64,000 nt of DNA. It comes from Lentinula raphanica (lineage: Eukaryota > Basidiomycota > Agaricomycetes > Agaricales > Omphalotaceae). Below are positions 1-64,000 of the stretch, piece by piece. The position numbers and the translations under genes were made by a program. Location of the stretch: the NCBI GenBank assembly GCA_027919835.1, contig JANVFP010000020.1, positions 372,001-436,000 of the forward strand, given 5' to 3'. Every line of letters starts with the position of its first letter. The stretch's first letter is position 1. The notes under the pieces were generated by a model. It made no database searches, had not been told where the DNA came from, and saw only the letters and a list, made by a program, of their open reading frames with translations.

Positions 1-290
1 TTGTTGAGTGTGTTAAGTATAACACATATGCACATTGTTCCGATGTTTCTCATTGTTAATTGTGTTAAGTATAATACACATCAACACTGTTTTGAAGTTT
101 TTCATTGTTAAGTATGTTAAGCATAATACACATCAACACTGATCCAAGGTTTTTCATTGATAAGTATGTTAAGCATAACACACATGAACACTGTTCATTG
201 TTATGTGTGTTAAGTATAACACACATAAATACTGTTCTAAAATCTTTCATTGTTAAGTGTATTAAGTATAACAAGCATTGAGTGTGCTGA
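1..290. repeat. Tandem array, unit about 52 bp
   Basis: Five to six imperfect units, each beginning about TTGTTAAGTGTGTTAAGTAT and ending about GTTTTTCA. Related arrays occur in the other copies of this terminal region (about 20480-21130, 24055-24670, 26080-26420), so the array is an internal part of the transposon end rather than a chromosomal satellite. Confidence 0.75.
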
Positions 291-979
291 ATATATTGAA
301 TGATATAAGCTATTCTAGGTGCCTAAGAGTACTGGGGGTGCTAAAAATAGCATGTACATCATATATACCCAATGTATAGAGGATCTAGTATGATTTGGAG
401 TGATAAAATTTTTTACACTTGTCGCGTATTTTTTTTATTTTGCATTTCCAGGGCCATCAAGGCAACCCTGATTTTTTTCACTATTTTTATGATTTTTTTC
501 AGATTTTTTGCTACCTGATGAGATCAAGTTCTATTTTTAGACCAATTTTCTTTTTGGGCAATTTTGATGTGCCTAGGATAGCCTGTACCCTGTTTTGGTC
601 ATTTTTGGATTGTATATGATATTTGCTATTTTTAGACACCCATATATATACAGTAGTACCCTGTAACCCCTGGTTTCAATATAAATATCCTTTTCCCAAA
701 AAGGAAATGATTGACGCAGATCCCATCACATCATTTCATCTGTTCCCATCATTTGTGATATCTTTCACACCACTTTGCAAAGCTATATATTATTTTTTTT
801 TCTGTTTTTTTAATTAAATAATACCAATAATATATATATAATAAAAAATAGCAGCCCCCGGAGCATTTCTGGCCTGCCCGGAGGTAAGATTTGACCCTTG
901 GAGAGAGTATCGGTGTACTTCGCAAAGCTCTGGTGGATACTTATCGAACTACTTTGCGTAGATTTTACAGCTACAGGTG
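1..979 (+). mobile_element. Terminal region of a TIR transposon family (right-type end)
   Basis: This is one of five copies in the window of the same terminal sequence (others: 19814-21.5 kb, 23.7-25370, 26049-27122, 62998-63847). Read outward it ends in TACAGCTACAGGTG at 966-979, directly abutting the body of an NGN/KOW gene. Just inside the end lie GC-rich blocks with CTTCGCGAAG-like palindromes, here decayed to TTCGCAAAG, then AT-rich DNA and a tandem array. No transposase is visible, so the copy is a fragment or non-autonomous, and the rest lies to the left of the window. The open frames in it are repeated with every copy, are low-complexity and are not credible genes. Superfamily unassigned. 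Confidence 0.7.
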
Positions 980-2518
980 AAAAGAACAGGCTCTGGCTTG
1001 CCCGACAGTCGTTTCCGCTTACGGGAAGAACGGGTCTCCTCGAACTCATCGCGGTCCGCGTCAAACTTGAATGCTAGCCGTGGTACAAGAAGGACTCTGA
1101 CGTTATGTTCTCCTGCTCCCATCGCCTCCGCGTGTCCCACAACCAGACCAACGTCGCCCTTGTAGAGTCCGTGCGATATCGTAACCCAATCTCCGATGGT
1201 ATGAAACCTGTCAGGAGACTGTTTTACTTTCAGAGACGCAACGTATTCATCTTCGGGAACTACACGTAGCGAGGACAGGCGAATATCCCTGAGGATGTTG
1301 AGGGTGTCTAGAAGTAACGGTGTCGCATTATGATTATGGGCTTGTTTGCGTAGAAAGCGTGCTTCGAGGAAGATGACTCCAACAATGTTGTGATTGTGAT
1401 ACACAGCGCGAAGTTCGCTTGCCAAATCCTGTTCAGTCAAGAGATAATGAATGATATTCCATTCACTATTGGGCTGTATGAACGACAAATGTCAGTATTT
1501 CGACGTAGGAATCATACGCAGGTGTACATACCGTGCATTTCAACCTGTACAGCTTCCAATCGTTTGCATGAAGAGACATCCTTCGAGTCATATTCTCACT
1601 AACCCGATCTTCGGCATTGTTCAATCGGATTTTATCGATCTGGGAGAGACTAGTGCCTAAAGATGAGGACTCGAAAGAGGATGAAGTGGACAGATCGCGA
1701 GGTCCGTAGGTTTGTGCAAGATGATCCAAGAACGCAGATTCGGGAACAGTATCCGTAGCGAAGAGAGGGCCTGCCAGTGTTGGTGCGTGCGCGTGACTGG
1801 TAATAGTTTCCCGGTCGTCAATGAAATCGACTGTATACAGTAAAGATTGAGCAAATGGGTAGCGAGATGTCAGATGAGAAAACACACCTTCGGATTCATG
1901 TTCGGAATCATAATCCTCGTTATCACTATCAACTTGTGCTTCCAAATCGAAGTATTGTGCTATGTTGGGGTTCTTCAGGATTTGGCCTCGTTTCACGACG
2001 TCTCCGCTCTCAGACACAGATGGGCCGAGAACGGAGGTTTCCCGACTGGAAGGTGTCACGGTAGTCAGCGGAGGTGAAGATCGCAAGTTTATCGTCGCGT
2101 CGCCGGTCACAATTTCTTCGTGGGCCTCGAATACCTCGTCGACAGCTACAGAATGAACAACTTCTTCCTCGGCAGCTGAGATGTTGTTCAATGCGAAAAT
2201 CGCAGATGAGAATGCTGTGTCGTTATCAGTGGTTGAGGATTGGTCATCGGTGATTGAGTCCGCCGTTTCAGATTGGGAAGACGCGTTGTTTACCCCAGAA
2301 TCAACTGCCGTGGCAGTGATAACATCGATCGATGCGACCAGAGAAGATGGTTCGAGACCTAAGTCGTTTATGAGGACGGGTTCAGGAAGGGGCTCGTCTG
2401 GGGAAATAGAACCCTCAATCGATGTGTCATCCAAAGATGCTTTATGCTCAGCAGAGGGAGCCTCAATCGATGGAACCACGGCGGGTGCCTTCTCGATGAA
2501 TATCTCACTAGAGTCCAT
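980..2518 (-). pseudogene. NGN/KOW-domain protein (Spt5-like), truncated by a transposon end
   Basis: Two exons are visible on the minus strand: 2518-1532 (329 codons, ATG at 2518) and 1473-980, joined by a GTATGT...ACAG intron in phase 0. The first about 300 residues are acidic and Ser/Thr-rich, with no fold recognised. Around the splice lies WKLYRLKC followed by PNSEWNIIHYLL and a region resembling the NGN domain of Spt5. A KOW-like stretch follows (GDWVTISHGLYKGDVGLVVG, then VRVLLVPRL). Basidiomycete genomes carry many such Spt5-related genes beside the true elongation factor; this one lacks the rest of a full Spt5. The frame runs into the transposon end at 979 just after PEPVLF and soon stops, so the C-terminus is lost. 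A role in transcription elongation can be inferred only for the family. Confidence 0.6.
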
Positions 2519-2753
2519 CTATTGAAAGCAGTGACCTACGAAGGTGGATGATAATCGATAATCAGTTGAGATATTTCACACTCGAGAGTCAACGGTCGTT
2601 ATCGTGTTCGCTTCATTCCTCTGACTGGGTTGATTGGAGATTGAATCTTACCTGATAGAGAAGGCTTACAACCCAACGAGCAATCCGCACAGATAATAAC
2701 AAGGGCGCTGCTGCCTGCAGCAGCAGCAGCCGACTTAGTGGAACGAATGTGAA

Positions 2754-2917
2754 AGAAATGGACTTTTCCCACAGTCATAGCTGGGAATAGGAACCTGCGG
2801 GTCGGCACAAAAACGACTGTAAAAGGAAGTCTGACTAACCCCTTCCTTTTACAGTCGTTTCTGTGCCGACCCGCAGGTTCCTATTCCCAGCTACGACCGT
2901 GGGAAAGGTCCATTTCT
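2754..2917. repeat. Long perfect-type hairpin (two arms of about 76 bp)
   Basis: Arm 2754-2829 is the reverse complement of 2842-2917 with only about four mismatches, separated by a 12-nt loop. The arm contains GGTTCCTATTCCCAGCTA-like sequence. The region between the KOW gene and the next gene (2519-3201) otherwise shows only a short CAG/CTG run near 2710-2730. It could be a foldback MITE or the source of a hairpin RNA. No target duplication was found. Confidence 0.8.
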
Positions 2918-3201
2918 CTTTCTTCTGCTCTCATCGTTGGGTGTTGTAGTATACCCTAAAGCTGCTACGGCAGGTTAGTGAAATATTTCTTTCGACGAAT
3001 GTTTTGCTGAACGTTGTTAGTATTCAGTGTACTTGGTTTATTCCAATCTCCAATCAACGGAGATCTTGACCCTGTTCTTTGCAGGCAAAAACAAAAAAAA
3101 ATGCAAAGTAATGACGCGATCTTGTGTCCGGTATGTCTCTTGAAAAGTCCGTCAGACATGCCTTATTAACCCAGGAAAAATCATAGCTTCCTCAAGTCAT
3201 C

Positions 3202-4388
3202 ATGCCCAAGGACACCGCTACATCGAAATCGTCTTCCCCCTCCACGACTAGAACAGCGCTGATTCTAGTGCAATCACATCATATTACCGAACGTTTGAAG
3301 GCTATTCGACAATCTCGCAACATGTCTATGTGCCCCCCTTGTCCTCTGTTCAATCCTCTCGAGGAGAAGCTCGACGCAAGGCTCATCTTCAACGGGGCGA
3401 CTGACGGCGTTAACAGTCCTCTTCACCCCAGCTTCCACAAGCTTGGCAAGGTTGTCTTTGTGGTGAGAGTCATGTGGATGTCTTTCTTCGAGCGCGCGAA
3501 CTGAACTTTACAGTTCAAGAACCTCAAAAAACCGAAGGAAGATAAACGACGTGTTTTCGAGAAAGATTCAATCCCTATCGAAGCTCTTCTCGCTGATGTT
3601 GACTTGATGAAACATCTTGGGATGCGTGCTGCGGCGGCGAACAGGACAATCTCTCGTGAAAGTTCTAGCTCGGGCTCATCCCCGCTTCCGTCCTCTCCCC
3701 CGACTCCTACTACCAAGACTCTTACGCCTGCTACCTCGGTGAACTCCTCCACTCCCTCACGTCTACGTGTCACTCCTGGCACGTCAAGAGTTCTAGTAGC
3801 CCCCATGGCGGATCCCGCAGTAGTTCCTACTCGCAGCGTGACAAATCGTCTTGCTCCCCCCGTCACTTCCGACCGTGCTGATCCCTCTGATGACGAGGTC
3901 GAATTTGTAGGCTTTGTTCACGCAGATGGAGCGATACGACCTAACCGTCCACTTGGTCGAGTCAGGCAACAGAACGTCAAGGCACGTTTGTCAGTCGGTG
4001 GCAGCGTCGGAGGTAGTCCCTCTTCTGTGGTAGTTGCCTCATCGATTACTTTGACTATTGTTGCATGGACCTCGGTTCATTTGTTATCCCTTCGCGGTTT
4101 GCTTCTCAGAATACTCATAATCTCTTGCAGACCACGTACGAGCTCCAAACCGTGGAATTACCTTTGCAGAGTGGGCAATACATGAAACTTTCGATGATTT
4201 CAAAAGTCCTTCGAAACATGGGTCTCGATATCAATGCCGACTTGGATCGGTATATTCCGGGCAAAGAGTGGGCTTTGATACTCATGGAAACGTTATTTAA
4301 AGTCCACGATGGAGATGTAGTCAATCTCAAGTCTTCAGCTGTCCATAATATCCCGAACTTTGATATTCATCTTGTTCATCTTGGCTAA
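3202..4388 (+). CDS. Spliced gene of unknown function, about 344 aa
   Basis: Three exons join in phase: 3202-3462, 3514-4029 and 4131-4388. Introns are 51 and 101 nt with GTGAGA...ACAG and GTAGTT...GCAG borders. ATG at 3202 follows a pyrimidine-rich stretch. The protein starts with a basic Ser/Thr-rich segment. The middle is a long Ser/Pro/Thr-rich, probably disordered region (about residues 110-200) with DPSDDEVEFVGF. A more compact C-terminal part begins near TTYELQTVELPLQ. I recognise no domain or motif. It is the only apparently unbroken gene between the truncated KOW gene and the KDZ element. It could be a host orphan gene or transposon cargo. Gene structure is fairly sure; function is unknown. 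Confidence 0.5.
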
Positions 4389-5105
4389 ACTTCCCGTTCT
4401 TACAGCCCCCAATCTCTCGGACTGTAGTTTCACTCATGGCAGCTCTAGCCATCCATACCCTCGCAGACCACACGCTCGTTGTATCCGTTCTTTTCGCTCC
4501 AGTTCTTAGCATCCATTGCCTTTGGACATTATACCACTCTTTCCTTCGCAGAATACACGCTCCTTATCAATCGTTTGTTGCTTTTGACAGCTATGTCTTA
4601 AGACATTATACCACTCTTTACCTTGTTTTCCATGATACTCACTCTCTCAATCTTTCTGACTTCTTACCGCTCTTCCCATCGTAAACTACACACTCATCAA
4701 TTAAAATTGCTTGATGTTGATTGCTATTGGAGAATCACAATGAACTTTCTGCATTCCAGAGATATCAGCCTATGTGCCGGTGTTCGTTGGCGTTCGTTCA
4801 CCCAGGGCAACCAAAAATTAGGAGGCCCATCTGAGTGATTGAGTTGAAGATCTCGTTTGTCCGCAATGACGTTAAACTAAGTCTGAGAAGTCGCGTCTCA
4901 TAGGGTCTCATAGGGTCAACATAGGGTCTCATAGGGTCAACAAAGGCTCTGATCTAGATTGCAGTCGAACGAACCGGATTATACTCAGGTAAGTCTAAAA
5001 TGAACCACTCGGTTTGCTATCGAGCTGGAAAATATCGGACTGACTAAAATTCCTCTCCCTCAGATTTTCGCATTCTTCTTTCTCATCCACGTATTCATCT
5101 TTCTC
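4389..5105. other. Intergenic, no gene seen; short tandem repeat at 4895-4942
   Basis: There is no credible reading frame. A short direct repeat of the type TCTCATAGGGTC(AACA) occurs about four times at 4895-4942. The stretch is probably the 3' flank of the upstream gene plus the 5' end of the KDZ element. I could not identify the element's TIR here. Confidence 0.5.
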
Positions 5106-8100
5106 ATGCCGAAAAAAAAGAGGTCTGCTGTGCTCGATGACTCCGAGCTAGTCACAGAACACAATCCACAGCAACAAGTTTTCATCTCTGACGACGACAA
5201 CAAACACCTACGTGAAAGCGTCTACCTGTCCTCCCATGTAGTCCGCACTTCGTTGAAGCCTCCCCCTTTGGTATCCTCTGGACCGTGCAAGGAGCAAGGC
5301 TCCCTACCAGATCTAATGCCTCCTGCTCCTGCATTCAGTGAAGACCTCGAGAAGACTCGAACTCAGGTATGCACCTACACATGCTCACAGTTCTTGTACT
5401 CATTTTCTGGCTTTTCTAGCGTGCACGACTTCTAGCGGAGTACAGCGAAAATTTCGCACTAGTATCACGTTTGTTGATGTCCAAAGAAGCAGACCACCGG
5501 ATTGGGTCCATTTGCGAATGTAACAAAGCTCCTCGCGAGGTTCGTTGCCTCACCTGTATGCAGCGGGCACCACTTTGTCGCCAGTGTTGGGTACAGGCCC
5601 ACAGACATCTCCCGTTTCACTGGGCGCATGTCTGGAGTGATCATCGAGGCTACTTTACTTGTCAGGATATCTCGACCGTTCTACCGGAAGGCTCTGGTAT
5701 CTCACTAGGTCATGACGGAGAACGCTGCCCGAAAGCATCAGAGCCCATTCTCATGACTATCGCAGATGTGAACGGAATTCATGCGACAAAAGTCTGGTTC
5801 TGCCATTGCGCCGACTATAGTAGATGGCGACAGTTATTCGACATAGATGTTTTTCCGGCCACCGTTGCCCAGCCCCAAACGGCTTTCACATTCGAACTCC
5901 TCCGCCACTGGACGATACTCAATTTACAATCGAAAATCACTGCACACCATTATGTCGCAGCGCTTCGTCGTCAAACGGACAATGTATTCACAGGCAATGT
6001 ACCCGTAAGTCAATTTCTCAGCTTCGCAGCGGTACGAGCATGAATTCACCTCCATTATATAGGATGTCGTGAATCACTTTCGGTTCATCACTCAGATTTG
6101 GCCTCTTTTCTTGGCTGAAAAACGGAGCGGGCTATTCTATGGTGAGGGCATGAAGGAGGCTTTCCCGTTGCGACCAGCAAATGATTTAAGGAATGGATGC
6201 TTCATTTGTCCAGAAGCTGAAGTCAACATGGAGGATGGATGGGAAAAAACGCCTGACCACCTACGGTACGTGGATACTCTTTAGCAAGAGGCCGTTTCAA
6301 TTTTAACATACTGGTGTCGGAAGGCACACGCAATCTCAGCGATGGGTTGTAGATGGCAACATGAAGACAGGGAATTTCGTGAAGAACAGCGACCCGAATG
6401 ACACTTCTATTTTCGCGGGAAGGGCTTACATGCCTTCAGAGCAGCAGTTCGAACATTATATGAAGACCGTTCCTCAGTTACAGAAAGAGGTAAATCTGCG
6501 TTCTCCGTGTGTTTCTCGATGTTCATAAAATCTTTCAGAAAACAACCTGCAGCCATCTCAAGGTCGCTAATGGTGCGAATACTGCGAAGTACAAACAACA
6601 GAGAATCAGTGGTAATCTCCATATTCAATGCGACCATGGCGTAGTGTTATCAAGTGTTGATATACTACTGGGTGAACGGTACGTTTTTCATGGCGCAACG
6701 ATGATTGGTGACCTAATTAAGCTTTAGACTTGCACTATATGACTATGCACTGAATCTAGCACTTGAAGCGCGTCCATTTTCCACCCAAAAACGACCAGAT
6801 CTTGTTATCAGCTACGACAACAACTGCGGCGCGGTCGCAAACATACAATCTCGATGGGAAAAGTACTTTCCACAGCATTTTAATACCATCAGTTCAGCCC
6901 GCTTCACCATTCCGGCTTGTCACGTCCGCAACCATGTCGAAGGATGTGACTATCTGTATTGCTACCAGTACAAACCCAACACTGGCCACTTCCACGGCGA
7001 AACTGTAGAAGCCACCTGGTTGATTTTCAATTCCCTGTCAGGGGCAGTTCTTCAAATGGGACCCGGTCATCGAATCAACACCCTAATCATCCACTACAGT
7101 GACTGGAATTGGAGAAAGGCTGTATATGCTTGTACGTTCTCATACTCTGCACTCCCTTAGCTCCAAACTCATGCGGCTCAAAGCGCGACAACTCTCGCAG
7201 GACCTGGAGGAAGCCAAAATTCAATATGTTTCGAAGCGGGATCATTATGCTGGGCTTTGCGATCTATTTGAAGCAAGAGTCCTGGAGTGGAATACCTGGG
7301 ACCGGTCACCGAAGATCGATCCCCACCAGAAGAAGACGGTTGTCAGTGTTTACTCTCATAACAATGAGAAAGGTTCGTATACTGTTGAGCTTTGTTCGAC
7401 CTCATTAGTTACTGATACAAAACTAGCACCGACCATGAAGAGTTTAGTAGAGAGTTTGATGTCTTCAAAGGAGTTAGTTGTTGTACCAACTGGTGCTGCA
7501 AGAGCGGGCCCCGTGGCAAGTTGGCTTATGGAAGGACTAGCGATTATCCAGTTGCAGTGTGTAGCGTCAACTCGGACGTAACTCGAAAATACTCACGAAC
7601 GAATAAACCAGGTTGCGAATTCAGCACATTGCTCGGACATGTCTGGACAACCCATCGAAGGAACTTAGAATTCGTTGTACGAAGCTTTCCAACCGGATCT
7701 CGAGGTGGCGCAAACTCCAAGATCAATACATGCCCTCAATAGGACCTCATAGCCACGGACAAGAACAGGAAGATACCGAGAACGAATCACTGCTATTACC
7801 ATCGGATTTCACAGCCTCCGAGCGACGCCAGCATGGTTTAGTAGGACTGGCCAACAAACAAGTGCAAATGCTCGAGATTGCACTTGGGGAGCTCATACAG
7901 GTGCTTCAGACAACCGTGAAAACGTTATCGGCTGCATACGAACGAAAACACAAATACGCTAGTGGTCAAGATGCCAATACACGTGCCAATAATGAGCTCC
8001 GAACTATCGAAAACAAACGCAACAATCTCATATCTGACTACGCTATGTTTCGACAAAATCTCCAAGCTCTCGACAGTCTGGACAACAAGAAGTGGCCTTC

Positions 8101-9301
8101 GTTGGGTATTCAAGACACATTCCGGAAGCCAACCGAGATACGTCGAGCGCCCGGTGATTCTTGAAGGAGAGACGGTGCTCTATGGCAAATGTCAAGCACC
8201 GGTCGCAGCAGCGTGCAGGCGGAGTTCGCGAGTGGGCTGATATTTGGGAATAGGGAGACCGACCTTCAGGTTGTGGATGGAGGTTTTGGCGTTGGCGTCG
8301 AAGAGCCTGCCTTTGATACAACCAATATAAGCTATCGTGGTAAGGCTTCGCAGATATGACCTTTGTATTGGCTGATCCAACACTCGACAGGAACTCGAAT
8401 GTCATATCGTCAAGGTCAGCACCTGTTCTTTGACATGTACAGCCAAATGACTTACAGACCAACCGAGCAGGAGCAAAACTTTCATCGCGCCAATGTATCA
8501 CTTTCCTCCTTTGCACGCACTTCTTCACTGACATATGTCAATACAGTAGCAAATGTCTCTTCAAGTCCGAAGCCTGAACAACTACCGGATGAAGAAAGAA
8601 TGGTCATCGATGAGGACACGGACAACATCAATCCATCTTTGTCTGTTGTTGAGAAAAAAGATGGGTGGATCTGGCATACTGGCTCGTTGAAGCATATGAA
8701 TGCTTCAGAGTTAGAAAAGTGGGAAGATAAAAGTATGTGCTTCAGGGTCGGTTCGGTTACGCGACTAATACCTCTTGCTTTAGATGATAGCGTCCAGTGG
8801 TTTCGTGCTGAAGCAGATATGGAACAATGGCAGGAGCAGCTCGAAATCAAGCATGCCGAGTTCTTACGGCTTATAGCTAGCTTCAAGAAGCATTGCGATG
8901 CATGGGAGCTACTCGCGACACAATACTCCTCATGTCTTACACCTGGCCATACTGCATATGCAAAGGAACATCGAGATATGTTCGATAGTCTCCGCGTCGA
9001 TGCCGAGGAAAAGTATCGCCATTGTGCTATACCCTTCCTTCGAAATCGTGAGTCAGCTCAATCCCTTGGAGACCGAATCATACTGTGGCGGAGAGAGGAG
9101 GAAAAGCTGTTCAAATTTGACAGGCATGTATTCTCTGGTCTGCCTACACCTATCTAACCTATCTTCAGATGGAGTTCACGACCGCCTTTTCATGACCCAA
9201 CGGTCTTCAAGCATGGCGGTGATTCACGTGCTCCGGTCATTGACTTAGATGGAGAGTGGGATGAATTCGCAGGGGTGAAACGGAAATTCGATGAAATCTA
9301 G
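5106..9301 (+). pseudogene. KDZ (Kyakuja-Dileera-Zisupton) transposase, near complete
   Basis: A multi-exon gene starts with MPKKKRSAVL at 5106 (basic NLS-like start). Residues near 5500-5600 carry a CxC-type zinc cluster (CECNKAPREVRCLTC, CRQCW). Then follow the KDZ catalytic signatures: VVDGN (about 6350, first Asp), TTCSHLKVANGANTAKYK, ISYDNNC (about 6820), FTIPACHVRNHVEGC (about 6905) and HFHGETVEATW (about 7000, Glu), then GPGHRINTL and SDWNWRK. The remaining third is the helical tail usual for the family, with KLSNRISRWRKLQDQYMPSI, DGWIWHTG and QWFRAEADMEQWQEQ, and ends FDEI at 9301. Introns of about 45-60 nt separate the blocks. One in-frame TGA near 8162 (GDS*RRD) is not removed by an obvious intron. 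The copy is therefore either disabled by one substitution or has an unusual intron. KDZ enzymes cut and paste large DNA transposons. Confidence 0.8.
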
Positions 9302-10074
9302 AACATGGCGGTAGGGCTCATTTAAAGATTGATTATCGATGCTCACAAATGTTTAAACAGGACAGCTATTTAAATGAGCTTTCTTTTTTAAAGAACTCGG
9401 TAAGCCCTATTCTCTTTAAACTGGTTCGTCGAATCTAAATACTGAACTGTTCAAAAGGCTTGCTTCTTCAAATTTGTTTAAAGACGTTCATTTAAATCGC
9501 TTGTTTAAACACGAAGTGTTAACAGTAAGTTCTTCAAAATCATTTTACAGTAATCTCAACATATTGATCTTTAAATTTGTTTAAAGACGTTCATTTAAAT
9601 CACTTGTTTAAAAGTAAGTTCTTTAAAATGTTCTTACAGTAAACTCAACATGCTGATTTAAACAGGATTCTTGTTTAAAGCTGCAGTTTCTTCAAGAGGT
9701 ATGTCTTTCTAACCTGTTTCCTAGTGCATCTAACAAAAGTGACTTAAACAGGGTGTTCATTCTTTAAATAATGTCCCATAGTGTATGTAGTGTAGCTAGA
9801 ATTTACATGTGAATGCATCGATTTAAACATGTTTATTACAGCGGTGGAGGAGACCACCTGTGTTTAAGTGAAACTCCGACGGTTACAGACATATATAGAT
9901 TAGATTCACTATATAATTTGGTAATTTAAATAGTACATTACAAAATCTTGTAATTATATAACTCTTATATAATACAATATGATTAGAAATTACATAATAC
10001 TAGAATATGAAATAGAATGAAATAGGATGTAATGTAAAATAGAAATAAGAGGAATTAATTAATTTTTATTCATA
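9302..10074. repeat. TTTAAA/GTTTAAAC-rich region downstream of the KDZ gene
   Basis: Non-coding and AT-rich, with more than a dozen TTTAAA, ATTTAAAT and GTTTAAAC motifs between 9320 and 9840. A roughly 100-bp direct repeat (about 9475-9575 and 9578-9665) contains TTTGTTTAAAGACGTTCATT. Dense short motifs of this kind beside a transposase gene suggest subterminal transposase-binding repeats, but a terminal inverted repeat was not found. From 9890 to 10074 it is simply AT-rich. Confidence 0.55.
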
Positions 10075-10347
10075 TTATTTGCTTTTGAAATCATCTCAAA
10101 GCTCCTCAAAGACACTCAAAGACACTCAAAGACACTCAAAGACACTCAAAGACCCTCAAAGATCCTGAAAGCACTTCAAAGCACCTCAAAGCACCCCAAA
10201 GAATACCTCAAGACTTTCAGGTGGCTGAGAGTGCCTAGGATTTGGGGGGTATCTTTGCAGGCTTTGGGGGCTCCAAAGCCTTGAAAGGCTCCAGGGGGCC
10301 TGAGAGCAGCTTTTAGTGGCTGAGGGCTCAGTACATTTTTCCTGATG
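10075..10347. mobile_element. CATCAGG-family short element, copy 1 (left end degraded)
   Basis: The right end TTTTTCCTGATG (10336-10347) abuts Copia coding sequence. The core holds about eleven 10-bp repeats (CTCAAAGACA type, 10097-10200), followed by a GGGGGGTATCT block shared with the other copies. A clean left end is not visible; the sequence fades into AT-rich DNA. No coding capacity. Confidence 0.6.
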
Positions 10348-11990
10348 CTTTGCCTTCAGCGTGCTGAATTCTTGTTCCATTGGAGGCCGCCACACTTTGG
10401 CAGACTTCATCGCCTGTTTGTAAGTATCAGGTACCCAGGTGTCTCTACCGACTGCTGCAAATGCCCAGGGGTTCTGGATGATCAAGGCAAAGGCAGATTC
10501 GACTGCTGGAATAGTATCGTCGTGGTGTTCAGTTGGTATGCTCTCAGTCGTATGCACACCTTGGTCAGTGGTATCCACTTGCTTCCTCGCATCCTGGCCA
10601 CAAATCCATTCACTTCAGCGTAGCGTGGAAGGATCAATTGGATCCCTCTGGATTCTCCTCAGACACTTCCCTGTGCTTCTCCCAGGTTCCAATTTTTCCA
10701 ATTGGTTGCCGCTAGGTTGGTCTGTGGGTCCAGTATGTGAGGGTCCCGAGTTAAGTTCTCCAACTTCTCCCTCATCTCCCTCTTCAACATTCAACCTTGT
10801 TCTGTGGGGACGACCCTCTTCAAAGACCATGTCTCTAGACTCAATCATTTTCCGTGCTTCCGGGATCCAAATCCTGTATCCTCGTCTCCCCATGTACCCT
10901 CGTCTCCCCATGTACCCAACCAGTCTCCCTTCGATGGCCTGCCTAGACAGTTTGCCCTTAGTGTATATATCTGGGAGGGTGGACCAGGCTTGACATCCAA
11001 ATGGACAGAGGTGCGAAATGTCTTCATCAGGAAAAATATTCTCATCTCTAGAGTCCCCAGAGATACCCCCAATTCCTAGGTAGTCTCAGAGAGCCTAGAG
11101 TATCTGAGTTCTTTGAGGCTTCTAAAATTCTCTGGGTGCTTTCTGGTGCTTTCTGGTGCTTTCAGATGCTTTCAGGATCTTTCAGGATCTCTAGGATGTT
11201 TTTTGATCTTTCAAAGCTCACAAGAATCTCTGAGCAGCCTAGGAATTGGGGGGTATCTCTGGGACTCTAGAGATGAGAATATTTTTCCTGATGTTGTTTC
11301 TTCTGGAACCAGTATTCATTGGGGACTCGATCAGGGAATCGGGCAGATGGTACAAAGTTGTCAACATAGATGAACGTGGTGGCGGCTTCTGCCCAGAATG
11401 ATGGAGGAAGACCAGAATCCTCAAGGAATGTGTGCACCCCTTCCATCACCGTGCGGTTTCCCCTCTCAGCCATGCCATTGGCTGCTGAAGAGCATGGTGG
11501 GATCCTTTCGATAGTGATGCCTTGTTCTGCGCAGTACGCCTCCATAAGCGTATTGTCCAGCTCACCCCCGCCGTCTATTTGAATTATGCGTAGGCGCTTT
11601 CCTCTCTGGAGCTCTGCCTTCACGCGGAACTTGTGGAACTCCTTGACTGATGTCTCTTTTGTTCTGTCAGCCAAGAATGCTGGTGCTCACCTCGAAGATT
11701 CTCCATCAGAGAAAAGCATCATATACTTTGCTCCTCCCAAACTTGTTGTCCTCACTGGTCCCCAGAGGTCAATATGTACCCTTTCCAGTACCTCCGTCTC
11801 GTGTGTCACTTTTTCATCGAACAGTCTTCATTTTGCCTTCCCATAAAGACAGTCCTTGCACATGCCTAGGATCTGTCTGGAGTTTATGTCGAGTCCGTCC
11901 CAGCTGATACTGGAAAACCTTTGTAAAAATACCCAATAAGTTTTCAAGGAATGTTTGAAAATACCCACAATAACTTGGAGACCCTCCGGA
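10348..11990 (-). pseudogene. Copia retrotransposon fragment (integrase and start of RT)
   Basis: Reading leftward on the minus strand: the pre-integrase end (LGMCKDCLYGKAK), integrase core with VHIDLWGP (first Asp), IIQIDGGGE (second Asp, usual DNGGE altered), NGMAERGNRTVMEG (Glu), ADRTKE...FRVKAELQ, and FIYVDNFVPSARFPDRVPNE. After an inserted short element (11025-11293) it resumes with HLCPFGCQAW, KGKLSRQAIEGRLVGYMG and GYRIWIPEARKMIESRDMVF. It then reaches the RT start (WVPDTYKQAMKSA..W..PMEQEF) at about 10440, where copy 1 of the CATCAGG element cuts it. An in-frame TGA sits between GESSR and APAFLAD near 11690. No LTRs are seen. A dead fragment. Confidence 0.8.
11025..11293. mobile_element. 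CATCAGG-family short element, copy 2 (complete)
   Basis: A 269-bp non-coding element with near-perfect terminal inverted repeats of about 55-60 bp. It starts CATCAGGAAAAATATTCTCA and ends with the reverse complement (...TTTTTCCTGATG). The core has 10-bp repeats (CTTTCTGGTG, CTTTCAGATG, CTTTCAGGAT). It sits inside Copia integrase. Flanks ...TCTT and TTGT suggest a 2-bp TT duplication, and removing the element plus one TT keeps the Copia frame. Confidence 0.8.
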
Positions 11991-12159
11991 AATGGAATGG
12001 GGCCACGGGCAGGGTTCATTTAAGCGCTCAGCTGGCCCAGAAGCGCCCAGGCCATCAAATGGCTGGAGTTTCGGCATCAACAGCACTTCACTTCTTTCAA
12101 AATAGCACTGGGGGGTCCTTTTGTAAAAGTACACGATAATCGATATATTTGTAAAAATT

Positions 12160-13499
12160 GCGATAAAAAATGTTTGTTACTACAGTAGCGGATACACCTA
12201 CTCAAGCTGGCCATCAAGGTCCATTGCTTCCATCTCTGGGTCCCCACTCTGCCCCCCTTGTCACCACCATCCTCCTCATCCTCCTCGCCGCCATCTTCTT
12301 CAACTTCGGATTCATTGTCCAACTCATCATCCTCATCATCCTCTTCTCCATTCTCCTCTCCCATCCCATTGCCGTCTTCCAGATCATCGTTGTCTTCATC
12401 TTGGTCCTCGCGGTCCTTCGATGCCGTTCTCTTCTTCCTGGAAATTTTGTGTTCCTATTTGGCCATTTGATCTATATTCTGCATGAAAAGATATGAAGCC
12501 CAAAGTCCTCTGAATCTATCCGTGATCTTCCATTTGACTGCAGCCTGCTTGTGGCCATAGGCAGTGGCACCTTCTGCATGGAGAGAGCTGAACTGAGGGA
12601 TAGTGGTTAGAGCCTCCCATTGTTTCGCCTGGTACTCCAGAGAAACGAGACAGTGTCTCATCTTCTCTTGGAGCAGCTGAACTTCCTCCTTCCACCGTTT
12701 ACCCTAGCGTATGCCTTACAAAACTCGACTCTCAGCCCTGAAATTGTTATCGTTAGTATTGAGAACCCTGAACCTGTAAGAACATACCGTTATAAAGGGC
12801 CTCATCAGTGGCGAGCCCCAACTGCACATCTGCAGCTACCCAGATCCAAGAGACTAGGCGTTTACTTTCCCCTGCACCCCTAATCCCTTGGATCCCCCCA
12901 TGCTCATTGACCAAGGAGGCCTCCTTCCTCCTACTCTTCATGGGACACTGATCCTTTTTCCTCTCTTCCTCCTCATCCTCCAACATCCGGATGTCTTCTT
13001 GGGCAAGTCTACGCCAGCCAACCGATTCCTCCCCCACCAATCTGCATTTGGCTTTCCAGGCATGTCTGTACGTGGCTACAGCGAGGTCGATCTTCTTTTG
13101 TTGGTTGTCTAGCAGGGTCCGGCTCCTCGCTGATTGTTTCTGCTTTCTAACGTGGTTCGTTTTGTAAGTGTAAAGCCTCCGTTTAACGAGCAGACCGTGA
13201 CAAATTGTGTCAAGACTTGAAGAACATTGCCCGTCCCGAAATCAGCTTTCAAAGTGAGCGAGAGTCTGGTTCCTCCTCAAGATAGGGAGTTCAGAGGGGA
13301 ATACCAAAGTTATGTGTTCCACAAGAGTGTCGTCGGAGTCAGAGGCAGTGGTAGTGAGTAATTGGATGGCTTCAGGGCAGTGAGTCTTCTGCAGAGCCCG
13401 CATCCTGGCAATTTGCTGTTGGATTCTTGTATGCCGGTCCGAGAAATTTTTGCGCTGTTTCTTCGTCGGGGAGCGTGCTTGTCTCACATCTAAGGCCAA
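12160..13499 (-). pseudogene. 3' part of a second KDZ transposase gene, decayed
   Basis: Minus-strand blocks correspond to the helical tail of KDZ proteins. They are RTRIQ..IARMRAL with a following LVFPSELP (13499-13240), GAGESKRLVSWIWVAADVQ near 12830 (the family's usual WIW motif), MRHCLVSLEYQAKQWEAL and EGATAYGHKQAAVKWKITDR (12661-12460), and an Asp/Glu-rich tail (12364-12200). The N-terminal catalytic part is missing, and frames shift between the blocks. The right boundary falls near 13500, next to the Tigger element. Confidence 0.6.
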
Positions 13500-15222
13500 C
13501 TGCCTCCTGTCAAGATTCCCATCAGTCCAGTGAACAGGGAGGCATCATTGTAGACTATGATATATCTTTCATCTGCAGCACTCATTCATAGTATATTGTA
13601 TGTATAACGAGCACAATGAAAACAACTTTAACAGTGAGAGCTGTGACTCCTACATCAAACCTCCAGGAACATGTCAACAGTATATAGAAATATCAAAGTA
13701 AAGACCTGCGACAGGATGAGTAGGTTCTTAGGGGTTAGGCTGTGGAATTTGGACACAAGGGAAGAAGTATGAGATGAACAATGAAGAAGATAATATCCAG
13801 AGAGGTGTTAGGTGTGACGAAGAGCCCCGGCAGTGTGCTCGGCAGCACCAGCTGGACGGCATTGTGCGACACCATCTCCAGCAATATTCCAAGACGCGAC
13901 ATATTCCTCATTTGACGATGACCAAACCTAAATCCTTCCAACAAAAAAAGCTCCTGAAAGGATCGCGAACCATCGACGAAGCAACCGAACAACGTATCAA
14001 AAAGGCGCAACATGATTACTTGAATACTACAAAATTCCAGAGTCAGAAGGCAGCGGCAGCATACTATGAAATTCCTTACCATTCATTTCTTCGATGCATG
14101 AAAGGCAAATCTCTTCCACGAAGAAAGGCACACGAGAGTCAGTCCCTGCTCACAGAATCAGAGGAACAGACACTGCTGGAATGGATGCGATATTTAGCAT
14201 ACTCTGGTCTTCCTTTGAATAAATGCACCCTTTGTCCAAAAGTACAAGCGATAATGGTGGCCAAAGGAAGGGAGGTTGCAGACAATACAGTCTCTCGTGG
14301 TTGGATCTGGAGGTTCATGAAGAGACACAGAGATGTGTTGAAATCTACATGAGGGAGTGGATTAGATCCTAAACGAGCTCAAGCATTCAATTGCTCCACC
14401 GTCAATCGATACTTTGATATTCTGGCTGACTTGACACGAGATAACAACATTCCCTGGTGCAACATATACAACATGGATGAAAAAGGTGTGCAGCTTGGAG
14501 GTGGACGGAAGAACTCACAGGAAAAGTATTTCTTTGACCGACAGGATGCATCCATGTACCGACAACACAGTGACAACCTAGAACTCATCACCATCATTGA
14601 CTCAGTGTGTGCAGATGGAACAGCGGAAATATTTCCTGCATTTGTGTTTGCTGGGGCAACAAAGTTCAGTGAATGGATGGAAGTCGACAACCGCATTCTG
14701 TAAGCTCATCTTTGAGTGCTGCTGACAATTCTAATGAACCTTACAAAGGATTGCGACTTTGGATTCTGGCTGGACTGACAATGAAGTAGGATTCCAATGG
14801 TTCAAGCAGTGCTTTGTACCGCAATCGAAGGAACAAAATCTCTCGGGCAAACCAATCCTGCTCATGTACGATGGACATCAGTCTCATATGAATATTCAAT
14901 GGGTCGATCTTGCATTGGCAAATAACATTCACCTTCTGTGCCTTCCTCCTCACACTACACATCGTCTCCAGCCTCTCGACGTTGGTTGCTTTGGTCCTCT
15001 TTCGAGTGCCTGGTTTAATCAATGCGCTACAATCCTATCTGAGACAGGATTACCAATGGAACTTCAAGATGTTGTAAAAGAGTATTGGGAAGCGCGAAGG
15101 GTTGCTTTCAAGGCAGAAACAATTATGTCGTCCTGGAAAAGATCTGGAATACGGCCAATCAATCCTGGCATCTTCACTGAGGGAGATTTCGCACCTAGTA
15201 CAGCCTCATCTACTAAAGCTCA

Positions 15223-15484
15223 CATCAGAAAAAATATTCTCATCTCTAGAGTCCCCAGAGATACCCCCCAATTCCTAGGTAGTCTCAGAGCACCTAGAGT
15301 ATCTGAGTTCTTTGAGGCTTCTAAAAATTCTCTGGGTGCTTTCAGGTGCTTTCAGATGCTTTCAGATGCTTTCAGGATCTCTAAGATATTTTTCGATCTT
15401 TAAAAGCTCACAAAAATCTCTGGGCAGCCTAGGAATTGGGGGGTATCTCTGGGGACTCTAGAGATGAAAATATTTTTCCTGATG
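15223..15484. mobile_element. CATCAGG-family short element, copy 3 (complete)
   Basis: 262 bp, about 90% like copy 2, with the same long TIRs and the 10-bp CTTTCAGRTG core. It interrupts the Tigger gene after STKA. The flanks are ...GCTCA and CAACTT. Deleting the element and one CA restores an uninterrupted Tigger frame (KAQLPESF), which supports a 2-bp target duplication. Confidence 0.85.
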
Positions 15485-15631
15485 CAACTTCCAGAATCCT
15501 TCCCTCGTCGTCTTCCACGTGCATCTGATGCCTCTTTGGATGATGCTGTCTTTGATGGATTAGAGTTGATAGAGTTGAGAGTTGAAAACTTGAGGGATGG
15601 GGATGGGGATGAAGACGAAAATGAAGATGCA

Positions 15632-16152
15632 GCTGAGGCTGTAACTTCTATGCATAACATATGGGCAAGTCTCTGAAGCCCGTTTTGCATAACAGCGGGG
15701 CAGTTGCCCACCACTCAATAAGCCTCACTATAGCAGTAGATGTAATGCATAACAACTTGGGCAACATGTTATGCATAACATATAGGCAAGAACATTTTTC
15801 AATATTTTTGAAAAAAAGAATTAATTGTATCTTTTGAAATATCCATTTTTGGAAAAAACTGACACCCCCCATAGGGGATCTTTTTTTAAAGTCTATCAAT
15901 ATATCCTCAACCCCTAACCCTAACCCAACCCCTAACCACCCTAACCCCTAACCAAACCCCTAACCCTAACCTAAGCCAACCCCTAACCCCCTAACCCTTA
16001 TTGGCTCATGTTTGGCACTGAATCAGACCCCTCCCTAATGTTGGGGAGCCTAGGTTTTGGGGGGTATCTCTGGGTTACCTAGGCCAAGGGTACTTTTCCT
16101 GATGCTCAGGGACTTGCCCACTTGTTATGCATAAAACCTACAGCTACAGGTG
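15632..16152. mobile_element. Telomere-like TIR element, copy 1
   Basis: 521 bp with TIRs of about 44 bp: the left starts CAGCTGAGGCTGTAACTTCT and the right, reversed, starts CACCTGTAGCTGTAGGTTTT. Both are followed by TGCATAAC and GGGCAAGT. The core (15900-15990) is degenerate CCCTAA repeat, preceded by ATCCATTTTTGG and a CCCCCATAGGGG palindrome. A half-copy of a CATCAGG element lies inside (about 16035-16104). It is flanked on both sides by Tigger coding sequence, so it is an insertion and not a chromosome end. Confidence 0.8.
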
Positions 16153-17275
16153 GACGAATCAGAGACTGCCCGCAGGTTTGAGTCAGATGATGATGATTCA
16201 GATGTTGAATTGACTCCTCGAGTTTCTCCCGCATCTCTCACTGCCACAAACATGTGTTCTCCCACACCATTGGCCATGTCTGCAACGGCCACAGTACATT
16301 CTACACCACTTCCTTCTTCTGAAATCTGCATAACTCGCCAAAATCATTGGCTCTCCCAGATTCCACAGACACCCATATCGCCAACATCTAAAGCAGCCAA
16401 CTTTTCTCACTGCCCTTCTCTTCGAGAGCTTGAAATGCATCGGCGTTTGACAGATCTCAAACGCAAAGTCACAATCTTAAAGGCGGAATGGGATTTGTCA
16501 CAAGTGCATGCAGTAATAGCTGCACAGGAGGCCTCTATCTGGAGGCATTGTTTCAATCAGCGGACAAAGAAGAAGGATGATTCGACCAAGCGGTTCAAGA
16601 CTGATGCTCGAATTGTCACATCACAGGAGGGTAGGATGGAAGCTTTGGCAGAGGCAGCGAAGAAAGCAGCAAAAAAGCAGGCTGAGAAGGATAGGCAGGC
16701 GAGAAAACAACAGGTCGACCGGGACGATGTCATCCGACAAGCTGAGCAGGAGAAGGAAGGTGCTGCATTTTCAGGCAGTCTTAAATCCAAAAGCAAACAT
16801 GATATGGTCGACATTGCATTTGCTCTTGGTGTTCAATCAGAGGGTATCAGTGCTCAAGTGCTTCGTGTATGCCTTCATTCACATTTCGAAGCATATCCAG
16901 CATTGAAAGAAGATCCACGTTATATTGGCCTCTTCACATGTAAATGCAAACATGCTGACGCTTTCAAGGAAAATGATCTCCCTCCTGCTCGTCGTGATCC
17001 ACCTACCGCTTCATCATCCCATGCTTCACCACCTGCTCGTCATTATTTGCCTACTGCTCTGTCATCCCAAGCTTCGCCTCTGCCCGGCCCTTCGAATATG
17101 AACTCAGTTACTCCTTCTGCAGATACCAGTACATATCATCCTCGTCCTTGTCCTATTCCATGCCCGATCTTAAATCCTCTCTCACATTTACCAACATATC
17201 AATGACCACATTATAATACTTGATTGACCTTGTTCAGACAGTACAGTAGTCATCCTTGAAATATATATTGATTCA

Positions 17276-17784
17276 CTACAACTCGTCTGCAGGTCCGCTT
17301 TGAGATTTGTACATAGGATTAAGGCGGCGTAGTCTTCGCTCACTCTGCTCCTTATACGCTGATCCATTCCTTCCTGCAGATGTAAGTGCCTCAGCAACTT
17401 CAACCAAGTGCATCCAACTTTTCTTTCTCGCAACTGGTTCATCTCCACTCATTGCAGTTGCTAGACCATGCAGATCCTCTCCTACCGCCATCATCAACTT
17501 GCGCAGATGGTATAATTCAGCTTGAGCAGCATCTGCTCGTACAGTGGCCTCATCTTGCTCCTGAACAACCTGCTTTGCAAGTTGAATCATATCATCAGCG
17601 TTCATTGAGAGATTCTCTTCTTCAAGTTTTGTAGGAGTTGCCGGAGGAGTTCCTATGTATAATTAGCACTGTATAACCCATTTATAATCAAAAGAACTCA
17701 CCTGTCACTTCCAGACCTGGAGGAATCCATGAGCTTCGAAATTCTTGCATGATTTGGGCAGTTTTTTCAGCAGTCCAATGTCTT
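17276..17784 (-). pseudogene. Coiled-coil gene fragment of unknown function
   Basis: Two minus-strand exons are visible. One, near 17775-17702, contains TAEKTAQIMQEFRSSWIPPG. A GTGAGT intron of about 50 nt separates it from the second (about 17652-17276), which contains TPPATPTKLEEENLSMNADD and a heptad-like helix and ends SGPADEL. The 5' side is cut by a CATCAGG-type end at 17785. It converges with the Tigger gene and could be that element's second gene, but I do not recognise it. Confidence 0.4.
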
Positions 17785-17910
17785 CATCAGCAAAAACATA
17801 CTTTGCTTGAAGCTCCTATAGGCTACTTCAAACTACCTAAAGCCTTGTGGCCACCTAAAGCCTTGAAGGCATGCAAAGATACCCCCTAATTCTTTAAGAA
17901 CCTCAAATCA
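17785..17910. mobile_element. CATCAGG-family element fragment, copy 4 (left end only)
   Basis: Starts CATCAGCAAAAACATAC, followed by a ...AGATACCCCCTAATTCTTT block matching the inner TIR of the family, more diverged than copies 2 and 3. No right end was found. Confidence 0.5.
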
Positions 17911-19134
17911 TAAAAACTAGAATGAATTCATTTGATATTAACCTAAAGCAATTTGTAGTGATGTTAATTACTATGAAAGTGTTACAAAGTCTGTGTAATA
18001 TTTTTAGGAGCTTTAAAATGCTAGAGAGTATTCAAATTTGATTGTTATTGCTTTTTATAGCTTAATGATTCTTTCAGATTCTTTTAAGTGAAGTTAAAGC
18101 ATTCAATTATTATTCACAAGAACTTCAAGGTATTTATATTTAACTCTTGATACTTATCTGTCCCATCAGATACTTTTGGATATTTTTAAAGTACTCAATT
18201 CTATTTTATTGGGGTTAGAAAATCTTTGAGCCAATTTTCAAGGACTCGAGGCCTTTAACAGTCACTTTCAATGTCTTCAAATTGCTTTGAAAATACCTTC
18301 ATATAATTTTCAGGTATTCAAGAATGATGCTGATTCTTTAAAGTGCTTTACATGTCTTCAACACTCTTTCAATCTTTTTAGTGCTTGTTCAGCATCTTTA
18401 GCGCTCCTTTGGCGCTCTTTCAGTGTCTTTGGCTGTCTTTCAGCATCTTTGGCGCTTTTTGATGAAGTTTTAGCTTCCTTGGTAAGTTTTCTTACCACTT
18501 TCTATTCTCAAAAGTAGAGTTCCATTAGTGTCTAGCTTCCTTTTGATCACTTTCAAAACCCTTTAGACCTTTTCATTGTATTCTAAGAGTACCTTCTAGA
18601 ATCTCAAAGCACTTCTCATACTTTCAACCTTTTCGGGAGTACTTTGAATACATTTCAAGCAGCCTAGTATACGTGACTCAATGCTATATAAATTTCTATG
18701 AGAGCATTGTCTATATTCTCCAGTATCCTTGAGGGGACCTCAAAATCATAGCGATAGTTATTCAGACTCTGAGAATCAATGCACACATCCAGAAGGTAAC
18801 CCAGATATTATAGACAGGGGGCTACAAGAACTATGATAGCGCTACATATACGGACCCAAGACTTGAGATTGCAATACTGAAAGATGTCCTTAATCCCCTC
18901 TGCCTGCTACTTCCTTTCTCTTGCCCTTGACGTCAATACCTGCTTCCTCTCCTACTCTATCCTTGTTGAAACTGTCCATGGCGTTGATGGTATTGCTTTC
19001 GCTACCTTTCACATCATTTCATTGTAAAGGTCTATCTCCAGATCTTCGAGATAGGTCTTTGCCTTTTTCTTCGCGATCTTGATTACTTTCCACAAGTTTC
19101 GATATCTACCCTTATCGGAACTCCAAGAATTGTT
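17911..19134. other. AT-rich degenerate DNA with CTTT-type repeats; possible Gypsy RT ghost
   Basis: No intact gene. 18340-18475 has irregular CTTTCAGCATCTTTGGCG-type repeats. On the minus strand at about 18865-18720 a short stretch reads LKSWVR..SAIIVLVAP, a stop, then LLDVCIDSQSLNNYRYDF. This resembles the SP..LFVKK..R.CVDYRALN segment of Gypsy reverse transcriptases. The match is short and broken, so it is only a suggestion. Confidence 0.3.
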
Positions 19135-19813
19135 AGATATCGATGAGACTTACATGTCTTCCGCGTTGGGTCGCATTAAATGAATCTTGACCCTTGACCC
19201 CCCCTGCCATTCCTTTATCCCATGGTCAATCTATAAGAGTATTCATGTTCAACTCTCGAACAATCATAAAGAACAAAGCTTACTAAGGCAGTGATCATTA
19301 CAATCAAGCGTAAAGGTACTTTCCTCTGTTTCTTCATGTGTTTGATAAGAAAGATATCCTGTTGAGACGGAGAGTCCACAAAGTAGGCGCGCAGTATCTG
19401 CCCAATCAGAGGAGTGGAAAAAGGACCGCCTTTGTAAGTACGTGCCTATGTCATTGCTAAGGGTTAAGCGCGAGAAAGTGAGGAGAAGGATTCTTACATC
19501 CAAGTCCACCTCTTGGTGGTATCTGTTCTTGTGTAACAGCCACTTCACTCTATCAGCCTACAAAAGATCGAGATGAGGAAACAATGATGGACCATTGAGT
19601 TAGAGAAGATGCTTAACGACTGCTTCTCATGCCTCTTCTTCTTTAGATACCGAAAGGCGATAGAACTGGGCGATGAGAATGCGAACAACTTTATTGATAT
19701 CCGAACGGACCTGAGACGAGCCATAATTCATCTGACAAATTCACTCTTAGTATGGTATAACCTGAGATAGAGAGAAGATGAGCCTCACGATTTTGAGAAG
19801 AGCCTTGACCTCG
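19135..19813 (-). pseudogene. DUF6532-like gene piece, left palindrome copy
   Basis: Reverse-complement twin of 25371-26048; the coding content is described there. The transposon end CAGCTGAAG begins at 19814 and replaces whatever lay upstream. The other edge, near 19135, is the outer boundary of the palindrome (AGATATCG). Confidence 0.55.
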
Positions 19814-21546
19814 CAGCTGAAGCTGTAAAAACTCCGCGAAGTAGTCCGATAAGTCTCCACCACAGCTTCGCGAAGTAACAGGACTCGCTCTCGAAGCTCA
19901 ACAAAACCTTCCGGGTAGGCCAGTAGGGCTCCGGGGGGTGCTCGGCTATTTAGTATATTTAATAATATTTAATAATTCTTTTATTATTTAATAGGTATAT
20001 TATAATAAATCTACTTTGCGAAGCTGTACTGCACTTCGCGAAGTGACTACGTTTACGGCAATTATGAAATCAGGTAAATTAGGGTTAGATCATTATGTCA
20101 TTGATTTCCTTTTTGGGTTATGATATTTTTGAATAGAAAAAAGCATAAAATGATATTATTGATCTTGAGGTGCTAAAACATGACAGAGGAAACCAAAAAT
20201 GGCTACAATGAGGTATTGGCTACCTCGGGCACATCAAAATTGCCTAAAAAGGAAATTGGTCCAAAAATAGAACTTGATCTCATCAGATAGCAAAAAATCT
20301 GAAAAAATCATAAAAAATACTCAAAAAATTCAGGGTTGCCTCATTGGCCCTGAAAACACAAAATAAAAAAAAATACGCGACAAGTGTAAAAATGTTATCA
20401 TTCCAAATTATACTAAATCTAGGTATATATGATATACATGCTATTTTTAGCACACCCAGTACCCTCAGACACTTAGAATGGCTTATATTATTCAATTTAT
20501 TAAACTTAACACATTTGACAATGAAAAAACTCAGAACATTAGTAATGTATATTATACTCCATACACTTAACACACTCAACAATGAAAAACCTCAAAACAG
20601 TATTCATATGTGTTATACTTAAAACTCATAATACACTTAACAATGAAAAGTCTCGGAACAATACTAATGTATATCATACTCAACATATTTAACACACTCA
20701 ACAATGAAAACCTTCAAAACAGTATTCATGTGTGTTATACTTAAAACTCATCATACACTTAACAATGAAAAGTCTCAGAACAATATTAATACTAATGTAT
20801 ATCATGCTCAACACACTTAACACACTCAACAATGAAAACCCTCAAAAAAGTGTTTATGTGTGTTATACTTAAAACACATAATACACTCAACCATGAAAAG
20901 TCTCAGAGCAATACTAATGTATATTATGCTCAACACACTTTACAATGAAAAAAGTCGGAACAGTGCTCATGTGTATTATACTTGATACACTTCATCAATC
21001 AATATAACACACTTAACAATAAAAAATCAGAGTAGTGTAATCACTCATAACATGTATTACACTGAACACACTTCATCAGTAAGAATAACATACCTTTAAT
21101 ATGACATTGTTATATTATAACACACAATAACAACGAGTTTTGGGCACTTATGGGCGCTTATTTGATGTTTTTGAGTCGAAATTCATTAATACCTAACTCA
21201 ATTATTTTTGTGAGGACTTTCTGTTGTGTCAGGATGTTGTATACATCATACTCCCCTAGATACAATTCGGAGAACTCAAAATTACAGCCTGTAGGGATGG
21301 CTATATCATGATCTTTTATGATTTAACAGTGTTTTAGGTAAATGACAATACATATGTCCATGTATTGCATAGATACCAAAGCTGTCTCATGGGGAGAGCA
21401 CTCCTACAGTCTACTAACAATGTATGGACATGATCCAGATACTCATCGTGACCATTGGACTCTGTAATATACATATTTCATGTATATTGGTGATATGTAT
21501 ACTTGCATGTAACTACAGATGTCATACTCAATGACTCCCATTGTAA
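19814..21546 (-). mobile_element. TIR-element arm, left half of the palindrome
   Basis: Starts CAGCTGAAGCTGTAAAAACT at 19814, then three CTTCGCGAAG or close variants by 20045, AT-rich DNA, and the 52-bp-type tandem array (about 20590-21100). Sequence symmetrical with 23.8-25.37 kb continues inward to about 21365. It ends at the PIF/Harbinger insertion (TAA at 21544-21546). No transposase gene is present. Confidence 0.75.
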
Positions 21547-21742
21547 GGTTCCATTCGGATGCCACAGGTTTTTTATGTAACGGTTAACTTTTTTACTAGT
21601 AGAGAATTAGCCGAGTGTGAGAATATACCGATTTCTGAAAACCGTCAACTTTGAAAGTGCCGCAAGAATGCCGGAACTCCGGCAAATATACATGCACAGT
21701 ACATGAGGCTGCACAGTGCTTGTAATCGTGCTACCACCATCG

Positions 21743-22291
21743 ATGGTAAGGTCCCGAGCACCTCCCAATCAACCTCCTCATTCTCTTTCTCATTCTCAAG
21801 CTCAAACTCGTCGTCGATGTGCTCTGATTGCTGCTGTGATCACTACTGTAACTGCTGTTGCAGGTGCTCATTCAGTGATGTACAAGCAATTAAATCCTGA
21901 GCCTTATCATACCTCTAGTCTCACTGGTGCTCAATGGGTTGCAGAGCTTGAACAGGGGCACTCAGAGCGCATGTTGTACACTTTGGGAGTTCAGCAGCAT
22001 GTATTCCGAAAGTTGAAGAGAGAACTTCAGAAAGAAGGTGGATTAAAGGGGCGTCGCTTTGTTGACATCGAGGAAATGGTTGCTACATTTCTTTTTCAAT
22101 CTGTCACCAATCTCTCTGTCCGTAAAGTTGCAGAGAGATTTCAGCGAAGCCTTGAAACAGTTTCTCGATGTGTTTTTTTACTCCTAAATAGCTGGCAATT
22201 GATGATCATTCATTTTGTAGAAACTTTCACGATGTTCTCAATGCATTGGTCTCTGACACATTCCGTGCCAAATACATATGACATGCTTTCA
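21743..22291 (+). pseudogene. Harbinger (HARBI1-like) transposase, N-terminal part only
   Basis: An ATG at 21743 gives a protein with the family's N-terminal block: TLGVQQHVFRKLKRELQ, RRFVDIEEMVATFLFQSVTN, then LSVRKVAERFQRSLETVSRC (about 22100-22170). An intron then leads to FHDVLNALVSDTFRAKYI and a stop near 22282. The catalytic DDE domain is missing. Sequence goes straight into the 3' end of the opposing Myb/SANT gene, so an internal deletion is likely. Confidence 0.75.
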
Positions 22292-23495
22292 AGGGCCTGA
22301 GCGCTAGCAGAAGTGCGAACCTGCTTTCGAGCAGGTGTAACGGGAGGAATAGCATGACGTTTCTGTGTTGAAATATTTTGGAATCAATATAGCATTGACT
22401 GTGAAAAATATTACATACTTTGGAGGCTTTGGGATTGGGCTCAGGAGAGTCCAAATCCGACTTATCCTCCTCATCATTGTCACCTGAAGACTCGGAATCT
22501 TCATGCTGAAGATTCTGTGCTGAGTTTTCAGAAGACAGTGCCATCACACCCGTGGCAGCACTGTGCCCGACCATAGCAGCAATATCATCATAATGAGGGA
22601 AAGGGCGAGCTTTCGAATGTCCCTAATTACAAATCAAATTAAAAATATTAACAAATAGCTATAGTTGACACTAACCTGAAGATAGGCCTCCCAAACTTGA
22701 TCAGTTGCGATCACCATACTGCGGGCATGATCCCAACCAAAACCTGACAAAGTTCGAAGCTTCGCGACGATCTTGAACTCAGCTTTGAACTAGATCAGAT
22801 TTGATAATACGTGCGGCTCAATAAATTTTATTGGAACAAAAAACATACACAGGTCCATCGGGACTTCACTTGAGCACTCTTGAAGTTAAATCCCAATGTC
22901 ACAAGATGAGTAGCTGCCTGTGTGTAGACCTTGTTCTTAAAATTGTTCTCTGACATGAGACCATCCTCCTTGGACTTTACAAGAAAGGCAATAAGAGCTG
23001 CCTCAGAAGAAAAATTCCAAGCAGCACGATCTGGGACAGACAACATAGGAGAAGCAGAGACAGCAGAAGATGTGAAGGTAGAGAGAGGAATGATGTCAGT
23101 TTGAGTAGAAGATAGGGAGCTATTTGGAACTGGGGCTGCTGGTATCACTGTGGTATGACTGAGGCTACGGTTGTGCTTCATAATCTGTGATCAATTCAGT
23201 ACATGCAAAAATTACAAGAGAATATACTCACAAAGTGCAAACGATCTCTGAGCTGCTCATTTGTATAGCTCTGATGTCCAAGAGCTACAAGATGTTGCCC
23301 AACAGAAGTCCACACAGCTGCAGGAAAGACATTCCGGGTGCGGTTCTGCTCCTTCTTGACTTGATCAAGGTAATTAGTGATGGAATCATCAACTTGTTGA
23401 GTCCAAACACATTGAGCACCAAGATCAGGAGTCTCAGATGTGAGAACAACTGCATTAGAGACTGGAGCAGTGCCTGAAGGAGCAGAAGCAGCCAT
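22230..23495 (-). CDS. Myb/SANT-like DNA-binding protein of the Harbinger element
   Basis: Exons: 23495-23232 (starts MAASAPSG), 23184 to about 22851, then about 22790-22680, about 22625-22430, and a final piece. The second exon carries WNFSSEAALIAFL with NNFKNKVYTQAA and FKSAQVKSRWT. The third carries LRTLSGFGWDHARSMVIATD and VWEAYLQ, then HSKARPFPHYDD. This is the Myb/SANT-like trihelix layout that partners Harbinger transposases for nuclear import and TIR binding. An acidic segment (DNDEEDKSDLD) follows. The first exon has another WTQQVDDSITNYL module. The 3' end overlaps the truncated transposase on the other strand, so the true C-terminus is uncertain. Confidence 0.65.
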
Positions 23496-23730
23496 TGGGA
23501 ATGAAAGAAGATGGGGGGAATGAAGAAAGAAAGCAAAAAAATGAGCAAAATCTGCGCCGAAATACCCACATACTGCTATCGATGGCATTTTGATGCGACG
23601 GACCATCCGAACAGTCAAGGTTTTTCGTCGGTCAAATAATTTTATTAACGGTAACTAAGGTCATGAAAATGCTACCTAAAATGGAAATATTTGACGGTTT
23701 TTAAAAAACCTCGGGCATCCAAATAGGCCC

Positions 23731-25370
23731 TAAGTCTCTTGGCTTTATGACACAGAGTAAGCATAGAATAGGTTGTAGGATGTCTCCTTTCATTGCCCAG
23801 AAGGAGTTTGACTTCATAACATGGATGTATGCACTGTGATTTACACAAAACAGTGTAAAATCATAAAAGATCATCATATATCCAGCTCTATAGGCTGTAT
23901 TTTCTGGTTCTCCAAATTGTATCTAGGAAGGTATGATATAAATAACATTCTGACACAATATATAAGCCCACATAAAAATTATTGAGTGTGTTATCAATGA
24001 TTTTCGACTCAAAAACACCAAATAAGCACCCATAAGCACCCAAAACTCGTTGTTAGATGTGTGTTATAATATAACAATGTCCCATTATAGGTGTGTTATA
24101 CTTACTGATGAAGTGTGTTCAGTGTGATAAGTATAATGAGTGATTACACTACTCTGATTTTTTATTGTTAAGTGTGTTATATTGATTGATGAAGTGTATC
24201 AAGTATAATACACATGAGCACTGTTCCGACTTTTTTCATTGTAAAGTGTGTTGAGCATGATATACATTAGTATTGCTCTGAGACTTTTCATGGTTGAGTG
24301 TATTATGTGTTTTAAGTATAACACACATAAACACTTTTTTGAGGGTTTTCATTGTTGAGTGTGTTAAGTGTGTTGAGCATGATATACATTAGTATTAATA
24401 TTGTTCTGAGACTTTTCATTGTTAAGTGTATGATGAGTTTTAAGTATAACACACATGAATACTGTTTTGAAGGTTTTCATTGTTGAGTGTGTTAAATATG
24501 TTGAGTATGATATACATTAGTATTGTTCCGAGACTTTTCATTGTTAAGTGTATTATGAGTTTTAAGTATAACACATATGAATACTGTTTTGAGGTTTTTC
24601 ATTGTTGAGTGTGTTAAGTGTATGGAGTATAATATACATTACTAATGTTCTGAGTTTTTTCATTGTCAAATGTGTTAAGTTTAATAAATTGAATAATATA
24701 AGCCATTCTAAGTGTCTGAGGGTACTGGGTGTGCTAAAAATAGCATGTACATCATATATACCTAGATTTAGTATAATTTGGAATGATAACATTTTTACAC
24801 TTGTCGCGTATTTTTTTTTATTTTGTGTTTTCAGGGCCAATGAGGCAACCCTGAATTTTTTGAGTATTTTTTATGATTTTTTCAGATTTTTTGCTATCTG
24901 ATGAGATCAAGTTCTATTTTTGGACCAATTTCCTTTTTAGGCAATTTTGATGTGCCCGAGGTAGCCAATACCTCATTGTAGCCATTTTTGGTTTCCTCTG
25001 TCATGTTTTAGCACCTCAAGATCAATAATATCATTTTATGCTTTTTTCTATTCAAAAATATCATAACCCAAAAAGGAAATCAATGACATAATGATCTAAC
25101 CCTAATTTACCTGATTTCATAATTGCCGTAAACGTAGTCACTTCGCGAAGTGCAGTACAGCTTCGCAAAGTAGATTTATTATAATATACCTATTAAATAA
25201 TAAAAGAATTATTAAATATTATTAAATATACTAAATAGCCGAGCACCCCCCGGAGCCCTACTGGCCTACCCGGAAGGTTTTGTTGAGCTTCGAGAGCGAG
25301 TCCTGTTACTTCGCGAAGCTGTGGTGGAGACTTATCGGACTACTTCGCGGAGTTTTTACAGCTTCAGCTG
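23731..25370 (+). mobile_element. TIR-element arm, right half of the palindrome
   Basis: Reverse complement of 19814 to about 21365, with very few differences. Symmetry begins near 23820. The order is tandem array (24055-24670), a long shared AT-rich block, GC-rich block with CTTCGCGAAG (25143-25152 and 25311-25320), and the end TTTTTACAGCTTCAGCTG at 25353-25370. Confidence 0.75.
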
Positions 25371-26048
25371 CGAGGTCAAGGCTCTTCTCAAAATCGTGAG
25401 GCTCATCTTCTCTCTATCTCAGGTTATACCATACTAAGAGTGAATTTGTCAGATGAATTATGGCTCGTCTCAGGTCCGTTCGGATATCAATAAAGTTGTT
25501 CGCATTCTCATCGCCCAGTTCTATCGCCTTTCGGTATCTAAAGAAGAAGAGGCATGAGAAGCAGTCGTTAAGCATCTTCTCTAACTCAATGGTCCATCAT
25601 TGTTTCCTCATCTCGATCTTTTGTAGGCTGATAGAGTGAAGTGGCTGTTACACAAGAACAGATACCACCAAGAGGTGGACTTGGATGTAAGAATCCTTCT
25701 CCTCACTTTCTCGCGCTTAACCCTTAGCAATGACATAGGCACGTACTTACAAAGGCGGTCCTTTTTCCACTCCTCTGATTGGGCAGATACTGCGCGCCTA
25801 CTTTGTGGACTCTCCGTCTCAACAGGATATCTTTCTTATCAAACACATGAAGAAACAGAGGAAAGTACCTTTACGCTTGATTGTAATGATCACTGCCTTA
25901 GTAAGCTTTGTTCTTTATGATTGTTCGAGAGTTGAACATGAATACTCTTATAGATTGACCATGGGATAAAGGAATGGCAGGGGGGTCAAGGGTCAAGATT
26001 CATTTAATGCGACCCAACGCGGAAGACACGTAAGTCTCATCGATATCT
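25371..26048 (+). pseudogene. DUF6532-like gene piece, right palindrome copy
   Basis: Exons read MNYGSSQVRSDINKVVRI with LIAQFYRLS (from 25455). An intron (GTATCT...TGTAG) leads to ADRVKWLLHKNRYHQEVDLD (25627-25686). A second intron of about 45 nt leads to ARTYKGGPFSTPLIGQILRA, FVDSPSQQDIFLI and PLRLIVMITAL (to about 25900). The alternation of short helices with a final aLv.TAl-type helix fits DUF6532, a domain expanded in Agaricomycetes and of unknown function. The 5' end is cut by the transposon end at 25370; the 3' end stops at the palindrome border near 26048. Confidence 0.5.
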
Positions 26049-27122
26049 CCAAATAAGCGCCCATAAGCGCCCAAAACTCGTTGTTAGATGTGTGTTATAA
26101 TATAACAATGTCCCATTATAGGTGTGTTATACTTACTGATGAAGTGTGTTCAGTGTGATAAGTATAATGAGTGATTACACTACTCCAAGTTTTTGATTGT
26201 GAAGTGCATGAATACTGTTTTGAGGGTTTTCATTGTTGAATGTGTTAAATATGTTGAGTATGATATACATTAGTATTATTCCGAGACTTTTCATTGTTAA
26301 GTGTATTATGAGTTTTAAGTATAACACATATGAATACTGTTTTGAAGTTTTTCATTGTTGAGTGTGTTAAGTGTATGGAGTATAATATACATTACTAATG
26401 TTCTGAGTTTTTTCATTGTCAAATGTGTTAAGTTTAATAAATTGAATAATATAAGCCATTCTAAGTGTCTGAGGGTACTGGGTGTGCTAAAAATAGCATG
26501 TACATCATATATACCTAGATTTAGTATGATTTGGAATGATAACATTTTTACACTTGTCGCATATTTTCTTTTATTTTGTGTTTTCAGGGCCAATGAGGCA
26601 ACCCTGAATTTTTTGAGTATTTTTTATGATTTTTTCAGATTTTTTGCTATCTGATGAGATCAAGTTCTATTTTTGGACCAATTTCCTTTTTAGGCAATTT
26701 TGATGTGCCCGAGGTAGCCAATACCTCATTGTAGCCATTTTTGGTTTCCTCTGTCATGTTTTAGCACTTCAAGATCAATAATATCATTTTATGCTTTTTC
26801 TATTCAAAAATATCATAACCCAAAAAGGAAATCAATGACATAATGATCTAACCCTAATTTACCTGATTTCATAATTGCCATAAACGTAGTCACTTCGCGA
26901 AGTGCAGTACAGCTTTGCAAAGTAGATTTATTATAATATACCTATTAAATAATAAAAGAATTATTAAATATTATTAAATATACTAAATAGCCGAGCACCC
27001 CCTGGAGCCCTACTGGCCTACCCGGAAGGGTTTTTTAAGCTTCGAGAGCGAGTCCTGTTACTTCGCGAAGCTGTGGTGGGAACTTATCAGATTACTTCGC
27101 GAAGTTTCTACAGCTACGGGTG
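26049..27122 (+). mobile_element. Third copy of the TIR-element end (right-type)
   Basis: Directly follows the DUF6532 piece, beginning inside the element (CCAAATAAGCGCCC). It repeats the right arm but lacks a few hundred bases of the tandem array. It ends TTTCTACAGCTACGGGTG at 27122, a CACC(C)GTAG-type terminus, unlike the CAGCTGAAG-type ends of the palindrome. It abuts the TFIIIC-like gene. Confidence 0.7.
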
Positions 27123-28611
27123 CAAGGTGTCGTCGAGAAAGTGCTTGTCCCAAGCAAGAGGAAGAAGTCGCAAGTAGCAAGCGTGTTGTGTCTCCGCCTT
27201 GTGAACAAGAATGGAGGAGGGGGAGATGGAGACGAGGACAGAGGCGGAGCTGTTGTCGTACCTCCGATAGCTGGAAGTGACCAGGAACAAATCAAGGACG
27301 AATCTGGTATGTGTCCCCGCTGCGTGTACTCCTAGCGTTTTCTGACATAAAACCATAGCGCAAGGAGGATTCAAAATGAACGTTACACTGCGTAAACAGA
27401 TCAGTGATCTGTTGGAGGAAGCAGGAACCACTGGAATGACTCTGACTGTGAGTTTATGATGAACATCTGTTGTGAATTTTCACTCTTCCAAACTGACTGA
27501 CCAACAGGAACTGAGCACTGCTCTGTGCAATTTTGATCGAAGGATGATCGAACTCATCCTAGCCCGCGCCGAACGCTTCCAACCACCATCTCACCTCAGT
27601 GACCTAGGCGTCGCCGCCCTTCTCGAGACCAGTGGACGTGAAAGACGCCACAGATATTTCGCTATCTCAGCTTATCGTATCCTCGTCGAACGCGAAAACC
27701 TAGATAAGTCATCCGCCGGATACGGGGATGTAGACCTTCAGAACGTCGATGGGTTCATGCACATCGATCCGGGTCAATTTTATAAAGACGATGATGCACT
27801 ACATCAATACCAGGATGAGTTCAAAGATGATGATTTGGTCAAGGCGGAGAAAGTGGGTAAGAAGAGTGGGACTGGGACGAAGGCAGCGAAGAAAAAGTTC
27901 CAAGTTGCTGATGCGGATCTTGAGGACAACGGAGCCCATATACAGGCCTCATCTCATCGTGGGAAGCGGAAGGCGATTGAATCTTCCATAGATCAATTGG
28001 AGCCTATCGATGCAAGACCATCGAAAAGACTCAAAACGCAGAACGCTGCGAGTGGTGGTGCAGATGATGCTCAGGCTTCAGGTTTGTTCATGGTTCAGTA
28101 CAAGTGCATCAAGATTTTCACTCCTCTCTTAGTCCCACCATCTGAACCTTCCATACTAAAGAAACGTGGCCATCCAAGAAAATCTGTCGAAGCTTCAGCA
28201 GACGCATCTCCCAAGAAACGTGGACAACCACCGAAAGCAAACGTCACTTTGAATGAAGATAACATTGGCAAAGGCGCAGAAGGAGAATCAGACCAAGGAG
28301 AGGTGGCTCCTCCCAGAAAACGGGGTAGAAAGTTGGACGATTCCTCCGACTCCTATCTCTTTCTGGACCATGGAATACGTTGGTCATCCCCGTTCTCATC
28401 TGGGGTGCCTCTGGTATGTTCTTCTCCGTCGGTTTCAACAGTAAGTACAAAACGCTGTTACTATCCTCCTTTCGTTACTCACATATATCTTACAGAGACT
28501 CACATTGGTTCTGCCGTCGCTCAGTCCTGTCGACAATGTCTGAAGACCTGGAGAAATGCTAGACCTACCCTCAAATCTTCTCAACACACGGCAGGACTTC
28601 AGGGCCTTTGA
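27123..28611 (+). pseudogene. TFIIIC largest-subunit-like gene fragment with AT-hooks
   Basis: An exon to about 27308 joins, via GTATGT...ATAG, to AQGGFKMNVTLRKQISDLLE (ATG at 27376 is internal). A 60-nt intron (27448-27507) leads to ELSTALCNFDRRMIELILAR, PPSHLSDLGVAALLET and GRERRHRYFAISAYR. This looks like the extended winged-helix part of the B-block-binding subunit of TFIIIC (RNA polymerase III initiation), recognised from its phrasing. An acidic linker follows (27730-27850), then three AT-hook-like motifs: KKRGHPRK, KKRGQPPK and RKRGRK. The N-terminus is cut by the transposon end at 27122. The frame stops at 28611, far short of a full subunit. A displaced fragment or a decayed gene; the identification is moderate. 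Confidence 0.45.
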
Positions 28612-28734
28612 CCTATGGAGGGTTTGGTGCTTAGCCTTGTAGCATTTGGACTCAGTGTTATATTGTATTGTTCAATTCAAGGAATAGAAATCCTTATTAC
28701 TTATGAGAGTACATCCCTTTCCAAACCACCACTG

Positions 28735-29037
28735 ATTGAGTAGCTATAAGCACTTGAAATAATCAAAGTGAGTAGATGCCCAGGGCACCTGAAAGGTTAT
28801 GAAAGCACCCGAAAGCGCCTGAAAGCGCCTGAAAGCACTTGAAAGCACTTGAAAGCGCTCAAAGAAAACAAAAGATGCCTAGGAATTAGCCCTTTTCCTC
28901 AAGGACCTGGGTTGCCTCAGGCATTCAGGTTCCCTAGGGCCTTTCAAAGTTCAAAGTTAGCTTTGAAAATTCCTAAAATATGGGAACTTTCTGAGGGCAC
29001 TTTTTATCTCCTGAGGCCCAGCATGTTTTTCCTGATG
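28735..29037. mobile_element. CATCAGG-family element, copy 6 (left end unclear)
   Basis: The right end TGTTTTTCCTGATG finishes at 29037. The core has about seven 10-bp repeats of CTGAAAGCRC type (28790-28865), then GCCTAGGAATTAGCCC as in the inner TIR. The left boundary could not be fixed. Confidence 0.55.
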
Positions 29038-29410
29038 TTTGAGATCTGGTTTGATAACTGTGATTGATTGAAGTATGAGTACTGAAGATCATTTGTGTAC
29101 CTTGGAACCAGTTTATTCTCGATTTCTTCATCAGTGAGTATCACAGAACCGTCAGAACCAGAACCCAAGTCTTCGTTGTAATCGATGTCCATCTCAAGCC
29201 AATATCCTGCTTTGCCGCCAGATGCCGACAGACGGCATTAGTGTGACTGCAGTGTGACTGTCAGTTGCAAATCCTGGTTTTGAGTCCGTCATTGCCCAAC
29301 AGCAGCAGTAAAATAGGAAAAAATCACAGAAAATCAGATTAAGGTCTTAAGAACAGTAGGAACACAGCTGTGAGGTCCAATTTTGAAACAACTCAGTAAT
29401 TCAAGAGTTA
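29038..29410. other. Small minus-strand frame remnant and non-coding DNA
   Basis: A 62-codon minus-strand frame (29192-29004) starts MDIDYNEDLGSGSDGSVILT and runs into copy 6 of the CATCAGG element, so at most it is a 5' gene remnant. 29200-29395 shows no gene. Confidence 0.3.
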
Positions 29411-29820
29411 GGGGCGGTGTGGTGTAGTGGTGGCATCACACAAGCTTCGACCTAGAGTTTCTGACATTCGCAGAGGTCTCTAGTTCGAACACCGTCCTGG
29501 GCATATGGTCCTCGTGCCCAAATCAACACCATAGGGAGTTATAGTGGGTAGTCTTCACCTGATCATTGATCAGGCTAGTTGGTAGTCCCACACTACTGGT
29601 TGCCGGGAAAACTGTACCGGGTCCCAGTGTGCGTAAATGCATTCTTCCTTGGAGTTGATCAATTTCCGGGACTGTTACTGACCCCTAACAAGGTCATCAT
29701 TCCTTGTATCAACTTGCGTGGACCTCAGAGACGACGGCTTAGTGCGGCTGGCTAATGCCAGTGTGTCGCCTGCTGAAGGCCCGAAAAAGCGCACCTCCAA
29801 AAAAAAAAAAAAAAAAAAAA
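29411..29820 (+). mobile_element. tRNA-derived SINE, complete
   Basis: 410 bp bounded by a perfect 15-bp target duplication GTAATTCAAGAGTTA (29396-29410 and 29821-29835). The head is tRNA-like with an A-box-type TGGTGTAGTGG (29420-29430) and a B-box-type AGTTCGAAC (29482-29490), the internal promoter for RNA polymerase III. A unique body follows and the 3' end is a run of 24 A (29797-29820). No coding capacity; such elements move with LINE-encoded reverse transcriptase. The perfect duplication and long A-run indicate a recent insertion. Confidence 0.9.
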
Positions 29821-29919
29821 GTAATTCAAGAGTTATCAAGAAATTTGTGTTAAGTTGCAAATCCCTGCGGACTATAGTACGGGGGGTCCCCACTGAGAGC
29901 TACTTCGGAGTTTAAAATG

Positions 29920-30373
29920 AGTGATTGACATGATGGCGCTCTGACTGGCAGCAGGTTGCATCCGAGCTCTCCTCCTCAGCTTCAGCCTACTTCAGGCTCT
30001 CACTCATGATCAGTATCTTTGACCTATCTTCTGCTCTGCCAGTGAGAACACACCGTGACAGATTTCGCGTGAGAATTGAGCGCTTGAGCCTCCACAAATT
30101 CTCTGATATGCTTACAATTCCTCCGAGTGTGAGCACTGAGTACTGAACACTGAGTTCCGCAGACACAACTTTGGATGCTTTGGACAGGCTTGTGTAGGGT
30201 AGTGTGAATATATCGGTATTTGCTAACATATGTTAATAACCCAGCACCCCAGGAGGGGGTGTTAGGATTGTTAACAATTTGTATTGCAATGGCTGAGCGC
30301 CAGAAGGCACCAGAGCCGCCATAGAGGCATGAGAATGAGGCAGATGATGTAATTTCTGGGAAAAAAAAACTCA
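29920..30373. other. hAT 5' non-coding region
   Basis: No gene. It holds repeats of GAGCACTGAGTACTGAACACTGAG type near 30128-30160 and a short inverted repeat around CAGCACCCCAGGAGGGGGTG (30241-30262). Presumably the leader and transposase-binding region of the hAT element. Confidence 0.4.
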
Positions 30374-31507
30374 ATGACATCATCTGGTTCGATTTGCCTC
30401 AGTTCTCACCCGGTCCTCACCAGTTGCAAGAACAGTTTGTCATGTCAAGCGATCAGCTGCCTCCGAATATCATGCAAAAACTACATTATGCAAAAACTAC
30501 ATTGGCTTTGTCTACTCTTAGACAGCCTTCCAAAAGCTCTGCCCTCTCCTCAGAGAGGTGAACTACCCAAACACCCTTTTGGAACATTCCGTCCTGATGC
30601 AGCTTTTCTTGAGCAGACTGAAGATGAGGTGGGAGTGATCAATGAAAGCTTCAAGGCTATTTTTGGTTGGAGAACCAGAACCACAGGTGATGGTATCATT
30701 GACATAAAAGAACGAGGGAAAAACAGCATTGGTGCCGTTGCAGACCTACTCAAGGGATACTTGAAGAAGTATAAGGACAGCTCTGGGGCGCCGAATGCAA
30801 TTTTGGTCAAATGGGTCGAAGACATTTCCAAGGGATGTGAAAAGGTTATAAAGCAACATGGAGAATCGGTATGAATTAAAGTCTAAAGATGTATTACATG
30901 TCATGGCTGTTTGACTGAGCCCAACTATCTAGGTTCCCGATTTCCCCATCAGTCCACCATTGAACTCGAAATGAAGCTTGGATACTGATACACAAGAAGA
31001 AGATACTGACCCAATGGCAAAGGTATGTCACATACTGAATGGCTCTGATTTGACAATCTGAAGTTCTTTATCTAGCGTCGGAAACTAGGGAATCAATTCG
31101 CAAAGCTCCATCTCAAGAAGGTTGCTGCTGTAGAATCCAAGTCTGGACCCGGGCGAACAGAGACAGATGTTATCAGGTGGCTTGCCGTAAAGTATGTAAA
31201 TGAAAAAGGCGAGCCCTTCTATGGTTGCATTGCGGAGAACTGCCCATGGCTCAAATCTGGGAATGCCGCTCGAAACCGCATTCTCCGTCATTGCACTTCG
31301 CCTTGTAAACATCTCTCCGAGGAGGATCGAAGATTTGCCTTCACTCACTCAGCAAAATCATCGTTAGGCCAACACATGGATACTCAACTGAGTACTCAAT
31401 CCACTTCCCCAACCTCCGCTGAAGTAGCAGGCAACAAGCCCATATTGAAGGCAAAATCTATCACCGTCGATTTCACAGAAGCTGGGAAGGAGGAATGGCA
31501 GAAGCGT
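30374..31507 (+). CDS. hAT transposase, 5' exons (BED finger part)
   Basis: Exon 1 runs 30374-30869, containing FGTFRPDAAFLEQTEDEVG and GRTKERGKNSIG-like basic sequence. An intron ends at the AG near 30932. A short exon has a TGA (LNSK*SLD) that may be decay or mis-splicing. After GTATGT...TCTAG near 31075 comes RRKLGNQFAKLHLKK, then a BED-type zinc finger: YGC, NCPW, and RNRILRHC about 20 residues on (about 31210-31300). The exon is broken by the retrotransposon at 31507 after EEWQKR and continues at 48600 without loss of frame. The BED finger binds the transposon ends. Confidence 0.7.
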
Positions 31508-33200
31508 TAACGAGGATATGAAGGGTGCAACTTAATGCTTCGTTGGATAGATCTAATGACCTAGTGACTTTATCACTGAACACTGATCACCAATATACTT
31601 CTTATGTCGTTTGTCAAATGTATTTAAGCGAGGTGTGGGGCGTTGTCAGAGATTCCGCACGATCTTATACCTTAGAACGAACTGGTAGTCTTAAAAGATC
31701 TACTGGATCCGCAATACAGGTCAACAGAGCGAAGTGACACGGAAGTACAGATCTTTTGATCTGGACTCGAAGGGGGTGAGTGATCCACTCAAAGGGTTTA
31801 CAAGGAACGAAAGAACTCGTATAGATCAGACTTTATGACCACACAAATACTATCAGAACCAGGTTGAAGATCTACTGATCACCGATCACAGGAAACCTTC
31901 CACAGCTCGTATGGATCACCGATCACCACACGTCTGCTTGAACAGAGCCACCGAAACTCTGAACGCTCACTTGGAACAACCGAGAACCAAGCCCTCTGTA
32001 TCTCCACGATAGGAGTCTACCTTCGATTCAAATCTAGCTGAGACTTTATCAACTGACAAGATATCGGGCCTAACGAGATGAGAATTTCACAACCACTTTC
32101 GAAGACCGCCCGGCTTACAAAGCCTTTACTCCTCACGTATGAGAGCAAAGGTTAGCTAGTCAGAGAAACTGGGCACAAAACCTGAATATATTTTTGTAGG
32201 CTACGTCCTTAAGTACTTCTACGAAGAGATCTGTAGCCAATTTACTATTTTATGGAATAGATCTATAGATTTGAGAGAACGGAGTCCGAGATCTGATACA
32301 AATAAGGAAAGATAGGACGAGAAACGATACAAACACCAGAGAAACAGAGAGTAAAAAGGATAAAAACAAGTAAAATGTCCATTTCTGGTGGTCCTTCGTC
32401 GAGATCTAGTTGCCTGACCTTCGAATCCGGACCTGGTCTGTGCGTCCATCCACATGCTGGTGGTTAAAGGGCACGGATAAGCTCCTGCACAGGTAACTCA
32501 AACGTTTCCTCATTTGATTCCGCTATGTGAACGGTTGTATGCCTCTCCAACTGAATGGGAGTACATATAAAGGGGGGAAACCTGTCCCAATAGGTTCGTT
32601 TGGCTTCTAGCTTTCCAACAATATGCATATATCGAATAGATCCAGAGGTTTAACAATGGTGAAGTCGAAAGATCTACCCTTGCAACACTCCTGGTCAAAG
32701 CTGTACATCTCAGGCGTCTATTTCCCATTTAGGAAACGTCCACATGTAACTGGGATGATACACTTTGGTTGTTTCTCCGTTTAGTCACATTCCTGCGACC
32801 TGATCCATCCCGAAACTCGATCTAAGTGAACAGATCTGTTGAGTCTGGGCCTTGAATAATCCATCCCCACTGGTAATACGAATAGATCTATTGGTTCTAA
32901 GCTCGTCTCGGTGCAGTATCATACTCAGTTGGCCGTTAGGCATTGAAAACTAAGTTGATAATCCCTTGATAGCTCATATCAGAGGTGGCTTTGTCTTGAA
33001 GGACTCCCCGACCAAGGGACTCGAGTGTTAACTCTTATTATTCGTCAGGATGTGTTTTCCTGTCTGGATCTGACGTCCTGGCATTAACATGATACAAGTT
33101 TGACTGTCAGCTCGGGCTCACTACAGTCCTTTAGTACTTTACAAGGCTCTAATCGTTAAAATTAGGCCATTGCATGCCTGCACGCAAAATGGGCGTATTA
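31508..33200 (-). repeat. 3' LTR (1693 bp)
   Basis: Begins TAACGAGGATATGAAGGG and ends GGGCGTATTA on the plus strand. The match to 46904-48595 is almost complete: one C/T difference near 31706, one extra A near 32620 and one A/G near 32943. The ends are not the usual TG...CA but TAA...TTA. Confidence 0.92.
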
Positions 33201-33260
33201 TCTCCCCCAAACTAAAGATCTGACCGTCCCCGGTCATCTGGTTGGGTAGACAGGCTCGTA
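33201..33260 (-). promoter_or_regulatory. Polypurine tract plus hairpin module (copy 1)
   Basis: Directly inside the 3' LTR. The sense (minus) strand reads TTTAGTTTGGGGGAGA, a plausible plus-strand primer for reverse transcription. On the plus strand TCCCCCAAACTAAA is followed by GACCG-TCCC-CGGTC, a small hairpin. Further copies at 37010 and 39267. Confidence 0.75.
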
Positions 33261-33674
33261 CCTCCCTTGGGAGTGTGGTACTGCAACTGATCCGAGCTTT
33301 TGGATTGATCTCCTCGATATCCCAATGGTATTCCCACTCATTAAGGCTATAGATCTGTTCGGTTGCCTCGGGATCAACTGATGATAATTAAACCCGCGGC
33401 TAACTCGATAGAAGCGCTTAATTTCCGAGTGTGATTATCAAGAGATCTAATCACAACATCCTGCAACTTCACAAAGTTCATTTCTTTGACCTTTGTAAGT
33501 ATTACATTCTTCCTACTATTCTTAGAATTTTCCCAGTGGCTTATTACGTCCTGGGAAGTTCTTAAGAACCGTGGATAAAAGGCTGCCGGACTTCGAAAAT
33601 TTTCTCTAAGTCCGCTTTCTTTCTTTCTTCCACTCCAACATCGTCGCTCAACTGATCCTTCCTCTATTATCGCT
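33261..33674. other. 5' flank of antisense gene P
   Basis: No frame. The last 100 bases are pyrimidine-rich (TTTCTTTCTTTCTTCC near 33620-33640), typical of fungal promoters upstream of a start codon, and fit a promoter for the plus-strand gene at 33675. Confidence 0.4.
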
Positions 33675-36295
33675 ATGTCGTCTCGAAAAGCTGGATCCTC
33701 TTCGACTCATAAACAGTACGCCGTTCGAGAGCTTCGCAGCAAGGCTTCCACCATCGAGGACTTCAAATTCAACACGCAGCTTCGGGCTAGAGACAGTATC
33801 ACTGCTAAGAAACAGGTTCTCTTTCTTCCAGCCTCAAAGCGCGAGTGCGATCTCCTTCGTCAGGCTTGGCCTGCCCACACGAATACTTTCGATTCCGCGT
33901 TCACTTTAAAGCTATACGCAGACCCCGAGCCCGACACTTTGCCAAGTTCCCCTTCCTCTGATCAGAAAACCAAGATCCCCGACACCTTCTACCCAGAACT
34001 TCTTGTTCAATATGTCAAGGAGTTTGAGAGGGGCGCCGTGTGTCGCGAGGAGGGGTTCCTGCTTTACCAGGCTCTCAACATCGTGCAGGACGCGCTTGCG
34101 GACGTTATGGATGAACCCAAGGCCAAAACGAAAGATGCTCTGCTGTCTATGCTCAAGAACTCCCAGGTAACGAACGCCTTGGTAGGTCTTTCGTTTCCTT
34201 TGAGTACCTAAGACTGACATGAGTTAGGGCTACTACCGGCTCTTTTGGCACAAGACCCGTTGCTGCCCCCTCTTCGCTCTGCGGTTCATCTGTCTATTTT
34301 GTGATTTCTGCGCCAAGGTTCTGTCCAAGGCTGAGTACACAGCCAAAGTGTATAATGAAGAGGCTAGGCGAGGGTTCGGTGTCGACGCTACGCTCCGTAC
34401 AAAGGTCCGGGTAAGCAGATTCTTTGTTCGGGCCAGACTACCCTTTCTGACGCTGTCTGCAGGCCTTAAAAGGTCCTGCCCACAACGTTACCTCGCTTGC
34501 CATCCCGCTTCCGCTTGATCCCTCCACCTTCGAAGGCCAGTTACTGATCACGGTCGCACAAGCAGGTCCCGCCGCGCAGGTTCTCCGACATCCTGTTACG
34601 AACGCGATTCTACTGCCTGACCCTAGTGGCGTCGCAGATCTTCCTCCAGCCAGCCCTCTTTTGAACGCTTGGGAGGACGAGGACTTCAGCATGGAAGGCC
34701 CTGCCTCACCCATTGATGAACCCGAGGGTCTCGCTTCGCCGGTCCTGGAACTAGCGGAAGACGACGATGGAGAAACTGAGGTGTCCGATGACATTGCAGC
34801 CGAAGATGTATTTAAGGCCCCAAAGGACAAGGGTAAGGCCAAGGCCTCTATCGGTATGTTCCACCCCTCTCTCCTCTTAGTCCTGTTCACCCTTCTGGCT
34901 GTTTCAGAAATTCCCATCCGTCGCAGCCCTCGAATCAGCATTCCAAAGGCGACTGTGGCGAAGGTTGGGCCTCCTGTGACCAGTAGGCCGATTCCCAAAC
35001 CAATCAAACGCGAGCGAGGCGCCTCCCCTCTTGTGGTAGACGTGGTATGCTCCTGTTTTCTCCTGGCTTCTGCCGCTCCTTGCTAACCAGTTTTTCCTTG
35101 CAGGAGATGCAGGCACCGGCTGCTAAGAAGGCCAAAACCACGAAGGAGACGTCACCTCCTCAAGTTGCTGATGCCGCCACGCCAAAGACTTCCAAAGTCT
35201 CCAAAGCGTCGGTTGCAATGCACGACGTAGCAACAGAGCCTGAGGTTCCCTTGGATCACAATGACCTGGACACCAGAACTCATCATACTCTCTTCCTTAC
35301 GAACCCGAATTTTCAAGTCAAGACCGCCTTTGCCGACCTCGTGGAACAAGATTCCGGCGTCAAGCGTCGCCCCGAAATGCAGATCCTTCGATCGTCCGCG
35401 TGGACAGTTGACGATGAGCTCAAAGGCCTCGGGGCTTTCCTCACTACTCGCGGGGTTTCATTCTCATTGCAGAACTTGGGACGTTTCGGCCACCTGATCT
35501 CTCGCCGCCTCATTCATGAGGATTCTGAGTCTGCTGTAGCCGAACCCGATCTTTATCCTGCCATGGACTGTGTCTCCTGCCAAGTGCGGGGACTGACCTG
35601 CACGGCTGGCTCTCGACTCGGCGGCCCTTGTCAAGGTTGCACCCAATCTCATCGCACCTGCCCAAGTGCCTTGCACCTGAACCTGCAGTCAGATCTTCTG
35701 CAAGAGCTGCCAAAGTCGGTTCAATCTCTTCCTGGCGGTAAGCAGCTTCCGACCGTTTCTGAGCCACTTTCATCCAACTAATTTGGTTTGTTCCTGACTT
35801 GCAGGTTACACTTCAGCCCTCGACCGTTTTCAGGCTGGGCTAGAGAGCTATTTCCGTGCTCAAGAGCTTGCGCAGGAAATGTGGAACCTCTCTGCCTACA
35901 ACCTTAGTCAGTTGATCCATAACCTCAAGGCTTCCGGACTCGATGCCAACGTTGTTCTCTCAGCGTGGGCTAAAGAGCATCCGGACGACAAACTTAGCTA
36001 TGACGACGCGACTCTGTTTGCCACCTTCTTCGACTGGAACTCTTCGTGCAACCTTTCCGCTTATCTTGAGAAACCTGAGGAGGTTGAGAAGCTCCAACAA
36101 TTCTTGAAGGCCCACCAACTCGACCTCCCTTCGGTTCCTTCGACCTCGGGTGAAGCAGCGTCTGTTCCTGTCGAGCCTCCAGTTGCAGAACAGAGGAAGA
36201 CCTATTCGGCCATGCACGCCTCCAACTGGAACGTCGAGGCAACAGCAAAGCCTGACGAACCGGATACTCCTCTTCCTGAAGAACAGAAACCCTGA
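33675..36295 (+). CDS. Antisense retrotransposon gene P: Zn2Cys6-type cysteine-cluster protein, 775 aa
   Basis: Six exons join in phase: 33675-34166, 34228-34410, 34463-34853, 34908-35044, 35104-35737, 35805-36295. All introns are 50-67 nt with GT-AG borders. The N-terminal part (MSSRKAGSSSTHKQYAVREL...) is unrecognised. Exon 2 has a Cys-rich helix (CCPLFALRFICLFCDFCAK). Exons 3-5 encode acidic and basic disordered linkers (RRSPRISIPKA, KKAKTTKE). At 35569-35661 the cysteines are spaced C-x2-C-x6-C-x9-C-x2-C-x6-C, exactly as in fungal Zn2Cys6 DNA-binding domains, but basic residues are sparse. The last exon is helical. It lies opposite to gag-pol between two polypurine-like modules. No frame break was found, unlike gag-pol. 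DNA-binding or regulatory activity is inference only. Confidence 0.75.
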
Positions 36296-37110
36296 ACAAT
36301 CTTCGGTTCCTGTCTCCCGGCCTTGGGTACCTGGTTTCCTCTGGTTGGATCTGTTCGTCGGTACGCGTTCTTGGACTCGGACAAATCTCTTTGTACATAT
36401 TCCCATCGCGGACTCATATACAGACCCATCGCTTTACTACATATGGACTAAACATCATCACATCTTTACTCGTAGCCTATGTAGTATTTCTTTGAGGTCT
36501 TTTCAATATATCTTGGTACATTCTACAGACTCTTAGGTAGTACCTTAAGTAGTCTGGTCCAATGCATGGCCTTAGTGCCAATTTGATCTTGAAACCTCGT
36601 GTGAAATTCTTCATAAGTCCACTAAGTTGACGAACATGAATAGATCTGTCCTTAGTAGTGTAGAAATAAAGTAAGCTCTAATAGAAGTCTTTGAAATACG
36701 AATTTCGTGACTTTACTGAGCCTCTTTGTAAGGGAAATGAATAGATCTGGAGTATCCCTTGTTACAGGACCCCCAGATCTGTGAATATATGCGGAAAACA
36801 CGAATAGATCTATTCGTTTCTTTCGTGCCTTTCGCTTATAAAAATGTTGGTGGTCACTGCCCTAAGGTCTCTTAATCCTTTGGGCAACTAATGTGAGCTA
36901 CGTCGGCCTCAGATCTAGTGCTATACATGTTACCCACATGCTTGTTTCACTTAGATCACTGACTTCGTAAAATTTAAACTTTTGAAAATTTTCGAAACAC
37001 AGTGTCCCCTCCCCCAAACTAAAAGCTCAGCAGTCCCTGCTGACTCAGTCAAGGAAAGTTTTCGTATAAAACAGCACTGATCTGAGTAGATCCAACTCCC
37101 AAACAAAAAT
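36296..37110. other. Spacer between antisense genes, with polypurine-like module (copy 2)
   Basis: No gene. At 37008-37050 the plus strand reads CTCCCCCAAACTAAAAGCTC followed by the hairpin CAGCAG-TCCC-TGCTG, a repeat of the module beside the 3' LTR. Several AGATCT motifs. It probably holds the 3' end of gene P and the promoter of gene Q. Confidence 0.5.
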
Positions 37111-39090
37111 ATGGCGCCCAACCACGAATTTTCCAACATTCCCCTTCGTTTGGAGTCCGAGCTTGAGGACTGGGCTGACGATGCAGCACACTGGGTCAAG
37201 GTACTATGTCAAGATCGTACCCTAGGCTTCAGTGCTGCTATCAATCAACAAGGATCCATCAAGCTTCAGACTTCGACGAGAAAAGCGATCATGGCTGATG
37301 TAAAAGCTGCCTATGAACACATTGTATGTATTTCATGAGTAGATCTGTTCACTATCAGACTTCTGACGACTTTTCCAGTCCCTTAAGGTGTCGAAGGAGG
37401 CTGCCAGTCTCAACACATCGTACATGCAACAGTACGAGGCCTTGAGTGAAGCCTTGATCGGCATCATGGCCTTCTCTGAGATCGCAGAGGAGGCCGGCAG
37501 ACTCTACCCCAACGTCAAGAATGAGGGTGGACAAGACTCCCGGATGGAACTGTTCCTCGACGAGCTCGTCAAGATCCGTCGTTCCGCCACACGAGCCAAA
37601 ATGCAGAAGGCCGAAGCCGCTGCAAAGGAAGTCAAAAACTCGACTCCAGGAGTAAGTATTGCTTCGAAAAACTTCGTCCCTTCGATAGATCTGATCAATT
37701 TTCAAAGACCAAAGGCAAGGAATCGTCCAAGGCCAGAGAAAAGACCGTGGAACGTGCTTCAGTCGAGCCCATTGACGCTGAACAGAAGTTCATGGAAGAA
37801 ATCGTGAGTAGATCTGTTCGTCGGGTCGATCCGAAGTATTGATCCATCGAGTTAGGAAGCAGATCTCGCCGCCGCCGAAGCTGAAGACGAGGCTGCTGCA
37901 CGTAAGGCCCGTCCCAAGGGAACTACTGCCTTCCTTCGTCGTCAACAGGCAAGTCCAGGCTGTGATGGCATTGCAGCCTACGCCATTCTTGCTTATCGAG
38001 CCGAACGTCGTGCTAAGTTGTATCGAAAGGGCACTCCCGTCAAGGTAGCTGACCAAGATAGCCCTGTACGTCGTTCCACTTGATAGATCTAACGGTTTCT
38101 GACGAAGATCTTCAGATGGAGGACGTTGCAGGTGAAGAAGAGGCGTCTCCCAAGGCTAAGTCTAAGTCCAAGTCCAAAAAGAAGTCTAAGGTCGTCGAGG
38201 AGACTCCTGAGCCAATGGCTGACCCGGATATTATCGTAAATACCTTTAGATCTACTCAAAACGAATAGATCTGACGATTCTTTAGATGGAAGAGGAACCC
38301 AAACCCAAGGCTAAGGCCAAGGGAACGAATGCTGAGGAAGAGACTACGAAGGCTTCCAAGGGCAAGGGAAAACGAAAGCGACAGGACCAAGACGTGGGGG
38401 CAGCAGGATCCGCTGAGACTTCAGTAAACCCTGAGCCTTACTCAACCACTGCTGGCCTGAGACTATCGTTCAGCCCCTGGCGACCGGAGAGGAACGGACC
38501 AAGAGGACCAAGGTCTACCTAGATCTGGCCGATACTTGTAAGTACCTCGAGTCATTTCCAACAGATCTTCTCTTCTTTTCGCTCTATTATTTATCACAGA
38601 GCAGCAAGGATCACTAGATCTATTGCTTTAGCATGTTGTCTTGCGTTTGAACTGTCTCTAGGACGTGGTATCCGAGCTAATCATCTTCACAGGCGACCCA
38701 GGAGATTCCGAAAACTGGGACCTCGTCCGTCTCCTTCAAGATATCACTCATAGCCACGCCGCTGAGTACAGCAACTATACCGAGGCACAGTTCAATGCCT
38801 TGGTTAACTTCCATCAGAATCAGCTTTTCGACTGTTCCATCAAAGCTAGGTTTTACGCTCGACGTGGGTTGGCAAGTCAGGCCATTATCGACAACGCCTG
38901 GAAGGCTTTCCGTATGAAACAGCCCCTGAACGTCGACGACGACAGCAATCCTCGCGAGGAAGTGGTTGTCGTTCCTTCCTACACACCCTACACTCGTCCC
39001 CTTATGATGCCACCCAGGGGTGATCCACAAGGTGATAGAGAACAGCTAGCACGCCTAGATCCTTCGCTTCCTCCACATTCCGCGCCTTAG
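37111..39090 (+). CDS. Antisense retrotransposon gene Q: lysine-rich coiled protein of unknown function
   Basis: About eight exons: 37111-37323, 37379-37651, 37708-37803, 37856 to about 38065, about 38116-38235, about 38286-38537, and from about 38662 to the stop at 39090. The N-terminal helices include DWADDAAHWVKVLCQ and YMQQYEALSEALIGIMAF. The middle is charged and Lys-rich (KSKSKSKKKSKVVEE). The C-terminal block contains VSELIIFTGDPGDSENWDLV and FYARRGLASQAIIDNAWKAF. One apparent single-base frame break occurs near 38455. Several introns contain TAGATCTG. I recognise no family. The last exon ends about 35 nt from the end of the integrase frame on the opposite strand. Confidence 0.6.
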
Positions 39091-41080
39091 GTAGACGTCT
39101 GAAGTAGTTGAAACACCAGATCCATTCGTTCCCGTTGTCCTGGTACCTATTTTTATACCTGATATGCAGTCAAGTAACGTATTAGGTAGTTTTTGAGGTA
39201 ATTCAGTCGATGACCAACTTCCTCGAGCATGTTGAGATAGAGATTTCGAAAGATCAATGACCGGACTCCCCCAAACTAAATAGATCTGTTGGTCTAACTC
39301 AGTTTGATGAGGAGATCCTTCGACTACGACGTGGGCCTGCCTCAGAATTGTCATCCTCAGGTGCTTCATCATTAGAACCGGACTCTGCAGCCTTCGGATC
39401 CGGAGGATCTGTATCTTTTCAGCTGAAGTATCGAATGTGACTTCAGGATCCTCAGATATGTTGATCTTAGGGATTGCTCCGAATACTAGATCCTCAACAT
39501 TATCAGGGGTATCCTCGTCATCATCGACCATAGCTTCCAGTTGTTCTGGACTCAGATCTATCAGGTCATGGATGTTCTGGGGCAGATCTATTGGTTCGAA
39601 ACGAGCATGATGAGGCATTACTCTGAATGCACCGACTTTGTCTTTCAGTACGGTACCATCCATTTCAGCAATGATATAAGATCCTCCTCGTGTTCGTCTG
39701 ATCACAACCATAGGTCCACGGTAACGACTATACATTTTTCGATCCAAATTCTTCTCGATGGTGGTGTTCCTGATCTGTACCAAGGTCCCTGGTTTGAAAT
39801 CCCAGTCCTTGATAGTATATCGGAACTTGTCTTCGAAGATCCTAAGATCTCGACGCTTATTAGCATCAATCCTGGATCTCATGTTCTCAATGAAGGAACG
39901 GTGTTTGGAAAGGGCCTGGCACGATAACCCAGCAACTCTTCCCGAGAGAGGATTCGATTTGGTGGATTGACCAAATAGGTAGATTCGACGATATCAAAAG
40001 GGAGTAACGGTTCTGCACCAGTTACAACAAAATAGGGAGAGCATCCGAGACCCCTCCTAGGAGTGACTCGATCTGCCCATAACATCGGCTTCAGGAAGTA
40101 GAACCATTTGCTCAGATCTCCGGCACAAGTCTTTGCTAAGGCCTGCCTCAGATCATAATGAGCACGCTCAATCTTCCCATTAGCTTGAGAGTTATACGGG
40201 GAAATCTTAATTCCTCGGATCCCATACTTTTGTTCCAACCATTTCAGCATAAGCTTCATTTGGGGTGCATTATCCGAAACAACTTCCTCAGGACATCCCC
40301 ATCGACAGATAATGTCATCAAAGAACCATTCAGCTATAGATCTGGCATTTTCCACTCTTAAGGCTCTCGCCTCGGACCAGGATGAAAGTGAATCTCGACC
40401 ATGCACTATGTACTTACACCCATTACTGGATGGAGTCATGAACATGGTGTCAATATGTATCTTCTGAAACAGGGAAGGGGTATAAGTAACCGTTGGAGGG
40501 ATTCTAATGAGAGCCCTCTGTCGATCCTGACAGGCTTGGCACGATTTAACATACCACTCCACGTCTTTGTCCAGATCTGGCCACCAAAACCTCTTTTCCA
40601 AGAAGTCCTTCGTTGCAAAGACACCTTTGTGACCAAGGGCATCATGTGCACTGTTTAGAAGAGCCATTCGTCGATCAGGATCCACGACTAAACGAGGCTG
40701 ATCTGACGATAACTTCCTATGGTACAATCGACCTTCGGTATCAATGGAGAAGGGAATTACTTTCCTATCCATTTCTAACCGTTGTTTCTTGTCCAATTTC
40801 CCGAAACATTCTGCGTCAGGGTTTTTCAGCCACTCCAAGATCTCTGGCAACTGCTTGTCCAAACGATTTCCTCCATCAGATCTGTGGGAATCCGGATATG
40901 ATTGATCTGGTCCCCAGACTGCATTGTCAGGAATCGTGGTATATTGCAGATACTGAGAAACTGGTTGCATCCCATGCATAAGCAGATGGTCCTTTCGTAG
41001 TTTATGCTCGAGATCTTCTTCTCTGGCAAGTTCAGATCTTCCTCGAAATCTGGGCAATAGATTCCTAGGAGATAACCATG
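39091..41080 (-). CDS. pol: Integrase part of pol
   Basis: The HHCC zinc finger is HDALGH...CQAC (about 40650-40530). The catalytic core has KIHIDTMFM (first Asp, about 40460), VVSDNAPQ (second Asp, about 40280) and NGKIERAHYDL (Glu, about 40180), the D,D-35-E layout. The C-terminal SH3-like/GPY-type piece reads KMYSRYRGPMVVIRR and GGSYIIAEMDG (about 39740-39660). An acidic tail follows. A −1 break near 39905 separates core and tail; another lies near 41030. A polypurine-like module (copy 3, CTCCCCCAAACTAAATAG, 39267-39284) follows the tail. The enzyme inserts the cDNA into the host chromosome. Confidence 0.85.
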
Positions 41081-43449
41081 CCTTGGATCTATATGATCTT
41101 TAAACGAATCAAAGGGAAATGGATCGTCGCATCATCTGCTTTCAGAAACCTGATGTTGTTGGAGTCATCCTCGTCCAGATCATCTTCACTGGTCGACTTT
41201 CCGCGAGGAGTTGTCCAACCACCAGGTGGTCTTCGAGATAAGCCATCAGGTCCATGTGTCACACCTTTGACATGTACCAAATCGAAATGGAATTTACGGA
41301 TTGCCTCAATCCAACGATTAATGGTTGCATTTGGGCCACTACTGGGGTTTTCAAGCATTCCCTGTATGTAGCTCGCATCAGTTTCCACTATCAGTTGTCG
41401 GCATCCATAAAGAAGATAATGGGTGGACTCCAAAGCAAGTTTCAGACCATAAAGTTCACGTTTAGACTGTGAAAAACGGGCTTCCCGTTCCACGTAGGGA
41501 ATAGATCCAAAGTAATTGTAATAGATCTTTTCAGGGTCGTTAGGATCTACTTGATAAATGTAAAATCCTGTTCCCATCCAGGAGCTATCGACTGATAGAT
41601 GTGTTTCCCAATCATAAACAATGACTCTAAGGGCTGGTGCATTTCGCACTCCTTCCTTTAGTAGTTCCATAGCAAGATCCTGCTCCTCAGACCACTCAAA
41701 CGGTACATTTGCCGTCAATTTAGTCAAGGGGGCAGCTTTCTTGGAATAGTTGTGAATGAACATTCGAAGCTGGCCAACAGTCCCCAGAAAAGCTCTCACA
41801 TGTGTTCGAGTTTCGCATTTAGGCCAAGTTAGGACCGTAGTAGCGATCTTATCATCTGGTTTCTGTCCTTCATAGGCACAACGATGTCCAACCACTGTGG
41901 TTTCCTCACAACAAACGAAGGCTTTAGGTCCTGAAAGGTACCTCCAGCATGCTTCATTCGTTGGATGATCCGATTCACGTTTTGAAGATGTTCCCATACG
42001 AATCGACGGATCTGTGGGTTTTCCGGAATGGTTTCATATCCACCACCTGGTAACTCATATCGACTCTCGGGTCCTCGCACAGGTACATCATCAATGTAAG
42101 GAATAGTATATTCAGGAATTTCGTCTCGTAACAAGTAAGTTACATCGTCATGGAAGATTGGTACCGAGTTGGTCCATCCCATAGGCAATTTGACGAGACG
42201 ATGTGGTCCATAAGGAGTTTGGAAAGTGGTGAGATCCCTAGATCCAACGTCTATATGTCTCTCATCATAGCCCACAAAGATATCCAAGATCCCTCCACAT
42301 GCTCTGCCTGCAAAGTGTCTAGCAATGTCCGCAGTAGCTGGGGGAACCCCGGAGTGCCGTATAGTAACCTTATTCAAAGGCTCCAGACTGTGCACCAATC
42401 TTAGGCTCGTTCCATCCTTTTTCACCACACAGAACCATTTAGATCTGTAGCTTGCACTCGATGGTTCGTAAACTCCTGCAAGGATCTTGTCCTTGATTAT
42501 CTTACAAACCTTGGAAAGATTCCTGGAGGCACGGGAATGTTTTTCTCGACCCAGGGTTCGTGAGGTATAACCGGAATCTTTACTGGAGGGAAGAAATCCT
42601 CTCTGAAAGTTCCACCTTCGGATTGATCCCAGGCAAAACCCATTTCCTGAACCTTCATCAGATGATGAACGAGTTTTCGTTCCTCATTTGTTAAGAATCC
42701 TTCTGGATGGTTCTTGTCAATAATCTCCTTACGCTCTTGCGTGTATCGGACTCCCGGAGTGAATTCAGGTGGATGAGTCGGCAGATCTGGCAATCCTTCC
42801 AAAGGATCTCCAAAGATATGACGACGAACCCTAAATTCCTCAGGAAGTTCAGCCTTAACCGGGCGTACTTTCAACGCAACAGGCTTATATTTTCGAGAAC
42901 CGAAGACAGATACATTTGAATATGATGACATTGGGTCACTATATGCGCCTATATGCTGTTCAAATGTTCCATTCTTTTGTTCCCACGATTGAACTCGTTC
43001 CCGGGCACTCCTCAAGTCGTAGGACTGGGAATTATCCGGTTGATCTGGACTTACATGGTCCAGATCTGAAGTGTAATCACTTGGCCGGGACAACCCATGA
43101 ACGTCTCTCGTCAGACTTTTAGCTTTAATAGACTGATAAAATGACTGTTCAAGTTGTTCCACGTCCGGATCAGTTCGAAATCCTTCCTTCCAAGGATTGA
43201 TCACACGATTTTGTTGATGGTCCACACCTTTGTTTAGGTATAGATCTATGGTTTCAGCGACTTCAGGAAGTGAATCCCTAAACGAGGGTTGGCTATAATT
43301 AACATATAGTTCAGCCAATTCTTCGTCTCGGAACACTCCTTCTTTCACTTTGGTCGACTCAATGACTACTTCTTCACCTAAAGGATCCCAATACCCACTC
43401 ACAGCGATTTCAACCTCTCCCTGATCGCTACTCAGATCACAGAGGTTAT
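41081..43449 (-). CDS. pol: Reverse transcriptase and RNase H part of pol
   Basis: Begins with a linker (FAWDQSEGGTFREDFFPP near 42620). RT motifs: KWFCVVKKDGTSLRLVHSLE, GGILDIFVGYDERHID (catalytic Asp, about 42280), FQTPYGPHRLVKLPMGWTNS, and PYIDDVPVRG (about 42090, YxDD). RNase H: VDSSWMGTGFYI, SQSKRELYGLKLAL, VETDASYIQGML (about 41600-41350), then VKGVTHGPDGLSRRP. Single-base breaks occur near 42510, 41960 and 41095; each is repaired by adding one base in a short homopolymer. Entry from the protease frame is through a possible −1 frameshift site at 43453-43459. Confidence 0.85.
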
Positions 43450-44934
43450 CTAAAAATTTGGTTCAGCAGTTTTCTCCTCTTCTTCGGGACTGGTCTCCTG
43501 ATTTGGATCTGGAGTCTCTGTCCGAGTCTGAGCATACTTCTGCTTATCCAACTGCCGTTTCTGAGCTTTAGGACTTTGTCCTCTCGGACTAGTACCTATG
43601 GTGTATTGCTTTCCAGTGTTCGGATCTGTTATGGTTAACTCTTGGTCACCAGATCCAAACGTATGGATGACACTTTCTGTCAGTACATCGAAAGGTCTAC
43701 CCAACAGAATTTCGAAGGGTGCCTTTTCCTGCACATGGCATTGTAGATACAGTGTTATGGGTCCAAATCGGAATGGTACGTTCCTGGACAGTCCTTTGGT
43801 ACGGGCCAGACCTCCATGCACATTCTGCATTTGGATGGTCACTTTCGGATCCCAACCTAGTCCTAATCCTAAGGCAACACACATATCGATAGCAACAATC
43901 TGAGATCCAGAGTCTAATACACTCTCGATGTCTAGATCATCTCGATTATTCACAACTGGCCACACAGATCTTAAGCCATTTCCCATAGTGGCTACTATAG
44001 TCATATCACGACGTGAATCATTTTCATCAACATCATGAAGAAAAGCTACCACCGGATCCAACTGAACATAATCCCCTGCCTTCATGCCATCTCGATCCTC
44101 GAGTATTTTCTCAAAGATCAATCCTTCTGACAGACTGAGATCTTCCACGGCAATGAACTGTTGCATCTCCATCCCTGTTCTCGGGATTTCCTCGACACTA
44201 GGTTCAACATCATGGGCCTCATTAACAAAGGACTTGATTCGTTCTTGTGGACGCACTTGGCGGTTTTTCATCTTCCTCATCATGATCTGCCTGACTTTGC
44301 CTGACAATTGGAATGCCTCAGCAGCCGTCAATGTGATCATTTGACGAGAAATCCGATCAGCTAATTCTTCTTCAAGGCCTGGAATGAATAACTCATTCCG
44401 AAGCCGAAATTTGGGTCCCTTGAAGATCCTTTAGATTCAGTGACCTTCTCCGGTTTGGATTTTGGTTGATTTCGAGGTATGGGTGACACTTCCCTGGGTG
44501 GGACATGATCAAAAGGTCGATGTGTTTCGTCAGATCTAGAGGGTGAGGGCTCCCTGAAACGCACTTTGCGAGTGGTCTCACTAGTTTCCTCAACTAATTC
44601 TACTTCAGAATCAGAATCCTCTTTATCCGATTTCTCTTCGAACTAACAGATCTCGACTTCCCTAGTGAAGTATCCCCTGATGAATGATTGGATCTGTTCG
44701 ATTTTCCGTTCAGATCTTTCGAATTGGATGGTTCAGGAGCAGATTTGGATTGATTGGCAACATTTTTAAAATTTGGGTGATTTCGATCTACGGGTATGTG
44801 CACTCCATCAAAACGTTTTGTCTTAGTAGGAGGCACAGTTTTCAATGAACGGGGCTTAGGTTCATCCTCATGAGTCGTGTCCTTCAGCTGGGACCTTGTT
44901 TTTCGTCCCTTGCTCGACTCAATCATCGGATCCT
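43450..44934 (-). CDS. Aspartic protease with linker
   Basis: From about 44926 a charged linker (KGRKTRSQLKDTTHEDEPK...) leads, after −1 breaks near 44640 and 44400, into NELFIPGLEEELADRIS-type sequence. The protease then carries ESVLDSGSQIVAID (DSG active site, about 43920) and PFEILLGRPFDVL (about 43700). It ends with a Lys/Glu-rich tail at a TAG (43450). It would cleave the Gag-Pol polyprotein. It is linked to gag by a possible −1 frameshift site (44938-44944). Confidence 0.75.
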
Positions 44935-46809
44935 CTAGTTTCCCGACTCATTACTGTACACCGTTGCAACATTGTTGCTAGATCTCCCCTGGGAAGATTC
45001 AACTACGTTGGCAAGGTACAACCAAGTAGGATCCCCCAACTGATCTGTATAATCCTCTTCATCGGGGATTAGATCATTGTATAACGTCGCCAAAACAGGC
45101 CAGTTCTTGCTCTGAGCATATTTCACGATCTTTTGGTATCGAGTTTCCGGACCAAAGTTATTTGGTAACGGAGATCCATCTTTCAGCTTAAGACGTTTGG
45201 ATCCTTGAGACTCCGGCATCACCCAGCCTTTCCCAAGGAGTTCCATGAACAAGGGACAGTTACTCATCATATGATCTGGTCCTCGACACAAGAAACACGT
45301 TCGATCTGGCATTCCTTGGCCTGGAGGGGGATTACATTAAGGATCCCTCGACCCTGCCCACTGGTTCCGGGATTACTACTACCAGAAAAGCCAGGTCTGG
45401 GCTGGGGTCGCATTCCAGCATCCGATTTTCCTGCCCTAACATCATTGAGCAATTGCTGCAACGACGTCAGTTCATCCTGAAAACGCGTCTTAAGATTCCC
45501 CATTTCTTTGAGCATCAACGACGATTTGTCCACATTTTCCACAAAGGCACGTTCATGGTCCTCTGCCTGTTCCTGCTTAACACTAGATCTAGTGTCTGTA
45601 GCAAAGAAACGGGTCAGATCTGGCGTTTCCTCTTTAGCAGCTGCTGGGGTAACCACCGGAATATAGATCCCTCCCTAGAGTTGGTCTCTGCATTCAGGAC
45701 AGCTCCATCCGTTCCAGTAAAGGTCTGGTATAGTGATTCGAGAGGGGGCTGCCTAGCCACAGCCTCTGCAGCACTTTTCCATTCCGAGAACGTATATGGA
45801 TCATCCGTACGCCGTTTCGCAAGTTTCGAGTTGGGGACCTGATGCTGAACTCGTTTCGAGACAGCTTTTCTCAGGTTTCCATCGAATGCTGATAGAAAGA
45901 CCGACACCAATTCATGGTTTCCAATCGCCGGGGCGGTTTCAACAACTTATTGGCCTCGACTTCGAACAACATACAATAGATCAACAGCTCAGATCCATCC
46001 TCGACTCTCAATGGTCGAAACCTCTGAACCAATTCCAGCATAGCTTTCTTGGAACCCAGGGGTTTGCCAAAGATAGACGGGAACCGCTCAATCATGGCTC
46101 GAAGGAATTGATCTGCATCCTCCTTTCCTTCCTCTGCTCCAGGGAGATGCTCTAAGGCCTGCTTCGTCTGGAGGGTCATCCATCCAAAGATCCTTTGCAT
46201 CTTCACCTTCTCAGAGGTCACACCCGTGGCTTGGAACGTCGTTAGACAGAACCTCATCCATTCAGGCATTTGGATCGGATCAGCTAGATCCAAGATCATA
46301 GCCGTTTTATGAGTGGCAGGGAACTTCGCATTGTTGTATTCCCCTTGCTCTTCAGGAGACAACGCAGGAGGTCCCAACAGTTTGAGGATATCCACTGGAG
46401 CCTCGTTTGCACCTTGTGCATTTTGGTCATTTTGTGTAGTACTCATCGTTATATTTGGTATTCTGTTCCCAAACACGATACGTTGCAAGTCAAAAGAAAT
46501 AGAGTTTGGTAATGTAGGATTCAAACTAGTCAAATCGACTGGTTCAGCAGTAACTGCCTGACGTCTACTGCTTCCTTGCACTACACCAGATCTGTTCGTT
46601 CTTGGAACTTCAGAAGCAGATCTAGCAGCAGTCCCGTTATCTGGATTGCTCTTTGCTCGTCCGAGGTTCTTCGGATCGTAGACAGGAACCGTAGGCTTCT
46701 TTGTAACACGTTTTCTTTTATCCGGGGCTTGCACCTCTGGATCAAAGTAATCTAAAGAACCTGCGTTCTTCGACGTCCGAGACTCCCTTGGAGCTATTTT
46801 TAAGATCAA
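44935..46809 (-). CDS. gag: Gag with CCHC zinc knuckle
   Basis: The frame starts near 46809; the ATG of MSTTQNDQNAQGANEAPVD near 46446 is another candidate. The capsid-like part includes WMRFCLTTFQATGVTSEK, FGWMTLQTKQALEHLPG, then HELVSVFLSAFDGNLRKAV. The nucleocapsid knuckle CFLCRGPDHMMSNC (about 45300-45255) has C-x2-C-x4-H-x4-C. Frame breaks near 45935, 45660 and 45330 are all of the −1 type, next to short homopolymers. It ends NESGN* at 44935. It would form the particle that packages the RNA. Confidence 0.75.
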
Positions 46810-46883
46810 ACAAAGTTCGACCTAAGGCAATGGTTTGAGAAATCGATAGATCTCTCGAGTTCGTTCCAAAATATAGATTCCAC

Positions 46884-46901
46884 CCCTCGCGGTGGGCTCC
46901 A
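46884..46901 (-). promoter_or_regulatory. Primer-binding site
   Basis: Two bases inside the 5' LTR the sense strand reads TGGAGCCCACCGCGAGGG, complementary to a tRNA 3' end finishing ...GGGCTCCA. This fits minus-strand priming by a host tRNA. I cannot name the tRNA. Confidence 0.8.
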
Positions 46902-46903
46902 GA

Positions 46904-48595
46904 TAACGAGGATATGAAGGGTGCAACTTAATGCTTCGTTGGATAGATCTAATGACCTAGTGACTTTATCACTGAACACTGATCACCAATATACTTCTTA
47001 TGTCGTTTGTCAAATGTATTTAAGCGAGGTGTGGGGCGTTGTCAGAGATTCCGCACGATCTTATACCTTAGAACGAACTGGTAGTCTTAAAAGATCTACT
47101 GGATCTGCAATACAGGTCAACAGAGCGAAGTGACACGGAAGTACAGATCTTTTGATCTGGACTCGAAGGGGGTGAGTGATCCACTCAAAGGGTTTACAAG
47201 GAACGAAAGAACTCGTATAGATCAGACTTTATGACCACACAAATACTATCAGAACCAGGTTGAAGATCTACTGATCACCGATCACAGGAAACCTTCCACA
47301 GCTCGTATGGATCACCGATCACCACACGTCTGCTTGAACAGAGCCACCGAAACTCTGAACGCTCACTTGGAACAACCGAGAACCAAGCCCTCTGTATCTC
47401 CACGATAGGAGTCTACCTTCGATTCAAATCTAGCTGAGACTTTATCAACTGACAAGATATCGGGCCTAACGAGATGAGAATTTCACAACCACTTTCGAAG
47501 ACCGCCCGGCTTACAAAGCCTTTACTCCTCACGTATGAGAGCAAAGGTTAGCTAGTCAGAGAAACTGGGCACAAAACCTGAATATATTTTTGTAGGCTAC
47601 GTCCTTAAGTACTTCTACGAAGAGATCTGTAGCCAATTTACTATTTTATGGAATAGATCTATAGATTTGAGAGAACGGAGTCCGAGATCTGATACAAATA
47701 AGGAAAGATAGGACGAGAAACGATACAAACACCAGAGAAACAGAGAGTAAAAAGGATAAAAACAAGTAAAATGTCCATTTCTGGTGGTCCTTCGTCGAGA
47801 TCTAGTTGCCTGACCTTCGAATCCGGACCTGGTCTGTGCGTCCATCCACATGCTGGTGGTTAAAGGGCACGGATAAGCTCCTGCACAGGTAACTCAAACG
47901 TTTCCTCATTTGATTCCGCTATGTGAACGGTTGTATGCCTCTCCAACTGAATGGGAGTACATATAAAGGGGGGAAACCTGTCCCAATAGGTTCGTTTGGC
48001 TTCTAGCTTTCCAACATATGCATATATCGAATAGATCCAGAGGTTTAACAATGGTGAAGTCGAAAGATCTACCCTTGCAACACTCCTGGTCAAAGCTGTA
48101 CATCTCAGGCGTCTATTTCCCATTTAGGAAACGTCCACATGTAACTGGGATGATACACTTTGGTTGTTTCTCCGTTTAGTCACATTCCTGCGACCTGATC
48201 CATCCCGAAACTCGATCTAAGTGAACAGATCTGTTGAGTCTGGGCCTTGAATAATCCATCCCCACTGGTAATACGAATAGATCTATTGGTTCTAAGCTCG
48301 TCTCGGTGCAGTATCATACTCAGTTGGCCGTTAGGCGTTGAAAACTAAGTTGATAATCCCTTGATAGCTCATATCAGAGGTGGCTTTGTCTTGAAGGACT
48401 CCCCGACCAAGGGACTCGAGTGTTAACTCTTATTATTCGTCAGGATGTGTTTTCCTGTCTGGATCTGACGTCCTGGCATTAACATGATACAAGTTTGACT
48501 GTCAGCTCGGGCTCACTACAGTCCTTTAGTACTTTACAAGGCTCTAATCGTTAAAATTAGGCCATTGCATGCCTGCACGCAAAATGGGCGTATTA
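46904..48595 (-). repeat. 5' LTR (1692 bp)
   Basis: Twin of 31508-33200, one base shorter. It should hold the retrotransposon promoter; no TATA position can be assigned with confidence. Followed on the plus strand by GCGT (48596-48599), the target duplication. Confidence 0.92.
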
Positions 48596-48599
48596 GCGT

Positions 48600-50927
48600 C
48601 TCGACTTTTCTGTCATGAAACTCATATGTGTTCAAGGCATTGCACCGAATGTCCTCGATTCCAATGAGTGGAACGAGCTAATCTCTGTCGCTACCAAGAA
48701 CTGGCTCAAGGCTACACACTCCGATATCTTTGAAGAAAGGCACATTCCGAATGAGGCATCCCATATTCGACAACTCACGATCGAGCTGCTCCGCAAAGAG
48801 CACAACCTTACGCTCACATTTGATGGCAGTGATACTCGAGGTGGTGACTCCATCTATACAGCACACGCCACTACAGCGGATCGGAAGACCTACTTTCTGA
48901 ATTACTATGAGGGCACTGATGAGCATCATACTGGGGAATGGGTCGAAGAATTCATCCTCAACGTGCGTCTTTCACAAAATTCAATTCCTCAGTACTCATG
49001 CTATTTCTCTGATAGTCAATGGATCTCGTTGGCCACCAACATTTTGGTGCAGTCTGTTCAGACGATACAGGCAATACGCACAAGGGACGCTACAATATGA
49101 AGAACCAAGTCACCTCAATCCTGAATCTTCGCGATGCTTGCCATTTCATCCACAACATGTCGAAGGATATCACCAATCTTCCGGAATTCGTGGAGGTACA
49201 TATTCGATTGACTACATGACATGTCCATACTGATGATATGCTGTAGATGAAGGAGACATTGTGCGACACAATCAAACTATTCAGTCAATCCAAGTATTCG
49301 GCGCGACTATTGAAAAAGGAACGGCTTGAGGACAACATCATGCAAGGGCTTGTGAAAATTGGAAAAACACGTTTCGCCACTCACTATAGTGCATCAGCTG
49401 CACTCGATAAGTGTTTTGACTATATACAGCAACTTATCTATGATAAAAAAAGTCGTTCCAAAGGTCTGTCACTCTACACTCTGTGAAATCTACAAAGCTG
49501 ACCCGGTCTTTGAAGAACAAGGATATCACCAAGACATTCACCGGTCAGAGGTCAAGCCTAAAGTTCAAACTTGTCCTTGCGCAGTACAACAAAATTATGG
49601 AGCCTCTCGCACGCTCGATCTGGTCATTGGAAGCCGTTCACATGAATCCAGCGGATGTCTACCTCTTCTGGCTGGCAATGGGTACCGAACTTCAATCCTT
49701 GTTTGATAAAGATGAGGATGACACTGGGATTGAACCTCAACTTGCACGAAAAGTCATTCAAATCTTCAATCACCGCTTTCGAGTCTTTATCAATCAAGCA
49801 CCAGATGACGTGTACTTCACAACACTTTACTTGGATCCTCGTAAGTCGTTAACCACATACAGTGGCAGGTACTGATCAGTGAAATCAGGCTTTGTTGATT
49901 CCGACTTATTGAAGAAATCTGGAATGATCTCGTCAAGCAGCCTCACAGTCGTTCTTCCTGCACCATCCTCCGGGCTCAAAGATGATGCTCCCGAGGCAGA
50001 AACAACACCCAGTCCTAGTGCATATCGGCGAGTAAAGAGAGCGCTGAAAGGTATATTGCGCGGTGAGGTTGATATGTATCGCAGCTATGGCGATTTGTCG
50101 AGTATCGCCGCTCTTGTAAAGGCTCGAGGATCAGTTCAAGCGCTTGTCAGCGAATTTGTACCGCAGTTGGTTGCATACTCGCGAAGGGAGTATCCATTTA
50201 CAGATATGGTTTCAAAATCTACGCTACAATGGTGGCAAGATTTACTTCTCCATCCAAAAGGATGTGTTCTAGCGGTATGTCAATACTTCTTCATGCATGG
50301 CTCATCACTGAATACTGTCTAGTTTTGTGCAGTCAAGTTATACTCGACACTTGCGAATTCAATGCCAGATGAACACTGGGGTTCCCACAAGACTCGTATC
50401 AATACTCCATCACGCAACAAACAGAGCGCCAGCACTATTGCACGAATAATAGAAGTCGGTGAATGGTACAGTACTCATCAGGTAATGTGCTGCTATCTTA
50501 CACTTGCAAGTCACTTAAACATGGGTGGTGTTTGTAGAAGCCAGAAAAACCTCGCAAAAAACCTCAGGTGAGATTCTCAACCATCTCTGAGAATCAATCC
50601 AAAACACAGGCAACCGACTGTACTCAGTCAGATGGTGAAATGGAGTTGCAAGAGGCGCTCGAGTCTCAGGTTGAGGTTGAAGGCAAGGATCAGGATGAGG
50701 ATGAACCTGGAGAGGGATTTGATGCTGGTATAGTTGAGTCTGAGTCGATTGAACTCGATGAGGACATCAACCTTGGGTCCAAAATTCTTCGACGGGTCAT
50801 ACCAAAGGAAGCCTTGGATGGACCCGGTGTCGTACTCCAAGCCTTTGCACTGCCGGAAACTGTTGAAGATGATGTGGCTACAGTTGAACATCATGATACA
50901 AACGGTATTGATTGGGATAACATATAG
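48600..50927 (+). CDS. hAT transposase, 3' exons (DUF659/RNase H-like and C-terminal part)
   Basis: Continues the frame broken at 31507: RLDFSVMKLICVQGIAPNVL, ELLRKEHNLTLTFDGSDTRG (first catalytic Asp region, about 48830), HFGAVCSDDTGNTHKGR (about 49045, second Asp region), DACHFIHNMSKDITNLPEF, KIGKTRFATHYSASAALDKC, and MEPLARSIWSLEAVHMNPAD. Then STLQWWQDLLLHP..CVLA and FCAVKLYSTLANSMPDEHWG give the C-terminal hAT region with the Glu side of the active site. An acidic tail ends at 50927 (IDWDNI). Introns of 45-60 nt occur near 48965, 49193, 49465, 49840, 50275, 50480 and 50540. Only the segment near 49450-49500 is hard to join. Apart from the retrotransposon it could once have been functional. 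Confidence 0.8.
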
Positions 50928-51292
50928 TTTTGCAATTCTTCACATAGTGTATGTTATTAACATGTTAAAAAAGGCTTTCGAAACATGTTATTATCTTTCT
51001 TTACACTGATGTTAATATACTGTTAATAACCCATGTTAATTAAGGCCTCCAGAGACCCATTGTTAATAACTATGTTACTAACACAGTGAATCTTTCCTAA
51101 CATTACCCTAGGCTTGTGGGCACAAGTTGTATATTCATTCAAGTCTTTGCTTCTGATCTTGTCCATGTACATATAGCAGAAGTACGTTGAGGAAGGTTGA
51201 GGATAAGAAAGTACTTGAGTTCAATGCCAAGCTTTGTGGCATTGATATTGAGCCGTTAACGGCCATCATTTACTTGGAAATTTTTTGAATTG
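50928..51292. other. hAT 3' non-coding region
   Basis: No gene. GTTAATAAC-type motifs recur at 51024-51090 and match GTTAATAACCCAG near the other end (30233), probably subterminal repeats of the hAT element. Confidence 0.4.
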
Positions 51293-51468
51293 CATTTGAA
51301 ACTCCGAAGTAGCTCTCAGTGGGGCCCTTGTTAAGTCCAGACTTCTCCCAGAGAGAACGACTTCATCTTCTCTCTCGAGAATTCTGGCTCGCGAGACTAT
51401 TGACCTTCAAGCTTGCAGCTGTGCAGACCCAACGTTACCTAGCGTAACTCATATACGTCGCGACACGA

Positions 51469-51878
51469 ATGGACTCGGATACAGCCCTAGTCGTAGGAGG
51501 TGGAGCTGTCGCCGCCCTTCTAGCCGCTCGTCTTCTACTACGTCGAGGAGGCAGAGGCGCTTCAGAGCAATGGGTAAAAGGTGGATTCAAGGCCAAGATG
51601 GACAGGACAGAGGCACTTTCGGTGTTGGGTCTCAAGTGCGTATATTTTTCTTTCTGTATCTTCACGTATTCACCGCCAGTTCAATTCTGTTCTGTTCTGT
51701 TCTGTTCATACGTGTTCAAAATTCAAATAGAGAAGGCCCAAAACTACGCTCCCAGCTAAAGGATGCCCATCGACAAATCATGCTTGCTAACCATCCAGAT
51801 AGAGGAGGCTCACCGTATATCGCCAGTAAGATTAATGAAGCGAAGGACCTCCTAGAAAAGCAGGATAAGAGACGGTAG
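51469..51878 (+). CDS. PAM18: Mitochondrial import motor J-protein (Pam18/Tim14)
   Basis: Two exons, 51469-51635 and 51731-51878, give 104 aa. A transmembrane helix ([19 protein letters not shown]) occupies residues 5-23, then a Gly-rich linker ([14 protein letters not shown]) and a C-terminal J domain with [30 protein letters not shown] and [10 protein letters not shown]. The HPD motif that stimulates mtHsp70 is intact. Length and layout match Tim14, the inner-membrane subunit of the PAM motor that drives matrix protein import. The 95-nt intron has a TTCTG repeat near 51690. The ATG lies about 140 bp from the right end of the hAT element, so its promoter must lie mostly within or next to transposon DNA. 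Confidence 0.9.
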
Positions 51879-52764
51879 CTATTGGCGAGCTTACTATGTG
51901 CTGCAATGTTTTGGAAAGGACGTCCATAAATCATCTAGGATCTCTTCCCCTTCCACGCACCCACACGTATATTCTAATGTGTCGCCTGAGACCTACTTTT
52001 CGAATGTGAAACAAAAAGCGAAGGCAAGGTACTATATGTTCAAACTCACTGTGACTTCCGGTCGTCGTCGTCGTCGTCTCACTAAACACCAACATAAGTT
52101 ACAAAAGATCCCCCGAGCTCTCATGTTCTCCTCGAACTCGCAAGTTGTATCTTCGCATGTGGAAGAAAAGGCTAGCTACTACCAAAGCGCTGAAGTATGT
52201 AATTGCGGTTCTGATGGCTGCTTCAGAAAATGGGGCAGTACAGTCGAAAGAAAAAGACAGAATGGTTCAAGTCGAAAATGTCAGAGTAATAAGGGAATAG
52301 GTTTGTAGAAATATCAGATCATTATTGAAAGGTGTCCTGGGATGGGTAGCGTAGGCGTCGTCCTCTATGAACAGAGACAGCCATTCGTACTAGCCAGGCA
52401 TCGTATGCGTCTAACATGATGAATGGAGCCGATGGGAATGAATACAAGTAGATGTTGGCAATCCATAGTCTATGACGAGAATGAACGCACTCGTAGAAAC
52501 TGCACCTGCACCGCGCTCTAGAGTTCACCTCCACGAGATGGGGTCAACAGCCGTTCACGAATATAATGGCGGCATGATTGGAATGGTCCTCTCGGATATC
52601 TCGAAGTCCTTGCTCCCGGTTTCTATATGATTGACCCCATCTGTGTGATGTTCAGCTAGATCGAGAGATTGAGGGGAAGGACAAGGAATGCTCGGTCTCA
52701 AATCGAGCATTTTGAGGAAAGGATCCATGTGTGGGTAATGTCAAGTTTGGCCAGAAGAATGGTA
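51879..52764. other. Intergenic, no convincing gene
   Basis: An open frame 51898-52308 with an Arg run (GRRRRRL, from a CGT repeat at 52062-52076) lacks any recognisable feature and probably is the 3' flank of PAM18. A minus-strand frame 52534-52322 is equally unsupported. Confidence 0.4.
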
Positions 52765-53899
52765 TCACCCTGCATCGTTCGTTCGTATCGCCCAGAATGC
52801 GAACCCGATATCAAACCCGTCGCCATATCCCTTCTCTCTATAGTCCTTGGAATACCGGGCTCTCAGGGACATATACCCCTCAAAAACCTGCATCACCCTC
52901 CCATCTTCATCAACCTTCTCCCAAACACAACTGAGGTTAAAATTCCCAGCCGACTCTAACACCCCATCCTCTTTCGCTCTCGATGCCGAGACGCCAGTCT
53001 TCCCACTCACACCTGGAACCTTTCCCGCACGAGAGACGTCCGAGTTGTGTCGGGTCACGAAACACTCTCGTTCATGGTCCCGGTAGAACACCTGGCTCAC
53101 GTGTGAGATCCTCGTCAGCTCGATCTCGTACGGGCGTTCGGAGACTGGGTCACAGAGGACGGGGACGAGGGCAGAGCCGAATTTACGGCCGTAGGGTGTG
53201 GTAGGGAGGGAGATGCGCGCGGTGAGTTTTTCGGTGGTGGATTCTGAACGGAGAGCTTGGTAGAGGGATTCGTACTGTGCTTCCTTGGAACCTTCGGGCC
53301 AGTAGATCTGGCAGAGGTCTTGGTGATCCATGGCGTAGACATCGAAAGAACCGATGTAGGAGCATGGAGGGGTAGGTGTGGCGGGGATGATGGGAGGGAG
53401 GTTAGGAGCAGTTGTCGATTGTAAGGTGCTAGTGCTCTGTATTTGAAACGATGAGATGAGAATGTACTTCGATATCAATGATAATTGTACTAACGATGGT
53501 TTTACGTTTAGAGACCTGCGATGCTGATATCAGCATACGTTTATCTGATTCTTGCTAATTGATAGGGTTATTAGATCCAGCAATTTTGAGCATGATGAGA
53601 ACGAAAGCACATACCTCATAGTTCGAACTGTTGAACGCCACAACCTTGCGAGCTCGTTTTGGAGGTCTTTCCTCGTGCACCACAAGCATGTTATCCTCTT
53701 CACTATCTGCTTCGTGAACACGCTTGGTAGCTCTCGTCGGTGGTATGACAATAACGAGACCTTTCGCAGACTTGGCGGAGGTCGGTGTGTTCTCGTGGTT
53801 ACGGGCAGTGGCAGGCTTTCCGGTGCGATTAGGAATCCTGATGATGTTCTTTCCTTGAGATTTGATTTTGGGACCTATGACTCGGATTGTGCGATTCAT
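52765..53899 (-). CDS. Unknown protein, about 317 aa
   Basis: Exon 1 runs 53899-53615 (MNRTIRVIGPKIKSQGK...), basic with a Lys/Arg patch (RPPKRARKVVAF, NLS-like). A 178-nt intron (GTATGT...ACAG) leads to exon 2, 53436-52765. Exon 2 starts STSTLQSTTAPNLPP, has a Pro/Thr-rich linker, then a folded part with CSYIGSFDVYAMDHQDLCQI, LPTTPYGRKFGSALVPVL, RISHVSQVFYRDHERECFVT, FNLSCVWEKVDEDGRVMQVF and GDGFDIGFAFWAIR. No family recognised. The beta-rich pattern and lack of repeats suggest an ordinary host gene. It converges with PAM18. Confidence 0.6.
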
Positions 53900-54478
53900 G
53901 ATAATTCTTGGTATCTTGCTCAAAGGTGTATACTGTGCAACGTCGAGCGAGTCAGTGTCGCCACAGTTTCGAAGATCAACTCGGGAATGTACTTACTGAT
54001 ATGACAGGCAAGTTTTAGTCTTCGGTGTTGGTAGGCAAGGTAGGATAGTGCTCAGGATGCTGAGGAGATGATAGAGAGAGTAAAAGAAGGTTTCTTGTTG
54101 GTCCAGCTTCATAATGACTTGTTGTTTATACACGCGCTACCGGATGGCCAATGCGGGAAAGCAACCACAAGCAGCCACAAGCGCCCGGTTATTGTTCTCA
54201 ACAGACGCTCACGAATCTCGACAGTAAAACAGTAAAATTCGACCCCCTCTGCTCTTAAAAAGTACATACTAGCTATGAGGCTACATACTTATGGTACGGT
54301 GCAGTTTGCGTGAGTGGAAGATTGGGAAACTTCCTTTCCTGTAGCCAGCATATGCAACTCAGGCCACACCAAACCTTTTCTCTTCTCTTCGAGTTGCTGT
54401 AGACCCGGCCCTAGTATCTGACCCCTCGCTAACTTCAGATGACACTATTCCTTGGCAGCAGGCCAATGAACCTCAATC
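53900..54478. other. Intergenic
   Basis: No gene is seen. From about 54270 begins the first copy of a tandem duplication (see 54270-55380). Confidence 0.4.
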
Positions 54479-55380
54479 TCAGCTGATGCAGGAGGGTTGA
54501 CTCAGAAATACTCCAATGTGAACACACGTAGTAAGTAAGCAGTAATGAGCACTTCCGATGTCATTCCGAACTTGACCATGTGCAGAGTCAAGTCGGTTAG
54601 TGGGGAGATCACTCTGCAAGTTTTCTTGTGCTCTGGTCAACTTTGTGCTGTTTGGCATTCTTTGGGGCAGCCTTAACGGGGCGATCTGAGCTTTGAACAT
54701 CATAAGCGCACGGTCATCGTAGTGCTACTACTAGACTGTAATCCACATCTCTGTGTTGAACGCACCGTCAAGTTACATCTCGCACAAGCCTTCAGTTTCG
54801 CCCTTCTCACCGCAAGCCACTACCTTCGCATGTCGGGTTCCAGCATCGTAAGAGGACTGTAGGCCTACTGCCACTCATGATTTCCTTCCAAAGGTCTGCT
54901 GTCCCTTTCGTGATCTTTCCGAATTTTCTCCCATATCTCTGGGTTTCGGAATGTGAAGATCGTACAACAGTGCGGTCTACTTCCATGCTAGGTTCTTTGT
55001 TTTTTTTCACAGACACTTATTAGCCTTAGCTTGACCTCCTCCTATGTTCTAAAAAGTGCATATCAGCGATGATGCTACAAAGGGTACAGTTCGTGCAAAC
55101 TCTATGAGTGGAAGATTGGGGAAACTTCCTTTCCTGTAGCCAGCATATGCATCTCAGTCAAGCCTTTTCTCTCCTCTCCGAACTCGTTGACTGTACTAGT
55201 AGCCCTTGGTATCCTGACTCCTCGCTGAATTCAGATGAACAGCGTTTCTTGGCAGATTCGTTCAGAACAGTTTCAGTCAGCGTCAGTATCAGCGGCTGAT
55301 GCAGGAGGGTTCACTCGGAGGTACTTTCAATGTGAACACACGTAAGTAAGCGATAATGAGCACCACAGAGTCAACGAAAG
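54270..55380. repeat. Tandem duplication of the MYND gene's 3' flank
   Basis: 54290-54540 and 55070-55345 are similar. Shared blocks are GAGTGGAAGATTGGG, AACTTCCTTTCCTGTAGCCA and GCTGATGCAGGAGGGTT, followed by TCAATGTGAACACACGTA-like sequence. The spacing is about 800 bp. It arose with the duplication of the MYND gene. Confidence 0.65.
54479..55016 (-). pseudogene. Decayed tandem copy of the MYND gene
   Basis: Similar to the first half of the MYND gene at 56469-55845. It shows LLRCWNPTCEGSG (about 54840), then a frame shift. The HWPEHKKTCKD-equivalent region is reduced to QPAENLQ-like sequence near 54640, and the match stops after the equivalent of TLRMVK. The rest of the gene is deleted, followed directly by the duplicated 3' flank. 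The zinc-binding pattern is destroyed. Confidence 0.65.
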
Positions 55381-55492
55381 CAACATACCCCACGAAGCTT
55401 CATCTTGTTACTCTTGTCATTCCGAACATCATTATTGATTTGAAGGCTATAGAGAAAGAGTCAAGTTATTGAGAGCTCGCCGAGTTATTGAA

Positions 55493-56469
55493 TCAAAACA
55501 CGAAAACCGTAACGTACTCTGGCAAATCATGTATATTTTCTTTCGAGAGTGTGATCACTGAACGGCCTCTCATTGCTGAATGAAGCTCCCTTGTTATGCC
55601 AATTTTGGCCTGTTCTAGATACTCTGACCATATAGGCCAGATCTGCATCAAAAACGTCGTCGTCTCATCAATCACTCCTGCTTCTTCCTCATCTTTTGCG
55701 TATGGCACGAAGAGGAAGGTGACCCTAAGCGAATCTGAGTCTCCCGTGTAGTGGTTTGTCGTCATAATCTTGTCCTTCATTTTCCGTAGATTTTCCATAC
55801 GCGTGAAGTCCAGAACCATCATACGCCCGACATGAAGGCCAAGTTCATGTTCCATCGGATGGGCAGGATCTAGAGCGAACGTCATGAGGTCGGCGGGCAT
55901 CATCGTCACCGGGACGATGATACACGAACGGTCGACCGCGCTCGGGTCGGTCGTCAGGTCGAGCAGGTAAATCGCAGATACCATCAGCATATCGGAGAAT
56001 CTGGCGTTGGCGTATGTACGCTTGACCATGCGCAGAGTCAAGTCGGTTAGTGGGGAGATGTCTTTGCAGGTTTTCTTGTGCTCTGGCCAGTGTGCTCTTT
56101 GGCATTCTTTGGAGCAGTAACGGGCAGCGATCTGGACTTTGAACGTGTTATAAGCGCACGGTTGTGGTAGAACTACTAGACTGTACATCGAGTCAGCGAA
56201 AAGTTAAAACGCACCGTCTTACATCTCGCACAAGCCTTCAACTTGGCCTTTCTGACGTTGCCATTCTCGCATGTCGGGTTCCAGCATCGCAAGTGGCCTG
56301 TAGTAGGCCTACTGCGCAAGATTTCCTTCCGAAGGTCTGCTGTCTCTCCAAGATCTTGCTGGATTTTCTCGTAGATCTCTGGTTTTCGGAATGTGAAGAT
56401 CGCAGGGCCGTGAGGAGTGCCCTTTATTTCGATGTTAGGACCTTCGCTCGAGTTCGTGTCGGAGGTCAT
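55493..56469 (-). CDS. MYND zinc-finger protein, 297 aa
   Basis: Exons 56469-56215 and 56131-55493 with an 83-nt intron. Splicing yields a complete MYND finger at about residues 62-107: CWNPTC, CARCKT, YCSKECQRAHWPEHKKTC. This is the usual C-x4-C...C-x2-C...C-x3-C...H-x3-C ligand set, with an enlarged first C-C spacing. The N-terminal 50 residues include GPAIFTFRKPEIYEKIQQDL. After the finger comes a folded region (VSAIYLLDLTTDPSAVDRS, LGLHVGRMMVLDFTRMENL, VTFLFVPYAKDEEEAGVID). MYND fingers bind proline-rich partners; such single-finger proteins are abundant in agarics and functionally unknown. A broken tandem copy lies downstream. Confidence 0.75.
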
Positions 56470-56866
56470 GGTGGGTGTGATACAAGAATGGTATGGGTAG
56501 AGGGGCTAATGCGGTTGATAACTTTGTATTCAACATCTGACTAGCGCTTAATAGAAGGGGTAATAGCGCTCATTCTCGAGAAGATCATATTTACATTTAC
56601 AGCTCAACATATACATCATTGCCTCTGGGTATCCCATATCCCATTTCTCTTCAGCTAAGGCTAATATCCTCCTTGTCCGCATCCATCCTATACCTCATAC
56701 AGCATCTGAATCTCTTCATAACCTCCATAACCTCCATACCCTTCATACACCTCTCCCTATCTTCCTATCTTCTTCGCGTAACCTTTCGCCATGACATACC
56801 CATACAATTGCCAATTCCACACATGGGACACAAAGCCTCATACAGCTCAATACAGCTCAATACAGC
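56470..56866. other. Intergenic between MYND gene and DIC1
   Basis: No gene; CT-rich, with CCATACCC and ATACAGCTCA repeats (56840-56872). It serves as 5' flank of the MYND gene and 3' flank of DIC1. Confidence 0.4.
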
Positions 56867-58868
56867 TCACAACACATCCCATCCTTTCCCCCTCGTCCAA
56901 TCCACACCTCTCTTCAGCTGTTCGAGGGTCAAGAAGATGAGGATCGTCGTAGGCTGGAGCCTCATCCAGGCTGGGACCCAGCCTTTGAAGACGAACAGGG
57001 GTCCTTCGGTCGCTAGAGCCGTGCGGATGGTGGCGAGAGTTGACTAGGAGAGAACGGGAACGGTGTTGAATCAGAATCACTCTTGGAAAGATATACGACT
57101 CGGAGTGTGAGAAACACGTACGCTACTTCCCGGCCCACTAGCGTTCATGATCCTCGATTTGAGCACATCTGCAGGAGAACAGACGGTGGTAGCTACCGTG
57201 CCCTAATTGAAGACACGGGATGCATCAGTACAATTCGTCAAGCGTTGACCAATGGGATTGTGAAAGAGGGATCAGGCATCAGAGAAAAGTCAAGAAACAG
57301 TCAAAAAAAGTCAAAAAAGCGGCACAGGTAAGGAAATATATCGGAGACGTTGTCAGCACATCAACGAGATACTCCGAAAGTTCATACGAGTCATTCGTCA
57401 AAGTCCACCTAAGTCCGCGCAACATTGGGTATAAATCCAGCCTGGTAGGCTTTGGCCTTGTCCCAAGCAACCCATCAAGTGAAGAACGACGATTTGCTTC
57501 AAACCTCGTTATTCCCATCCTCATGGTCGACAAGTCATCGGTTCACGACTTCCATGAACGGGACACAGGATAACACAGAATAGCACACAAGAGAACGCGA
57601 GCAAGAGTGACAGAGCAACAACACAGGATAGGGCGATGGTGTCAAGATACTCACCGCAGCGAAACTGGCTGTGAAATGACAGTAGATGTTATCCTCAAAA
57701 TATGGCGTTGCAAGTAAAGTGGCTTTGAAGAAGTCGTAGCTACAAGAAGGATAAAGGTTAGCTCATATCCCGGGTTAGAGCGGTAACAAACGAGAGAAGG
57801 AAGAAATGTGGGCGGAATGTGGGCGGACAAGGAACGAGTCGGCCGAGGTGACGGATACGACGAGAGTGAACAGACGGGAAGGTGGACGGACGTGAAGATG
57901 GAAGTGAGATTAAAACTCACCTAGCAAGTTGACTAGCGTTCATCAACACCGCTCTGAACACGTTCGGTCCTACGCCTCTTGCAAGTGAGGATGTACCCTC
58001 TTCTCGCACCATCTACAAAATCACGAGCAGTCAGCATTATGTTTCGCGAGGTTCTTAGTTGACGAATAGGCGAACGACCAATACGAAGGGAAGAAGATAG
58101 ACGTGTGTGTGAGAGAGAGGAAGGACACGGAATACTCACCCTGAACAAAGCATCAAAACAATGTTTGTAATTGAACCTCTTCTCTGGAGGCTTCGCGAAG
58201 TCACCTTGGAGGCGAACCATGACGATTTCTAGAAAGAGAAAAGGGTTGGAGTTGTTCCAAGAAGAAATAGAAAGGAATCAAGGGATACCTCCTGGATTTC
58301 CAACCAACCCAGCAATTCCACCAGCCATACTTCCTGCAAGACCGAGTTTCCATGCCGGAGCAGAAGGCGAAGTCGCGTCCAAGAGCTATCGGAGGATATA
58401 GACAGGAGAGAATAACGAGAAGGGACACAATTACACTGTCGGCCGAAACTAAGCTGATGAAGAAGACGACACGCTTACCTTCTTGCTCTCTTCATAAGCC
58501 CAGAATCTACACATCGAATAACTCATCTGCCTCATCCACGTTCCCGATATCCCATCGAACAAGCCCCGGACGCCAGCCGTGCGAACCGTCTTTTGCATCG
58601 AAGCAAGCATACGCTTGTCTCCGGACGCTTGGAGACGCACTTTGGTCAGATCCAAGGGGCTATGAAGCGGGAATAGAATGAGCTGAGTTATGGCAAGAGT
58701 GATGAATAAGAGTATGACGTACTGGGTTATAGATGCAGCTATAGTAGCAGCGACACCTCCCAACCAGAACGGATAAGGTTTCTTCTTCTTGGGCGCCGCG
58801 ACGGACGAAGGGACTTGAGAAGTCGGCGCAGGAGGTGAAAGAGGTGGGTTGGCGTTGGGTTTCGACAT
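56867..58868 (-). CDS. DIC1: Mitochondrial dicarboxylate carrier, 315 aa
   Basis: Eight exons join in phase: 58868-58723, 58659-58479, 58385-58289, 58228-58140, 58012-57921, 57739-57655, 57202-57122, 57043-56867. Three carrier repeats are present with signature motifs THPLDLTKVRLQ (first), GNPGEIVMVRLQ (second, the Ala/Gly-Glu variant typical of dicarboxylate carriers) and CSPADVLKSRIM (third). RFNYKHCFDALFRMVREEG and WMRLQPTTILIFLTLEQLK also fit DIC. The N-terminal 35 residues are Pro/Ser-rich, followed by PYPFWLGGVAATIAASI, the start of helix 1. The protein exchanges malate or succinate for phosphate across the inner membrane. The 355- to 453-nt distances between exons 6 and 7 suggest a longer intron there. 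An intact host gene. Confidence 0.93.
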
Positions 58869-59569
58869 CGTTGCGTATGTGGATATGAAGTCTACTTGGT
58901 GAGGAAATGCTGTGGGTTCGTCAACGATGAACGTCAGTGGTTGCCATACAAGAACGAAGGAGACACACCCTAGTCTTAGCACCCAATTCTACTGGATTGA
59001 TTTCTAATCGATGAATCGAGAAATGGATCCTACAGCAGATAGATAGATATCTGGAGGTAGAGCTCTACGTTGAGAGTAGAGGTGAGGGACGACGTGGAGG
59101 ATTCTGAAGCTTCGTGGATGGAAGGATAGGTTGAATGCGTGTGCGTGGGCAAAGATGCTTAATATACCCCCGAGATTGCACGAGAACGTAAAAGGTAAAG
59201 AGGCGCATCTGAATGGCTGAAAGCGTCCTCAAGTCAGACGACCTTCCCCAGCTGATCTTTCTTCGGAAGAACAAAACCGATAGCCCGAAAAGGGGCTCCC
59301 GCATAAAATAAACACGGTGGGAATTTCAGCCGGCACAACCCGGGTAATACGGAGAAAAGCGTGAGAAGGTCGTAAGGAGCTCCGAAAAGCCGTTCAAACA
59401 TTTGACCTTGCATTTAGGGGCAAAGAAAAAGAAACAATATCAGGCTAAGTCAATGAAGCTATCCACCAGCAACAACTGAGGATACACTGATAAGGCTTGT
59501 CCTTTATAAAGATAGCATCTTCTTTGGTGTAGGGAGAAGCTGGAGTTATGTGGTATTCTCCCTCTAAAA
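58869..59569. other. DIC1 5' flank and unassigned DNA
   Basis: No gene. A minus-strand frame near 59304-59065 has no recognisable content. The stretch 59300-59569 has neither coding signal nor repeats I can place. Confidence 0.4.
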
Positions 59570-60066
59570 CAGCTGAGGCTGTAAGATTAATGCATAACGA
59601 CTGGACAACTGTCCCCACTCGTTATGCGTAATGAATGGACAGCTATCCAGTAGATAAATGAATTATCCATATCTCCTGAAATAGCCATTTTTGGAAAAAA
59701 CTGACACCCCCTATAGGGGGTTTTCCATTTTGGTCTATCAATATAACCTTAGATTTTAAACCCTAACCCAACCCCTAACCCAACCCCTAACCACCTAACC
59801 TAATCCAACCCCTAACCACCTAACCCAACCCAACCCCTAACCCCTAACCCTAACCAACCCTAAGCCCTAACTAGCCCTAACCCTAATACAGTCCCTACTA
59901 ATACCAAACCCTAACCCTTAACCCAACCCCTAACCCCCAACCCTTACCAACCCAGGTTTGGCACTAAATCCCAGTTGTACAGTGGTGGGATAACTGTCCA
60001 TTCATTACGCATAACAAGTGGGGACAGTTGTCTAGTCATTATGCATTAAACCTACAGCTACAGGTG
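59570..60066. mobile_element. Telomere-like TIR element, copy 2
   Basis: 497 bp. TIRs start CAGCTGAGGCTGTAAGATTA (left) and CACCTGTAGCTGTAGGTTTA (right, reversed), both followed by ATGCATAA and ACAACTGTCCCCACT, giving about 50 bp of pairing. The core at 59757-59950 is a 190-bp degenerate CCCTAA tract, longer than in copy 1. The flanking ATTTTTGG and CCCCTATAGGGG blocks are shared with copy 1. It cuts the Copia gene on its right. Confidence 0.82.
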
Positions 60067-61132
60067 CAGCCAAGAGATACCTATATCACTGTTGTCGAAG
60101 TACTTTAGCATTAGACCCACTAAAAACTTCTTATCCTTGACGTCTTTCCAGTCCCACCAGTTGAAGTCCTTCATAGCTTTGTCAGCTTCTAAGTCATTCA
60201 ATGCCACTGACTAAATATCATCGGTGTGGACAGAGTGAATGGAATGAGCACCTGTGATGAGATCTTTGTGGAAGCGTATACATGGATTGGCCCTCAATGA
60301 CTTGAAACCAATGCAATGTGCTTCGTTTTTCAGTTCTTTGAACCAGATATGGCCTGCTTGAGCTAACCCATACAGCGGCTTCTTCATTAGGCAAACTTTA
60401 CTCTCCTCCCCCTGCCTGGTGAATCCCGTAACCTGATTCATGTAGATTTTCAGCAAATCAGGTAGAGAACCGTTGAGGTATGCAGAAGAAAAATCCCACT
60501 GTTGAGTTGACCTACCCTTTGTTGCAGCACAAGCAATGAGGATGCGAACCGATTCCATACGCGCTACCATTGACCAAGTTCTGTTGAAGTTGAGACCAGG
60601 TCGTTGCATGTCACCTCTTGCGACCCATCTTGCCTTGTGCGAAGTAATCTCCCCCTTGCCATCAACCTTCAAATCATAAACCCACATCCCCTTGAGGACT
60701 TTGGCATCTACTGGACGATCCACCAGCTCCCAACAATGACGTTCCTGCAATGAATTAAATTCCTTTTGCATAGGTGACACCCAAAGATCAGGTTCTGCCA
60801 TGGCCTGATCGAAGTGTTTCAGAATAGGATTCTCAGTTTTGCCTGCACCTTTGATGACACTCACAAGTACCATGATATTGGCCCATTCTTCATGGTTCTC
60901 CCTGGCTCGTAATTTGTCACTTTTGGAATTGCGGGAACGCTGCAAGGCTTGCGAGGGAGCTGACTCTGTCAAGAGGTACCTGCGTAAGATTATCCCTTCC
61001 TCGTCCTGGTGTTGGATTAGATCATCGTCAATGTTGAAGGAAGGAGTAGGGACACCAGTTGCATTGTCGACAGCAAGCATCATATACCAGGCTCCACCAA
61101 CTTGAATGTCTAAAGGATAACATTTCAGTTTT
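60067..61132 (-). pseudogene. Copia reverse transcriptase fragment
   Basis: Minus strand from about 61130: KLKCYPLDIQVGGAWYMMLA, then the RT with LWVSPMQKEFNSLQERHCWE, LVDRPVDAKVLKGMWVYDLK, ITSHKARWVARGDMQRPG, RMESVRILIACAATKG and QWDFSSAYLNGSLPD (first Asp). The YVDD box is changed to HTDDI and is followed by a stop at 60211. A readable continuation (ALNDLEADKAMKDFNWWDWK) ends at the telomere-like element. Dead. Confidence 0.8.
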
Positions 61133-61140
61133 GGTAGCTA

Positions 61141-61906
61141 TAGAGATGTTCACGAGTGGCAAGTGTTGACAAGTACTCGTGAGTTTATTTGTACTCGTGA
61201 CTCGCGAGTCGAGTGTTTTATTTATACGAGTGTACTCATGGTATGAGTGTATACTCGAGTCACGATCATCAAAATGTATTGACAAGTACTTGTGCATTTT
61301 ATTCGCGAGTATTCTCCTGTACTCGTGAGTATTTCCACTATTAACTCTGCACATGACTTTTCTCAGTGGCTATGTGCCTATTATAATTTTTTGTGTTAGA
61401 GTCACAGCCACTGCCTATTATAATTATTAGGAGAAAAGAAGTAATATAGTCTAACATATGTCATATGTAAGAAAATGTGAATGGTGAAGTAATTAAAGGC
61501 ACTGACTCTGGACTAAGGTCAGCCTTCCTTTAACTTCCTTCAGAGTTCAATTCACCCTCATGGCAACTTTGTATAACAATAAATCTGTACATTGTTCTTG
61601 CTTTGAAGCATGTTAATATATGTTTTGGTACTGTATATTTATTAAAAGCTATGAAAATTAAGGTAACGAGTATTAAAACACTCGAGTGTATTTTTCAATA
61701 CTCGAGTCTTTCCTTTATATACTCAAGTAGACACTCGAGTTACGATTTGAATAATTTACTGTGAATATTCGTGGCACTCGCATTCGAGTGTCTGTTACTT
61801 AGAGACACTCGAGTACAGACTCGAGTCACAGTTGCTGATTTTGAGTGACGAATATTCGTGTCATAAGTGGCAAGTACACTCGAGTGTGCACTCGTGAGCA
61901 CCTCTA
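61141..61906. mobile_element. Non-autonomous hAT element (766 bp)
   Basis: Perfect 8-bp target duplication GGTAGCTA at 61133-61140 and 61907-61914. The TIRs begin TAGAGATGTTCACGAGTG and TAGAGGTGCTCACGAGTG. The interior is filled with ACTCGTGAGT, ACTCGAGT and related palindromes near both ends (61180-61330 and 61670-61900), an unusually dense set of probable transposase-binding sites. No coding region. It interrupts the decayed Copia. Confidence 0.9.
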
Positions 61907-61914
61907 GGTAGCTA

Positions 61915-62881
61915 GATCATGGAAGAACACCATACTGCCCATGTCGGAACCCATATCTACGACCGTAGTTAACACAGCAGGGGGCGCGGCAGCAGAAGTC
62001 ATGGACTGAGCTGCAATGGCGGCAGCCATGTGTGCAGGAGGACACCAGCCTGGAGAACCTTGGCCTACTTTGCCTCCACCAGGAGCATAGCATTTAGGCT
62101 TTGAATGACTGCAATGACCACAGTTTGAGCAGCGAAGGACACCATTCGCATTGTAGTTAGTGGTGTTAGCCAATGCCATGGGCACAGTTGTATTCACATT
62201 CAAGTTGTCAGTGATCACATCCCTATGCATCTGAATCTTGAGGAGACTGGAGTAGATCTCGGAGTAGGGTTTCCCCGCATAGTTCTGTATTATCCAGGCA
62301 TATCCATCAGACGGAGGCAGATTGGTCAGGAACTGGGATGCAAGATCCTTGTTGGTGATCACGCATCCAACTTCGTTGGCCTTGGATTTCAAACCCTCAA
62401 GACGACTGAAGTAAATGTCGAAACGATCACCCTTGTTAAAGTGCAACATCTTGAAGCGTTCCTTGGTGATAGTCTGTGCAGCACTGGTTCTTGGATTGTA
62501 CTTGGCAAGGATTCAACTCTACATATCAAATGCAGTCTGATTGGGATTAAGGCCAATGCCATGCAGATCTTTAACATTGAGATAGATGATTGCAGCAATA
62601 TGAGCATTGCATAGGATCCATTTGTCAAGCGAAGGACTAGTTGAGTTATTCGCGGTAGGAGTTCCAATAACCGGTTGGCCAGAAGTCACTCCTGCGGCAA
62701 GGACTTGAGGTGCAACATCAGCATCTGGGTGAGTTATAGTTCCGTTGATGTAACCTTTGAGCCCATATCTACGGGCTATGCTCACAATAGAGTCACTGAA
62801 GTACAGGAAGTTCAAGGTGTTACCCAATAGGCAAGATTTGACAAATGTCTGAATGGGCGGGAGCAAGTTGGCATTCGACAT
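61915..62881 (-). pseudogene. Copia gag fragment with zinc knuckle
   Basis: From 62881: MSNANLLPPIQTFVKSCLLG, GYINGTITHPDADVAPQVL and DKWILCNAHIAAIIYLNV, stopping at TAG near 62519. In another frame, SRLEGLKSKANEVGCVITNK with FLTNLPPSDGYAWIIQNY follows, then the knuckle CSNCGHCSHSKPKC (about 62130). A frame shift near 62450 and the direct jump from gag to RT (protease and integrase missing) show a deleted, dead element. Confidence 0.75.
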
Positions 62882-62997
62882 CTTTCAAAGATGATATGCA
62901 ATGGCGAGTTTGACTTACGTTTCAAGGCAGAAATGGCAATGTTCAATGTTCTGACTGTGAATCTAATAAGATTTGCAAGCCACTGTCTATACATATA

Positions 62998-63847
62998 CAC
63001 CTGTAGCTGTAAAATCTATGCAAAGTAGTTCAATAAGTATCCACCAGGGCTTTGCGAAGTACAGCAATACTCTCTCCAAGGGTCAAATTTTACCTCTGGG
63101 CAGGCCAGAAATGCTCCGGGGGCTGCTATTTTTTATTATATATATATATATATATTATTGGTATTATTTAATTGAAAAAACAGAAAAAAATAATATATAG
63201 CTTTGCAAAGTGGTGTGAAAGATATTACAAAATGATGGGAACAGATAAAATAATGTGATGGCATCTGCATCAATCATTTCCTTTTTGGGAAAAGAATATT
63301 TATATTGAAACCAGGGGTTACAGGGTACTACTGAATATATGGGTATCTAAAAATGGCAAATATCATATACAATCCAAAAATGACCAAAACAGGGTACAGG
63401 CTACCTCAGGGACATCAAAATTGCCCAAAAAGAAAATTGGTCTAAAAATAGAACTTGATCTCATCAGGTAGCAAAAAATCTTTAAAAAATCATAAAAATA
63501 GTGAAAAAAAATCAGGGTTGCCTTGATGGCCCTGAAAATGCAAAATAAAAAAACATGCGACAAGTGTAAAAAATTTTATCACTCCAAATCATTCCAGATC
63601 CTCTATACACAAAGCACTGTTAAATTACAGAAGATCACAATATAGCCAGTCCCACGTGCTGTAATTTTGTATTCTCTGAGTTGTATCTAGTGTAGTATGA
63701 TATAAACAACATCCCTACACAGTATAAACCCCACACAAAAATTATTGAGTATGATATGAATGAATTTCGACTCACAAACTCAAAATAAGTGCCCATAAGC
63801 GCCCAAAACTCGTTGTTATATGTGTGTTATAGTATAACAATGTTCTA
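62998..63847 (-). mobile_element. Inverted copy of the terminal region (right-type end)
   Basis: Starts CACCTGTAGCTGTAAAATCT at 62998 and is the reverse complement of about 300-979, including the GCAGCCCCCGGAGCATTT-type block and the TATATA run near 63137. It lacks most of the tandem array. 63600-63840 matches the innermost part of the palindrome arms (near 21120-21330). It follows the 5' flank of the Copia gag directly. Confidence 0.75.
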
Positions 63848-64000
63848 CATCAGGAAAAATCTTTCTAGGCCCAGGTTGCCTGGAGACACCCCCAAAATTC
63901 CAGGCAGTTTAAAGTCTTTGAAATGATTTTCAGTCAACCTTATGTCTTCAGGCTTACCTGAGTTGCTTTGAAAATCTTTGGAAATCTTTGAGAATCTCTG
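63848..64000. mobile_element. CATCAGG-family element, copy 7 (cut by the window edge)
   Basis: Starts CATCAGGAAAAATCTTTCTA at 63848, then ...GACACCCCCAAAATTCCAGG as in the inner TIR and CTTTGAAA-type repeats. The right end is beyond the window. Confidence 0.6.

What the first reader, a model, noticed from the sequence alone, without database searches (positions are those of the whole stretch)
31508..48595. LTR retrotransposon with two spliced antisense genes between integrase and 3' LTR
Gag-pol, PBS and PPT all define minus-strand sense. Yet 33675-36295 and 37111-39090 are plus-strand genes with consistent phase-respecting introns. Because the introns face the wrong way for the genomic RNA, they survive retrotransposition, so these are genuine separately transcribed cargo rather than extensions of gag-pol. 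Antisense ORFs are known in some plant Gypsy elements; I know of no named fungal family with two intron-bearing ones. The near-identical LTRs mean the whole unit moved recently.
Basis: partly seen in the sequence, partly recalled or inferred. Interest (0 to 1): 0.88.

Follow-up and report, generated by a model that had tools for sequence, protein, structure and literature searches.

The report
Retrotransposon with one hypervariable antisense gene
A fungal-looking jumping element carries two extra split genes running backwards; copies of the element are almost identical to each other except for one of these genes, which differs hugely from copy to copy while still coding for much the same protein.

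Summary
31508-48595 is a Ty3/Gypsy-order LTR retrotransposon on the minus strand, with LTRs identical at 1690 of 1693 positions. Between integrase and 3' LTR it carries two plus-strand genes with GT-AG introns. Gene 1 encodes 775 aa and has 5 introns, not 6; gene 2 encodes 503 aa and has 7.

Both genes recur in the family. Gene 2 is full length in 19 other places at 96-99% identity; gag-RT in 15 others at 99%.

The larger finding is that gene 1 is the exception. Copies about 97-99% identical elsewhere differ by 27% on average over a sharp-edged ~3.1 kb block (about 33620-36760) that fits gene 1's inferred transcription unit. Silent sites and introns there are near saturation (median dS 1.87, against 0.047 in gene 2). 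The protein is under purifying selection (omega 0.05-0.14 in the main allele class); exon plan and a six-cysteine Zn2Cys6-like motif persist even at 43% identity. Some alleles are mosaic; allele distances do not follow the rest of the element.

Best reading: a pool of old gene-1 alleles is shuffled among elements by recombination and kept by rare-allele advantage, perhaps escape from sequence-specific silencing. RNA data and other fungal genomes could not be tested.

The parts
31508..33200 (-). 3' LTR (in gag-pol sense)
   Evidence: 1690/1693 identical to the other LTR; other listed copies 98-99% (40 of 310 candidates scored)
46904..48595 (-). 5' LTR (in gag-pol sense)
46885..46901 (-). putative tRNA primer binding site next to the 5' LTR; tRNA not identified
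   Evidence: position and sequence
33203..33216 (-). polypurine tract at the 3' LTR (copy 1 of 3 of the same motif)
37010..37023 (-). internal copy 2 of the polypurine-tract motif, about 100 bp upstream of gene 2
   Evidence: kept in other copies
39267..39280 (-). internal copy 3 of the polypurine-tract motif, between gene 2 and integrase
   Evidence: not found exactly in C13_117813 and C9_1445295
33201..33619 (+). conserved leader with a TATA-like stretch near 33574-33581: inferred promoter of gene 1
   Evidence: mean pairwise divergence 2.5% over 33201-33610
33620..36760 (+). hypervariable cassette (gene 1 with 5' and 3' untranslated parts); edges approximate
   Evidence: mean pairwise divergence 27% (91 pairs, 14 copies)
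33675..36295 (+). gene 1, 775 aa; exons 33675-34166, 34228-34410, 34463-34853, 34908-35044, 35104-35737, 35805-36295
   Evidence: homologous models in other copies
35569..35661 (+). six-cysteine motif C-x2-C-x6-C-x9-C-x2-C-x6-C in gene 1 (Zn2Cys6-like)
   Evidence: all six Cys kept in 10 of 11 aligned alleles; the 11th row is cut short after the third Cys
37111..39090 (+). gene 2, 503 aa; exons 37111-37323, 37379-37651, 37708-37803, 37856-38065, 38116-38235, 38286-38423, 38474-38537, 38693-39090
39879..41099 (-). integrase ORF (zinc-binding and core domains)
   Evidence: PF17921 E 6.6e-19, PF00665 E 0.0038 (below its cut-off)
41089..42033 (-). RNase H ORF
   Evidence: PF17919 E 2.8e-13, PF17917 E 5.7e-9
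41829..42683 (-). reverse transcriptase ORF (weak match)
   Evidence: PF00078 E 0.029, below curated cut-off
43450..44430 (-). aspartyl protease ORF
   Evidence: PF13650 E 8.3e-5 (23.7 bits, cut-off 24.3)
44935..46821 (-). gag region (CCHC knuckle in 44935-45336), split over frames in this copy; no Pfam gag match
   Evidence: translations, motif read by eye
31504..31507 (.). target-site duplication GCGT, left
48596..48599 (.). target-site duplication GCGT, right

Best explanation
The locus is a recently inserted Ty3/Gypsy-order LTR retrotransposon of a fungal-looking genome, from a family with two antisense, spliced accessory genes transcribed from internal promoters (expression inferred). Shown: the family is about 97-99% uniform in LTR, leader, gag-pol and gene 2, but gene 1 and its untranslated parts form a discrete ~3.1 kb cassette of old alleles with saturated silent-site divergence and strong amino-acid constraint, some of them recombined with each other. 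Inferred: alleles move between elements during reverse transcription, when two co-packaged RNAs are copied into one DNA (the extra polypurine tracts on each side could make the cassette a separate plus-strand segment), or by gene conversion. Inferred: the pool is kept by advantage of rare alleles. My preferred cause is that gene 1 encodes a nuclear regulator that the element needs, and that its transcript is the sequence by which the host (which has Piwi-domain and DNA-methyltransferase loci) or sibling copies recognise and silence the element; copies with a new gene-1 sequence but the same protein function escape.
For: Family and constraint. Contrast between gene 1 and the rest: gene 1 65-85% against LTR mostly ~99%, gene 2 96-99%, integrase mostly 98-99%; median dS 1.87 in the 34 of 36 unsaturated pairs against 0.047; introns 0.41-0.49 against 0.008-0.065; cassette mean 0.272 over 91 pairs against 0.008-0.025 in the five other segments. 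Sharp edges. A second, more divergent allele class on the same chassis: six other full-length matches are only 75-78% identical to its one readable member, conserved leader included. Recombination: 9 of 153 pairs mosaic by the criterion, 6 after dropping pairs with insert-truncated rows; gene-1 distance uncorrelated with gene-2 distance, r 0.04, p 0.40, nine copies; window allele and C18 allele: 1 difference between 33675 and 34200, 12 in the 49 bp 33626-33674, many downstream. No chassis of intermediate age was listed: integrase hits are at least 96% or 74-76% (40 of 70 candidates scored), RT-gag hits at least 96% (37 of 118 scored). Silencing genes: Piwi-domain matches at 6 loci, C5-methyltransferase matches at 3.
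Against: No transcript, small-RNA or population data; one genome only. Gene 2 is also antisense and would form double-stranded RNA too, yet it is uniform, so silencing escape must explain why gene 1 alone is the target. Repeated introgression of gene-1 alleles from other species' elements could give the same pattern without rare-allele advantage. Cassette edges match the transcript only by sequence inference (TATA-like box, pyrimidine-rich start); no poly(A) site was mapped. dS above about 1 is saturated and imprecise. Mosaic pairs are few (6-9 of 153), and the two halves of gene 1 still correlate (r 0.54). Several copies carry broken gene 1 or gene 2, and two copies lack most of gene 1.
Confidence: 0.6

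Rival explanations
1. Protein-level self-recognition: gene 1 encodes a self-limiting factor (like Ty1 copy-number control) that blocks elements of the same allele, so rare alleles spread.
For: The pool of many alleles on one chassis fits rare-allele advantage (16 clusters at 5% among 18 copies, two of them insert-truncated rows). Precedent: Ty1 gag exchanged by horizontal transfer and recombination, with allele-specific restriction (PMC7055915 abstract).
Against: No 30-codon window of gene 1 has pN above pS; the highest ratio is 0.46 at codons 414-439. Divergence is mostly silent, also in introns and untranslated parts, more than protein recognition needs.
Confidence: 0.2
2. Serial introgression: gene-1 alleles arrived from elements of other species and were pasted onto the local chassis by recombination, without rare-allele advantage.
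For: Saturated silent divergence resembles between-species distances; mosaic tracts show that pasting happens.
Against: Only the gene-1 block is foreign-like; no donor chassis between 76% and 96% identity appears in the capped lists.
Confidence: 0.15
3. Localised hypermutation of the gene-1 transcription unit, with purifying selection on the protein.
For: Block edges fit the inferred transcribed region.
Against: Two alleles share 526 bp with one difference beside stretches differing by up to 40%; distances do not track chassis distances; the fourfold-site transition fraction 0.44 is near the saturation value of about 0.39 that I worked out by hand from the base composition, and shows no single editing or RIP-like bias.
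Confidence: 0.04
4. Ordinary accessory cargo: two antisense genes captured once and passively carried.
For: [quoted passage not shown]
Against: Does not explain the roughly 40-fold contrast in silent divergence between the two neighbouring genes.
Confidence: 0.03

Closest known systems
brtn antisense gene of Boty-like elements, Botrytis cinerea (Zhao et al. 2011; seen only as cited in PMC8365987 and PMC7264820)
   Same: Fungal LTR retrotransposon with an extra antisense gene between pol and 3' LTR
   Different: One antisense gene is described; in the passages I saw there is no mention of introns, a second gene or a hypervariable cassette; sequence not compared
Plant antisense aORF families: Grande gene23, RIRE2, Retand, PvRetro13 (PMC7264820, parts 1 and 2 of 3 read; PMC11963269, abstract and section list)
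   Same: Position and orientation; own promoter and nuclear product reported for Grande gene23; possible DNA binding suggested for Retand TRP28
   Different: Plants; the review says such genes are about as conserved as other element proteins, whereas here gene 1 is far less conserved than the rest at nucleotide level
Ty1 copy-number control and gag exchange in Saccharomyces (PMC7055915, abstract and section list)
   Same: Part of an element replaced by recombination; element-encoded allele-specific control
   Different: Ty1 (a copia-type element, recalled), gag-derived factor, two subfamilies; here an antisense gene with at least a dozen alleles in one genome
VANC anti-silencing proteins of VANDAL DNA transposons (PMC5735166, abstract and section list)
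   Same: Idea of an element-encoded regulator with short target motifs in the element's non-coding parts (here AGATCT)
   Different: Transposon of Arabidopsis; no homology tested; binding of gene 1 or 2 to AGATCT not shown

Membership tests
Ty3/Gypsy LTR retrotransposon | Paired LTRs with target-site duplication | tested here: met
Ty3/Gypsy LTR retrotransposon | PR-RT-RH-INT order | tested here: met
   (RT match weak, E 0.029, below cut-off)
Ty3/Gypsy LTR retrotransposon | RT phylogeny inside Metaviridae | not tested
   no tree built
[quoted passage not shown]
   frames unbroken in 9 of 15 gene-1 and 9 of 21 gene-2 models
LTR retrotransposons with antisense accessory ORFs (aORF-3R) | Transcription from an own internal promoter | not testable with these tools
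   only a TATA-like stretch
Zn(II)2Cys6 fungal transcription factors | C-x2-C-x6-C-x5-12-C-x2-C-x6-8-C spacing (recalled) | tested here: met
Zn(II)2Cys6 fungal transcription factors | Match to a Pfam profile of the family | tested here: not met
   no Pfam family at E 0.1 for gene 1, so it is not filed as a member
Boty/brtn | Homology of the antisense protein to brtn | not tested
VANC-like anti-silencing system | Product binds a motif enriched in the element's non-coding DNA and lowers methylation | not testable with these tools
   motif enrichment only: AGATCT 70 against 9 expected

The most novel reading that the evidence does not exclude
A retrotransposon family keeps a pool of ancient alleles of one antisense regulatory gene, like a self-recognition locus, and shuffles them onto a homogeneous chassis. 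Selection acts on the nucleotide identity of the transcript while the protein stays constant: a transposon-borne allele system for evading sequence-specific silencing.
Probability: 0.35. Interest if true: 0.92.

Novelty: new variant of a known kind. Interest (0 to 1): 0.78.

Why it matters
The functions of antisense accessory genes of LTR retrotransposons are not known (review PMC7264820). A family in which one such gene is held at saturated silent divergence, while the rest of the same copies is about 97-99% identical, is a natural experiment: it says the gene matters, points to rare-allele advantage, and makes the idea that elements diversify sequence to escape homology-based silencing testable with small-RNA sequencing from one strain.

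Tried and rejected
Hypermutation and RIP-like decay: disfavoured because of shared near-identical tracts, near-saturated fourfold changes and constrained frames. Recent host gene capture: of the 37 merged segments, one (C1:1645102-1648476) shows gene-1 pieces without any other tested part of the element; gene-1 matches outside those segments were not checked for context. Telomere-truncated elements at contig ends: the seven ends inspected show no telomere repeats and look like plain assembly breaks. Structure: AlphaFold models of gene-1 exon 1 (mean pLDDT 55.1) and exon 5 (38.5) were too poor for a fold search, so none was made. PBS tRNA: ARAGORN found no tRNA in the window and the genome was not searched for one. 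Rfam: no match in the window. AGATCT pairs genome-wide: 531 places against 161 for the reversed control pattern, but only the first ~100 rows are listed, too few to compare families. Sister-family gene-1 diversity could not be measured (letters not available). Host species not identified. Eight paper searches, of which I saw the top 10-20 rows each, listed no case like this; that is not proof that none is in print.
Full report
WHAT IS THERE. The window lies in G000:C20:372001-436000, an unnamed 49.06-Mb assembly of 75 contigs; the short introns and gene style look fungal, but I did not identify the species. LTRs 31508-33200 and 46904-48595 are identical at 1690 of 1693 aligned positions. They are flanked by GCGT on both sides, or AGCGT if the terminal A is not counted. 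Minus-strand ORFs give protease, RT (weak), RNase H and integrase in Ty3/Gypsy order. The gag-pol frames are interrupted in this copy; near gene 2, 4 of the 23 copies compared show a frame of 429 aa where the window shows 302 and 236. ORFs at both flanks have no Pfam match at their cut-offs; they look to me like halves of one hAT-type transposase gene, which is recalled and untested.

THE TWO ANTISENSE GENES. Gene 1 (33675-36295) reads through as 775 aa with five introns of 52-67 bp, gene 2 (37111-39090) as 503 aa with seven of 50-155 bp, all GT-AG. Neither protein has a Pfam match over a cut-off (gene 2's IpgD hit, E 0.026, 13.4 bits, is below its cut-off of 22). Gene 1 carries C-x2-C-x6-C-x9-C-x2-C-x6-C, with all six Cys in 10 of 11 alleles aligned, the 11th being cut short; the spacing is that of Zn2Cys6 clusters (recalled), without a profile match.

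COPIES. DNA searches of the genome found gene 2 full length in 19 other places at 96-99%, the 5.25 kb of gag-RT full length in 15 others at 99%, and LTRs at 98-99% (40 of 310 candidates scored, so a lower bound). Gene 1 instead matches at 65-85%, and in a further set only in short blocks. The one member of that set that I could read (L069 plus L049) fits the same six-exon plan without breaks over the whole reference length, with 42-43% protein identity (its stop codon was not located), on the same chassis (LTR piece 99%, integrase 98.7%). Six other full-length matches to it are 75-78% identical, the conserved leader included. Intactness: 9 of 15 full or nearly full gene-1 models and 9 of 21 full gene-2 models have no break or stop (one of the nine gene-2 models has an insert that the aligner took as an intron and was left out of dN/dS).

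HOW VARIABLE, AND WHERE. From an alignment of 18 copies, 14 were used for segment means (left out: C13_117813, C14_1176702 and C26_222637 for inserts, C13_988300 as the divergent class). Mean pairwise divergence is 0.8% in the inner LTR, 2.5% in the leader, 27% in 33620-36760, 1.6% in 36780-37110, 1.9% in gene 2 and 1.9% at the integrase end (78, 91, 91, 55, 45 and 36 pairs). The steps lie near 33620, just after a conserved TATA-like stretch, and near 36760, some 465 bp past the gene-1 stop. Among nine clean full gene-1 alleles median dS is 1.87 and dN 0.155 (34 of 36 pairs; two saturated); eight clean gene-2 copies give 0.047 and 0.0087. For the five copies clean in both genes, mean pS is 0.685 against 0.051. 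Omega is 0.05-0.14 in the 28 pairs of main-class alleles and 0.19-0.28 against the divergent class, where 2 of 8 pairs were saturated. Introns of gene 1 differ by 41-49% (eight alleles), those of gene 2 by 0.8-6.5%. The window holding the cysteine motif is the most conserved (94% aa identity, codons 558-587); no window has pN above pS. The 18 copies fall into 16 clusters at 5%, but two of these rows are insert-truncated, and one of them (C26:222637) is close to the C38 allele in its first half, so 14-16 alleles is the fair count.

RECOMBINATION. Nine of 153 pairs have at least one 150-bp window at 2% or less and one at 20% or more; three of the nine involve insert-truncated rows, leaving six. 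The clearest case: the window allele and the C18 allele differ once between 33675 and 34200, yet 12 times between 33626 and 33674, and by up to 40% further downstream. Over nine copies gene-1 distances do not follow gene-2 (r 0.04, p 0.40), leader (r -0.11, p 0.74) or 36780-37110 distances (r 0.19, p 0.14), but the two halves of gene 1 follow each other (r 0.54, p 0.002). No chassis of intermediate age was listed: integrase hits are at least 96% or 74-76% (40 of 70 candidates scored).

OLDER RELATIVES. Of 14 places with an integrase 74-76% identical, 5 have a gene-2 homologue (45-50% aa over the C-terminus) and 2 a gene-1 homologue (36-37%) on the matching strand and at nearly the window's distance (about 1.4 and 5.1 kb). 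Both protein lists were capped (58 of 237 and 85 of 224 candidates scored; not fully listed), so these are lower bounds.

OTHER ANATOMY. The 12-mer CCCCCAAACTAA, the polypurine tract read on the plus strand, occurs at the 3' LTR, before gene 2 and between gene 2 and integrase, and is kept exactly in the fetched copies that reach those places, except the third in C13_117813 and C9_1445295. Internal tracts could start extra plus-strand segments and so cut the element into exchangeable modules; this is inference from retroviral biology, recalled. AGATCT occurs 70 times in the element against 9 expected (first-order) and 15 against 20 in the flanks. In the six gene-2 copies counted, nine of eleven lie in about 468 bp of introns; gene-1 models have 0-3 per copy. 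Eight other RT-bearing loci, probably of few families, have one per 3.48 kb.

MECHANISM. Shown: an old lineage feature with two constrained antisense genes, one in a recombining pool of old alleles. Inferred: maintenance by rare-allele advantage. I favour escape from sequence-specific silencing because divergence is mostly silent, covers introns and untranslated parts, ends near the inferred transcript ends, and the genome has Piwi-domain matches at 6 loci and C5-methyltransferase matches at 3. The weak point is that gene 2, also antisense, is uniform. Rivals are given in their field.

KNOWN RELATIVES. [quoted passage not shown] PMC11963269, abstract) and as brtn in Boty-like fungal elements (cited in PMC8365987, four passages; the original was not read). 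Allele-specific control and exchange of an element gene is known for Ty1 (PMC7055915, abstract). Motif-guided anti-silencing is known for VANC (PMC5735166, abstract and section list). The listings of eight paper searches showed no description of a hypervariable antisense cassette.

CHANGES ON CHECKING. 

Noticed in passing
31508-48595: AGATCT is about 8-fold over-represented across the element, densest in the introns of gene 2 (9 in 468 bp) and near background in gene 1; flanks sometimes extend it to a longer palindrome (for example at 36806).
   Followed up: partly
33204, 37011, 39268: Three identical copies of the polypurine-tract 12-mer, bracketing gene 1 and gene 2 as modules.
   Followed up: partly
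G000 C36:502222-502916 and C22:1013159-1013853 (match coordinates only): Two copies lack nearly all of gene 1 (leader, the first ~104 bp of gene 1, then gene 2), which hints that gene 1 can be supplied in trans, or at a duplicated region.
   Followed up: no
C37:245565-253854 (L056, L023, L036): Gene 1 of this copy shows 33 small frame breaks spread through the gene, more like uncorrected sequencing indels than decay.
   Followed up: no
L024 about 773-1500 (C5:1751630-1752357): Gene 1 of this copy is interrupted by an insert of about 730 bp with degenerate TTAGGG repeats.
   Followed up: partly
31076-31510 and 48597-49100: The insertion seems to split a hAT-like transposase gene (recalled resemblance); no Pfam match over a cut-off.
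   Followed up: partly
G000, e.g. C48:9503-11002, C24:259849-261348: Related elements (integrase 74-76% DNA identity, 14 places); gene-2 homologues at 5 and gene-1 homologues at 2 of them lie at matching positions, so the two-gene arrangement is probably older than this family.
   Followed up: partly
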